Assembly (NCBI GenBank): GCA_029582155.1
Contig: CM055895.1
Span: forward strand, 20,137,004-20,201,003
Direction of reading: 5' to 3'
Source: Panopea generosa
Lineage: Eukaryota; Mollusca; Bivalvia; Adapedonta; Hiatellidae
Length of the DNA stretch: 64,000 nt
The stretch's first letter is position 1. Each line of letters opens with the position of its first letter. Shown here in pieces: positions 1-64,000 of the stretch. The translations under genes were made by a program, and so were the position numbers. Under the pieces are notes generated by a model. That model did no database searches. It was not told the origin of the DNA and was given only the letters and a program-made list of their open reading frames with translations.

Positions 1-1609
1 ACTTTCTGTTAAAAGTTAAAAGAGCAAAAAATATTAATAACACATGCACAAACATGCAGCCCAAAAAAAATATTTCCTCTCCTTTATCAGATAAATAAAA
101 AAAATAATTTCTAGAAATTTATGTCAAGTTTCACTCTCTATTGGTTTCTGGAATTTTAATGTTAAAATATTTAGATTTTAATTTATTGACATTTTGTACT
201 ATCCCTACAAGTCCTCATTCTGGTAATAATATGACAACGAATATGAGAAAAAAAATCTAATAATTATCCTGCATTGTTTTGCTTTAGATAATTGTTACAC
301 ATGTTTTTTTTTATCTCCTGTTGCTTGTAGGTTGAAGAGCGTGACTTTACCAATTATTGGAGAACACCCTGTACCCTCACCACCCACATTAATGGTTTCT
401 CCCTACTAATGTTGAATTATGACCCATTGTTAGCAAAAACAATGCGATGATTTTAGAATTGTTCACCTTTTGTTGGGCTGTCTAAAATGTAGTATCGCGG
501 TTATCAATATTACCTGTTGCAAATTTGATTTATCTAGCAGACATCAAGCTCGGTGACATCGGACCTACTCTGATCTCGCAGATCTCAAAAGTCACCAAAA
601 GATAAATAATACCAGATTTGGAGTTATTACTATTGGAAATCGGCAAAGTTTAACAAGGGTGTTTATACCATTATATCTGGTCAATACGGGTGTAGAGAAT
701 TAGGTGGGATCTGATACGTAGTGCGGTTTTGTTGTCCAATTGTGCGGGTGTTTGAATGTTTTATTGCGTGCGTGGAGTGATCAGTTTTGGCAATGTTAAA
801 GAGACAATGTTGATAATGAGGGTTTAATTACACGGCAATATTACCGATGGTATCAGGATCTCCGCTGTTACTGGATATTTTTTGATCTACCGCCGTGACA
901 TGCCACCCGGCATTATTTATTGCAGTTGCACATTAGTATATGGATGAAAGTATTAATGTACTAATATTTTCTCTGCTAAATGATATTGTCCTGTAAGAAA
1001 CAGTTTTTGCTCATTGAATGGTGATTGAGTTTTTATCACGTTCCTGTGCTGGTCATGGTCTGTATTGGCACACAAATATGAAAATTGTTTACGTGCAAAT
1101 TCAACATAATGTTAAAAAAAAAATTGACCATCAATTTTTTTCAAATGAAATCCAGTTGAATGAGAAATTTACTGTTTAGTTATTCTTGAAGAAACTAGAC
1201 ATACATTACAGATGCATTTTAGTTTTGTTTACATATGAATGGAAAACAGCCATTTAATTGAAAGCTTCATAAAAAAATATATATACGGTAAAGGCGAAAA
1301 GAGGCAAGATTACTGTACGATTTTCACACTAGGAATCGGCAAACTGGAAAACTATTTCAGAGAAGTCACATCTATACACTTTTGATAAATGACTGATTGT
1401 CCAGAAATATAGAAATAGTCAAACATTTTAACTAGTGGTTATGAGTGAATTTCCAAAAGCACTCTTCCAATATCGGGCAATAACATATTAATTTTGTGAT
1501 TTCATCTCCACCGCCCCTTTTGTTATTTTACACATCCCAGCATATTTCGTCCATGTCCAGATGGTTGTTAGTTGTTTTGTGACGGGTGGTTTCATACCAC
1601 TTAAAAGAA

Positions 1610-1611
<2 letters not shown>

Positions 1612-1662
<51 letters not shown>
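1612..1662. repeat. (TA)n microsatellite
   Basis: About 25 uninterrupted TA units, self-complementary and so able to form a cruciform. Confidence 0.98.
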
Positions 1663-1665
<3 letters not shown>

Positions 1666-2649
1666 TTTAAAACTTTACTTTGTTTCATACATGTGTCCCC
1701 ATGTAAAATTTCACATCTCGTACATGTATAGAAATTAGATCATAATACTGACATATTTGATAAAATTTAGTAAAAAATATTGAATTATAACAAATTATTA
1801 AATATATATGATTCAATTAAAAAAGGAGAAAAAATATATATTTAACACATTAAGCCATTTTAGCCATTAATATTAATTAAAAACATGTAAATTAAAAAAT
1901 AAAATGTATGACAACAATTTCAACCCCAAGTAATAATAATCCAATACTATCACACACTGATTACAAACATATACCATCATAATTATTTGGTTGTGACACT
2001 TAATCCTAGTATGAAACACTATGAAGTTTATGCATTAATCTATGTGTGGTATGAAACCTCTGTAATTCGTACAGATTGTTTTAATATTTAAATTGCCAAA
2101 ACGGTGCCATGTTCCAACTAAACCTGTGGATTTTCATAATGAATTTCTTTAATTTCATGCCTAATATGACACACTGTTGATTTATTATCAGAAATTAAAA
2201 ACAGCAACCATTGCACTGCTTTCCTATATTTTGAAACATATTTGGATGAAAATCTAGGAATTAATTTATTAGGGCTTTAATGGGGTAGGGGATGGGGTAC
2301 CATTGTTATATGATTATAATAAAAATTGAATTTTTAAGAAATAATTTCACTTATTTATTTTTTTTTTACATATCAATAAAAAGGAAAGCGGATACTAATA
2401 TAAATGTCTCCAATGGGTTATTTACACAGTAGGAATTGTTTCCTTGATGTTGTGTACTGAGATCTGGGTGATAAAAGGAGATTATCATTTCAAGTGATTA
2501 TCTTTTGAAGTGTCGACTAAATAAATAAAAAACTGAACCACTTCAGTATAATAACTGCACTTTTATACATTGTCCAGCTATTGACAAGTCTATCTTCTCT
2601 CTTGCCTGTCTGGTGTGTCGTTGTTTTTGTGAAGAAAAGAAAGTAAATT

Positions 2650-2712
2650 ATGAGCCGGAGATTCAATAGATCTCTTGTTGAGATGTTTCAGAATTACTTA
2701 AAAAATATATCA
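2650..2712 (+). other. Weak candidate alternative first exon of TCF/LEF
   Basis: An ATG at 2650 opens MSRRFNRSLVEMFQNYLKNI plus S, then meets a gtaaaatt donor-like site at 2713. It ends in phase 0, as exon A (5538) requires. Use of this exon would make a TCF lacking the N-terminal beta-catenin-binding domain, as internal-promoter isoforms do in vertebrates. The phase match has a one-in-three chance of being accidental and there is no homology support. Confidence 0.15.
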
Positions 2713-3180
2713 GTAAAATTGTCAGGGATTCAAAATGGCTGCCATTGGGAACCATTGGGAGAATTGAAAAGTAACTATACTTTCATTAATAAAAAATAAA
2801 TTGTAGATTTCATTCATGTATAGATTATTTTTTTAATTTAACTTCTTTACAAATTTGATGTGATTATTTACATCAGATGATATACAAATGATATACAAAC
2901 ATTGAGCTGTGACATCACAATTCATTTGCAAATTGGATTCCAGTGCTAGCCCAAAATAAAATGCAGATGGATGTTTTTGTTTTCCTTTTCAAATATGATA
3001 ATTGCCAAATTTGTAGTAACTGTTGTGTAAGAATTGAATTTTGTTAGGTGTTAACAATGATGTTGAACATTCAAATTGCAAATGTGCACAATATTTTCAA
3101 AATGTTGGCTTTCATCTACCTGGTTTTGGGGTATATAGAAACCAATATTTTATGGATGTATAAGCCACATTAATTTTTTA

Positions 3181-3925
3181 TCCCAAATAATGCACATTTC
3201 ATTGTGTAAAAACGGGGCATAATTGATATTGAGGCATTATCCTAGTTATTGCATATTTCATTATGTAAAAAAGGGGCATAATTGATATTGAGGCATTATC
3301 CTAGTTATTGCACATTTCATTGTGTCAAAAGGGGACATAATTTATATCAAGGCATTATCCTAGTTATTGCATATTTCATTATGTAAAAAAGGGGCATAAT
3401 TGATATTGAGGCATTATCCTAGTTATTGCACATTTCATTGTGTCAAAAGGGGACATAATTTATATCAAGGCATTATCCTAGTTATTGCATATTTCATTAT
3501 GTAAAAAAGTGGCATAATTGATATTGAGGCATTATCCTAGTTATTGCACATTTCATTGTGTAAAAAGGGGACATAATTTATATCAAGGCATTAACCTAGT
3601 TATTGCATATTTCATTATGTAAAAAAGTGGCATAATTGATATTGAGGCATTATCCTAATTATTGCACATTTCATTGTGTAAAAAGGGGGTATAATTGAGA
3701 CATTATTCTAGAAAATGCACACTTTGTTATGTTAAAAAGGGGCAAAATTGATATTGAGGTATTATCCTAGTTATTGCACATTTCATTATGTAAAAAAATG
3801 GGCATAATGTCGACATAATCCTAGATAATGCCTACTTCTTTTTGTAAAAATGGGTATAATTGATGCATTATCCTAGATAATGCAAACCTCTGTATGTAAA
3901 AAGGGATTATAGTTGATAAATTATT
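3181..3925. repeat. ~58-bp tandem repeat
   Basis: About 13 units of the type 'attgcacatttcattgtgta...ggggcataattgatat...gaggcattatcctagtt'. Neighbouring units alternate between two variants (cacatttcattgtgt / catatttcattatgt), so the true repeating block is a dimer of ~116 bp. Units degrade towards the 3' end. Confidence 0.95.
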
Positions 3926-4304
3926 GGAGCATGACTTTAACCTTTGAAGCACAACTGAATGAAGCAATCTGCACCTCCATAATTGTTTGAAAACATTATC
4001 TTCATAATAATTATGGTTGACACTTAGTCTAGTACTTGCTAAAAAAAATAATGAAAAAGATGTTTAGTCATGTATTGACAAGATTTAATATTCATCAGTT
4101 TTAAGTAATGGAATGTGTAATCTGAAAATTATCATGTCAAGCACGATAACCTATCTGTTTACATTGTCTCCATCTACACACCTATCATCTTGAATGTATA
4201 TGCATGTATAGAGTTCATTTTCCAATGCAAACAGCTACATACAGCTTTTAAGAAGATTACATTTGAAGAAATTTTATACTTACAACAATTTAGAAACACA
4301 ATAA

Positions 4305-5028
4305 ATGACCATATGTTTTAATTGAGGACCATTACCATATATTTTAACTGATGACCATTATCATATATATTTCAATTGATGATCATATGTTTTAATAGAT
4401 GACCATTACTATATATTTTAATTGAGGATCATGTTTTAATTGATGAACATTACCATATATTTTAATTGATGACCATGACCATATATTTTAATTGAGGATC
4501 ATGTTTTAATTGATGAACATTACCATATATTTTAATTGATGACCATGACCATATATTTTAATTGGTGCCCGTTACCATATATTTTAAATGGTCACCATTA
4601 CCATATATTTTAAATGGTCACCATTACCATATATTTTAAATGGTTACCATTACCATATATTTTAATTGAGGACCATAACCATATATTTTGATTGGTGCCC
4701 CATGACCATATATTTTAATGGATGATCATTACCATATATTTTAATTGATGACCATATATTTTAATTGGTGCCCCATGACCATATATTTTAATGGATGATC
4801 ATTACCATATATTTTAATTGATGACCATTACCATATATTTTAATTGGTGCCCTATGACCATATATTTTAATTGGTGCCTATGACCATATATTTTAATTGA
4901 TGACCATGACCATATATTTTAATTGGTGCCCATGACCATATATTTTAATTGGTGCCTATGACCATATATTTTAATGGATGATCATTACCATATATTTTGA
5001 TTGATGACCATATATTTTCTTGACCATG
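4305..5028. repeat. ~25-bp minisatellite
   Basis: Around 28 imperfect units built on 'gaccattaccatatatttt' plus aattgat or aattggtgc variants. A block including atggatgatcattacc recurs, showing secondary duplication. Confidence 0.95.
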
Positions 5029-5537
5029 TAGCATTCATTCAGTACAACAATTAAATTAAAATTTCAGAATGTGATGCGTGAAATGGTTGCATACCAGAAA
5101 AACACAACAAAGTGTTCTTAATTAATGCTGAGGGGCGTTATTTGGTTTTTGCTCAGTTTGCATAACTTCAATTAGTTTGTGATATTACTTCGACAAAGTG
5201 ACACTGATTCTTTATATTCATTTTAATCTAGATTACTGGATGTTTACAAACAGTATCAGTTTTTTCTTGTAAACAGTATGGTGATGAATTGCAATTTTGG
5301 ATTATTTGGTTGTTGAAGCATGTCATACATTTCTGGAACAGTTCTGAAAGAGAGGGCAGGGTTGGAAGAGAGTATTGAAGTAGAATATTTATGTTGATTC
5401 TACATTTCTTATTTCAGCACGATGTAATCAAAGTTTTTTATATTGCATTTTGATGACTGAATGCCATTTTACATAACACACAACTTGAATTATGTTTATA
5501 AGTTGCTATAGTAACCATATGTTTTGTCTACTTTCAG

Positions 5538-5664
5538 GGTGGAAAAGTTCCCATGTTACAGTCACCACTAGGTGTTATGATGGGAAACTACAGCGAATCA
5601 CCATTCACATCACCCCCACCAGCACACATGGGCATTCCACCAGTCACTATAGACCCAAAAACAG
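5538..5664 (+). CDS. TCF/LEF: TCF/LEF exon A (proline-rich region)
   Basis: This 127-nt exon lies between a ctttcag acceptor and a gtaggt donor and runs phase 0 to phase 1. It encodes [12 protein letters not shown], then a Pro/Met/Ser-rich stretch ending in VTIDPKTG. The DPKTG ending matches the same point in vertebrate TCF/LEF proteins (DVDPKTGIPR). It lies between two minisatellites (4305-5028 and 5783-6765). Confidence 0.9.
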
Positions 5665-8600
5665 GTAGGTCAAGGTCATTAAGAGGTCAACGTAAAATAT
5701 AAATAGGATTATCATATACTCATTGCAGATTTTACATAAGCTGTTCATGTAGCTGTTCATCACTAGCTTCTTAGGCTTTGGATCTACATGTAGATTTATC
5801 AGGCTGAGCTTTTGTATTAAATCTATGTAGATTTGTCAGGCTATGGTTTCATACTAAATCTATATTGATTTATTAGGTTATGTTTCTGTATTAAATCTAT
5901 GTAGATTATTATGCTATTGTTTTGTATTAAATATGTGGATTTATCAGGTTATGTTTCTGTATTAAATCTATGTAGATAAGCATGCTATTGTTTTGTATAA
6001 AATCTATGTAGATTTATCAGACTATGGTTTTGTATTAAACCTATGTAGATTTATCAGGCTATGGTTTTGTATTAAACCTACATAGATTTATCAGGCTATG
6101 GTTTTGTATTAAACCTACATAGATGTATCAGGCTATGGTTTTGTATTAAACCTACGTAGGTTTATCAGGATATGGTTTTGTATTAAACCTATTTAGATTT
6201 ATCAGGCTATGGTTTTGTATTAAACATACATAGGTTTATCAGGCTAAGGTTTTGTTTTAAGCATACATAGATTTATCAGGCTATGTTTTTGTATAAAACT
6301 ATGTTTATTTATCAGGCTACGGTTTTGTAATAAACCTATGTAGATTTATTAGGCTATGGTTTTGTTTTAAACCTATGAAGATTTATCATGATAAGGTTTT
6401 GTATTAAACCTATGTAGATTCATCAGGCTATGGTTTTGTATTAAACCTATGTAGATCTATCAGGCTATGGTTTTGTATTAAACCTATGTAGATTTATCAG
6501 GCTATGGTTTTGTATTAAACCTATGTAGATTTATCAGGCTATGGTTTTGTATTAAACCTATGTTAATTTATCAGGCTAAGATTTTGTATCAAACCTTTGT
6601 AGATTTATCAAGCTATGGTTTTGTATTAAATCTTTTGTGCTATATTTCCATGTTATACTTTACATAGATTTATCAGTATATTATTAAATAGATTTATCAG
6701 TCATATTTTCATAGATTTATCAGTAAATCTTCATATAGATTTATATAGATTTATCAGTAACACTTTTATATAAAATCTTAGTTTGCATTACACGTTTAAA
6801 TTTGGTAGTTGCAGGTTTTCATGTATATGATTGTACCAGTTAAGCTTTTATATTAAATATTCACCTTAATTTATCTGACGAAGCTTCATTAATCCTCGCT
6901 AGGTTTATCGTTTTAATTTATTGCATTGTTAAAAGGAAATTTGACTTTTTATTGGTGCTTTTGGGACTTTAAATCTTTACATTTAATTCCATGTAAATTT
7001 ATCAGTTCCTACTTTTGTATTAAATATTCATGTAGGTTTCACATGTACTGTTTTTGTTTTCTCAATAACTTTTGCACAACTACAAATAATATCTGGTTAA
7101 CGTATAATCATTAGTTTTTTTTTTGAAAATAGCAAAATTTAAAGGCAAATTAACTGTAGTTTATATAATGATCTGAAATATAGTTGACGTTATTTGAATG
7201 TGGTTGACATTATTTAAATATTTGCTTCTTTTTGCTTGATTACATGATTTAATAATTTCCTGTAGTAACCTCCTGCGTATTGAATAGGACTTGATATGTT
7301 ATTGACATTTATGATAAACGTAATCTTAAATTGCCCGAAAGAATGAAATAATCCATTTTAGTACAGTTTCCTATAATGCTATCTGGAACGGTCGAGACCA
7401 TTGCTTTCATAGAGGGCTATTACATTTGTGCAATCTCATTCAAGTAAAGCTGGCTTGACTCGTGCCATGGTTAAATAAATTTGATTTTTTATCATGTTTC
7501 GGCATAACGTCTGTATACTGAAGGGAGAATGAGCGATAGAATGCTATGAAAACTCTATCCTGCATATTTACATTACGGATACATTGACATTGTTATTATT
7601 TATGGCTCTGTTAATTGCCTCTGTTACATTTATTTCGGAAACATATTCTTAAGTGCATATAAAATGTTTATAGATCGCAGATAATGCTTTGTCTGTGTAC
7701 AATGCAGGTATTGTTGTGAATGTGCTTCCATACATGAGAATGCGTCACACTATGCTGCCAGAAAAGACAGAAATCAAATAAAAATTGTATTATTAATGAT
7801 GATTTAACGATTCAGTAAGCTAGAATCTCGTTAGTTAATATTGATGTATGTCTTGAGTCAATTAAAATGATGTGCCACGCTGTGTATGAAATGAAATACA
7901 TAACAGAACGAAGAATGGAGAAGAAATTATGGGTTTGGACAAATGCATATTTCTTAAATTAATGCAATGATAATGATAGATAAACAAAATATTTTCTAAA
8001 AAAAAAATCTGGAAAAATTGAAAGTAAATTCATGCATCATCAAGAAATCAATATTAATAATTTCTATTATCCAAAACAATGTGGTCATTTATGTACACAC
8101 ATCAGTGTAATTAATGTGCAGATAATTATGTGTTCTATGAAAAGATGACTTTATGACATAGTGCAATATGTCATTTTAGTTAAAACACAAATAAAGAATG
8201 GTTCAATTTGCAATTTTTTTATTTTTTTTTGTCTTTGAGACTTTGTATAGTGCAGAGGTTTTTGGCTACAGTTGATCTGTATATCCATAAACGTCTGCAT
8301 TACAAAGGTATACTGTATAAGGATGCCAATGTATTAAACACATATAAATAAACAGCAATGGTCAATTGACGGTAAATTGAGGATTTTGGCTACAGTTGAT
8401 CTGTATATTCATAAATGTCTGCATTACAAAGGTATACTGTATAAGGATGCCAATGTATTATACACATATAAATAAACAGCAATGGTCAATTGACGGTAAA
8501 TTGAGGGTATACTGTATAAGGTTGCCAATGTATTAAACACATAAATAAACAGCAATGGTCAATTGACGGTAAATTGAGAGTATACTGTATAAGGTTGCCA

Positions 8601-9341
8601 ATGTATTAAACACATATAAATAAACAGCAATGGTCAATTGACCGTAAATTGAGGTTTTTGGCTACAGCTGATCTGTATATTCATAAACGTCTGCATTACA
8701 AAGGTATACTGTATAAGGATGCCAATGAATTATACATTTATAAGTAAACAGCAATGGTCAGTTGATGGTAAATTGAGGATTTTAACAAAACATGAATGCA
8801 AACAAAGAAAAAATTGTGTGTCACATACCCAACAAACTGTAATATATATTTACACCAAAGTATTGTATTTTGCAATGTTGGTGTATCTGAAGAAAGGTTA
8901 TAGTTCACATACGATTACTAGTCATTGTATTATCAAATAGTACAATGTATTTCCATGGCCTTCTCTCTAATTCATTCTTTCACTTGGTTGTTCACTACTA
9001 ACAAGCTTAACTGTGTATAGATTGATAGTAAGTGCTGCGATTAAATTGTCATTTTTTGGTAAGATATGTTAAGTTGAAGGCATCAAAAGGTTGGAATAGG
9101 TGTTTGGGTGTTTTCTAGGAACTGCAGAATATGCCGCGGTTGGCACTCCTTGGTGGCTAAAATGATATGGCTGGGTGCTGAACCATGAATGTGCTAATAT
9201 GCCAAAAATGTCGCAGTTTGATTACAGTGCTTAAGTTCCAGCACACTAGTCTATTTTTACCATATGTACATGATGTTCTGTAGAAAACACCAGAGTATAC
9301 AAGTATAGTTTTATACTTTCCCTATCCGTTTTATGATATGA

Positions 9342-9372
<31 letters not shown>

Positions 9373-12300
9373 CATAATAATACTTTTTGTTTATAGAAGG
9401 TAACATATTATGACATAATACTATTGAAATCAAAGTACTCATCATATTTTCAATGTGGTCTTCCACAAAAACGTTAAGAACAACACAGGGCTCTTGCTTG
9501 CACTTTTAGGAATGGGGTTGGGGCCCCTAGCTTTGGGAAAGTTAGTGTTATTTTTAAAGAAATTGGGAAAATTACATAGCACAGGTTTCTTCAACATATG
9601 AAACAATATTATTATATGTAATTTATTTTGAATGTATAAAAAATGTGATGTTCTTATAGAAGACTACATTAAAAACATAATATTAAAAACTTTTTCCCCA
9701 AAACATTTTTTTTTTGGTTTCTTTGCATTTTGAAATTGGGAATTTTGTTATTTTGGATTGGGAAAAAAAGATGCTATTTGCCATTGGGAATGAGGCTGTT
9801 ATTCAGCACAAAAAATGGGCAAACGAGAGCCCTGCAACATTACAATATAATAAACATCAATATATTAAAATATACAACTGTACTTATGACAGTCAATATC
9901 AGTAGTACATTGAGTGACTGGCACAAGTATAGTTTTACAAATCTTCACTCCCCGGCTAAACACAACATTAAGAACTGGAAGTTTTTGAAATTTTCTTTCA
10001 TGCAAATATCTGTTGCACTGTCCATCTGTTACCAGTGTAAGGCAATGTACAATATTATACAGTTTCTTTACTTACTGCTATTGTGGTTTGGCTGCAGATG
10101 GCTGAATGCTGTCATTTAGATTTATTTCCATATTGGGTTAACTTTGTTGGTATGTAAGTAATATGTTCTTGGCCAAAGAATGGGAACTCTTCACAAAAGA
10201 AACTATTTATATTCTAGAAATTTGTATAAATCATATTTAGTTCAGCCCAGTTATCGTATATAGGTAGGCAAGCAAATGTAAAACCAAAACAACTTGCTAA
10301 TTTTGGTCTGAGCAATGTTATTTACAATATTACATTTAGTAATTCTACCTGGATCAAATGTCAATTTAAATAGATGCCAAGACATTTTTGATTGGATATT
10401 TCCAATCCTGATTACTTTCAGTCATTTTCTGTTTAATGAATTGGGGGTTAGAGATCACAAACAATATAATACAAGATTGTTAATAGCAATCAAAATTTTA
10501 ACATGTGTCTAATCGATACACATAAGTTTGTGTGACTTTGATTATATTTTGTGTTTTTCAGGTCTACCACGTCAAATATATCCATATCCATCCCCAGCAG
10601 GCCAGTTTCCCCCTTCATTATACCCAGATGTGCAATGGTAAGTATTCTCAGCTTTTTCATAAATTAGAGATGATTATTAGTTAGTTAGTTTTGGTAATTA
10701 GTGGAATTAGTTAAAAACTTACTTATTTTACGTTGATTTTTACAATTAAGTTATTACGACTTATACAAATCACGCTCAAAATCTTACTGGGTAGAACCAG
10801 TACTAAGCATATTCGGAAAAGGTGTCTTGCTCAAGGACACCACAAATAACTGTGGTAGAGGATCGAACCCATGACCCTCTGATCATGGGGCCGATGCGCT
10901 ACCACTGGACCATGCGCTCCACAATTAGTGGAATTGTAATGTTGTCAAACATAAAATCTTTGGTATGTGAGGGTATGAGAATATGGTTCATGGGCAACTA
11001 ATTTTAAACCCACCCCACATGTATTTCTTCTTTAGATGTTTTCCTCCTTGAATTGTAAAATGAAAGTAAGAGGGGAATTGAGGCAACACAATTGTTATAG
11101 GTTGTTATTTACAAAACAATTTCCGTAGACTTGCATATTTAATTAAACGGTATAGTTCCTATAGGTTCTCGCCAGAAAAAATTATACAAACTACAAGTAA
11201 GTCTCTAGATTACCATTGAAGACAACCGTAAGACCAGGCTTTATTATCCAGAGATGATAATAAACCAAATAATGTTGTATTGTACAAACTGTTTTAATTA
11301 ACACTGATACCTGCATTGCACATTATCAAGTAGACGTGAGAGAAGTTTGGCAATACCAATGTGCTATATGTATTGTTTGGCCCTTTTTTTTAGTTTCTTT
11401 TTTTTTACTAGTTGAATAGGCTTTCTACAAGCATCAGAAGATGATAGATCTCTCAACATGGCATGATTGTCTGTTTTCACTATTATTTTTTTTTTTTTTA
11501 TCAGAATGTTGATTTATTGTAGAACACTTAGTTTTGATAATATCTTCCAGTTTTATTTCTATCAACGCAACTCTCATAAAAGTGTCAACAGTAATAGTGG
11601 TACCAAATATTACAAGCACTTGGAGGATAGAAGATGTTTATACCTATATTTACTGCTCATTTACATAAATACTGCATTTTATAGTGTAATATTCCCGTAG
11701 AAAGAATGCATGTCTGTAATGTAATGGGGTGGTAAAAATCTCATCAAGGGTTTTAATGTAGGTCTGTTTTTCCCCCGGTAACCTTGGTAAATAGTTATAT
11801 TTTTCTTTGCGAATTAATTAATTGCCTGCAAAAAAGCACAGAACAATGAACACTTCTTTTGCGTGTAATTAATGGAGTTTGTTAGCTAACAATAAAAGTA
11901 ACTTATTATAAATATATATATTTTATTATTTAGACGCATTCAGGTGTATGATAATTAAAATGAATTTGTGAAATACTGTAATAATATAACAATTAAATTT
12001 TAAAAGCCTTTTTTTATATCACAGAAATAGGTGCCGTTGCCAAGCAGTTGTGTTTATATTTATTCCTATCACTGAAATGTTTGTTAAAAATTAATGAATA
12101 CTGTGGTGTTTATTCCAAACATGTAGGAATGCATGTCTGGTATGAAATTTGGAGAAAATAGGCAAATTTTTAAAAATGACTACTTCCGTATGTAATGAAA
12201 TTGTCAAAGTTAGTTTTGTAATTTGTTTGGTAGTGACACTGGCAGTATGCAAACCTCTGAGTGACACTGGCATGACATTAAGCAAGTGTCTGAATGACAT

Positions 12301-15300
12301 TGCTCTGACATGAAGACTGGTCTTGTCACATTATTTTACTGTGTTTTCCATTATGTGCCCACCTCTGTTATCTAGTAATTGCTGTTAATGAATAGTTATC
12401 TCGGAATATCACATTTGGATTAGAGCCATAGATGGTTTATTTATGCGTGACAAGAGTTTAAAACAAATTATCAAAACCTGTTAAAAGCGGAAGAATAATT
12501 GTATAAACTATGATGGTAAAAAAAAAAACACAGAAAAAATAAATCCATCTTATCTGACATGTGTAATAGAGTGAGGATGAAATTATGCATATTGACTGCA
12601 AATATTCTATAGCAGTTTACAGCAATTGAAATTATAATTTAAATTTACATTTGATAAATGAAAATATTAATTAAAATAAATATTTGGTGTCCTTGACATT
12701 ATTTATTATCACTACTAGTTGCCCACACTAAATTCACCAGTATCTTCATAAGAAGTTTCATAAATATTATAAATAATATGTTTTTATGCCCCACCTCCCC
12801 TGTCTGACCGTTCGTTTTTTCATCCATCCACATGGAAAATTAGTTTTCTTATCATTAATTTCTAAAGGGGTCAATGTATTTAATTATTATTTTGTGTGTA
12901 TAACTAAAAATACAATCCTTAAGTTTTGATATTTGAGTTATGGCCCCTTTTTTTCAATATTTTTCTGTATGTTTCCGATCAGTAGCGACCATTGTGTCAA
13001 AAGACACATTTCTAGTTTAAATTAGCATGAACATTATATAGGATCAATGAAGCACCTGCAGGTGTCTATTGTTCATATGACTTGCAAGGTTAATGAAAAT
13101 TGACCCCAGGTTCTCTTGGTGGCTGTAAAGTAAGGAAACACAGGACCTCTGTTAAATATTTAAACAGTGAACCGGGAAAGGATTATTTTTAATTCAAAAA
13201 AATGTGTTGTAGTAATAAAAAAAATATGTATATAGTATGACAGTATTCTATTTAAAATTGTTAGCAACAACAGTTATTTTATATATGTTTTAACAATATA
13301 ATTTTTATTCTCATTATGATTTGTACATTTCAGGCAGCGACCGCCCGGTTATCCCATTTCCTCAGGTGCCTTATGTGGTCCTTATCCACCAACATTTATA
13401 AATTCTACCGCCCGGTATCCACATGGGTTGTTTCCCCCAGGGGTGCATCCGGGTATGCCTTACCCCATGTCATCGGGACCAAAACAGGAGGGCGGCGTCT
13501 CCGACAATCATAGGTACAAAACTACGAAAAAATTTGATTGTAATTCTTTCTGTGGTTTTGGCCTAATCTATATAAAGTTTTTCTGTTGTTTTGACATAAT
13601 CTTATATTAATATTTTCTGTATTTAACATAATAGGATATTAATTCTTTCTGTTGTTTTGACATAATCTGATATTAATTCTTTCTGTTGTTTTAACATGAT
13701 GTTAAATAATTCTTTCTGTTGTTTTGAAATTATCTAATATAAATCATTTCAGCTGTTTTGACATTTCTGTTGTTTTGAAATAACCTGATATAAATTAATT
13801 CAGCTGTTTTGACATTTCTGTTGTTTTTCCATAGTCTGATATAAATTCTTTCTGTTGTTTTGACATACTCTAATAATATTTCTTTCTGTCGTTTATTTTT
13901 AAACATAATGTTATATTAAATGAATTGGTTTCAATAAAATTTGCAGCCAATTTAAAATGTGCCAATATGTCATATCATAATTTACTACAATTCCACTGCT
14001 AAATGTGCCACATAATATTGCACTGATATGTGTTTTAAGTGAGTGTTTTAACGCCAATCTGAGTGATTTACTTTATTGATATTTCATAGGCATTTTATTC
14101 AGAAACTCATATTAGCTGTTAATAGTTAATATGGCCTGGAATTTTATTTTTTCCGGCTTCCACCGGTGGCTCAAACAAATAAATGAATTATTCAGAAGTG
14201 TAGAGACAAAAATATGTAGCATTTAGACAATTTGCATTTTGTGTTGTCATTCACAATTGATTATTTCGGCTCTTCATATATCCACAAAATGGCAACATTT
14301 TATATTTTTCTCATTTTGCTGACTGCATTATAGTATTGTATTATGTAAAGTGCAGGGTGCAGTTTGGCAATTAGTCTGAACAGTAGATAAAACGTTTAAC
14401 CATGTTTTATTTTTGCAAGTTAGGGTGGGGGGAACCATTGCAGCATTGTTTATTGCTTATTTTATTTGTATAATATGAAACTTGATGGAAATGTTGAATT
14501 GTCAAAACAAGTGCTGATAATTGAATTGTGCTTCATTAATTGATCTTGCGTAGTTTCTGTTTAATTGTCTCTGAATTGAAAATTTGATAACATTCCCTTT
14601 GACTGCTGTCATAAGAGACAAGCGATCGGTTGCGGTACTAACAGCGCTGTTAATTTCATGATTAAAGTGGTTGTTTAGTACAAAATTAGTGTCGAAATTC
14701 ACTTGAAATTCTGTTTGATGATTCGTTTGATGTTTAAGTTAGACGGAAAAAATCTATGACACTTCCTTCCATTGATTTGCACCGAGACAGCTCCAGAATG
14801 GTAGCCTATTGTTTATTTAGACCCAAATCAATAGACGTTAATTTTTGTTGCCATCTCGAATTAAGTACTACTTTTTTCAGCATTTGAGATAGCGTAGCTA
14901 TTGACCAGAGTTATGATTAATTGTCATTAGAACTGTCCAATATTTCAAACCGGTAGAGATGTAATGGGAAATTAGCGGTATCAAGAAACATCAAGATGTC
15001 TTGGCCCGTGGTCATAAATATACACACCGTAAATAGGGATTCACTAAACAATATGTTTTGTTGAAATGGACTCCATCAAAGTCATTATTGTCTGTGTAAA
15101 TACCTGATCCTTGCACTAATTGAAAGGAAATGAACACGAGAAATCGTACCTTTATTGAGATGTATCAATGATGGTTAACTAATGGGATTCAAGATAGTAG
15201 GTTTATGATAAGTCAGCTCCATTTGCCCATGTATAATTATTGCCCATACATAAGTCTGCAATGGAAAGATAGGTAACAAACTATGTTCATATATATGTCT

Positions 15301-18300
15301 GTATAACTATTTAACACTAGGCATGTTTGATTATTTAACAGCAAAAAAACAAAAGGCTGAGTAAATGTTTGAGAGGCATACTGTTTTTCTAAATTATTGC
15401 AAAACTTTTATTTGATACTTGTTAGTGTACCAGGGGCCTCAAGTCTGGTGTAAGGCTATTAGATTTCTCTCCCTTTGATGAGAACTCTTCAGAAGTTTTG
15501 ATGTAAAAGCCGTTTGTAAAGCCTATGATTCTTGTATATGATGCAATGGTAAGCTTTGAACATTGGGAAGTCTTTCTTCTTGATGCTCTGAGGATTGTAG
15601 GAAGAAAAGATTGGCTTGTTTTAAGGGGTATCCTTTTATTGGTTTTATGTCTGTTATATGACTTGGTGTTTACCATTGATATTAGTGTAGTTTGTTATGT
15701 CCACATCATGAAAGACAAACTTGTGTTTTGAAGTATTTTCGTCCTAATTGCTATATTGCAGTAATTCTGCCAGTCATTTTACACAGTCTTTTTGACACAT
15801 GAGCATGCATTATATGTTACTTGCCACTGGAACGAACATCCCAGCTACAACTTGGATAATGAATAACATATAATGACTTTTTTCATTACAGACATGGTTT
15901 TAATGAAGGCGGTGGAAATCAGAGTCCACAGCCGGAGAAGAAAAAGCAGCCTCATATAAAGAAACCTCTCAATGCATTTATGTTATTTATGAAGGAACAA
16001 AGAGCCACTGTTGTAGCTGAGTGTACATTAAAGGAATCAGCAGCAATAAACCAAATATTAGGGAGACGGGTAAGTGTCTATCTTGTCATCTGAACATGTC
16101 TCAATTGCACCCCACCCTTTAAAGATATACAGCAAACTGTTTATGGGAACCTTCGACAACAAGGCAAGATCTTAACTATTGACCCATTGGTGCAAAAAGA
16201 GATCAAGTGTTTTCTTATTTCATATGCATTTGGTCCCTTATTGCACCAATGGGACAATATGTGTTCATGTGAAAGCATTGAAAACATTAGTTGTGGTTTT
16301 CTTAAAGAAACCATTGCTATGAAAGGGAGACAACTCTCAACAAGTTTTTAACGCAAAATTTATTGATGTATGGATCTGTTTATTAAATTTAACTATTATT
16401 TTTTAAATAAAATATTAATCATTACAAGCAGTTAATACAATAAGACTGTATACGATTTAAACATACTTGGTTCATGAGTAAAATCTGTCTAACGTGTATT
16501 ATTGAAAGCCTGTAATGTTTAACTGTTTCTTTTTATTTAAAACTTCATGTACATAAAACTATATTTGAATTTGTGAACTTTGCTGTAGTCTATCTAATGT
16601 CTATCTAAAATAGTGGCGTGAAATCAGAATGACATGTTTACTGAGTAGAAGGAAAATCTGGTGCGGTTTACTTGATAGAGATGTTGTAAAAAAATACTTT
16701 GTAGTCGAAAATAAAAAAAGGTTGTATAATATGGTATAGTCGATACATTACAACTTCAAAGGAGAGGCACCCCCATGGAGCCTGACAAACAAACAATTAT
16801 CCAATAATTACGTCTGCTGTTTCGTGTTGTTTGGTATATAGAAGGTCTGCTGCAGCAGTCATAGTCTGTAGTGTTGAAACATAAAAGGGAGATCAGAAGC
16901 ATTGATTGGCAGTCTGAATATCTCAACAGTTGATCATGGACACGCCTTTCCTTTCCTTTGGAAGGCGCCTAGGAGTAAGACTTATTTGTTTGATTCCAAT
17001 CCATTGACATTTCCTTTATATGTTTTGGGGTAACATAATCTCGGTACAGAGACACAATTTAGTCTAGTACAAAGTTGTCTGCCTGACACAAACCAGTCTC
17101 TCTAACACAAATCATAGAACATATATTTAAACGACTACGTTTGGGAACATTTTTAACATGTGTGTAATGAAAACAATGTTAGGGACATTACAATGTGTAT
17201 AATGAAGACTGTTGGGTCATTTCAACATGTAGGTAATGACTATGTTTATGTTACATTGAAATGTATAATGCAGGGTGTGTAAATGACTATGTTTGGGGAC
17301 ATATCTAGCTTTATATGCTCTGTTTTTCAGTGGCATTCGTTAGATAGATCGGAACAGGCCAAATATTATGAAATGGCTAGGAAAGAAAAAGAATTACATC
17401 TACAATTGTATCCGGGGTGGAGTGCAAGAGACAATTACGCAGTTCATGCTAAAAAAAAGAAAACACGAAAAAAGGACCCTTCCCAACCGGGAGAAAAAGG
17501 TACCAGGCCTGATGATCGCTATTCGGACAATCCAGCATTTGGTAAATATAAGAAGCAGGAGGCATGCTTGCATTTCCGTGTTGAGTGATCACATGTGAAG
17601 GGTATGCGTGCATAATAAGGAATCCTGTTTGTATTGATATATGTCCGATCAGAGTATTAGGTGCCATTTTGTCATTGGTGACCTTGTTGATTGAAAAGTG
17701 TCACTGGGCGTGATTGTCTCTTCCTACCACGATATAATTCAACCCTACTTGTCAGTTAGATTCATCCAGAAAGAGTTATAAGGGTATATGGGAAATGCTA
17801 TTTCCAGGTACTAGTGGGAACCAGCGCTACTGCCTTTATACAGTTAGTATGGTTCCCCATTCATACCTAGATCAATATTTTGAGATCAAAATCACAATTT
17901 TGCCGGAGTATTGTGGGAATTCATAATACCGAGATGTGGTCATACACAGTTACTCACAAACTTGTGATTTTGAGTTTTGATTTCCTTCTGGTATTGTTTG
18001 GTTCTAATACCTTTCTTTCCAGCATATGGTAAAACCAGATTGCTATTTAAATTAACATGGAGATGATATTTCCTCCGTTTTTCAGTGGCATTCATTAAAT
18101 AAGGCTGAACAAATTAAGTATTATGAAATGGCTCAGAAAGAGAAAGAGTTGCATTTACAATTATACCCTGGTTGGAGTGCAAGAGACAATTACGCTACCC
18201 ACACTAAAAAGAAAAAGAGAAAAAAAGATCTACAATCCATGGAGTTACAAGTTAAAGGTATGCAATCTGAAGATTGCTTTTCGGACCATCCAGCTTTTGG

Positions 18301-21300
18301 TAAATATAAATACGAGATGCATGCATTAATCAGCTTTGATGTATATGTTGCATTGATCCGCACCACTATAACAGACAGGATGGTTGTATATTTCAACTGA
18401 CGGGTATTCTTCATTGTACGCCTCAGCAATACCAACAGTATCCCCATTTGATTATTGATGTATACTAGGTTTTATTGCAAATTGGCTTTAATGGCAGACG
18501 TCATGACTTTGACCTTCTTAACTTGCATTTTGGGTACTAGTCTCTGTGTTTCCTTCTAAATCCTCTATGGAAATAACTCTTAATAGTACTGAAATGATTC
18601 CAATGACACTTGGAATATATAAATATCTGAAAAAAAATATATATTTTATTTATGTTATTTTTTTGTTCTGACCTTGTGACTTCTAGGATGACAACTTTAT
18701 GACTCGGCACACTGGATAGTGATGTAAGGTATGGAAGTGTAGAGTTAACTAACCATAACTCTTACCTTGAATAATGACGGGTTCTCCGTAGCTGCCGAGT
18801 GGTCTAAGGAGCCGTCTCCAGATCACTTACCTCTTGCCGCTAAGGTGGTAGGTTCGAGTTCCGCTTGCTCCAAAAACTTTTATGTGAGAAAGTTTGCCAG
18901 TTACTGGCGGAAGGATGGTGGTTCTACTTAGTCTGAGGTCTTCCTCAACCAGTAAAACTGGATATGCCATATATAACCTGAAATGTTTTGAAAACGGTGT
19001 TAAACCTCATTCAAAAGAAAAAAAGAATGATGACAGAATTATCTCCCCTGCTGTACTTTATTTCTGGTAATTATGCTGGCTTTCATGTAATGACAGACTG
19101 TTTAATAACTATATTTTTTCCTATTAACTATAGTTTATGTTTACAATAACCAATACCATCCATCATGGAGGAAAAAAAGTGATGATTTAAACCCAAGTGG
19201 TGTCTTTTAAGTACTGTTAACAAAACAACAGTCTGGCAATTAACGTTTAACGATGGTATATTAAAATTGTTTCAGTTCTTTGTTCTTAACTTCTGTGTTG
19301 CATGATTTGTTGTTGTCCTTTCATAGTTATTGTTATTGTTATTTAACATCATTACATATGCATTGTCGCGGTATTTTGATGAATGCGTCCTGTCATGAAC
19401 ATCAAGGTAGCTTGAATGCACTGTTAGCGAAACAAACACATCCGAATCTCAGCAGAGATCATCAAATATAAACAAATTCTACATAATTTATTTTAATGTA
19501 AAACTGGAGGGGAAGTGAGTTATGTTGGGAATAGATACATTAAATGTTATTTGTATTTGGTGTGACCTGCAGTGTACTGCAATAATGTGATTACTACTTA
19601 CAAATGCTGTAAGTTGTTTAAGGACTGAAGCTTTTACAATACCTGCGATAAAGCTTTGTAAATATCTTAACTCTTTAAAATAACTTCTTTCATCAGGAGA
19701 GCTGGTTATTTAATTCAAGTTTTTATTTTATTAAATTTTTTGTATTTGAATGTCAGAAAACTCATTTTCTTTCATATACTGAACTAGGCTCTTAACAGAA
19801 CGTATGTAGCACCTACAACGAAATATTATCTTTTCTGACTAAAATAGTAAGTTACTATATCATAAAGTGAAAAGTAAAGTAATTATTAGAAAACATCAAT
19901 TTGAGAACTACCGGTATTATCATTTAAACCTTTTTTTTCTATTCTCGTTTTTCACTTTTTGATCAATTTTCTAAGAAAATTGTTTTTCTTTTGATATCTT
20001 GTATCTCATAAAAAAAGCTTTTGAACTACATATATTTAATCAGTTTACACTTTCTTCTGAACAGTCTTGTATTATTAAGTCTGAATTTTTTTTGCAAATT
20101 ATGCCGATTTAAAAAAAAACACACAGACATAAGGATTGAAAAAAAGAAAGAAATTCTTACAGCTCCCAATTTTATCAATGCAGGGGAGAAAACTGCTGGT
20201 TAAAAATACAAGATATTTATCAGAAGGTCTCGAAGGAATAGAACAACAATTTTAGCAAACATGCGTGATTAATTTGCCTTCGTTTCCTACTTTACGACAT
20301 GGCAAATTAAAATTGAAATCACTTGTATGAAAACATGACAATACCCAATAGACGGTTTATGATCATTTCTACTGATTTTGGTGATAGTTTCAATTAAGTT
20401 TGTTTGAGTAATTTAGTGATCAAAGAATACACAAAATAGTGCTTTTGTTTTACTTTTTTTGTATTGAGGCTAAATTCATCTCGTGTTGATGAACTAGTTT
20501 CTCTTCACTTTAATACGGAGATACACTTTCCATGTCAATTTCAAAGTGCCGAAGTGATGCTGAATGTTTGCATAGGCCGCAAACTGACCTCTTGTTGACT
20601 CTTATGTCATTATACCCCCGACAAACGAAGTTTGAGGGGGTATATTGGAGTCACCCTGTGGTCGGTATGTCCGTTGCAATTTTCCTTGTCCGGAGCATCA
20701 CTTGAAAAGTACTGGATGGAATTTCATCAAACGTCATACAATGGTAGAATATAATGAGAGGAAGTGCAGTGTACAAGAAAAATAACTCTATTTTTGCTAA
20801 TTACAGAGTTATTGCCCTTTGATATTTTTTCTTGTCCGGAGCATAACTTGAAAAGTACCAGATGGAATTTCATCAAGCTTCATACAATGGTAGAATATAA
20901 TGTGAGGAAGTGCAGTGTACATGAAACATAACTCTATTCTTGCTAATTACAGAGTTATTGCCCTTTGATATATTTCCCTTGTCCAGAGCATTACTTTTAA
21001 AGTACTGGATGGAATTTCATCAAACTTCATACAATGGTAGAATATAATGACAGGAAGTGCAGTGTACAGGAAACATAACTCTATTTTTGCTAATTACAGA
21101 GTTATTGCCCTTTGATATATTTCCCTTGTCGGGAGCATAACTTTAAAACTATTGGATATAATTTAATAAAACTTCATACAATAATAAACCATTTTCTGTC
21201 ATGGCGGCGTTCAGGGGTATTCATCACCTTCAGTGATAGCTCTAGTTGATTTTAAATGTATACCAGTAGTTAAATTAATTCTTTTTAATCTTTCCATATT

Positions 21301-24300
21301 GTGTTATTTATAAAATCAATAACCACAATGATAGCATACAATACAATCATCCTATTTCATTCAATACAGAATTACAAGAAACTTTTACGTTTCATAATTG
21401 TTGGTATTAATTGACAACAGTCCAAACATAGTTAGAAATACTGTTCTTCAGTTGTAAACACTGCCAACATTATCTACATGGTTTGATGTACATCAGATGA
21501 TAGATAATGAAAAAGTTGAGTTATTCTGTAAATGAAATTCTATTGGACCTTGTCATACAAACAAAAAAGACACTTAATGAAACAATTATCAGTTCAGATC
21601 TTAAATGAACAGATTATCAGCAGCTATACAGAGAAGACTTGAGTATGAATGTCTTTTAATGTGAAAATGAATTTGTTACAAATTCTCCATACTTGCTACT
21701 TGCTCTTGTAACTTGTTGTTGAAGATTGTAATTTCTGTTATTTGCATGTCTGCTCATCTTTCTTTAAATGAGTTTTATAATGTTCTATATAAAACAGTAA
21801 TACAATACCATTAACAAACAATTTCATTTTAACAGGTGACTGTACAAATTCCAAAAAGTGTAGAGCGAGATATGGTATGGACCAACAGAAAAATTGGTGC
21901 AAGCCTTGCCGGTATGCTAACAAAGCTTTTATATTTACTTTATGTACATTATTAGAATTGGTAAATAAACATTCTTTACTCGACATTTTTTTGAACAGAA
22001 ACAATGTTAAGACAACCTTTTGATTGTCAATTGAGTCGACCTTCTTATATTTCCACACACCATTGTTTTGGAGAGGAGGGAGTAATTATAAAATTACTCA
22101 CATAATTTCACTATAGACAAATATGTTGTTTTCTTTGCAGGTAGTAAGTTTGTTTCAACAGCCGAGAGGCACAGAATTGTCATTTGTGTGTACACTGGTC
22201 TAGAGAACTCACCAAAGTTTGTTGTTTGACAAATCTGATGAAAATTTAAGATCGTTTCCTTGTAAGAAGTCTAATTAAGCATCAATATTGTTGATGATTT
22301 TTATCTGTTACAGAATGTCTCTCTGTTGAGGATATGGGATGGTGCTTGTATACCTTTATCGCTTTTATTTTTTGGCAAATGGAAACTTGACTTTTGTTGT
22401 TTTTTTCTGGTAATATTTATTTATTTAAATTGAGACCATCATCTTTAAATAAATCGGATTTTTGTTTAATCAATTGATATAAAATTTACCAAAATTTAAA
22501 TATTTTGCAGATTTGTCATTTATCTAATAACAATTAATGGTGACCTCATATTTGTCGAACAACAAATTATATTATCCCTCATTTGTTGTTTTGGTGAGTT
22601 CCTGAACCTTACAGACATTGTGTTTAATGAAATTGACATGTTTGTGTTTGTCACTTTCAGGACGGAGCAGACTAGCGATCACACTTTAGATATTAAAATG
22701 AGTAAATCAGATGAGGTATGCCATCTATATATGCAAGATCTGCATGCCGATTGGTGGCTATAAATAATGCTTTTGTCTGCTGCTGCTGCTGCATTTTCAT
22801 TGGCTGCGTAATATTTGCATGATGTCCTACTTCCTTTGAGCAAAGAAAATGAATGAATATAATATTTAATTAAATAAAACATGTATGGATGTATAATATT
22901 TTATAAAACAACAATACTGATTGGCTGACTAATATTTTAAAAAATGACATGGTTGATTGGATGGATAATATTTTCTAAAACAACAATGCTGATTGGCTGG
23001 CTTATATTTTCTAAAACAACAATGCTGATTGGCTGGCTAATATTTTATAAAATGACATTGTTGATTGGATTGAGAATATTTTTATGTAACAACAAAGCAG
23101 AATGGATATGTTGTTTGATATTTTAACATAAAATCATCTGATAGGTCAGAAATGAATCCTCACCCCATTCCTTGTAGATGCCCAGCCCAGAAAATAAACT
23201 AATGCTTCTGTAACGCTTTGCTTTATGTATATATGTATACATGTATAATCATTGCATGTCTGACAATATCTAAATCCTGTATTATAGTATTAATTTGTAT
23301 TATTTTGTATATGTATTATAACTTGACTTGCAAAGATACGCTTTTGTATAAATGTTGTTTTTTTTTTGTTCACTGTGCTTTTTTTGTACTGTTACCAGTG
23401 TCAATAGTAGGTCCAGTTTGCTACCATGCTTATAGTTGGCAGTCATAGTTGTTTTATTGTATATTGGTATTCAAGAAATGATTTTGTGTATAAATTTTTG
23501 TTTTCATTTCGCTTTTTTTTTTGGTATAACTGCTTTATATTTATATCCTTGCTAGTGTTTTGTATTAGAAGCTGAAAAATGCACAACATATTATTCAATA
23601 TATTATCTAACCTCATCTCTCTTTTCCTGTTTCCTTAATCATCACATTAATAACTGTTTACCAGACCATCAGATGCCATTCTTTGTAGACTGCAGCATCG
23701 TCTTTCAGTAGAGTTTCGGCCTCCCATGTGGAAGGTCATGGGTTTGATCCCTGGGTGGGTTATACAAAAACTTGAAAAATGGAACTTGAAGATTCCTCGC
23801 TTGGCGCTCAGCATTTAGAGGATAGTTCTAGGTCTGGTCAGCCAATGTCAGTAAAATATGAATGGGTGGGGTATCATACCAGGTGTCTAAGGCATGATAT
23901 TCCCAGTTTGGCAGAATTCAGAATACTGTCTCAAGTAGACAAGTCAGGATATGAATGAAATGGTGAAATAGATGCTAAACACCACACAATAACATTTTTG
24001 TATTTATGTAACCATGGATACAACTAGACACTGATCATTAACGTTCATTTCCATTTCTGTGGCATTTGTTATGTCTGTATTGTTTATTAATATGTCTGTA
24101 GAATTAACACTGCGCCCCATCATTAAACATGGAAATACTAATATGTGTCTGTTACGTTGACCTTGATTTGTCTGCATCAGTCAAAAGCTTGATCATTTTT
24201 AAGATTATCCAAGAGAGAAGACACTTCAAGCATCTTGGTGATAGTTGTTGTAGTATGTCTTGTGAGATGGACAATTATTGCTGCAGTTGCTTCTTATACA

Positions 24301-27249
24301 AGTTTATCTCTTTGGGTCCCTGATTAAGGGTCAGTTTGAATATGGACAATTGTTGCTTCTGATACAAGTTTATCCCTTTGCATCCCTGATTCAGCAAATG
24401 TTCAAGATTGTCATCTTTCTTTGTCAAGATGAATATTGATGTTTATTATAGTGTCACTCGTACCGGTAATCGCAGGTTTTTCAGTGAGGCACTGGATGTT
24501 TAGTGAGGTTGATTGAGATATTGTGTAGTTGTGTTGCTTCATTCCGTCTGGTTGTGGAGATCGGCATCTCTAAAGTCGGCTTCATTCCGTCTGGTTGTGG
24601 AGATCATACGGGTATCTCTAAAGTCGGCTTAGCAGCGTATTGGAGTGGAAGAGCATCAAACCCAGAAGTGGGGGTTTGATTCCCCGCTATGGCCATCGAT
24701 TCAGACACTTATCCACATATACTTAGTACTGGTTCTACCCAGGGAGACATCAAGTGTGATATATGTGTTGTAAGAACTTGCTTCACAGTCTATGTAAAAT
24801 AAATAAGGTGAAACCATGTAAATAAACAGTATTTCTGTAGAATCATTCTAACAGTGTAAATAATTATTATCTGCACTCTGTAGAATATTTTATTTGTATG
24901 TGTACATGTTTTAGTCATTGTGTTTTGTTTTAACCAAATTTCAAATTTCAGCCAGATTAGATGCCAGATGAAATAGTCTCCATGCTTGATGTTATTGATG
25001 TTATGCATTATAGTTACAGTCTCTTGCATCATGTGATACACAGATATAATCTCTCTTGCATCATGTGATACACAGATATAATCTCTCTTGCATCATGTGA
25101 TACACAGATATAATCTCTTGCATCATGTGATACACAGATATAATCTCTCTTGCATCATGTGATACACAGATATAATCTCTCTTACATCATGTGATACACA
25201 GATATAATCTCTCTTGAATCATGTGATACACAGATATAATCTCTCTTGCATCATGTGATACACAGATATAATCTCTCTTGCATCATGTGATACACAGATA
25301 TAATCTCTCTTACATCATGTGATACACAGATATAATCTCTCTTGCATCATGTGATACACAGATATAATCTCTTCCATCATGTGATACACAGATATAGTCT
25401 CTTACATCATGTGATACACAGATATAATCTCTCTTACATCATGTGATACACAGATATAATCTCTCTTGCATCGCTTTACATTTTAGTTTACATTAATCCT
25501 TGTGTAATGAGATGTGTATAAGTTTTATTATCGTTTGCATTATTCTATAACATTTGTATTCGGAGAGAGAGAGATTTGAAGGAGTTTAACCTGTACTCAA
25601 TATTAGACTTTGATCTTATTCTTGCAACCCGTGACCCCGGTTAGCTAATTAGGTAGGGCGCTGCCTATAAATCAAGGGGTTGTAAATTCGATTTCCCGCC
25701 CAGCCACAATCTCTATGATGTTTGATAGATAACATTGCATCTCATAGTCATTCACCTCTCACCGTTGATCCAAGTGGGAAAGTTATCGTTACTTGCAGAG
25801 ATGGGTGTGCTCGAGTACTGGTTACCTGTCCGGATCCCAGGAAAGAATAGTTAAGTTAACTTGATTGTATAAAAATGATGATAGATATTAGTTTAGTCAT
25901 CTACTGCATTGGAAAGTGATTGGGTTTGAAAAATAATGCAAATGATAATGATAATTGGAAAAATAATTTCATCTGGGACAACTTGTCATTGTTGATTTGA
26001 AAGTTATGACGGAATACAAAACGGAGATTCAAAACCAATTGTATCCAGTTGTATCCTGATATGTTCAGATGTCAACTGAAGGGCGGGTTACCATGTGATG
26101 AAATTAATTTTCCATTAACTAATTATAATTGATTTAACAAGCTTAGCATCTTTTATTTTGCAGTTTTGTCAAATAATTGCTTATTTTTGTGATGTATAAT
26201 ATTATGTTTAGATGGCCTAGCTGTTTGTCAAATTAAGAATAACAGTACTATGACATTCATATTAACAAACTTTTGTTTTAAGTTCCCTTAATTACAAATG
26301 TAGCAGTAAATTTTGACACTGTCTGTCGGTCATTTACCAAATGCTCTCTTTTTGCAGAGTTTATTATTTTACAGAAAACAATTGTAATATTTCTATACAA
26401 TACCAATTTTGTTAAAATTATATTTTTCTGTTGTTTTTTTTTAATTAGATTATTGTTATTGAAATGTTAATGTGCCAGAGCCGTTCAGTTTTAGTGGATA
26501 TAAATTTTTCTTCATATAATTTATGCTCTATTGTCAAAAATGAAATACTAAATGTAGATAAATTTTACAGGAGGAAGAAAAGATGCATTAGGATATATGA
26601 GGATGGACCATTCACAGATGGGGAGGACGGACACATGAGTGATATGAGTGCTCATGACAGTGACTCCATGATGGGCAGCCCTGCTCAATCTTCTGCCAGT
26701 GAAGATCTTCTTTGCACTCCGCAGAAGTCGCACGTTGGTCGTGGCGGCATCAACTCGCCACTTGTTCATGACACATCTCATAACTATTCAGACATTGATG
26801 TTACAATGAAAGCACATGATGATGTCCTTCCAGCTCATAAATCACCATTTTCTATGGTTAAATCAGAAAAAATGTTTTCATCAGAGAAATATATCTCACC
26901 ACGCATACATTTTCCTACAGCCTCATCTCCTGCATCGTCGGTGAAATCAAGTGAGTTAAGTAGATCATACAGTATAGAATCACTTGCCAAATCGTCAGTG
27001 ACCTCAGAGTTGAAGGACCGTGAAGAACGCATGGACCAGAATAAGTCATTTGATTATGCACTGTCTCCGCTGTCAAGTCCTGGCGATTTTAGTCATCAGA
27101 ATTCTCCAAAATTCAGTTTGTCCACATTCGCTGAAGACATCAACAAAAATTTGAGTCCAAAGAAGAAGTCCAGTGGTTTAAATAGCTCATTCAGCATCTC
27201 TACTCTGTCTGTTTCAGCTGTCACACCGTCTCGTGTGCATTGTACATGA
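5538..27249 (+). CDS. TCF/LEF: TCF/LEF (pangolin/TCF7L2-like) HMG-box transcription factor, 3' portion, multi-exon
   Basis: The encoded protein is the DNA-binding partner of beta-catenin in canonical Wnt signalling, acting in the nucleus as a repressor with Groucho/TLE and as an activator with beta-catenin. The model joins 5538-5664, 10562-10637, 13334-13513, 15892-16069, then either 17331-17541 or 18086-18299, then 21836-21911 and 26571-27249. Every junction is AG/GT and in phase, giving 508 codons (509 with the second HMG exon) to the stop. In order the domains are a proline-rich middle region, the HMG box (opening [12 protein letters not shown]), a lysine-rich nuclear-localisation stretch, the C-clamp and a serine-rich tail. 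The N-terminal beta-catenin-binding exons are not in this window; the first exon here starts in phase 0 with GGKVPMLQ, which aligns with the vertebrate NKVPVVQ region. Family assignment is very secure. Which vertebrate paralogue it resembles most is not meaningful, since invertebrates usually carry one TCF/LEF gene. Confidence 0.95.
5783..6765. repeat. 38-bp minisatellite
   Basis: About 25 units of 'atgtagatttatcaggctat' followed by ggttttgtattaaaccta. The middle units (6400-6560) are nearly identical and the edges diverged. It starts 118 bp after the exon A donor. Confidence 0.96.
6766..8256 (+). other. TCF/LEF intron A-B, unique part
   Basis: AT-rich intronic DNA with no supported feature. 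Short open frames here are chance. Confidence 0.5.
8257..8781. repeat. Tandem repeat with long (~123 bp) and short (~75 bp) units
   Basis: Five units share 'ggtatactgtataaggatgc', aataaacagcaatggtcaat and tgacggtaaattgag. Units one, two and five also carry a ~50-bp front part (ggctacagttgatctgtata), while units three and four lack it. Confidence 0.93.
8782..10561 (+). other. TCF/LEF intron A-B, 3' part
   Basis: No gene. It holds a (TAG)n microsatellite at 9342-9372 and otherwise unremarkable AT-rich DNA. The open frame at 9730-10119 has no recognisable protein features. Confidence 0.5.
9342..9372. repeat. (TAG)n microsatellite
   Basis: Ten uninterrupted TAG units. Confidence 0.97.
10562..10637 (+). 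CDS. TCF/LEF: TCF/LEF exon B
   Basis: This 76-nt exon follows gtttttcag and ends at a gtaagt donor, phase 1 to phase 2. It completes the glycine of KTG and continues [20 protein letters not shown] to PDVQW. The proline/tyrosine-rich composition corresponds to the family's context-dependent regulatory region, between the beta-catenin-binding domain and the HMG box, where Groucho/TLE binds. Confidence 0.88.
10748..10920 (-). mobile_element. tRNA-derived SINE, family A
   Basis: Read on the minus strand, the head has an A-box (tggtccagtggtagcgc) and a B-box (gggttcgatcc). A body follows with gtggtgtccttgagcaagac and the tail motif 'cttagtactggttctaccca'. Related copies are at 24630-24790 (+), 52330-52495 (-) and, diverged, 62335-62460 (-). 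Confidence 0.85.
10921..13333 (+). other. TCF/LEF intron B-C
   Basis: Beyond the SINE at its 5' end I see no supported feature. Confidence 0.5.
13334..13513 (+). CDS. TCF/LEF: TCF/LEF exon C (proline/glycine-rich region)
   Basis: This 180-nt exon follows tttcag and ends at a gtacaa donor, weaker than the others, phase 2 to phase 2. It reads [20 protein letters not shown], continues through [19 protein letters not shown] and ends [11 protein letters not shown]. The KQE segment matches the 'VKQE' just before the HMG box in vertebrate homologues. A 35-bp minisatellite starts within 30 bp of the donor. Confidence 0.88.
   Translation, partial: AATARLSHFLRCLMWSLSTNIYKFYRPVSTWVVSPRGASGYALPHVIGTKTGGRRLRQS
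13540..13925. repeat. ~35-bp minisatellite next to exon C
   Basis: About 10 degenerate units of 'ttctttctgttgttttgaca' followed by taatctgatattaa. The array begins within 30 bp of the exon C donor and is pyrimidine-rich on the sense strand. Confidence 0.9.
13926..15891 (+). other. TCF/LEF intron C-D, unique part
   Basis: No supported gene or repeat. Overlapping short open frames on both strands near 15422-15731 look accidental. Confidence 0.5.
15892..16069 (+). CDS. TCF/LEF: TCF/LEF exon D (HMG box, first half)
   Basis: This 178-nt exon follows ttacag and ends at gtaagt, phase 2 to phase 0. After an acidic/basic linker (PEKKKQ) it encodes [19 protein letters not shown], then [19 protein letters not shown] and RR, which is helix 1 and helix 2 of the HMG box. 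It is nearly identical to vertebrate TCF/LEF here ([20 protein letters not shown]). The HMG domain binds the minor groove and bends DNA at Wnt response elements. The box is cut after GRR, and its second half comes from one of two alternative exons. Confidence 0.96.
16070..17330 (+). other. TCF/LEF intron D-E1
   Basis: The only structure I see is a perfect 13-bp inverted repeat at 16183-16195 and 16241-16253 (cccattggtgcaa / ttgcaccaatggg), 110 bp after the donor. The last 200 bp have loosely repeated 'aatgactatgttt' phrases. Confidence 0.6.
17331..17541 (+). CDS. TCF/LEF: TCF/LEF exon E1 (HMG box second half, version 1, plus basic tail/linker)
   Basis: This 211-nt exon follows tttttcag and ends at gtaaat, phase 0 to phase 1. 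It begins [20 protein letters not shown], continues [16 protein letters not shown] (the rest of helix 2 and helix 3), then the lysine-rich AKKKKTRKK nuclear-localisation stretch and a linker ending SDNPAFG. It joins to the C-clamp exon at 21836. A possible internal donor after 17499 (AAAG/gtacca) in the same phase would shorten the linker. A homologous copy lies 544 bp downstream. I infer mutually exclusive use of the two copies. Confidence 0.93.
18086..18299 (+). CDS. TCF/LEF: TCF/LEF exon E2 (HMG box second half, version 2)
   Basis: This 214-nt tandem paralogue of E1 has a tttttcag acceptor, a gtaaat donor and the same phases (0 to 1). It begins [20 protein letters not shown], continues [20 protein letters not shown] and KKKKRKK, then has a linker unlike E1's ([16 protein letters not shown]) ending SDHPAFG. 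Over the first 37 residues only five differ (D/N, R/K, S/A, A/I, R/Q). Silent positions have drifted widely, so this is an old duplicate under protein-level constraint and not a recent copy or pseudo-exon. A gtatgc donor inside it (exon end 18257) is in the same phase and could give a shorter linker. Confidence 0.92.
18786..19027 (+). mobile_element. tRNA-Leu-like SINE
   Basis: The head reads gctgccgagtggtctaagga (class II tRNA A-box), then ggtaggttcgagttccgc (B-box), as in tRNA-Leu with its long variable arm. The body contains 'agtttgccagttactggcgg' and cagtaaaactggatatgcca, and ends in an A-rich tail. Copies in inverse orientation are at 58660-58890 and, truncated, at 32578-32740. Confidence 0.9.
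19028..20610 (+). other. TCF/LEF intron E2-F, 5' part
   Basis: AT-rich intron with no supported feature. Confidence 0.5.
20611..21240. mobile_element. Hairpin-headed dispersed element with 147-bp tandem core
   Basis: It opens with a near-perfect hairpin at 20611-20644 (TATACCCCC ... CAAAC gaa GTTTG ... GGGGGTATA). Tandem units follow, beginning cttgtccggagca at 20684, 20831, 20978 and 21125, an exact 147-bp spacing. Each carries 'tactggatggaatttcatca' and acagagttattgccctttga. The hairpin plus short tandem core recalls bivalve pearl/Helitron-like non-autonomous elements. A related hairpin is at 53649-53684. Confidence 0.85.
21836..21911 (+). CDS. TCF/LEF: TCF/LEF exon F (C-clamp, first part)
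   Basis: This 76-nt exon follows tttaacag and ends at gtatgc, phase 1 to phase 2. It encodes [20 protein letters not shown] then CKPCR, the first three cysteines of the C-clamp. The C-clamp is a small zinc-binding module that contacts GC-rich Helper sites and extends TCF target specificity. Spacing matches vertebrate TCF-E isoforms and fly pangolin (KKCRARFGLDQQ..WC.PCR). The fourth cysteine is in the last exon. Confidence 0.95.
22205..22601. mobile_element. MITE-like foldback element upstream of the cassette exon
   Basis: The ends are inverted copies of gaactcaccaaa (22205-22216 and 22590-22601). A second inner inverted pair, gtttgttgtttgacaaat (22217-22234) and its imperfect complement (22550-22567), has two mismatches. 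No clear target-site duplication is visible. It ends 59 bp before the candidate exon at 22661. Confidence 0.6.
22661..22715 (+). CDS. TCF/LEF: Candidate alternative cassette exon inside the C-clamp intron
   Basis: This 55-nt stretch lies between a good acceptor (tttgtcactttcag) and a gag/gtatgc donor matching that of exon F. Only one frame is open, and it is the one set by exon F: the leading g completes CGG (Arg), then [18 protein letters not shown] follows. Its length shifts the frame, so the last exon would be read EEEKMH and stop at 26589-26591. Because that stop is in the terminal exon, the message should escape nonsense-mediated decay. The protein would lose the fourth C-clamp cysteine, the RRKKRC block and the whole serine-rich tail. 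Vertebrate TCF7L2 also varies its C-clamp/E-tail by small alternative exons. Inferred from sequence only. Confidence 0.5.
22880..23080. repeat. ~36-38-bp minisatellite
   Basis: About five units of 'caacaatgctgattggctgg' plus ctaatattttctaaaa, beginning 165 bp after the candidate cassette exon donor. Confidence 0.9.
23692..23990 (+). mobile_element. tRNA-derived SINE, further family
   Basis: The head contains tttcagtagagtttcggcct and a B-box (catgggtttgatccctgg). A ~200-bp body follows, ending gatgctaaacaccacac, a typical invertebrate SINE tail. Confidence 0.7.
24630..24790 (+). mobile_element. tRNA-derived SINE, family A copy
   Basis: It has an A-box-like tagcagcgtattggagtgga, a B-box ggggtttgattcccc, and the family tail 'acttagtactggttctaccc'. 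It is preceded at 24540-24625 by a direct duplication of cattccgtctggttgtggag. Confidence 0.75.
25018..25472. repeat. 32-bp minisatellite
   Basis: About 14 nearly identical units of 'tctctcttgcatcatgtgat' plus acacagatataa, some missing 'tc' or carrying tacatc for tgcatc. High uniformity suggests recent expansion. Confidence 0.97.
25628..25865 (+). mobile_element. tRNA-derived SINE, family C
   Basis: The head reads ggttagctaattaggtaggg (A-box) and ggttgtaaattcgatttcc (B-box). The body has ccgttgatccaagtgggaaa and a tail of ctcgagtactggttacctg. Minus-strand copies are at 34955-35175 and 44688-44815 (truncated), with a fragment at 54700-54755. Confidence 0.85.
25866..26570 (+). other. TCF/LEF intron F-G, 3' end
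   Basis: AT-rich intron DNA before the last exon; nothing else supported. Confidence 0.5.
26571..27249 (+). CDS. TCF/LEF: TCF/LEF terminal coding exon G (end of C-clamp and serine-rich tail)
   Basis: This exon follows ttttacag; its first g completes the arginine left open by exon F. It starts [20 protein letters not shown], supplying the fourth C-clamp cysteine and the basic block. About 210 residues of low-complexity Ser/Pro/Asp/Lys-rich sequence follow (for example [23 protein letters not shown]), ending SRVHCT and TGA. The tail looks disordered and has many SP sites that could be phosphorylated. I see no PxDLS-type CtBP motif of the kind found in vertebrate E-tails. The open frame runs upstream to 26464, but phase and the C-clamp homology fix the exon start at 26571. 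Confidence 0.94.
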
Positions 27250-28003
27250 TTATCTACAAAACATAGAGCTTGTGCCAGCCTTAATATAAACTTGTTCAGG
27301 GGGGGCACATACTGTATAGTCTACAAAATGCACAATGAAACCAGTCTAAAGATTTGTACAGAGTGCACAATCATTCTACAAAAACATGTGTTAAGCATTT
27401 TAAAAAAAATGTCTGCCTTCTCAGCATGTGTGTGTGTTCATTAATTCCTCATAGCATAATACAGGGATCTCAGGGGAATTGGTCATGACTTTAATCTTGG
27501 ACTGATTCCCCTAAACTAGTTACAGTCTCAGTCTGATTATTGGTCTTGAAATGGTAACTGACAAACTTGCGCTGCTTTCCTGTGAGCAGTCACTTATAAA
27601 GTGATCAAGTTTGAAAAATTTACCCCCCAAAATATTGGACTATAGATACTTCAGAAAGAATCGTTCAATAACGAGTGGACTCTCATATCATATAGAGATA
27701 AAATCTCGGAACATTTTGTTGGATCGATATTTCTAGGCCAGTGTTTGTTAATGAGAGCTTAGGCACGTTTCCAACAAGAGACAGCGACTCTATAAGGAAA
27801 GTAAAAAAAAAACGTTACTGAGTGTGGTGCATACAATTTGGACTACGGTGTGGTTGACGGCTACATCCCTACTGTGTTCAAAACAATCAAACCGTCATCA
27901 TTTCCATCCTACCTGAAGTTTGTATCACTACGCCGTGGAAAAGTAGTTCCACACGTGATCTTTTTAACCCAGCTGGTAGCGACAACTTGTTGCTATTTTT
28001 CAG

Positions 28004-28009
28004 AATAAA
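28004..28009 (+). terminator. Candidate proximal poly(A) signal of TCF/LEF
   Basis: This is the first clear AATAAA after the TCF stop codon, 755 bp downstream in a cagAATAAAgtg context. Distal copies near 31.0-31.4 kb are alternatives. Confidence 0.4.
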
Positions 28010-28429
28010 GTGATACATACCTTGTTATACACAATATAATTTATGGATATGTTGATTTCTTAAATGTGCATGTATAAAGGGTTTGGTTATGATGCCTTAT
28101 ATTATGTTGTATGCTATTTCATTTATAACAATTACTATTATGTGTTTATTACATCACACAGATATCCATTAGTCTGTGTTTAAGTGCTTTAAGTTAATGG
28201 TGAAGGTCATTTTTGTTATTCCATCCAGTGACTCGATCAAGTAGAGTGTTAGAAAAAAATGTTTTCTTTTGTTTCTTTTTATCGAAACATAATTCATCAT
28301 AAACCAGGGCACAGACAATTAAATATTGATAAGTTATTATACCAGTTTAGACAAGAAGATGAAGATACAAAAGTTTTCAGTTTTGTCTCGATAGAACATT
28401 TGTTTACGCTCAGTGATAAATCTTTTTCT

Positions 28430-28660
28430 TTAGGATTAGTGGTAAATCTGATGATTTACGATTAGTGGTAAATCCAGTGATTTGCGATAAGTGGTAAATC
28501 CAGTGATTTACGATTAGTGGTAAATCCAGTGATTTGCGATAAGTGGTAAATCCAGTGATTTGCGATAAGTGGTAAATCCAGTGATTTACGATTAGTGGTA
28601 AATGTAGTGATTTGCGAAAAGTAGTGATTTACAGTTAGTGCTAAATCAGTTAACGTGACG
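28430..28660. repeat. ~26-bp minisatellite in the TCF 3' region
   Basis: About nine units of gtggtaaatccagtgatttg plus cgataa, with an alternating tacgatta variant. It may be transcribed in the 3' UTR if a distal poly(A) site is used. Confidence 0.93.
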
Positions 28661-31500
28661 GTTAAGCAATTGCAGTAATTCATGTTATTTTATATAAAAC
28701 ATAGTGTGTCCCATTTTGTTTGAAATTATATTTTTATTAAGACCTTACTTAAAACATGAAAAGTCCAAAATAATTCTTTATAAATTGATATAACAGTTGT
28801 ATAAGGAATATAGAATTAATCTCTACATATCTTTATATATTACTTCTATAAAACATCTAAATTATCTCCTAAAGAACAGTTATATAGAGAATATAACATA
28901 ATTTTCTACATACTGTTGTTTTAATGTTTTATAGAATATCCAGAATAATCTGTTTTAATCTGATGGATTGAAGCGTTCTTTTCTGTCTGTTGAAATGTCA
29001 CATAGACATTGATGGATTGAAGCGTTCTTTTCTGTTGGTTGAAATGACACGGACATCTAATGTGGTGAGGTACTTTACACGACTGATATAGTTATGGTTT
29101 GGGCAGAATTAATTGGTGCAAAAATTATTTTTGTAGCATACTGATCCAAGATCAATTCTTATATTACTAGAATATTTATTTTATTATTATAACTACGGTC
29201 ATGGTGGAGAGGTTTGTATCAAACTTTTCGTCATCACCCACAAAATGTGAAATAGATGGGGACAAACATGAGACTTGTCGCCTGTACAGATTAAGGGTAT
29301 TGTACCTCCCAATATTTAATAATAATGATTTCAACGTAACATAGCCTTGTTTGTAAAAACATTTCTGTTTTAGTTGACAAGTAACATGTTTATACCAACA
29401 TGGATTGCTTTTACCAACAGTGTAAACCCAGATCAGACTGAAAGATTAATCTATTTAAGGGTTTACATTGTTTTGCTCCCAATAAAAAAAAGCTTATTAT
29501 CTAAAGATTAGTTTAAGAAACAAGGATGGGTGTATCAATTTTTTAAATTTAACAGTCACTTAAAAGATAAGGAGGTACATTTTAATTTATGAAAAAAGCA
29601 CATATTGACGACTTTACTCAAAAGGTTATATACGACACGTGCTCTAACAAAAGCTCTATTTACATGTGCCATTTGTTAAAATAGAACATTAACATCTCTT
29701 TGTCATATATTACAAATCCTTGCATCTTGCATTTTTAAGTTTAAATATATTTTAAATTAAAAAGTTTAGGATTTCCAAAGAAAAATCTTGAACTTCAAAA
29801 GATGACATAAGAAGCAGTGACCGTGTTTTGATGAAGTACAAAATGTGTTCTTTCGAAAAATTAATATACTTAAAAATTTAAGATACAAGGTTTTGATTTA
29901 ATTATGATGTTGAATATAATTATAGCAGAAGAAAATGGGCTAAAGAGTGCGCCTGTACTGCTCAATAATGTTGTTATTTGTACAGTGTGTAAGGATATGT
30001 CAGGGTTGTTTGTACGCTCTTTTACATCAGTTGTTAGCAGTGCCTCTTGTTTCCAGTGATATTTTTGTTTTTCATCTTTTGTCCACTTGTATATAAAAAA
30101 AGTCACTCTTTCAGAAGCTGGGCAGTTCCCCAATAGATCATTTAGGTATTGCATTATAAAAGAACTATCAACTTGGTGAAAAAACAAATATATTATTTTA
30201 TTTTATGTGTTTACATGGATGAAGTTTGTTCACCAGTTACTTTCTATGTAAATTTTCATCATCAGTTTTTCATAGCTATGAAAAAAACGTGCTGTACAGT
30301 TCAGTTTGAGGTCACTGGCCAAGATACTTTGAAGCTACTTTTTGCACAATTTATGATGATTGATGGTCATACTTGTTTCAAGCATATGTTTTACAAATTG
30401 AACTTCAAAGTTTCTTTGAACACTAATATATTATGTCAACTCGATATAATACACTGCGGTCTTGATATAATGTGTTCACCAGGAGCCAAAATTATAGACA
30501 GAACCATGTTTTAAACACCATTCTGTGGAAAGCCCCTAATGTTGAGAGAGGGACACCTTTTTTTTTCTATTCTGGTATTCAATTTTTTTATCATGTGTAT
30601 CAATAATTTTAAGAAAACTACCTTTGTTTTGAAATATTGCCTTCTGCTTTTGCCTTCATTATACACACTTTATATATGATAGACACATGATTCATTTCTG
30701 AGAAATTTATATATACCATGCGATTTATTTCATCAATTGTCATAACACAAGTTTTTAACAGAAATACAAATTTTTAGCAAATTTGGTTGTAAACAACATT
30801 TTTAAATGTGGGAAATATTGTGCTACTTCTATTTATGCATTATAGGGAGACCACAGTGTATTAAGCTGATAATTTAATGGAACAGTCTGCAAATGTAATT
30901 TGTTAACCAGTTTATGTAGAAACTGGTATGTGGCATTACTTAAAAATAATGCTGGAGTAATTTTTATAGCATTTAGTGAAAGAGTATATTTTAACTTATC
31001 ACAATAAATTCAAAAAATAATGTGTTTAAATATTTGGATAAAAGCTGAGAACTGTGTTGAGAAGATTTTGCAAAATAAATTTGGCTCTATTTTGGAGAGA
31101 GAAAACAGATTTTTATTGTGTGTGTGAAATTGTTTATAAGTTATTATGGAATACCTGAAATACTATAATAATTAAGCAATTGTCCAGAAGTACAGAAAGG
31201 TTTATTTTTTATCATAAATGAAATCTGAATGAAGATAAGAAGATAGTTTTGAACAAAACTGGTTTAAGATGCCAGTGTTCTTTTTAAATTTCAGTGAAAA
31301 GATCTCGTAGGTTTTGTTATATAATTGTTTCTACCTCTTGATGTCCGTCTTGTTTTGTTTTTGGTTTGAATGAAATTTCCTCTGAATTTTTCTCTAATAT
31401 TTCTCTACTTGCTCTCTAGCTGACATTTTATCCAAGTGTTCTAAATAAATTTCTTCAGAAAAACAATGATTTTATGGACATTATTTGGATTTATGAAGCA

Positions 31501-31960
31501 TAAAAAAAGATGAAATGTTTTAAAAAGGATGTTATTTAGTTGAATTTTGTTATCACACAATGGAATATACAGTATCCATGTTTTACAATTTGTCGTTATT
31601 TTTTTTGATTCAACACTTTGGTAAAATGTTCTGTGAGAAGAGCCCTCATGTCTGTTTAGTACAAATTCTAGTCATTGTAACCTCTACTGCCAGTGTACTT
31701 GTTCCGGGGGAGTTATCTTCCTTGATATATTGTAAAGTTGTCTTTCTTGTTTCTAACTTGTGAACATATTTCACTGTTAATCTGAGAAGTTTCTCTTTTA
31801 CCTTTCACATTATTGGGAGAATGTATTTCATGTATGATTGTCATTTTACCGTTTCTTCAGAAATTGCAAATTTGACCTGTTAATAATTCCCAACTCAAAC
31901 AAAATAATGTAGAGTGTTTACAATTAAAATGCTGCGATGTATTCACATTTGTCACAGCCT
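31501..31960. other. Intergenic DNA
   Basis: No supported feature. Confidence 0.4.
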
Positions 31961-31964
31961 TTCC

Positions 31965-32395
31965 AACTTAGTGTGGCTGTACCACCAGCCTTTCCCTCCT
32001 GGTTTGGCTGTACCACCAGCCTTTCCCTCCTGGTTTGGCTGTACCACCAGCCTTTTGCACCTGGTTTGGCTGTACCACCAGCATTTCCCACTTGGTTTGG
32101 CTGTACCACCAGCCTTTCCCACTTAGTGTGGCTGTACCACAAGCCTTTCCCACCTGATTTGGCTGTCTCACCAGCCTTTCCCTCCTGGTTTGGCTGTACC
32201 ACCAGCCTTTCCCACCTGATTTGGCTGTCCCACCAGCCTTTTCCTCCTGGTTTGGCTGTACCACCAGCCTTTTGCACCTGGTTTGGCTGTACCACCAGCC
32301 TTTTGCACCTGGTTTGGCTGTATCACCAGCCTTTCCCACTTGGTTTGGCTGTACCACCAACCTTTCCCACTTATTGTGGCTGTACCACCAATATC
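31965..32395. repeat. 30-bp minisatellite, open on both strands
   Basis: About 14 units of 'tttggctgtaccaccagcct' plus ttcccacctgg. Because the unit is a multiple of three, long frames stay open on both strands (181 codons plus, 130 minus), reading LAVPPAFP- or KAGGTAKPG-like repeats. There is no splice or start context and no family match, so I treat these frames as by-products. Confidence 0.92.
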
Positions 32396-32577
32396 TGTGT
32401 CGTGTTAAACAATCAAATAGCAGATATACTGTATGTAAGACTAGAACTTAAGAGTTTAATGAGAACTTTTTTTCCAGATTGAGAACAGATAAAACATTAA
32501 CAATAACAAGATTGGTAATTTTATTTCAACTCCTCAAATCTTCTTTTTAAATGAGATAAGCCATTTTCACCAAACCT

Positions 32578-32740
32578 CAGGTTATATATATAGCATATCC
32601 AGTTTAACTGGTTGAGGTAGACACCGTAGAACTTCTTCTGCAAGTAACTGGCAAACGTTCTCACAAAGTTCTTGGATCGGGTGAGAAGAAAGTGATTTTA
32701 AGATGATACCGGAGACAATTCGTGGGTCCCTTCAACTCGG
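32578..32740 (-). mobile_element. Truncated tRNA-Leu-like SINE
   Basis: Contains tatccagtttaactggttga and agtaactggcaaacgttctc, the body of the family at 18786-19027 in reverse. The tRNA head is decayed. Confidence 0.75.
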
Positions 32741-34954
32741 TTAATAATCTTGCATACAGTTATTCAAAAACATAGTGACTTGTTGCTGGGATTAAATTGG
32801 TTTGTAGTCAGATTTGCAGTTTCAGAAGTAAACGAAAAGATAAACCAGATAAATTATGATCTATAATTGTATAAATATAAAACTTATGAAAAATCAAAAT
32901 ATACAAGTATTGATGGCTTTAATTTTTGTTTGTTCTTGATTCATATTTATTACTTTGTCGAAGGGCTTCAATCTAATGTGAATATAAAGTTATGGATTCG
33001 GCATGGATATGGTAACTTTGTATTCAAATACAGTACTCTGTGCGAGTACAGTTACTGCCAAAAAAAATAAGATTAGCTCTGTATCTCTTTATTTATATCA
33101 ATAAGCTTTCCACTTATTTTTGATTTTTGTTAGGATTTGTTTTTATCAGTTGGAAAATTCCAAATTATAATATTTTGAATTAGGTTGTGAATTCCATTTT
33201 CAGTGCTGTTTACCAATTTAACGCTTGTGTTTATAATTTGCTTGCTGAGTTTACATGTACTCAAATTTGAAGTTGTTACAAAGATTAGACAGAATTTTAT
33301 ATTGGTACAAAGGTTGAAACGCAGCTACCAGTACTGTTGTTGCAAATATTACGCAGAATTTTATATTGGTATAAAGATAGGAACACATTTACCGGTACAT
33401 AATAAATTATAATATTTACAGAAGGTTGCGGCAGATTTAAATATGTGATTACAGAAGGTTGCAGCAGATTTAAATATGTGATGTATTGTTTAATATTTAT
33501 TAATTTGCCAGCTTTTGTCAAAGATTTCGATGAAAAGAAAGAAAACATTGCAGTTAAGAGATATAACCCTATTGGCTTACTAATGAAATAACATATTTAG
33601 GGATTTAATATTGTTAACGTTATCTTGTATTCAACTTGTCAATTTCTTTTTTGTTATAATTACACACGTTGAATTATAGTCTAAGAGGTATATTATATGT
33701 TAAAATGTAGATTATTGAACACTTTGCTTTCTTTCAGAAAAAAAAAATACTTAAAGAAAGTGATCCACAAATGAATTTATTCAATGTGTTTTTATAATAA
33801 ATTTTGTGTTTTAAAAATTAATGCATTTTATTATTGTGAATGTTTAAAATGGATTTTACATACATTTGTTTATTTGATTTTTCAATGAGAACTTAAAAAG
33901 TTTTCGTTTCATGTGTATTAGAATTGCAAACTTCTTCAAGATGTGTAGGCTACAAAATGAATAATTGAGCTCTTGCTGGGTAACATCTATTACTTATGTC
34001 TTTTTTATTGAAACTACATCTTTACCTGGGTCAAGGAGAGAACTTTCTATTATGGTTGGATGCACTTAGTTTTGTAAAACAAATTTACCCCGGTTTGGTT
34101 ATCATGTCTGATATTGAGAGACTATGATTGCAAAACTGGTCCATTTCATATATTGTATATCGAGTTAGACCAGTCTTGCACCAAGACCTCTATATATATT
34201 CGATTAAGTTAGTTTTTTAATGATCAAGAATGCTTCTTATCCTTTTATCTCGTGGCATCTTGTTGCAACAACAACAAAAAAAGGAAGAAAATATTTTTTT
34301 ACCTTCCATTTCCAAGTGTTATGTTGTACCATTGATACTCTAATGAAGCACCTAGCTTTACATATTGATTGTTATTATAATCATTATTTCATCAGTTGTA
34401 AACAGACACACACCAAAATTTTTTGGCCACTTGCACACATGTCGATGATATCATTGTGCGGGCCGTACTTGAAACATTGGCATAAATAGACTAAAAAAAA
34501 TTCTGCATTTACACAATAAATTTAAGTTTATCTGGTGTCTACACATGTTGTAAGAATTGTCAACTCGAATTACATTGTTCTCTTGTCTGTTGGAAGCTTT
34601 CATTTAATTCAGATATATATTTCATCAATTATTTTGCAAGCTTCTAAAATTCATTATATCGTGTTTCATTTCCATCTATAATGCAACTATGTATTTTTAT
34701 GTTAATACATTGTTTCAGTAATAAAAAAAAAATACATTGATTTACCCCATTCGTTACTTTTGTCTTTGAAATCCACTGAGAAATTGAGAATCAATCCTGT
34801 TTTCAATTGGTATTTTATAGTGTTCAGCTTGTTTTCTAATCTTCATTTTCCTTTTGAGAGATTATGACCCATTTCCATTGTCAAATTTCAGATCTTGAAC
34901 ATGACCGATTGATTGAATATGTAGCATCATTTTTATGCCATCTAGGGCAGACGA
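32741..34954. other. Intergenic AT-rich DNA
   Basis: No gene supported. Small duplications are seen at 33280-33370 (aattttatattggta repeated) and 33417-33482 (acagaaggttgcggcagatt twice). Confidence 0.5.
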
Positions 34955-35175
34955 TCAGTTAATCTAGCAACTGTTCCCTGGGATCCTGAAAGGTTAACCA
35001 GTACTCGAGCACACCCCATCTCTACAAGTAACTGATAAGTTTCCCACTTGAATCGGCGGTGAGAGACGAATGATAATGAGACACAATGTCGTATATCAAT
35101 CATCACGGAGACTGTTGCATGGTGAGGATTCCAACTTGCAACCCCTGGATTGATTGTCGGGCGTAACAGATCTTG
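34955..35175 (-). mobile_element. tRNA-derived SINE, family C copy
   Basis: Reverse of the element at 25628-25865: ggttaaccagtactcgagca, then cccacttgaatcggcggtga, ending with the decayed tRNA head (caacccctggattgattgtc). Confidence 0.8.
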
Positions 35176-36671
35176 AACAGTAATGATTTGTTTTGTTGTA
35201 TTTGAACTGTCTAAATTATTCTAGTTGCAATATGAGGTATGGAAGGGAAATGTGTCCCAGGGGGGGGGGATGATTTACTAATTACGTTGCAATATTTTTT
35301 CCTCCTGTCAATATGTACACACATGATATATGTACATGTTGAACTTGAATTTAAATAGTTTTTAAGTGGATAAGATCCAAGTTAAATATGAAATGGGCCA
35401 CAACTCTGCCTAAAAAGGAATTCCCCCATTTGTCGCCTCAGTGGTATTGAAGATTAAAGTAAAGTTTCAGTGTTGCAAGGCTAGTGTTTGCCAAAACACT
35501 GTAACCAAAATTCTCTGTGTCGAAATCTGTGAAAAAATTAAAGCTCACACTTGTTCCATGGTTGGATTTACTGAGATGACAGCATGCCTGACATTGGTTT
35601 TGTTTGACGATTAATGTCTCAAGATGTTACTGTAACCTTTATGATATTAATTCAGCACTCTGGCACAACACCCATCTCACTCATCATTCAACTTGAACAT
35701 TATGTATAACCATAATGCTGTCTGATTAGTCCTTCAACTGACTTTTAGTAGGTAGTGAGTTTCTTTTTTAACTTGAAACTTGACAAATAGAAACCCTCCT
35801 TAATTGGACAATCTTTCCATTTCTGGTCATTGAATCGGAAAAAAATGCACAATTTGGAACAGAAAAAAGGAACTAGAGTATTGCAAGCAATACAGAATTC
35901 CCCTAATGGTTTACCAATTTTGTTGCCAGAACAATCAAATTTTTGTCCAACTGAATAAGTAATAAAATGACGTGCATTATCTCATTGCCATCCCTTGCTT
36001 TTTTTTTGTTTCACAAAACTAGCTTGGATACTTTTAGTGTTACTACAGGATCCAGGTTGTATCTGTAGCTATACCTATTTTGTTGCCATAACAACCACAA
36101 TTTTGTCTCACTGAAAAAATCAAATGACCTGCATTATCTCCTTTTTGCCCAATATCCACAAGCAAAGTTTTACAAACCTAGCATGGATATTTTTTTCAGT
36201 AATCTTTCCATGCCAGACGAACGGTAAACCTTTACTTCTCTCCTGTGAAACCGGTTTGGAAAACTTGTTAGCTCATCCGAGAAAAACTTATTTTGCAGAA
36301 GAGAGCTACAAGCAAAAAGGACTCGCATTTTCTGGAGAAAATAGAATATGAAAATAACGAAATAGCTTTAAGTCTTTTTAATACATTTTATACATGGTAG
36401 GTTGGTATTTGATATGTAGGTGTTTAATCTGCAGTACACACAATATAATACGTGATATGTTCCTGCAGTCCTGATACCCTGGTAAGAATATATAAACTGG
36501 ACAACCTCATTAGCTCTAAATTGACCACCTATAAACATAACACTATGGTAAGAGAAAGCATTTTATAAAAGTAAATGACTAAAAAAGCAAGCTTAATTGT
36601 GCTTTGTTATAAGTCCTGTAAGTTTGCTTTGATCAGATGAAATATGAAGTTAGTGCTGTGGTAATGTAATC
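35176..36671. other. Intergenic DNA
   Basis: No gene or repeat that I can support, apart from a short G-run near 35260. Confidence 0.45.
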
Positions 36672-39600
36672 ATGATGTTTTACATAATCCCTATGGAAGT
36701 TGTACATGATCCCTATGGAAGTTGTACATAATCACTATGGAAGTTATACATAATCCCTATATAAGTTATACATAATCCCTATATACGTTATACATAATCC
36801 CTATATAAGTTGTTATAATCACTTTGTAAGCTGTACATAATCACTTTGTAAGTTGTACATAATCCCTATGAAAGTTGTTATAATCACTATGTAAGCTGTA
36901 CATAATCACTATGGAAGTTATACATAATCCCTATTTAAGTTGTTATAATCACTATGTAAGTTGTACATAATCACAATGTAAGTTGCTATAATCACTATGT
37001 AAGTTGTACATAATCACTTAATAAGTTGTACATAATCCTTATATAAGTTATACATAATCCCTATTTAAGTTATAATCACTATGTAAGTTGTTATAATCAC
37101 TTTGTAAGTTGTACATAATCACTATGTAAGTTGCTATAATCACTATGGAAGTTTAACATAATCACTATGGAAGTTGTACATAATCAGTATTGAAGTTGTA
37201 CATAATCCCTATGTAAGTTGTACATAATCACTATGGAAGTTGTACATAATCCCTATGTAAGTTGTACATAATCCATATGTAAGTTGTTATAATCACTATG
37301 GAAGTTTTACATAATCACTATGTAAGTTGTACATAATCAGTATTGAAGTTTTACATAATCACTATGTAAGTTGTACATAATCACTATGGAAGTTGTACAT
37401 AACCTCTATTTAAGTTGAACATAATCCATATGTAAGTTGTTACAATCACTATGGAAGTTTTTTTATAATCACTATGTAAGTTGTTTTTATCACTATGTCA
37501 GTAGTACATAATCAGTATGGAAATTTTACATAATCACTATGGAAGTTTTACATAATCACTATGTAAATTGTACATAATCACTATGGAAGTTTTACATAAT
37601 CACTATGTAAATTGTACATAATCGCTATGTAAGGTTGTACCTAATCACTATGGAAATTTTACATAATCACTATGGAAGTTTTACATAATCACTATGTAAA
37701 TTGTACATAATCACTATGGAAGTTTTACATAATCACTATGTAAATTGTACATAATCGCTATGTAAGGTTGTACCTAATCACTATGGAAGTTTTACATAAT
37801 CACTATGTAAATTGTACATAATCACTGTAAGTTTTACATAATCACTACGTAAATTGTACCTAATCCCTATGTAAGTTGTACATAATCACTACGGAAGTTG
37901 TACATAATCCCTATGTAAGTTGTACATAATCAGTATTGAAGTTTTACATAATCACTATGTAAGTTGTACATAATCACAATGAAAGTTGTACATAATCCCT
38001 ATATAAGTTGTACATAATCCATATGTAAGTTGTTATAATCACTATGGAAGTTTTACATAATCACTATGTAAGTTGTGATTATCACTATGTAAGTTGTACA
38101 TAATCAGTATGGAAGTTTTACCTAATCACTATGGAAGTTGTACATAATCACTATGTAAATTGTACCTAATCACTATGTAAGTTGTACATAATCACTATGG
38201 AAGTTGTACCTAATCACTATGGAAGTTTTACATAATCACTATGTAAGTTGTACCTTATCACTATGGAAGTTGTACATAATTACTATATAAATTGTACCTA
38301 ATCACTATGTAAGTTGTACATAATCACTATGGAAGTTGTACATAATCACTATGGAAGTTGTACATAATCACTATGGAAGTTTTACATAATCACTGTCAGT
38401 TTTACATAATTACTATGTAAATTGTACCTAATCACTATGGAAGTTTTACATAATCCCTATGTAAGTTGTTATAACACTATGGAAGTTGTACATAATCACT
38501 ATGGAAGTTTTACATAATCACTATGTAAGTTGTTATAATCACTATGTAAGTTGTACATAATCACTATGGAAATTTACATAATTATTATGTAAATTGTACC
38601 TAATCACTATGGAAGTTGTACATAATCACTATGTAAGTTGTACATAATCACTATGTAAGTTGTACATAATCACTATGGAAGTTGTACATAGTCACTATGG
38701 AAGTTTTACATAATCACTATGTAAATTGTACCTAATCACTATGTAAGTTTTACATAATCCCTATGTAAGTTCTATCTAATCACTATGGAAGTTTTACATA
38801 ATCCCTATGTAAATTGTACCTAATCACTATGGAAGTTTTACATAATCCCTATGGAAGTTGTACATAATCACTATGGAAGTTTTACATAATCCCTATGTAA
38901 GTTGTTATAATCACTATGTACGTTGTACATAATCACTATGGAAATTTACATAATCACTATGTAAACTGTACCTAATCACTATGGAAGTTGTACATAATCA
39001 CTATGTAAGTTGTACATAATCACTTTGGAGGTTTTACATAATCCCTATATAAGTTGTACATAATCACTATGGAAATTTACATAATCACTACGTAAATTGT
39101 TCCTAATCACTATGGAAGTTGTAAAAAATAACTATGTAAGTTGTACATAATCACTTTGGAGGTTTTACATAATCCCTATGTAAGTTATACATAAACACTA
39201 TCTAAGTTGTACCTAATCACTATGGAAGTTTTACATAATCACTATGTAAATTGTACATAATCACTATGTAAGTTGTACCTAATCACTATGGAAGTTTTAC
39301 ATAATCACTATGTAAATTGTACATAATCACTTTGGAGGTTTTACATAATCCCTATGTAAGTTATACATAAACACTATCTAAGTTGTACCTAATCACTATG
39401 GAAGTTTTACATAATCACTATGTAAATTGTACATAATCACTATGTAAGTTGTACCTAATCACTATGGAAGTTGTACATAATCACTATGTAAATTGTACCT
39501 AATCACTTTGGAAGTTGTTATAATCACTATGTCAGTTGTATGTAATCACGATGGAAGTTTCATATAATCACTATGTAAGTTGTTAAAATCACTATGAAAG

Positions 39601-42092
39601 TTGTACATAATCACTATGGAAGTTTTACATAATCACTATTAAGATGTACATAATCACTATGTAAGTTGTACCTAATCACTATGGCATTTTTACATAATCA
39701 CTATGTAAATTGTACATAATCACTATGTAAGCTGTACCTAATCACTATTAAGATGTACATAATCACTATGTAAGTTGTACCTAATCACTATGGCAGTTTT
39801 ACATAATCACTATGTAAATTGTACATAATCACTATGTAAGCTGTACCTAATCACTATGGAAGTTTTACATAATCACTATGTAAATTGTACTTAATCACTA
39901 TGGAAGTTGTACATATTCACTATGTAAGTTGTACATAATCACTTTGGAGGTTTTACATAATCCCTATGTAAGTTGTACCCAATCATTATGGAAGTTGTAC
40001 ATAATCACTATGTAAGTTGTACATAATCACTATGTAAGTTGTACATAATCACTATGTAAATTGTACCTAATCACTTTGGAAGTTGTTATAATCACTATGT
40101 CAGTTGTATGTAATCACGATGGAAGTTTCATATAATCACTATGTAAGTTGTTAAAATCACTATGAAAGTTGTACATAATCACTATGGAAGTTTTACATAA
40201 TCACTATTAAGATGTACATAATCACTATGTAAGTTGTACCTAATCACTATGGCAGTTTTACATAATCACTATGTAAATTGTACATAATCACTATGTAAGC
40301 TGTACCTAATCACTATTAAGATGTACATAATCACTATGTAAGTTGTACCTAATCACTATGGCAGTTTTACATAATCACTATGTAAATTGTACATAATCAC
40401 TATGTAAGCTGTACCTAATCACTATGGAAGTTTTACATAATCACTATGTAAATTGTACTTAATCACTATGGAAGTTGTACATATTCACTATGTAAGTTGT
40501 ACATAATCACTTTGGAGGTTTTACATAATCCCTATGTAAGTTGTACCCAATCATTATGGAAGTTGTACATAATCACTATGTAAGTTGTACATAATCACTA
40601 TGTAAGTTGTACATAATCACTATGGAAGTTGTACATAATGACTATGGAAGTTTTACATAATCACTATGTAAATTGTACCTAATCACTATGTAAGTTTTAC
40701 ATAATCCCTATGTAAGTTCTATCTAATCACTATGGAAGTTTTACATAATCACTATGTAAATTGTACCTAATCACTATGGAAGTTTTACATAATCCCTATG
40801 TAAGTTGTTATAAACACTATGGAAGTTGTACATAATCACTATGGAAGTTTTACATAATCACTATGTAAGTTGTTATAATCACTATGTACGTTGTACATAA
40901 TCACTATGGAAATTTACATAATCACTATGTAAACTGTACCTAATCACTATGGAAGTTGTACATAATCACTATGTAAGTTGTACATAATCACTTTGGAGGT
41001 TTTACATAATCCCTATATAAGTTGTACATAATCACTATGGAAATTTACATAATCACTACGTAAATTGTACCTAATCACTATGGAAGTTGTAAAAAATAAC
41101 TATGTAAGTTGTACATAATCACTTTGGAGGTTTTACATAATCCCAATGTAAGTTGTACATAAACACTATCTAAGTTGTACCTAATCACTATGGAAGTTTT
41201 ACATAATCACTATGTAAATTGTACATAATCACTATGTAAGTTGTACCTAATCACTATGGAAGTTTTACATAATCACTATGTAAATTGTACCTAATCACTA
41301 TGGAAGTTGTTATAATCACTATGTCAGTTGTATGTAATCACGATGGAAGTTTCATATAATCACTATGTAAGTTGTTAAAATCACTATGAAAGTTGTACAT
41401 AATCACTATGGAAGTTTTACATAATCACTATTAAGATGTACATAATCACTATGTAAGTTGTACCTAATCACTATGGCAGTTTAACATAATCACTATGTAA
41501 ATTGTACATAATCACTATGTAAGCTGTACCTAATCACTATGGAAGTTTTACATAATCACTATGTAAATTGTACTTAATCACTATGGAAGTTGTACATAAT
41601 CACTTTGGAGGTTTTACATAATCCCTATGTAAGTTGTACCCAATCATTATGGAAGTTTTACAAAATCCCTATGGAAGTTGTACATAATCCCTATGTAAGT
41701 TGAACAAACTCACTATATAAGTTGTACATAATCCCTATGTAAGTTGTACATAATCACTATGTAAATTGTACATAATCACTATGGAAGCTGTACATAATCC
41801 CTATGTAAGTTGTACATAGTCACTATGGAAGCTGTACATAATCCCAATTAAGTTTTACAAATTCCCTATTTAAGTTGTTATAATCACTATGTAAGTTGTT
41901 ATAATCACTATGTAAGTTGTATATAATCACTTTGTAAGTTGTACATAATCCCTATGTAAGTTGTTATAATCACTATGTAAGTTGTACATAATCACTTTGT
42001 AAGTTATACATAATCCCTATGAAAGTTGTTATAATCACTATGCAAGTTGTACATAACCACAATGTAAGTTGCTATAATCACTATGTAAGTGT
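36672..42092. repeat. 5.4-kb minisatellite of 21-22-bp units with higher-order structure
   Basis: Roughly 250 units of 'cataatcactatggaagttg' type. Variant positions distinguish actatgg/actatgt/ccctatg and gttgta/gtttta/attgta forms. Larger blocks are duplicated: the rare phrase tgtaatcacgatggaagttt occurs at 39541, 40109 and 41333 with matching flanks, and the block beginning tcactttggaggttttacat near 39013 recurs near 40987. No open frame persists. Confidence 0.98.
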
Positions 42093-43672
42093 GAAGATAG
42101 AAAGATTATGGATGGATGACAAAACGGAGGGAGACTGATAAAGTAAACCTTCAAGTCTCTGACTAAACTGAGCTAAAACAGAACACAGTAATAAGTTTCC
42201 TCTTCATTTTAAAATCACCTATTCCAGATTGTTTTAAACATTCATCTTTGAGCACTCACAAGAAATGAGTGCCACTTTTTAATTAGCTTCCCAACTCCTT
42301 CCCCCAGCAGTTACAGAAGATCTTGGTCCAAGGTTATACCACTTTGTTGCATGCTCAACTTAAAAACAAATGGATTCATCAGAACTAAATAAATGTAAAT
42401 ACCCGCGACTTTCTACCTCAAATCTGCATTTATTCATTGCAATTTGAGGCAGTAGCAAGTGTTTGTATTTCAAAGGCAAGTGCTTGTGTTTTAATATGTG
42501 TATAAGCGTCCTGGAAATTGTGTTGTATAACTCGAGTTGGCATTAAAAAAAGTTAAACACCTGGGAACCAACTCGAACTTCTCAACTCTGTCCTCAACCT
42601 CAAATCTGAGATTTTCCTAAAATAGATTTTATAAAAACATATTTGAAAAATATTCCCATTGGGGGAGCATAAAAAGGTTAAAATATGCATTCATGTATTA
42701 CACAATATAATGTATTACCGGTACACAGAGCATGTATTACAAAATATGTTTTTGAGAATCTATAGGTATTAAATTTTTAAATATAGAGACTCAAAAGTAT
42801 TGAACCACTAAATAACGATAACAAATTTAACAGTTCAATCTTTATGTGCATACAAAACAAAACTCATTACGCGTGTATACACACTAAATTTAAAAAGCAG
42901 CACAACCTGTCCAACATAGTATGTAGTTTACCAATCGTTCACACCCATGTTCATGTATTGTGACATGTATATATATACAATGCAAACCATAGATACAATA
43001 TCAAGGCCTCTGCTAAACCAATAAATTTGGTATCAACCATGACTTATATACTATAGAATTACATGCAACACATCTGGACTGGGTGAACAAATTTACATAT
43101 CTGAGCTGATAGCTTTATATGAATACGATCCAGTGAATGATTCAAGACTACACACATGCTCTATAAAGGACAGATATATATATATATATATACTGATGTT
43201 AATAGCACAACTAGGTTGACAAAGTGTGTATTGTTCACCAATTGTCCACACTTATATCATGACATACACAGAGATTGTTTGCATACTTACACATATTTAT
43301 ATACAACATGTGCAACAGATTTTGATAAAATGAAATTTAGTTCCATTTTCTTGGCGGTAATTATTTGTACTTTCTAAGTTTAATGAGCATGAACAAGTGA
43401 CCAATGTTATATTGACATCCAAATATCAGCACATTTTAGCTGTTAGTCAGGCATCCCATACTTATAATACAGCCAAAGCAAAAAGCCTTAAATACCAGTT
43501 GAATGTAAAAGAATCTTTTTGATATTCCAACAGCTGCATCTGTCATTTACCATCGACATAATCACTGGGAGAGCAAGACAGTGGATCTGGACCCAACAAG
43601 ACAGGAGATTGTTTGAATATTCACAAAATACCTATTTCAATGAAAATGGTGACAAAAAATATGCTTATTAAA
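42093..43672. other. Intergenic DNA
   Basis: No gene supported. It contains a short (TA)n run near 43174-43190. Confidence 0.45.
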
Positions 43673-44190
43673 ACAAGAGGCCCAAGAGGGCCTGAGGACA
43701 CTCTACTGACTCATAGTGGGCATAGCACTTTTTGAAATTCTACTATGCAATAGAAACATCGGGGCGGGGTCATTTTTAACTCTAGGGACACCATTTGAAC
43801 AAATCTAACAAAACTATAGTTGGTTATCATTACCACATAAACATTTTGAAAATCTGCTGGACCGTTCATAAGAAGAAGATTTTTTAAGTTTTGGACTATT
43901 TTTAGTAATGGTGGCCATCTTGAATTTTAAATAAAAAAAATCTTTTGTATAGTCTCCTATGCAATAGAAACATCCATGTGAAGTTTCAGTTTAATTGGCC
44001 TAGTGCTTTCAGAATAAATGAAAAAAAAGAGAGAATTTTCTGTTTTCCCACAGTATCCCTATGTAAAATTCTAAGTCCCCTTACAGGGCCTCTATAAATT
44101 TCAGTTTAATTGGTCTAGTGGTTTCAGAGAAAGTGCTGCTAACAGACGACAGATGACGGACGACAGACAACGCGCCATCGCATAAGTACT
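43673..44190. mobile_element. Dispersed repeat starting aacaagaggcccaagagggc
   Basis: It opens 'aacaagaggcccaagagggc', carries two copies of agtttaattgg.ctagtg.tttcaga, and ends in a GACGGACGACAGAC-type stretch and cgccatcgcataagtact. I recognise this as a dispersed type common in bivalve genomes, related in head sequence to the element at 62758. Confidence 0.7.
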
Positions 44191-44421
44191 TCAATTTTTA
44201 AGACATTTCTCAAGAGTTATCCGATAATTGCCCTTGCGCAGTTTGGTAATATTGGAGATGAATCCAATTACTTCCCTTAGACCGTGATTAAACATATAGG
44301 TATCGTTCCGCTCTGACACAAATGTTAAGTAGGCGTGACATATTATATATGCCCTTGGGTATAATATATCTATTTGTGTTTTGACAAGGACCACTGTAAT
44401 TTTACTTCATGCTGAATAAAA

Positions 44422-44459
44422 AGTTGTTGTTGTTGTTGCTGTTGTTGTTGTTTTTGTTG
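44422..44459. repeat. (GTT)n microsatellite
   Basis: Interrupted GTT repeats. Confidence 0.95.
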
Positions 44460-44687
44460 AAGTCCTTGGTTTTCATAAGCATGTTTTGATGTGTAGTACA
44501 ATTTTTTTAATGAATTTTATTTGAAAAATATAACAAAGATCAATGATTTTAATTACAAATTTCAATATACTTTGATATAGTTTATTTTATTATCAATAAA
44601 CAGATAAAGATTGATTAGTTTGTGTTATTATAAAGAAATAAAACGATTACGGTTATTGGTATACAGTTAGATAAACTTATATTTGAA

Positions 44688-44815
44688 AGAGACAGAAAGG
44701 CAATGAGACATAATGTCGTAAATCAATCAACACAGAGACTGATGCCAGGTGGTATTCGAATTCACAACCCGAGGGTTGATAGTCGGACGCATTACTGTCT
44801 GAGTTAAAGGGACAA
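44688..44815 (-). mobile_element. Truncated tRNA-derived SINE, family C
   Basis: Matches the head half of the family in reverse (atgtcgtaaatcaatcaaca, then attcgaattcacaacccga). Confidence 0.7.
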
Positions 44816-45679
44816 GTGCACTGATTTTTAAACTTTATGTTGTTGTTTTTCAAATAAAATTATTACGGTTATATAATTTTATAAAGTTTTGTTTGAAACA
44901 GACATCTTTATATTAGCGCATATGTTTCTAATAAAGCCTAAAATGGTATTTGACCATAATTCATTTTTAACAACTTCTTAAAGTCCCTTGTGTTATAGTT
45001 AGTTAAAACAAATAATAAAAGTTGTTTTAAGAATTATTACCAACACATTTAATTAATAAAGCAATCGCATATTTGAGAAATACAAAAATTTGTAGAAAAC
45101 CGCTAATATTTCTTTTTTCTCCGCTGTTTTATCTGTTTATAAAATTTGAATTTATTATCAATTTATCTGAATATCTATGTTAAATCAAATAGCTAATTTT
45201 AAAACAATGAACAACAAACTTGTGTTAAAATCTTATTACATTCTAGGGAATTATATTATTATCCCCAATAAAATTACCAGTCTTACCTCCGAAGCAGGGG
45301 TAGGGGGTAATTAAGGTCATAAATAAGCGCTGGCTTATTGCATTGTTTGAGACTTGAAACACAAACGGGGTGTGTAATACTTATTAACATTTGATAATGG
45401 TCTATCATAACTAACTTGTATTAAGTTAAATACATGATATCAATACGATGACTATAAAAAAACAAAAACATGCACAAAATGAAACATGTTTGCAGTTAAA
45501 GTATTTATTTCAGAACGGATTATCAAAGTTAAGTTATCTCAGTACCATTATATATCTTAAAATAATTAAATTATTTTATTTTTGTGCCGCAAAACATCAT
45601 TCATTTCATTATCTTTATTTTCTTCCCATCTTTGTTCACACCATATAACAAAACATATACATGAACGTTTAAACTTGTA

Positions 45680-46782
45680 TGAGGTATGTCCCAAAAGTAA
45701 TAGGACGCATTTAGAAATATGCATTTTGGTGTTTCAATTACAACAAGACTTGGCATAATATATTAACATATTTAAACTCTATGCATGCAAAATTTCAATA
45801 TTGTACATCAACATTTAATATTAAATTTGACAAATCAACTTATATGTAACGAAGTTCGGGGGCTCAAATGAGAGTTGCTGTGCAAAGCAAAATTCTTGTG
45901 GTACGTCACCCACTTTTGGTATGTCAAAATACTATGATGACTCATAGATCCTAACCACAGAATTGACACTCCAGCACATGGCCTGGGGGTCCTAAAAGCG
46001 CTTTTGACGAAGATCTGACTTGAGTACCAGGAAAACCACATTAGAATGTGGTCGTCAATATCGCCGACGGTCAGTTACTCTCGTCTCACCATTGGAAACT
46101 GATAGATAAGACTTCGGGATATGCCACGTTGAAAAGTTACGTGAAATAAACTTCAAAGTATCTTGTGGGGTCATATTACACCCAACACAAAATTGTATCA
46201 CACTCTAAGTTACCACTCTTGGCGTGACTTCACCAATTTTGGTCACTATTCAAATTCACTGACATTGTCGTTATTATAGGGAATAAGAAAACATTTTTCT
46301 ATATTTATATAATGTTATAACATTATTGTATATTCTATACTCTTGTTACATTCACCAGACTTTATAAAATCGTGCATGTTGTATTATGGGCCGGATTGTC
46401 ATTGTCACACTTTGTTATTTCAAAAATGCGCATAATTTTCAAATGGCTGTCGATAATGTCGATTTTTTAAAGAATGTTCGCATATGATCTGAAATTACAC
46501 CTCTTTATATTTTATAATGTTTGGCTCCATTATTGAGGAAACTGCCTGCTTTCCAATGCAATACTGTTATTTTAAATGGCGTTTAATTTCAAATCCCCCT
46601 GTATTTCTAAACTTGCGTTACTATGGTGACTTTTGCATGAACCTAACGGTGACTGAAATTTGATCTGATGTTTTATGACAATAGAAGATGTATCAATCTA
46701 TCCATTGATATCACTGGTTTACATGTGACGCCCTAAATACAAAAATGAAAGGGTCATCCTATTACTTTTGAAACATACCTCG
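45680..46782. mobile_element. Tc1/mariner-like non-autonomous DNA transposon
   Basis: The 5' end, tgaggtatgtcccaaaagta plus atagga, is matched in inverse at the 3' end (tcctattacttttgaaacat plus acctcg), giving ~26-bp terminal inverted repeats. The element is flanked by TA dinucleotides on both sides (45678-45679, 46783-46784), the usual Tc1/mariner target duplication. It is 1.1 kb. No intact transposase frame is seen, so it is probably a deleted or degenerate copy. Confidence 0.8.
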
Positions 46783-47774
46783 TACAAAGCACAATTATTT
46801 GACATAATAAAGCTCTACTAAAATCTGCGATAAACCTAGTTTATGCTATGGTATGCTAATTATGCTGTATAAATATAATTATCAACCAATTACATTATTA
46901 AATCTCTTTGCTCAATTAGAATTCTTCGCGTATTTAGCATTATTGTTATTTAGTCGCTGGTGTTGATCTTTAAGAATCAAGTGATATAAATTGATTATTC
47001 CAATTCTTTAATCAATTATCTTTCTATGACACTGAAATATTTCATAACAAACACATTAAAACACAAATTTGTGCGAAAAAATAAACCATTAAATAATGTT
47101 TTGGATTATAAAAGAAATGTACTTGAATTTGAAGTTTTTTGAAGGTTCTTTGGTTAAAATATAAAGTTAAAATAAATCTATGCTTTAGAATATAAATAAA
47201 ATACATAATAAAATACATACTTTAAACTACACATAAATTGCAATATCACCATGTGTTTATAAATATTTCGGACTGACCAACATCTGCATATAGACAGCTG
47301 ACATAGCAACATATTTGCTGTATTTAATTGGGTACAATAATACGCTGAATTGGGTACAGTAGTATGCCGAGTTGAGTAAACAGAACATAAATCAGAATTA
47401 CATTTTATCTCATTTTCAAATCAAAATGGAAGCAAGATGCAACTATCATATTTTTTATATCTAAATATCATCGTAAAGAGAATTTTATTTACAATAAACA
47501 TATACATTGTAATAGGTTTGCAAACAATCTCAACTAAGGTTTAAAGGACCTTTAAGTGACCGAAAACATAATGTCAGTAATTTTTATATAGAAACATATA
47601 AGGAGAATATATGCTGTTATAAAATTAAAAAAGGAAGCAAGAAGACAAACTTATTTTAATTTTATCGTAATGATGGTTATATATCTAACTTAATGACTAG
47701 ACGTTGTAATAGGTTGACAATTTAATAATGAAACAGTTATAACGATAAAATTAAATTTCTTCTATGTTTCTATG

Positions 47775-48765
47775 CAGGCCTTCTAAAATTCCAAAATGCA
47801 AATCGGTCCAGGTTTTTTACTACCGTAAGAATCGCACTTATTTATAAAAAATCACTTAAATTGCCTAACATTATGCCTTTACATTTATGCATACCCCACC
47901 GACCATGTCAGCAGCATCATATATTTTCTGCGTTTATTTATTAATAAGGAACGATTTCAAGTTTATTTGTGTATTATTTATAACATACTTTACCACAATG
48001 TGTACATTTTAATGACTGACATTATGTTTCCGCGTTACTGAATAATTTTCATTATATTAAAAATGATCGATTGAACCGGAAGTGATGCAAGTTCCGGAAG
48101 CTGCGTGAAATAATCACCTTGGAAACCAATGTAACGGTTCAACCACCAAAATAAATCATTCAGAACCTGTCCCACATCAAAACAAAATCGGTCCGGGTTT
48201 TATCACTTTCATTAATTAATGTCATCAATTTTATAATTAAATTATTTTTTTAAAAAAAATGAAACAAACAAGTAACGCTGCAGGTTTTATCAAATATTTT
48301 AATGACGCAAACAATATTCGGTCCAACCGTCCCAGCTTTGGTTAGCGGTATATCAAAGAAATTATGGACGCAAACACAGTCTTTTGATGAACCAACAGAA
48401 CGCTATGGGTCGCTGATCACACATCAGAGGCGTGCTTCATAGCGATAGACTCTTCCGATAAACTCCCCTAATACCGTTAATAGTTTGGTCGAAATTGACA
48501 TCATTTCGCACAGCAGGTGACAAAAGAAACGGATTATTGGGTCAAATGATATTGCCGCAAGGCGTATTTCACAGGTCAGTATGGCATGATAAGAGCAATT
48601 TATGAGATTTTATACGACCGATAGAAAATATCTGGACCGAGTTTTTATTGAACTTTGAAAATATTTGGACCGATTTTTTTATTAAACTTTGAAACGAAAT
48701 CCGGTTTTGAACTTCAGAAATCGGTCCAAAAACCGAAAAAAAAACCGGCAATTTTAGAAGGCCTG
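47775..48765. mobile_element. 991-bp TIR transposon with 9-bp target duplication
   Basis: The ends are perfect inverted copies, CAGGCCTTCTAAAATT. The flanks carry the direct duplication gtttctatg (47766-47774 and 48766-48774). Inside are several 'cggtcc' phrases in both orientations. CAGG ends suggest a hAT-type element (8-bp duplication), but the nine matching bases fit a MULE as well. No transposase is visible. Confidence 0.88.
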
Positions 48766-49199
48766 GTTTCTATGTAAACCAAATATCACTGTTTAGCCAG
48801 GCAATAATAAAAACGGCCGATATCAAGGGGGATAACTTCTCTCGCTATGCCAGTGGAATGTATGAAATAGTCCCACATGTGTGCTTAGACCCCACCCATT
48901 CCTTAGATTTGGGGTGAGGGACCCTTTTTGAGATTTACAAAATCCTCTGGATCCGGTTATTCAATAATGATTCTCACAACTGGTCTGCAAGAAGATATAA
49001 AATGGAATCAATTTTGTAAGTTTGGTTTTATTGTCACACAAATAGTGTTAATTCACAGGCTAATCTTTCAGAATATATTAACTACAATGTCGCAAAAACT
49101 TCCAACATTTAGTATATAAGAAATTATTGTCTTTTACTCCAAGGTAACAATATTCTGAATAAAATTTTATTGCAATTTATACCCCTGCATTCTATCATT

Positions 49200-50679
49200 T
49201 CAATCTACAAGGGTCAATAACAGTTTATCTACATTTATTATAGAGCAAAATGTTAAGAATTGATATCTTCATTCATATAATATAAAATTGTTAATCAAGT
49301 TTTAATATTATCATCAATAAAATACAACTTTAATACAATTTATTTTTACCAAAATATGGAAATATTAAGTCACCTCTTCATTTTAATACAAGTTATAGCC
49401 AAAGTATTGTTTTTATGGACAATGCATACCATCTTCATTTTTCACTAAACACTTAAGACAATTGATATTTTTTTGTCCATTATGATATCACATTCAACAG
49501 TGTGTTGAAGCTACAGCTGCCTGGATGGCAAGTGCCCTCCATTATAAAGAAAACACACCAATACTTGTTGTAACAACTGTTTATTATACATAATTTAGTT
49601 ATGACAAATCAACTAATAATATCAACCAAAACAACTCAGAATTTTCCCCAACAGAAAGAAGTATATTGAAGAAAAATAGGTATATACAATCCAGTATCCC
49701 CCAACAGAAAGAATTAACCACATGTATATATAAGTTGTGATATTACAGTATATCCTACCTATTAAACAATCTTCACAATGGTTTTTAAGTTACAGCTGGC
49801 ATGCTTTGTGACTTTTAGGACTACAACTGGCAATGGTTTGTGACTATTTTCCAATATTTGTCTACAAAATATTAAAAATTAAGACCCAACAATCTTCAAT
49901 GAAAAAGCGACTATTACAGAAATATTCAGTAAGTGTGCCATTGAATTCTCCAAGCATTCAGTACAAAGAAACAGAGTGATGAATCCTATGCAGATATCCT
50001 TTCATATGCGAGTATGTTACAAAATCAACAAAATGTGACAGAGAGCTTGGCGATTTTAAACTCACTCAATAACGATAAAATCATACTGTAAAGATGTAAA
50101 TCTATTACTCACAATTTTAATTTGCGACAAAAAAATTACAGCAAAATTAAATTGAGCAAACAGAAACTACCTCGTACTTCCGACATGTTTTTATATAAAT
50201 TCATATATATCGTAACAAATGTAATTTAACAAAGATTCAAGAATCAGCAAATCTTAATACTGTAACATATTTAATAATGGTTCCATGATGAGGAAATGAG
50301 CAATTTTTCAATTTTAATTTATTTTTTATTTTGTAAATCATTATTGTCAAGCACTGTTCCAATGAAGAATGTTGATTTATTAAGTTTAGGTACTACTTAT
50401 ATTTTATACCAATAATTGTCTGAATATCTCCTCTTAAATCTGTCTGGTCCCTTTTCTCCTGAACAATACAAAAATGGAGAAAAAATTCACCCATTTATTC
50501 ACAATAAAATATTATAAAGAATAATTATTTTACCCCATAAAAACACAATCTCTACTGTGCAGTACTGTCAATATCACCTGTCAACATGTTCCGTTTTAAT
50601 ATTATACCTGTTCATTAATATTCATGGCATTATGCAAGCCCAAGTTCATTAATGTCAATAAAAGTTTTGTGTATATATT
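49200..50679. other. Intergenic DNA or distal pyrophosphatase 3' UTR
   Basis: No gene or repeat that I can support. Confidence 0.4.
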
Positions 50680-52216
50680 CAGGGCTCAAACTGGGTCTGA
50701 ATTTTAGGGAGAAGTGACTTCTCCTTCATCCAAAAAAAAGGAGAAGTGGAGAAAAAATAGGGAGAAGTGGTAAATTTCGTCACGCGGTTACACGAAAACT
50801 TAGTTTCATTAAAATTAATGCTATGTCATTATGTGTGTTTTTGTTTTATATTGTTTTTATAATGTTTTATATTGTTTTTGATTTATATCAAATGTATTGG
50901 TTGACTGCCTTCTTGTCTTTTATCTGATGTTGTAATTAAGGAACAAGTTTCTGTGTGATATATTCTTAAAGAAAAGGGAGTTTAACTTTCTGAATAAAGA
51001 TACAGCTAAATGAACTTACAATTTACTTTTTCATGGTAGGAGTATTCTCCATGCCACTCATAATTGTTTAATTTTTTTTTTGCAAAGAACATGGAACACT
51101 AGTACCTGATAAAAGCTGAAGATAAATGCTATTTATCTATAACTTTATCTCCGAAAGAGTAATCAAAAAGATATTTCTCTGTTCACATATCATTTTTATT
51201 TTTTACCAAATAAACATTTTTATTAAAATGCAAAACATAATCATAAGTTCATGAAACATACATTAAACACACATTTTTTTAAAATTTCAGATGCTGTGTT
51301 ACATGCTATCCCGACTGCAGTCTACACACTGCTTAAACTAACTGTTTCCTACTTGACCTTTTTAATTCTCATTTATAAATATTTCGTACTTTGTTGTTTC
51401 CAATATTTCAAGGCTTTTTGGAAGTCAAACTTTGTAGTTATAGGTCGGATCACAACTATTTAGAGTAATTAAACCAGCTGATTTAAACAAACAAATTGAG
51501 TAACAAAACAATTTTTTATGTGAACTCTTTACATCCCTCACGGACACCGAATTAACAGTTGTTATAATCGATTCAGTTCAATTTGTTTATTTCGACTCGA
51601 ACATATTTATAGACAACAGTTAGCGGCAACATAATTATCAATACCTCTTTAATCATCGGTAATTTCTAAAAATCAAACGCGCAAATTATTCATTTTAAAC
51701 GTATAATTCAGAATTGAATTACACTCTTTCAATCAACTATGCATCTCGCAAACACAAAGGATGATTACGTCATACGTGGAAAGTTACTTTGTTCATGGAA
51801 AACTTTGATTGACAGTTGAAAAAAAATGATCCGTTTCAATAAGACGCTGGATGTTTTAACTCTATGCAAGGGAAACCTTGATCTTGGTCAGCCAAACGAT
51901 GGCGTTGCCTAGCCACCTATACGATGTTGGCACGGGGTGTAAACATATATGCCGAAAATTGCCTGAGGATATTTGGATCAGAAGTAACCGAATATTGCAA
52001 TTTGCATTCCCACATGTGTGGCGACACTTATGCACGGATTAGAGAATATACCAAATATTGGTTATAGTTGTAATTTGCTCTTCGCTAGCGTCCAGAAAAA
52101 AAGCGATGTTGCTAATTTTAAGGCGACTTAAAACTTCGCCGTGACCAAAAAAAAAAGCGAAGTGACGGAGAAAAAAGCGACTTTGTCGCCCACGTCGCCC
52201 TCTAGTTTGAGCCCTG
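50680..52216. mobile_element. hAT-like non-autonomous transposon
   Basis: It starts CAGGGCTCAAACT and ends AGTTTGAGCCCTG, perfect 13-bp inverted repeats. Subterminal regions hold repeated ggagaagtg (left) and gcgac/gtcgcc (right) motifs. Flanks share tatatt next to each end, though the AT-rich context makes the duplication length uncertain. It is 1.54 kb, without a recognisable transposase. Confidence 0.78.
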
Positions 52217-52329
52217 TATATTTATTAGCTACCATGTATGAGAATAGTATGCAAGGTTTTTTTTATTGTTAAAAAATGATTAATCTCTATTTAATTTAAA
52301 CTTATTTATTTTACTTTGATTGTGAAACA

Positions 52330-52495
52330 AATTCTTACAACTTAAACAAATCATGCTGGGTAGAACCAGTCTAAGCTTATGGTGAAAAAGTGTCTTGCCC
52401 AAGGACACCACACATAGCCGTGGCGGAGAGTCGAACACATGACCCTCAATCGTGGGTTCAGTGCTCTACCACTAGATAGAAGCTCTATTTATTTT
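52330..52495 (-). mobile_element. tRNA-derived SINE, family A copy
   Basis: In reverse it shows the head agtggtagagcactgaaccc, B-box-like tgttcgactc, then gtggtgtccttgggcaagac and gactggttctacccag. Confidence 0.85.
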
Positions 52496-53332
52496 AATGT
52501 CGTTATCAATTTCTGTTTTCTTAAACGTAATACTAAAAATACAAGTGTCAAATTGTTGGTATAGTAATAATGCGTATTTATTTTCCTGATCTCATACCCG
52601 ATTTATAAACATTTTCTTATAACCTTCTGACAAAAGAAAATTTGGTTTTTCAATTATATAGTCAGTTGTTTGTCTGTATATCAAGAGCACTGAATCTCCA
52701 ATTTAGTGATCCTGTGTTGTTACAAAGCGCTAGTGAATTGGGAAGCCTGGCACAGTGTCCAATTATGCACATTTTATCTTAAGTATAATAAAGCAAATAC
52801 AAGATTTTGAAGAGTTTTAAGCACATAAAACTAAATTTAGTCAAAAAGATATATAGATGAACTCCAAGTCAACACGTTAAATATTAACTATAAATAGACA
52901 ATCAAAGTCATGCTTATTCTATAATCTAGCATATACAAACATTAATTATTTTTTCAATATTCTGTGACCTATAATCATTTGCTTATTATAATGCTTGGTT
53001 TTTAAAATAGAAATGGATTACACATACAAATTGACAAAAGTAAACATGTAAAGTTGTAAATATCTCAGTAATAAATAACTAAAAGCTGGTAATAATATGT
53101 CAGATTGTTCAGGCCATGTTTCAGTATACAAAACAATCCAATTTAGAATGTATATAATATATCATTAAAAAAGATTTATATTTTTCTTAACAAGAACAAT
53201 ATAGTTTATATTAATGGTACATGTAAGTTAACACTTGGAATAAGTATGTTTTCCTTGTAAAAATAATCACTGGTTGGGCATGTCATTAATGGAGGACTTG
53301 TAACTTGATCATGAGGAGTGGATCGTTGTCTC

Positions 53333-53370
53333 TTACAGTGCTGAAGGCGGAATGTAGTGCCACTGGTCAA
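53333..53370 (-). CDS. PPA1: Pyrophosphatase terminal coding exon P6
   Basis: This exon follows tgtattttcag. Joined to P5 it reads [12 protein letters not shown] then TAA. The DVDQWHYI ending matches the family's C-terminal D.DKWF (human DVDKWFHHQKN). The open frame runs into the intron upstream, but the acceptor and phase set the boundary. Confidence 0.88.
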
Positions 53371-56300
53371 CTGAAAATACAGGACAAACTTTTAGGTTAA
53401 ATAAAGAAAGTAGTGCTAATGGGAAGTGACGATAATATGCCAATATAATCCCTTTAAGCATAACATTACTGTAAAATCCAGACCAGACATGAATACCACT
53501 TTTCATATACTCATATAAGGTATTTTTCATGTTTTTTCCATCAAGTGTGACCTTGACATGAGATCTGTGCATTAAGCAAAGATTTACAGACTGAACAAGA
53601 CTTCATTATACAGATGAACAGATGGACAGACATCGTGAAACCAGAAGTATACATCCCCAACAACTTTGTTGTTGCAGGGGGTATGATTACTCATTTGTCT
53701 AAAAGAAAAAATCCAATTGCAAAAAATAGCTTTGTTTAAAAATGCAAAATGGCCTTATTTGATTTGTTTTTTTATTTTCTGTGCTGTAAATATTAATACA
53801 GGATCAACTTGACTTCTACAATATTTGCATAAATGTTGAAGTACATACCATCGTCTGGAAGATTCTCTGGACCTCCTCCCTCTGACGACTGAAATTGAAA
53901 ATCAAGCTTTTTTTTTAACTAATATCTTTAATAGGGAAGTCACACTAGTATGATGTGACAAATTGGCAGATATGATGGGAACAGGAGCTGGATTGAATAG
54001 TTAACCTCACTTTCATACTGTTGGGATATACATCAGATAAGCAAACATAACCAAACAAAAGGGGAAATACTTATGTCATTTTTTCAAGAAACAAGATAAG
54101 AGTTATCATTCTTTTCTCCTCACTTTCACACATTGCCCTCTATCCATGTTGACGTGACATTGGATGCTCTTCAAGACAAATGTACACACCGACACACAGA
54201 CAAACAGCAGTTAAATGCTTGAATTTCTGAATTTTCAGGCTCTATCCTTTTATCATAGGTAATAAAGTGTATAAAAATATGTGATTGGTACCGAAACTAG
54301 TCCTACTCCACATTTCAATGTTTATTTATAAATTACATTTCAGTATTTATCATATTTACCTGTTGTTCAATATCTTTGATTTTCAATGCATCTGTTTTGT
54401 ATGGACTGCCTGCTACAGATGTATTTTCACTGAAAATACAATGAATGGTGAATAAAACAACAGTTGGTACTTGTGACTATTCTAAAACAAAAACAATTTT
54501 ATAATTGTATCTCTACAGAATTTCCTTCTGAATACATTTATTCTGCAATTACTTAACATTTGTGGCAAACAACATTTTGTCGGATAATTTTTGATAATTA
54601 AAAAAAGGACTTAAGGTCCTGAGAGTTGTCAATTGGTTTGATTGTTTGGAAGTTTAGTGTCATTTTGATGCCAACAGACAATCAGTAAACTAACCACTCT
54701 TTCCTGATATTTCCCACTTGAATCAGCGATAAGAGATGAATGGCAATGAAATGCAATAATACAAATTACCTCCCTTACATGATGGTACATACATTTTTTC
54801 ATTTAGTATTTGTGTATTTCCAAACGGATCATAATTTTATATAAAAAAAAAATTGTCAGTTAAATGTTTTTTACCACGGGGCCGCAGAATAACTAAAAAC
54901 CTTTAAACCGGTTTTCTTCCCCGGATTTCCTATCATCTGGGTATTTCTGTTTTTTAAGTCTGAATAAGCAATGAACGGAAAAATGCTTCAATTTATATTT
55001 TTAAGTGGTGATTTCATCCTAGCTTTGTTGAAATAAAATGCTGGTATAACCCTTTGTGATTTCATTGTTTTGTTACAATGATTGAAAGAATTGGGTTTTA
55101 CAGCGTACCAACACATTATAGGTTATTCAACGCCAACAGGAAGGAAGGTTCCAGGTTCACTCTACATGTACAAAAACAACAAATTAACATACATAAAAAA
55201 ACATCAACAAATGAATATGCAGAATGAACCTAGAACCTTGATACCTGCAGAGTTTCAGCAAATTCTATCGAATTACTCAATATGTCGCTTCTTATGACAT
55301 GCATCAGCCAACGATCCTATTCTTGCTATCACTCATGGCTCCCTGGAACCACACAAGGGTTGATAATTTAACAACAATAGTGAATATGCCGAAAAACGAT
55401 AAAATGAACATGACACCCATTCGGAGGATTCCTACCCCTCTGCAAAGATCGACAGTGATTCTATTCTTAGCCAGAACCACATGGGCTGTTTACAAAATGC
55501 CCTAAATATTACACTGTGATCTCATTTTAGTTGTCTGAAAATCCGTCCTGCAGATCTTTTAATAGTTAACTGTGACACAGACATGCGTTATGATCAAAAT
55601 AACAGATAATCCAAAAGTTTACTATGCATTTTTAAATCAAATGAACCTTTTTATAATATTCCTTTACATTTCTGAATCGAATATTAATTCAAAAACATGG
55701 TATGGACCACAGGTCTAAGTTTCAAGCAGAAAGGCGACTGCTGCAGACTATTTTAACATTTAGTTGCATGCCGTCGCTAATTATATGGATAACCTTACAT
55801 TTCAGCCTATGCCACTCTGCATCAAATAGTATCTTGCACAGACATTAAATATAAAGGCCTGAATGGCCCGAGGAAAGGCTCACTCGTTCACAGTTTTGCC
55901 CATCATGCCGTCTTCCTTTAATTTCTTACCCAACTATAACATATGGATTTATCAATGAGCTCATACAGATCTAAAGACAAATAAAAGAAATTTTATTATA
56001 ATAATGAAAATATTTTTTTAATTCAAATTTTCTAATTTTTTTACTTGGTGACGACATAACTGTATAAAGTTTTGCTTCTTATTTTTATTGTATGCCTTTT
56101 TGATATCATGAATTAAACCATTCACGAATATCTATCAAACACATTATCATACTTGTTATGTTAGTAGTTGCAACTGGAGTCTTCCATTTAATGTAGCTAC
56201 AAGCATAAAATCATTAAAAACAAAAAATTTGAAAGATAGATGCAATTAGTTTTATAATAAACTGAACAACCTGTGATCATACATGTGATGGATTTGCTGA

Positions 56301-59300
56301 ATCTGGGATATCAGATCAGCAGATTAAGTATTAAAAAACAGTCAGTAGATTTTTGTGGTCAATGTACAAATGACAATAAAATAACTAAAATAACTTATTT
56401 CTATTTGTATTCATGTTTTATTCTGTAATTTAAATGGCATTCTATAATATAATAGTCTTCATGTCTAGATTTACCCTGGCATCCTATTTGGTTACTTCTT
56501 AGCAGGGAGCTTAACTGAATCATATGATTTGATTTTAGGAAACAAGAGACGTGGAAATTCTCCGAAAACCATGTTTTTCAAACATTTTAGCTATCCTATA
56601 ACTATAACTCTATTTCATTGCAGAATTTTATGTACATTGAAGCAGAAAATAAAAAAGCATACAATTCAAATTTTGTTTTTTTATTTGTAAAACATTGATG
56701 CAATAGTTTTTTTAAAAAAAGCATGAAATAAAGGTTTTCTCTTGTTTCTGTGCTATTCACTGGTTGTTTGGCTAAAATATTACTTCCGTAATTCACATTA
56801 TGAAAGATGTAATGTGATTATACTTGGAAACAAACATGCATATTCATAAAATAATACATCAATCTTTTCACATTTTGCATTGAGGCTTAAGTTGTGGTAT
56901 TGTTTCCAGTGCCCAAGGATAGGAGGTAAGTCACACATGCTCAACTGGTAGCAACAATGTCTTAAACACAATGTTTGATTCTACAAATATATTACAAAAT
57001 GCATCAAATATAATGAGAAATTCAGCTGTGTTGTAAAAAAATTAAATAGACCTGTACATTTCTCTAATAAATCATTTGTATTTATTATAATATTTTTTAC
57101 CTCATGGCAATCAACTGAGCAAGGGCACGGCAAACCATTTTCAAAATAAAAATAATCATGTTAATGGAGTTTCATTTTAATATATATCAATACATCAATC
57201 CAAACTTTTTTTGTATCTTCATCAAAGTAACAAAAGAAAATGGTTATCTTTACTTTACCGCTAGAAAAAAAGTTTGGTTGTGGAAACAATCAGTTTTAGC
57301 ATTTTTGACTAATTAAAGGGCCATAACTCTAAAGATAATGGTCAAAATTCGCTGGTTATCAAACTTGGCTCAGATTTTATAGAGATACACACTTTGTGAA
57401 AGTGGGCTTCAGTTCAGATAAAGAATACTCTAGTTATTGAGCGGAAACGTAAAATTTTAGCATTTTTTACTAAATAAAGGGCCATAACTCTAAAGATAGT
57501 AGTCTGAATTGGCTGGTTATTGAACTTGGCCTAGATTTTATAAAGATACACATTTTGTGTAAGTTTTCTTCAGTTCTGATAAAGATAATCTAGTTATTGA
57601 GCGGAAACGAGCAATTTTAGCATTTTTGACTAATTAAAGGGCCATAACTCTAAAGATGATGGTCTGTATTGGCTGGTTATCAAACCTGGCCTAGATTTTA
57701 TAGAGATGCACACTTTGTGTAAGTTTGCTTCAGTTTGATAAAGAATAATCTAGTAATTTTGCGGAAACGGTAAATTTTAGTATTTTGGCTAATTAAAGGG
57801 CCATAACTCTAAAGATAATAGTCTAAATTGGCTGGTTATTGAACTTGGCCGTGATTTTATAGAGATTCACACATTGTGTAAGTTTGCTTTAGTTCTGATA
57901 AAGAATACTCTAGTTATTGAGCGGAAACGGACAATTTCAGCATTTATGACTAAAGGGCGGTAACTCTGAAAATAATAATCCATATTGGCTGGTTATTGAA
58001 CTTGGCCTAGATTTTATAGAGTTACTCACTTTGTGTAAGTTTGGTTCAGTTCTGATAAAAAATACTCTAATTATTGAACAGAAACGAAAAGCTTGACGCC
58101 GCCCACCCGCCGACTTCGCCAATCTAATAACCAGGTTTTCAACTTTGAAAAATCTGGTTATAACTGATATTATGAAACATAACAGTCAATACCTTATCCC
58201 ATCCACTTTTATCACCATATAGCGGGTGTAAATATGATTAATTTTTACACTTTTAGAGAAAAACCTTTACATACATTCTGTTCCAATTATTGTAAATGTA
58301 TGAAATATATATAAAAACTTAGAGCTGCCAGTATACATAAATCGATCTATCTTGAATTCTTTTACAGAAATAATTTGGTATGTTCAAAATCCCGCCACAT
58401 TAATCAAGGGGAGATAACTATGTTAGTTAATTCCTTAAAGGAAAAGAGAACCAGACTATTTCCTGAAGTCTCTATTTTTAAATATTTAGGGAACCCGCTA
58501 TTTTTAGATCAAGTGATAATCTGACAATTGTTTTGTTAATTGATTGTTTATTTGGACAAGGGACACAGTAGTGGATAGATGGAAACAAACAAACAACATA
58601 GTATAACACAGGTTGTCTCCCTTTTACTGTTGAGATGACCCCCATATATGTTTTTATTTATTTTATTTTTTTGAATGGGGTTTAATGCCATTTTCAACAC
58701 ATTTCAGGTTATATATGGCATATCCAGTTTAACTGGTGGAGGAAGACCTCAGACTGAGTCATACCACCATCCTTTCACAAGTAACTGGCAACTTTCTCAA
58801 ATAAAGTTTCTGGAGCCAACCTACGACCTTAGCGGTGAGAAGTGATCTTGAGATGGCGCCTTAGACCACTCGGCCAAGGAGGAGGACCCCCATACATGTA
58901 TGTGTTTAAATCAAACAGGTGGTGTTAAAAAATCTAATATTTTGTATGTTTTTCACTGTTATAGATAATACTTTAAATGTGGCAGGCATACTCTAGATAT
59001 TCTGATTTTATAGCATATGTATGAAGAAAAAAAAACACATTAGTATAATAGTGTTAGCGTCAATAAAAATGACTGACTCTATGTTTGAGAGAACAAAAAA
59101 TGCAATAAAATTTGGATCTCTATGTCCTCTGCTATGACAGTAACATTTTGTAACTTTTGGAACTATTATTTAAGTTGGAGGGAACAAAATTATGGTCAAC
59201 AGAATAACAAAGGTTATAGAACAAAATGGTACTTTGGGCTGCAGGATCCCTATAGAAGGCATTCGCTACGCTCTCCTTCCAAAATTAAAGAATCAAAAAA

Positions 59301-62300
59301 CTTCTGTACAATATCAGTATATTTTTTGTACATATAGAAAAGTTACTTTCAACAGACAAATACTTAAAACATCACATAAAAACTACTTTCTCTTGAGTAG
59401 TTTGAAACGATTAGGGAGCAGTTAGGTGGTGCATATGAAATGAGCTCCATTTTCAGTATCCTATAGTCGCCCTAGAGACTAAAAAATCAGTACAACAATA
59501 CTAAAGCAAATTGATCTATAATTTATATAACCCATAGTATATTTTTGCCATCAACATATAACTGCACAAAAAAAAAAAAAATTCCCAGTAATACTGAAAG
59601 GTATCTAACAAACACATACCAGCACACTTCTGTTCGAGTACACTCGTCTGCTCCTACTAATTTCTGCCACTGTTCATGCGTTTCTTTTAAGACTCTCAGC
59701 GCAAATTCCTATTTCAATACAAAATACAAGTACATTACAATTGCCTTAAATATTTCTTTTAACTGATAACACTTTTTGACTTCTCCGATCCATATTGGTG
59801 AGGGTACATTAGTGGGAAGCATTTGTTTGTGGGAAACTGGTATGCAAAACAGAAATAATCTTTGAAAATCAAGGCGAGACTTCGTCTCATGGAGAACAAC
59901 ACACCAAGTATTGTGCAATTTTTGAGGGCATATACATTTCTGCTGTGGAAAAAACAACTTTAGTACTAACATTGCTATGGTGGAAAAAAAATTTTAATAT
60001 AAAATTCTAGCAAACATTAAAACCAACAAGACCTGCAGTATAAATCAAAGGCCTGACAGCCTGAGGGAAGGCTCACTCCTTCAGAGTTTTGCCCATCAAA
60101 TCATCTTTCTTTAATTTCTTGTAAGAATATGATTTAACAATGAGCTCATTAACAACTAGCATCATAATATACTTTTCTTCATTGACCCTGTTTGGAAATA
60201 ATCAAAATGTAGAATTCACACTTGCAACGCCATTTTGAAAATAACATTGACAGGTTTATTACTTTTCGCAAACTTTAGGTACCAGACTCATCCAACTAGG
60301 TCTCTGAAAAAGCTATGACTGCAAATCTAAATTTGGATGTTAAAAGATTTAAACATGCAATGAAATGAAGATGGAATGAAAAATGAAGGTGCTATCAAGT
60401 CTTAAAAGAAAAAGGTTAATGGACAAACGACAGCCGGCTGACAATTTACCAAAAAATCTAATATTTTGTATGTTTTTCAAAACTGTGGTACTAAAAGTTT
60501 TGATTTTATAGCACATGAATAAAAAACAAAAAAAAAACAAATTCATTTAATAACGTAAACGTTAATAAAAAATGACCGATTTCAGGAACGGCACAAACAT
60601 TGGCCTTTACGCGAGTTCAAATAGATATTTTGAATAAACAAAGCAAGTATACTAATTTTTTAAAGTATTCCAGCCTTTCTTTTTATAATATAAATAATTC
60701 TGAACCAAATGTCAATCTTGAATCGTGGTACTAAGACCACAATTTCAATTTTTACTTGCATTTGATAAAACAATATTGGCGGCCATATTACTAAGCACTG
60801 AGGACATTGAAGGGGATAATTTTTACCATTGCTATACTAATGCGCAGTAGGCGTCTGCATTTCATGTCATTTTAGTGGAAATTGTATACTTTGATAACCA
60901 CATATTTGAAGCTCTCTGTTTGATAGAACAAAAATCGCAATACAAATTTCCTCTGCTATGGCAATTGCATTTTGAAACTTTTGAAACTATTTTATCGGTC
61001 GGAGGTAATGAAATTGCCATCAACAGTATAACAAAGGCCACAGAACAAAAATGTAAATGGGTCACCATGACTATAGAAGGCATCGCTATGCTCGCTTTAC
61101 AATGAAACTGATAATACCAATCACTTACTCTGTTTTTAGCTTCTCCATCGAATGCAAACTTGTTTGATGGTTTTCCATCTGGAATTTTATAAACTGTAAA
61201 CCATTCCCTAGTGGCCTGAAGTATACAAAATAACAATATCTTATTTTAAGGAACATCAGGCAGGACTGAAATCGTATTTTACTGTGGTCCCCAATCAATT
61301 CAATCTTTATATCTATGCACATGTAATATGAAAATATTTATCTCAAAGTATTACTTTCTATGCACATGTAATAATATGAAGAAACTCACCCTCATATTTT
61401 CTTGTTTGTATTACATTTTTTTGTTATGTACATGTATATCATTCACATATTTATTTTACTTTACAATTGTGAGGATTATCTTAAGACAGACGGAAAGAAA
61501 TACATTTTTTATTAAATTTACAAAAATGAAGTGTTTCTGAACCTTTAAATCAAAAGTATAACTTGTTATCTCCACTATCTAATTTAGACGAGAAACATAT
61601 ATATTGTTTTTAACCAAAGAGACATACATGTAACTATCTTTAAAGTCATCTGGCCGGAAAGCTGCATTTATACATCAAGAGCTGAAGCATAGACTGGATT
61701 TCTATTTTAAAATATTCATAAATCACTGGATGGGAACCCAGTGATGATACGCACAACTAGACTTCATACTACAAAGTTTTATCACAATGAGCATTTAAGG
61801 AGGCCTAGTGCGAAAAACATATATGACAGACAGGACTGATTTGGCACAAATAATGTCCTTAGAAAAAGCGAGACATTTTTTTTTAATGATGCATTCAAAA
61901 TGGAATACTTCCGGCACATTTTCTACCACAAATTCATATTTGTAACACCTGTGAAGTATATTGAACAGAACAGCTAATCCAGCACATGACATTTCATGTA
62001 CCCAACATTTTTTGTATTTTCTCAAAAAGTATCGAACCAATTGCCTTGAAATTTGGACTTGAATAAGAACAATACTCTGTCAAATCAATACATTCTTGTC
62101 TGTTTGTTGCATATACAATTTTTTTTATAACACATCAATATTTTGACGAAGATATTAAAATACAAAAGTTGAAGGTTAGCTGTTCCGTTCATTATATAAT
62201 TTGGTACACTTCAAGTTTGTGCCTGCTGTGAAGCATATCTAATTTAGTACAAATCGGTATACAACAGTTTATACTTATATATTTTAGCCTGACTCAGATG

Positions 62301-62509
62301 AAAGCTGTTAACTTAATGAACCACTCTTGAGTTTGATTCCTGGGTAGAACAACTACTGAGTGTTTTATAAGAGATATCTAGTCTAGCTGGGGATCGAACC
62401 CGTAACCTCTAGCGTTAGCAACCAACACTCAATCCATTTGACTACCACCCTGTTGATCCAATACATACCTTGATAAAACCTGGCATTTCTTTCTCCACAT
62501 CATCAATAT
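53333..62509 (-). CDS. PPA1: Soluble (family I) inorganic pyrophosphatase, C-terminal exons
   Basis: The enzyme hydrolyses pyrophosphate to two phosphates, driving biosynthetic reactions forward; animals have cytosolic (PPA1) and mitochondrial (PPA2) forms. On the minus strand the model joins 62509-62469, 61215-61129, 59708-59620, 54429-54360, 53888-53849 and 53370-53333, with AG/GT at each intron and consistent phase. It gives 121 residues to a TAA. The protein runs [52 protein letters not shown], and ends [14 protein letters not shown]. This follows yeast and human enzymes in order, including the substrate-binding YK of YKIPDGKP. The DxDPxD metal site and any mitochondrial presequence would be in exons beyond 64000, so cytosolic versus mitochondrial cannot be decided. 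Confidence 0.94.
53649..53684. repeat. Hairpin of the ATACCCCC family
   Basis: An inverted structure with atacatccccaacaac against gttgttgcagggggtat, the same type as at 20611-20644. It lies in the P5-P6 intron of the pyrophosphatase gene and probably marks the end of an element covering part of 53400-53684. Confidence 0.7.
53849..53888 (-). CDS. PPA1: Pyrophosphatase exon P5
   Basis: This 40-nt exon, phase 0 to 1, follows tttcaatttcag and ends at GATG/gtatgt. It encodes [13 protein letters not shown], a flexible glycine/proline-rich stretch in the variable tail of the family. Support comes from phase and splice sites and from the conserved ending it makes with P6. Confidence 0.75.
54360..54429 (-). 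CDS. PPA1: Pyrophosphatase exon P4
   Basis: This 70-nt exon, phase 2 to 0, follows tattttcag and ends at CAG/gtaaat. It completes a cysteine, then encodes [20 protein letters not shown] plus EQQ. SPYKTDA corresponds to the SPF.C..EA segment of vertebrate PPA. The intron before it, 5.2 kb, is the longest in this part of the gene. Confidence 0.85.
54430..57289 (-). other. Pyrophosphatase intron P3-P4, proximal part
   Basis: It holds a SINE family C fragment (54700-54755) and a dispersed-repeat fragment (55852-56160). Open frames at 55082-55505 on the plus strand have no recognisable domain. Confidence 0.5.
55852..56160. mobile_element. Fragment of dispersed repeat (aaaggcctga family)
   Basis: Shares aaaggcctga..ggcc/gcctgaggaaggctcactc and agttttgcccatca with the longer copy at 60043-61105. 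Confidence 0.65.
57290..58165. mobile_element. ~160-bp tandem array ending in a hairpin
   Basis: Five units begin 'aaagggccataactctaaag' at 57316, 57477, 57637, 57795 and, altered, 57954, with spacings of 158-161 bp. Each carries ggctggttat.aacttggc and tagttattgagcggaaacg. The array ends in cgccgcccacccgccgactt and then a hairpin (aaccaggttttc ... gaaaaatctggtt). The architecture parallels the 147-bp element at 20611-21240. Confidence 0.88.
58660..58890 (-). mobile_element. tRNA-Leu-like SINE, full copy
   Basis: Reverse complement of the family at 18786-19027: ggcatatccagtttaactgg, then cctacgaccttagcggtgag and ccttagaccactcggcc (the A-box in reverse). Confidence 0.88.
58925..59290. mobile_element. 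Partial copy of a dispersed repeat
   Basis: Shares aaaaaatctaatattttgta, tcctctgctatg, caacagaataacaaagg and tatagaaggcattcgcta with 60445-61105. Confidence 0.75.
59620..59708 (-). CDS. PPA1: Pyrophosphatase exon P3
   Basis: This 89-nt exon, phase 0 to 2, follows ttgaaatag and ends at CTG/gtatgt. It encodes [20 protein letters not shown] then DECTRTEVC. The first part aligns with the family's C-terminal helix (ALDIIKETHDSWKQLI in yeast), while the cysteine-containing end is variable. Confidence 0.92.
60043..61105. mobile_element. Dispersed repeat, ~1.06 kb copy
   Basis: It begins aaaggcctgacagcctgagg and ends atagaaggcatcgctatgct. Relatives are at 55852-56160 and 58925-59290. The part 60562-60860 has no counterpart in the shorter copy, so the family has indels. 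The open frames within it are not conserved between copies. Confidence 0.7.
61129..61215 (-). CDS. PPA1: Pyrophosphatase exon P2 (YKIPDGKP substrate-binding segment)
   Basis: This 87-nt exon, phase 0 to 0, follows atacttcag and ends at AGA/gtaagt. It encodes [20 protein letters not shown] then AFDGEAKNR. The Tyr-Lys of YKIPDGKP are the conserved phosphate-binding pair of family I pyrophosphatases, and FAF.GEAKN is almost as in yeast IPP1. Confidence 0.95.
61216..62468 (-). other. Pyrophosphatase intron P1-P2
   Basis: Apart from the diverged SINE at its distal end I see no feature. Confidence 0.5.
62335..62460 (-). mobile_element. Diverged tRNA-derived SINE (family A-like)
   Basis: In reverse it has ggtggtagtcaaatggattg (A-box), acgggttcgatcccc (B-box) and agtagttgttctacccagg. 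It ends nine bases from the donor of exon P1. Confidence 0.75.
62469..62509 (-). CDS. PPA1: Pyrophosphatase exon P1 (first in window)
   Basis: This 41-nt exon follows tctttcag and ends at AAG/gtatgt. After two bases completing an upstream codon it encodes [13 protein letters not shown], matching INDVKRLKPGYLEA of vertebrate PPA. I find no further upstream exon between 62510 and 64000. Confidence 0.85.
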
Positions 62510-62579
62510 CTGAAAGAAGAGGAGAAGCAATGTTACAGTGATGTTCCATGTAGTCATTATTACATAACAAGTGTTGTCA

Positions 62580-64000
62580 GACGACAACAAAGCTCGCCTA
62601 TAGGATAAAACTCACCACCCATGCAAAGATTGAGACTGGAGGCAAACACCAAAACTTAAAGGCAACTAAAAGCAAAAGTTTAACCTGGGTGTCTACAGAC
62701 AATGCCGACGCCGGGGTCATGGCAATAGCTCTCCTGGATATTCGTCCCGGCAAGCTTAACAAGAGGGCCAAGATGGCCCTATATTGCTCACCTGAGTGAC
62801 CTTGAGATACCCAACTTAAGTAGACTATATAATACATGTAGATTCAAAATTCCAGAAAAACGAGATGAGCGAGTAGTTTGAATTTTGATTTGTTTTGAAG
62901 ATGTAACAGATGCGCAGAAGAGTTGTGCGATAACAATATGTCCTTGTGCCGATATCTCGGTATCAGATATCGAAAGGAAGTTTTCACTATATATCCATAT
63001 AAAGAAAACCAGCCTCCCCTCCTGGCAACTATGTTTTTCGACGAATTGCAATGGCTGGAACAAACTTGGTAGAGGTTCACCCATGGTAAATGTCAGTGAA
63101 ATTACATTGAAATCAGGTCAGTAGATTCTGACAAGAAGGCTTTTGAAGTTTTTACTATAGCTGCCTATATACCGGTAGTAAACTAACACCTCACTGCGGC
63201 GGTCATGTTTTTTAACAAATCACAACAGCTAGAACAAACTTGATTAAAGGTCATCCAAGGAACATTTCTGCGAAATTGTTTTAAAATTGATTGGGTGGTT
63301 TCTGACAAGATTTTTTAAGTTTTTACAATAGCTTATATAGTAAACTAACCCCACCCCCTGGCCGCCATATTTTTTTACAAATCACTACAGTTTGAACAAT
63401 CTTGGTGAAGGATCCTCCAAGGAACATTTGTGTGAAATTATTTTAAAATCAGAAGAAGATTTTTTTAGTTTTTACTAATCAAACTTGCCCCATCCCCTGA
63501 TGGCCATGTTTTTTGACGAATTAAGATGGTTTGAACAAACTTGGTAGAGGGTCACCCAAGGATAATTTCTTTGAAACTATTTTAAAATCGAGACAGTAGT
63601 TTCTGATAAAATGATTTTTTAAGTTTTTACTTTAGCTTATATATTAAACTAACCCCACCCTCTGGCCGCCATGTTTTTTGACAAATAAAGATGGCTTGAA
63701 CAAACTTGGTAGAGGGTCACCCAAGGAACATTTCTGTGAAATCATTTTAAAATTGAGCCAGAAGTTTCTGACAAGATGATTTTTTAAGTTTTTACTAATT
63801 AAACTTGCCCGGCCACCCCTGGTGGCCATGTTTTTTGATGAATCAAGATGGCTTGAACAAACTTGGTAGAGAGTCACCCAACGACCATTTCTGTGAAGTT
63901 ATATCAAAATTGGTTCAGTGGTTTCTGACAAGAAGATTTTTTAAGTTTTTACTACAGCTTTTATAGTAAACTAACCCTATCCCCTGGCTGCCATATTTTT
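62580..64000. mobile_element. Dispersed element with ~160-bp tandem array, running off the window
   Basis: A head region (62580-62757) leads to 'aacaagagggccaagatggc' at 62758. From about 63010 to the end, tandem units of ~142-163 bp follow, each containing ggccgccatgttttttgac, gaacaaacttggtagagggt and ttctgacaagaagatttttt. Overlapping open frames on both strands are by-products of the repeat. Confidence 0.85.

Follow-up and report, generated by a model that had tools for sequence, protein, structure and literature searches.

The window analyzed here, a 64-kb stretch of Panopea generosa DNA, carries on its + strand the 3′ part of one TCF/LEF gene (Table 1). Its coding exons join in frame into a chain of 508 residues with exon E1, or of 509 with exon E2. 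The two HMG boxes completed in this way are TCF-type, scoring 77.9 and 78.4 bits against the Pfam profile HMG_box; both find LEF1 (2lef) as their best PDB match, and in both versions a basic tail follows the box. The C-clamp, with four cysteines, is divided between the exon at 21836 and the one starting at 26571. Among the best 120 matches listed, the closest named relatives were bivalve proteins, from Mya (P0007, 87% over 84% of the query) and Mercenaria (79% over 98%). An exon for beta-catenin binding lies ∼84 kb upstream of the window start (G000:C2:20053287 onward); it was located by tblastn on the upstream DNA, through similarity to the N-termini of Mercenaria, Dreissena and Platynereis proteins. 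Searching the genome with the Pfam profile CTNNB1_binding gave no match, but the controls likewise gave none.

Table 1. Features of the TCF/LEF gene in the 64-kb window; the in-frame chain takes either E1 or E2.
Feature	Position	Strand	In chain
Upstream coding exon	5538–5664	+	yes
Upstream coding exon	10562–10637	+	yes
Upstream coding exon	13334–13513	+	yes
Common exon, HMG box first half (HIKKPLNAF...INQILGRR), phase 0 end, donor CGG/GTAAGT	15892–16069	+	yes
E1, HMG second half, basic tail KKKKTRKKD and linker, 211 nt, phase 0 to 1	17331–17541	+	E1 or E2
E2, alternative HMG second half, basic tail KKKKRKKD and linker, 214 nt, phase 0 to 1	18086–18299	+	E1 or E2
Stop codon, in frame only upon E1+E2 splicing	18100–18102	+	
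Common exon, most of C-clamp	21836–21911	+	yes
Probable cassette exon inside C-clamp, 55 nt	22661–22715	+	
Common last coding exon: remainder of C-clamp, C-terminal tail, stop	26571–27249	+	yes

Other features were noted in and near the gene. A possible alternative first exon (L003:61-276, at G000:C2:20127064-20127279; MWDSLTKTSAGVAGCKEC...SLDHHHSA) lies some 10 kb upstream of where the window starts. Spliced in phase to the exon at 5538, it would give a TCF that lacks the region for beta-catenin binding. Over its first 68 residues it shows 87% identity to the N-terminus of Mya protein P0001, which is shared with P0007; it is possibly a conserved, dominant-negative start. Inclusion of the 55-nt exon inside the C-clamp would give a protein ending ...SDEEEEKMH and lacking the fourth C-clamp cysteine. 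Short tandem-repeat arrays were seen by eye in the introns at 3180–3900, 4320–5000, 5830–6700 and 25030–25470. On the − strand an open reading frame at 60862–61236 had no Pfam match; we take it to be reminiscent of a soluble inorganic pyrophosphatase exon.

E1 and E2 each carry the coding sequence for helix 3, for the basic tail and for the linker that leads to the C-clamp. Both begin directly after the codon for the last R in INQILGRR, opening with WHSL in phase 0, and both linkers end in AFG in phase 1, so that either exon can enter the same C-clamp exon. Their acceptors are both AG (...GTTTTTCAG) and their donors are identical (TTG/GTAAATATAA), while clear likeness of the flanking introns is lost beyond ∼10–20 nt. 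A reading made from the sequence alone had described these starts, ends and splice motifs, and had proposed that the two are duplicated, mutually exclusive exons; our exon reading agrees with the description throughout. A protein search of the whole genome (1.47 Gb in 39 contigs) with E1 found only the E1 and E2 places at E ≤ 0.001, with three first-look candidates scored.

Frame arithmetic bears directly on exclusivity. At 211 and 214 nt both exons have lengths of 3n+1, so exactly one of them is needed to keep frame. Joining E1 to E2 produces ...AFVAFIK and then the stop codon, with 197 nt of E2 still to follow, which is the outcome that the sequence-only reading had foreseen for double inclusion; such messages would be expected to be degraded. 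Skipping both exons also shifts the frame, reaching a stop at 26636 and leaving a half-box protein. As that stop falls within the last coding exon, the message would not be expected to undergo nonsense-mediated decay. Both off-frame products could serve a quantitative switch, in which regulated double inclusion (a poison arrangement) lowers TCF, or double skipping removes DNA binding, and the two full proteins are equivalent. We think this unlikely, since equivalence does not predict that E2 should depart from E1 where relatives hardly vary, as described below. Retention of the intron after E1 (17542 onward) or after E2 (18300 onward) gives short open tails, and would produce proteins without a C-clamp, like the Platynereis X7 isoform as given in the accessible text of PMC5996498.

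Comparison of the two copies points to purifying selection on both. Over the 37 codons of the HMG half there are 22 nucleotide differences in 111 nt, 15.5 of them synonymous and 6.5 not (dS 2.25, near saturation; dN 0.077). The binomial probability of at least 15 synonymous changes among 22 would be ∼1e-6 without selection. This excess argues that E1 and E2 have both long been kept as protein, and the near-saturation of synonymous sites argues that the pair is old. The linkers present another picture, with dS 0.375 and dN 0.421 over few sites; this part is apparently free to change. Its last portion, together with the donor, is oddly similar between E1 and E2, although the sample is small, and gene conversion might account for the likeness.

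It could be supposed instead that one duplicate, E2 (or E1), is decaying and seldom if ever enters the message. E2 does carry changes at two near-invariant helix-3 positions, as decay would allow, but near-saturated synonymous change beside only five residue changes in 37, the lack of a stop codon, the intact splice sites and the E2-like halves of gene models from Mya and Dreissena all speak against it, and we regard it as very improbable. We conclude that E1 and E2 are very probably a mutually exclusive exon pair, on the strength of the frame logic and of selection on both copies and, less strongly, of the relatives described below.

The five residue changes, a number that matches the sequence-only count, are D/N at position 5, R/K at 6, S/A at 7, A/I at 10 and R/Q at 17 (45, 46, 47, 50 and 57 in the 2lef numbering of LEF1). 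We compared them with the 90 distinct second halves matching our pattern among 286 retrieved proteins. Position 10 is A in 73 of these, S in 15 and I in none; E2 has I. At position 17, R is found in 84, K in five and Q in one, and E2 has Q. E1 thus looks canonical at both helix-3 positions and E2 departs from the family at both, whereas in the basic tail it is the E2 version that is the more usual. The single other half with Q at position 17 is in P0208, an ENA contig, whose second-half exon also has K at position 6. Our best guess for the consequence is altered binding through the HMG box and C-clamp, given that the E2 substitutions fall at two near-invariant helix-3 positions and that the linkers differ. 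In fly TCF, mutation of the C-clamp raised binding to the HMG site up to five-fold, according to the accessible part of PMC3896468, which suggests that linker changes between HMG box and C-clamp could matter.

Further half-box exon pairs were sought in protein models of other animals. The protein searches listed the best 120 of 5883, the best 120 of 5240 and the best 120 of 264 matches. At least 30 of the 286 proteins retrieved hold two full second halves by pattern, a count to be read with the fact that the retrieved lists favor high scores, which two-copy models raise, and that clustering at 90% identity may hide isoforms. Among the matches listed, these 30 are one Mya arenaria model (P0001), 27 models from 25 named arthropod species, and two others. 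A profile scan added partial second copies, for example in P0016, P0035 and P0037. In two insect models with a single version (P0244 and P0252), the A version is joined straight to the C-clamp.

The sequence-only reading had proposed looking for a second WHSL exon in other mollusc TCF loci. The Mya arenaria model P0001, labelled low quality, has tandem second halves, the first a shortened E1-like copy and the other E2-like; it looks like a gene model forced to hold frame across two exclusive exons. Elsewhere the types occur singly, an E1-like half alone in Mya P0007 and an E2-like half alone in Dreissena P0039. Preference of the E2-like copies for the window E2 is slight, at 70.9 bits against 70.1 on E1 for Mya and 75.1 against 72.8 for Dreissena. 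The linker end ...PAFG is found in the window E2 and in the E1-type exons of bivalve relatives, and is absent from the Mya and Dreissena E2-like halves. In two proteins, P0005 and P0177, from contigs of at most 1741 and 2374 bases, sequence of the first half, the E1 type and the C-clamp is already joined, together with an alternative end, as in a spliced message; they are best read as transcripts of relatives. Their ends resemble the product of including the 55-nt exon.

First halves also come in two versions in some molluscs. Two first-half copies occur in Ostrea P0003 and Elysia P0006, with a partial second one in Batillaria P0012, and Pomacea P0048 and P0053 each hold a different first-half version. 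In the 64-kb window there is a single first-half exon and we found no second one.

The recurrence of second-half pairs in bivalves and arthropods, with the exon position alike in both groups, raises the prospect of one ancient protostome duplication common to both. In a tree of 49 second halves over 52 columns, however, the 29 spiralian second halves were separated from those of arthropods (89/82, not starred), and a long branch held Tigriopus B alone. The window E2 grouped with a single Mercenaria row, Mya E2 and Dreissena E2 (94/73, not starred). Six groupings were put to AU tests on the 52-column alignment, with p values uncorrected for multiple testing. Joining the three bivalve E2 rows to four insect A rows was rejected (p-AU 0.0096), as was joining them to four insect B rows (p-AU 0.0031), crustacean copies being outside both of these tests. 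The window E2, moreover, carries the linker end of bivalve E1-type exons. A single protostome duplication is therefore highly improbable in our estimation, although gene conversion could mislead so short a second-half alignment. A common origin with the insect pair is rejected by the two AU tests, and these rejections support a separate origin of the bivalve pair.

Within bivalves the same columns are permissive. The window E1 and E2 as one clade (p-AU 0.361), the E2 group without Mercenaria (0.477), a clade of Mya E1 and E2 (0.216) and a clade of all five bivalve rows (0.162) were none of them rejected, and the 52 columns fit both one shared bivalve duplication and separate ones. In a larger spiralian tree, from which P0265 was left out when the pattern missed its cut start, 30 of 45 inner branches were left open. 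There the window E2 again lay near Mercenaria, Mya E2 and Dreissena E2 (84/82), with P0208 adjoining on a long branch.

We examined how exclusion might be imposed. Pairing of RNA from intron to intron, in 200-nt tiles of introns 1 and 2 and the first kb of intron 3, did not exceed shuffled controls: duplex energies were −78.0, −84.6 and −79.4, against means of −80.6, −86.4 and −81.6 (12 shuffles each). Intron pairing was accordingly rejected as the exclusion device in the stretches tested. Steric or minor-spliceosome exclusion is not favored either, as the intron between E1 and E2 is 544 nt and the sites look U2-type.

The explanation that best accommodates these results, to which we assign a probability of roughly 85%, is that an old and mutually exclusive E1/E2 pair, separate in origin from that of arthropods, supplies a canonical and a tuned TCF. 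In a bivalve TCF/LEF gene, the exon that carries helix 3, basic tail and the linker from HMG box to C-clamp would have been duplicated in tandem. The spliceosome would pick either E1 or E2, while messages with both, which leave frame and stop early, would be lost to decay. Two full TCFs would result, with the beta-catenin arm, first half-box and C-clamp in common and with differing helix-3 surface, basic tail and linker. E1 would give the canonical TCF and E2 the tuned version, which may differ in affinity, DNA bending or cooperation between HMG box and C-clamp, for use in particular cells or stages. The pair would be old, and its origin distinct from that of the comparable pair in arthropods.

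With half of the box open to choice, a single gene would be able to read Wnt targets in two different ways. Because such a half-box recurs in separate lineages, convergent evolution can be put to the test here, and the natural variation in helix 3 and in the linker between HMG box and C-clamp is material for work on TCF recognition of two-part DNA sites.

The sequence-only reading knew of no precedent for duplicated HMG exons in molluscan TCF. Our literature searches, which covered few subscription papers, likewise gave no publication describing a pair of HMG exons in a molluscan TCF, and a term search of the main text of an oyster survey of transcription-factor splicing, as accessible, did not find TCF (PMC12111275). 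Absence of precedent is nevertheless only partly right, given the Mya model, the arthropod pairs and a published annelid pair of first-half exons. The annelid gene is Pdu-Tcf of Platynereis dumerilii, where PCR on cDNA and genomic sequencing showed that either of two exons can encode the first half of the box. As far as the accessible text describes it, Pdu-Tcf resembles the window gene in being one TCF gene with two alternative HMG exons, each combining with the C-clamp, and in having further C-clamp variants; it differs in that the beginning of the box is duplicated there, and the second half, basic tail and linker here (PMC5996498).

The arthropod TCF/pangolin pair, in at least 27 models from 25 species, likewise consists of two versions of the same second-half exon, but is of separate origin by the tree test, and divergence of the insect B copy has taken its own course (PDWSSRAN..., GKKRKRK). 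Drosophila pan may have alternative HMG exons. Ostrea, Elysia, Batillaria and Pomacea share with the window gene the possession of two HMG-half versions in a molluscan TCF, but it is their first half that is duplicated. Outside TCF, tandem exon duplication with alternative use is also found in a bivalve in the exon 10 pair of Crassostrea virginica AOX, although this is exon 10 of 10 in an unrelated gene, for a mitochondrial oxidase, in the text accessible (PMC5589949). Vertebrate TCF7 and TCF7L2 isoforms also differ in DNA-binding parts, but vary the C-clamp tail, and HMG-half exon pairs are not described in the accessible portions of the sources (PMC4999783, PMC4267635).

The window pair thus seems to be a further version of a half-HMG exon device that protostome TCFs have acquired more than once. 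We lean, if only slightly, toward a broader proposal, that protostomes, which usually have one TCF gene, repeatedly duplicated half-HMG exons: the first half in annelids, oysters and gastropods (perhaps once, ancestrally), and the second half in arthropods and again in heterodont bivalves. Each such gene would then provide the Wnt effector in two DNA-binding versions, splicing taking the role that in vertebrates falls to four genes.
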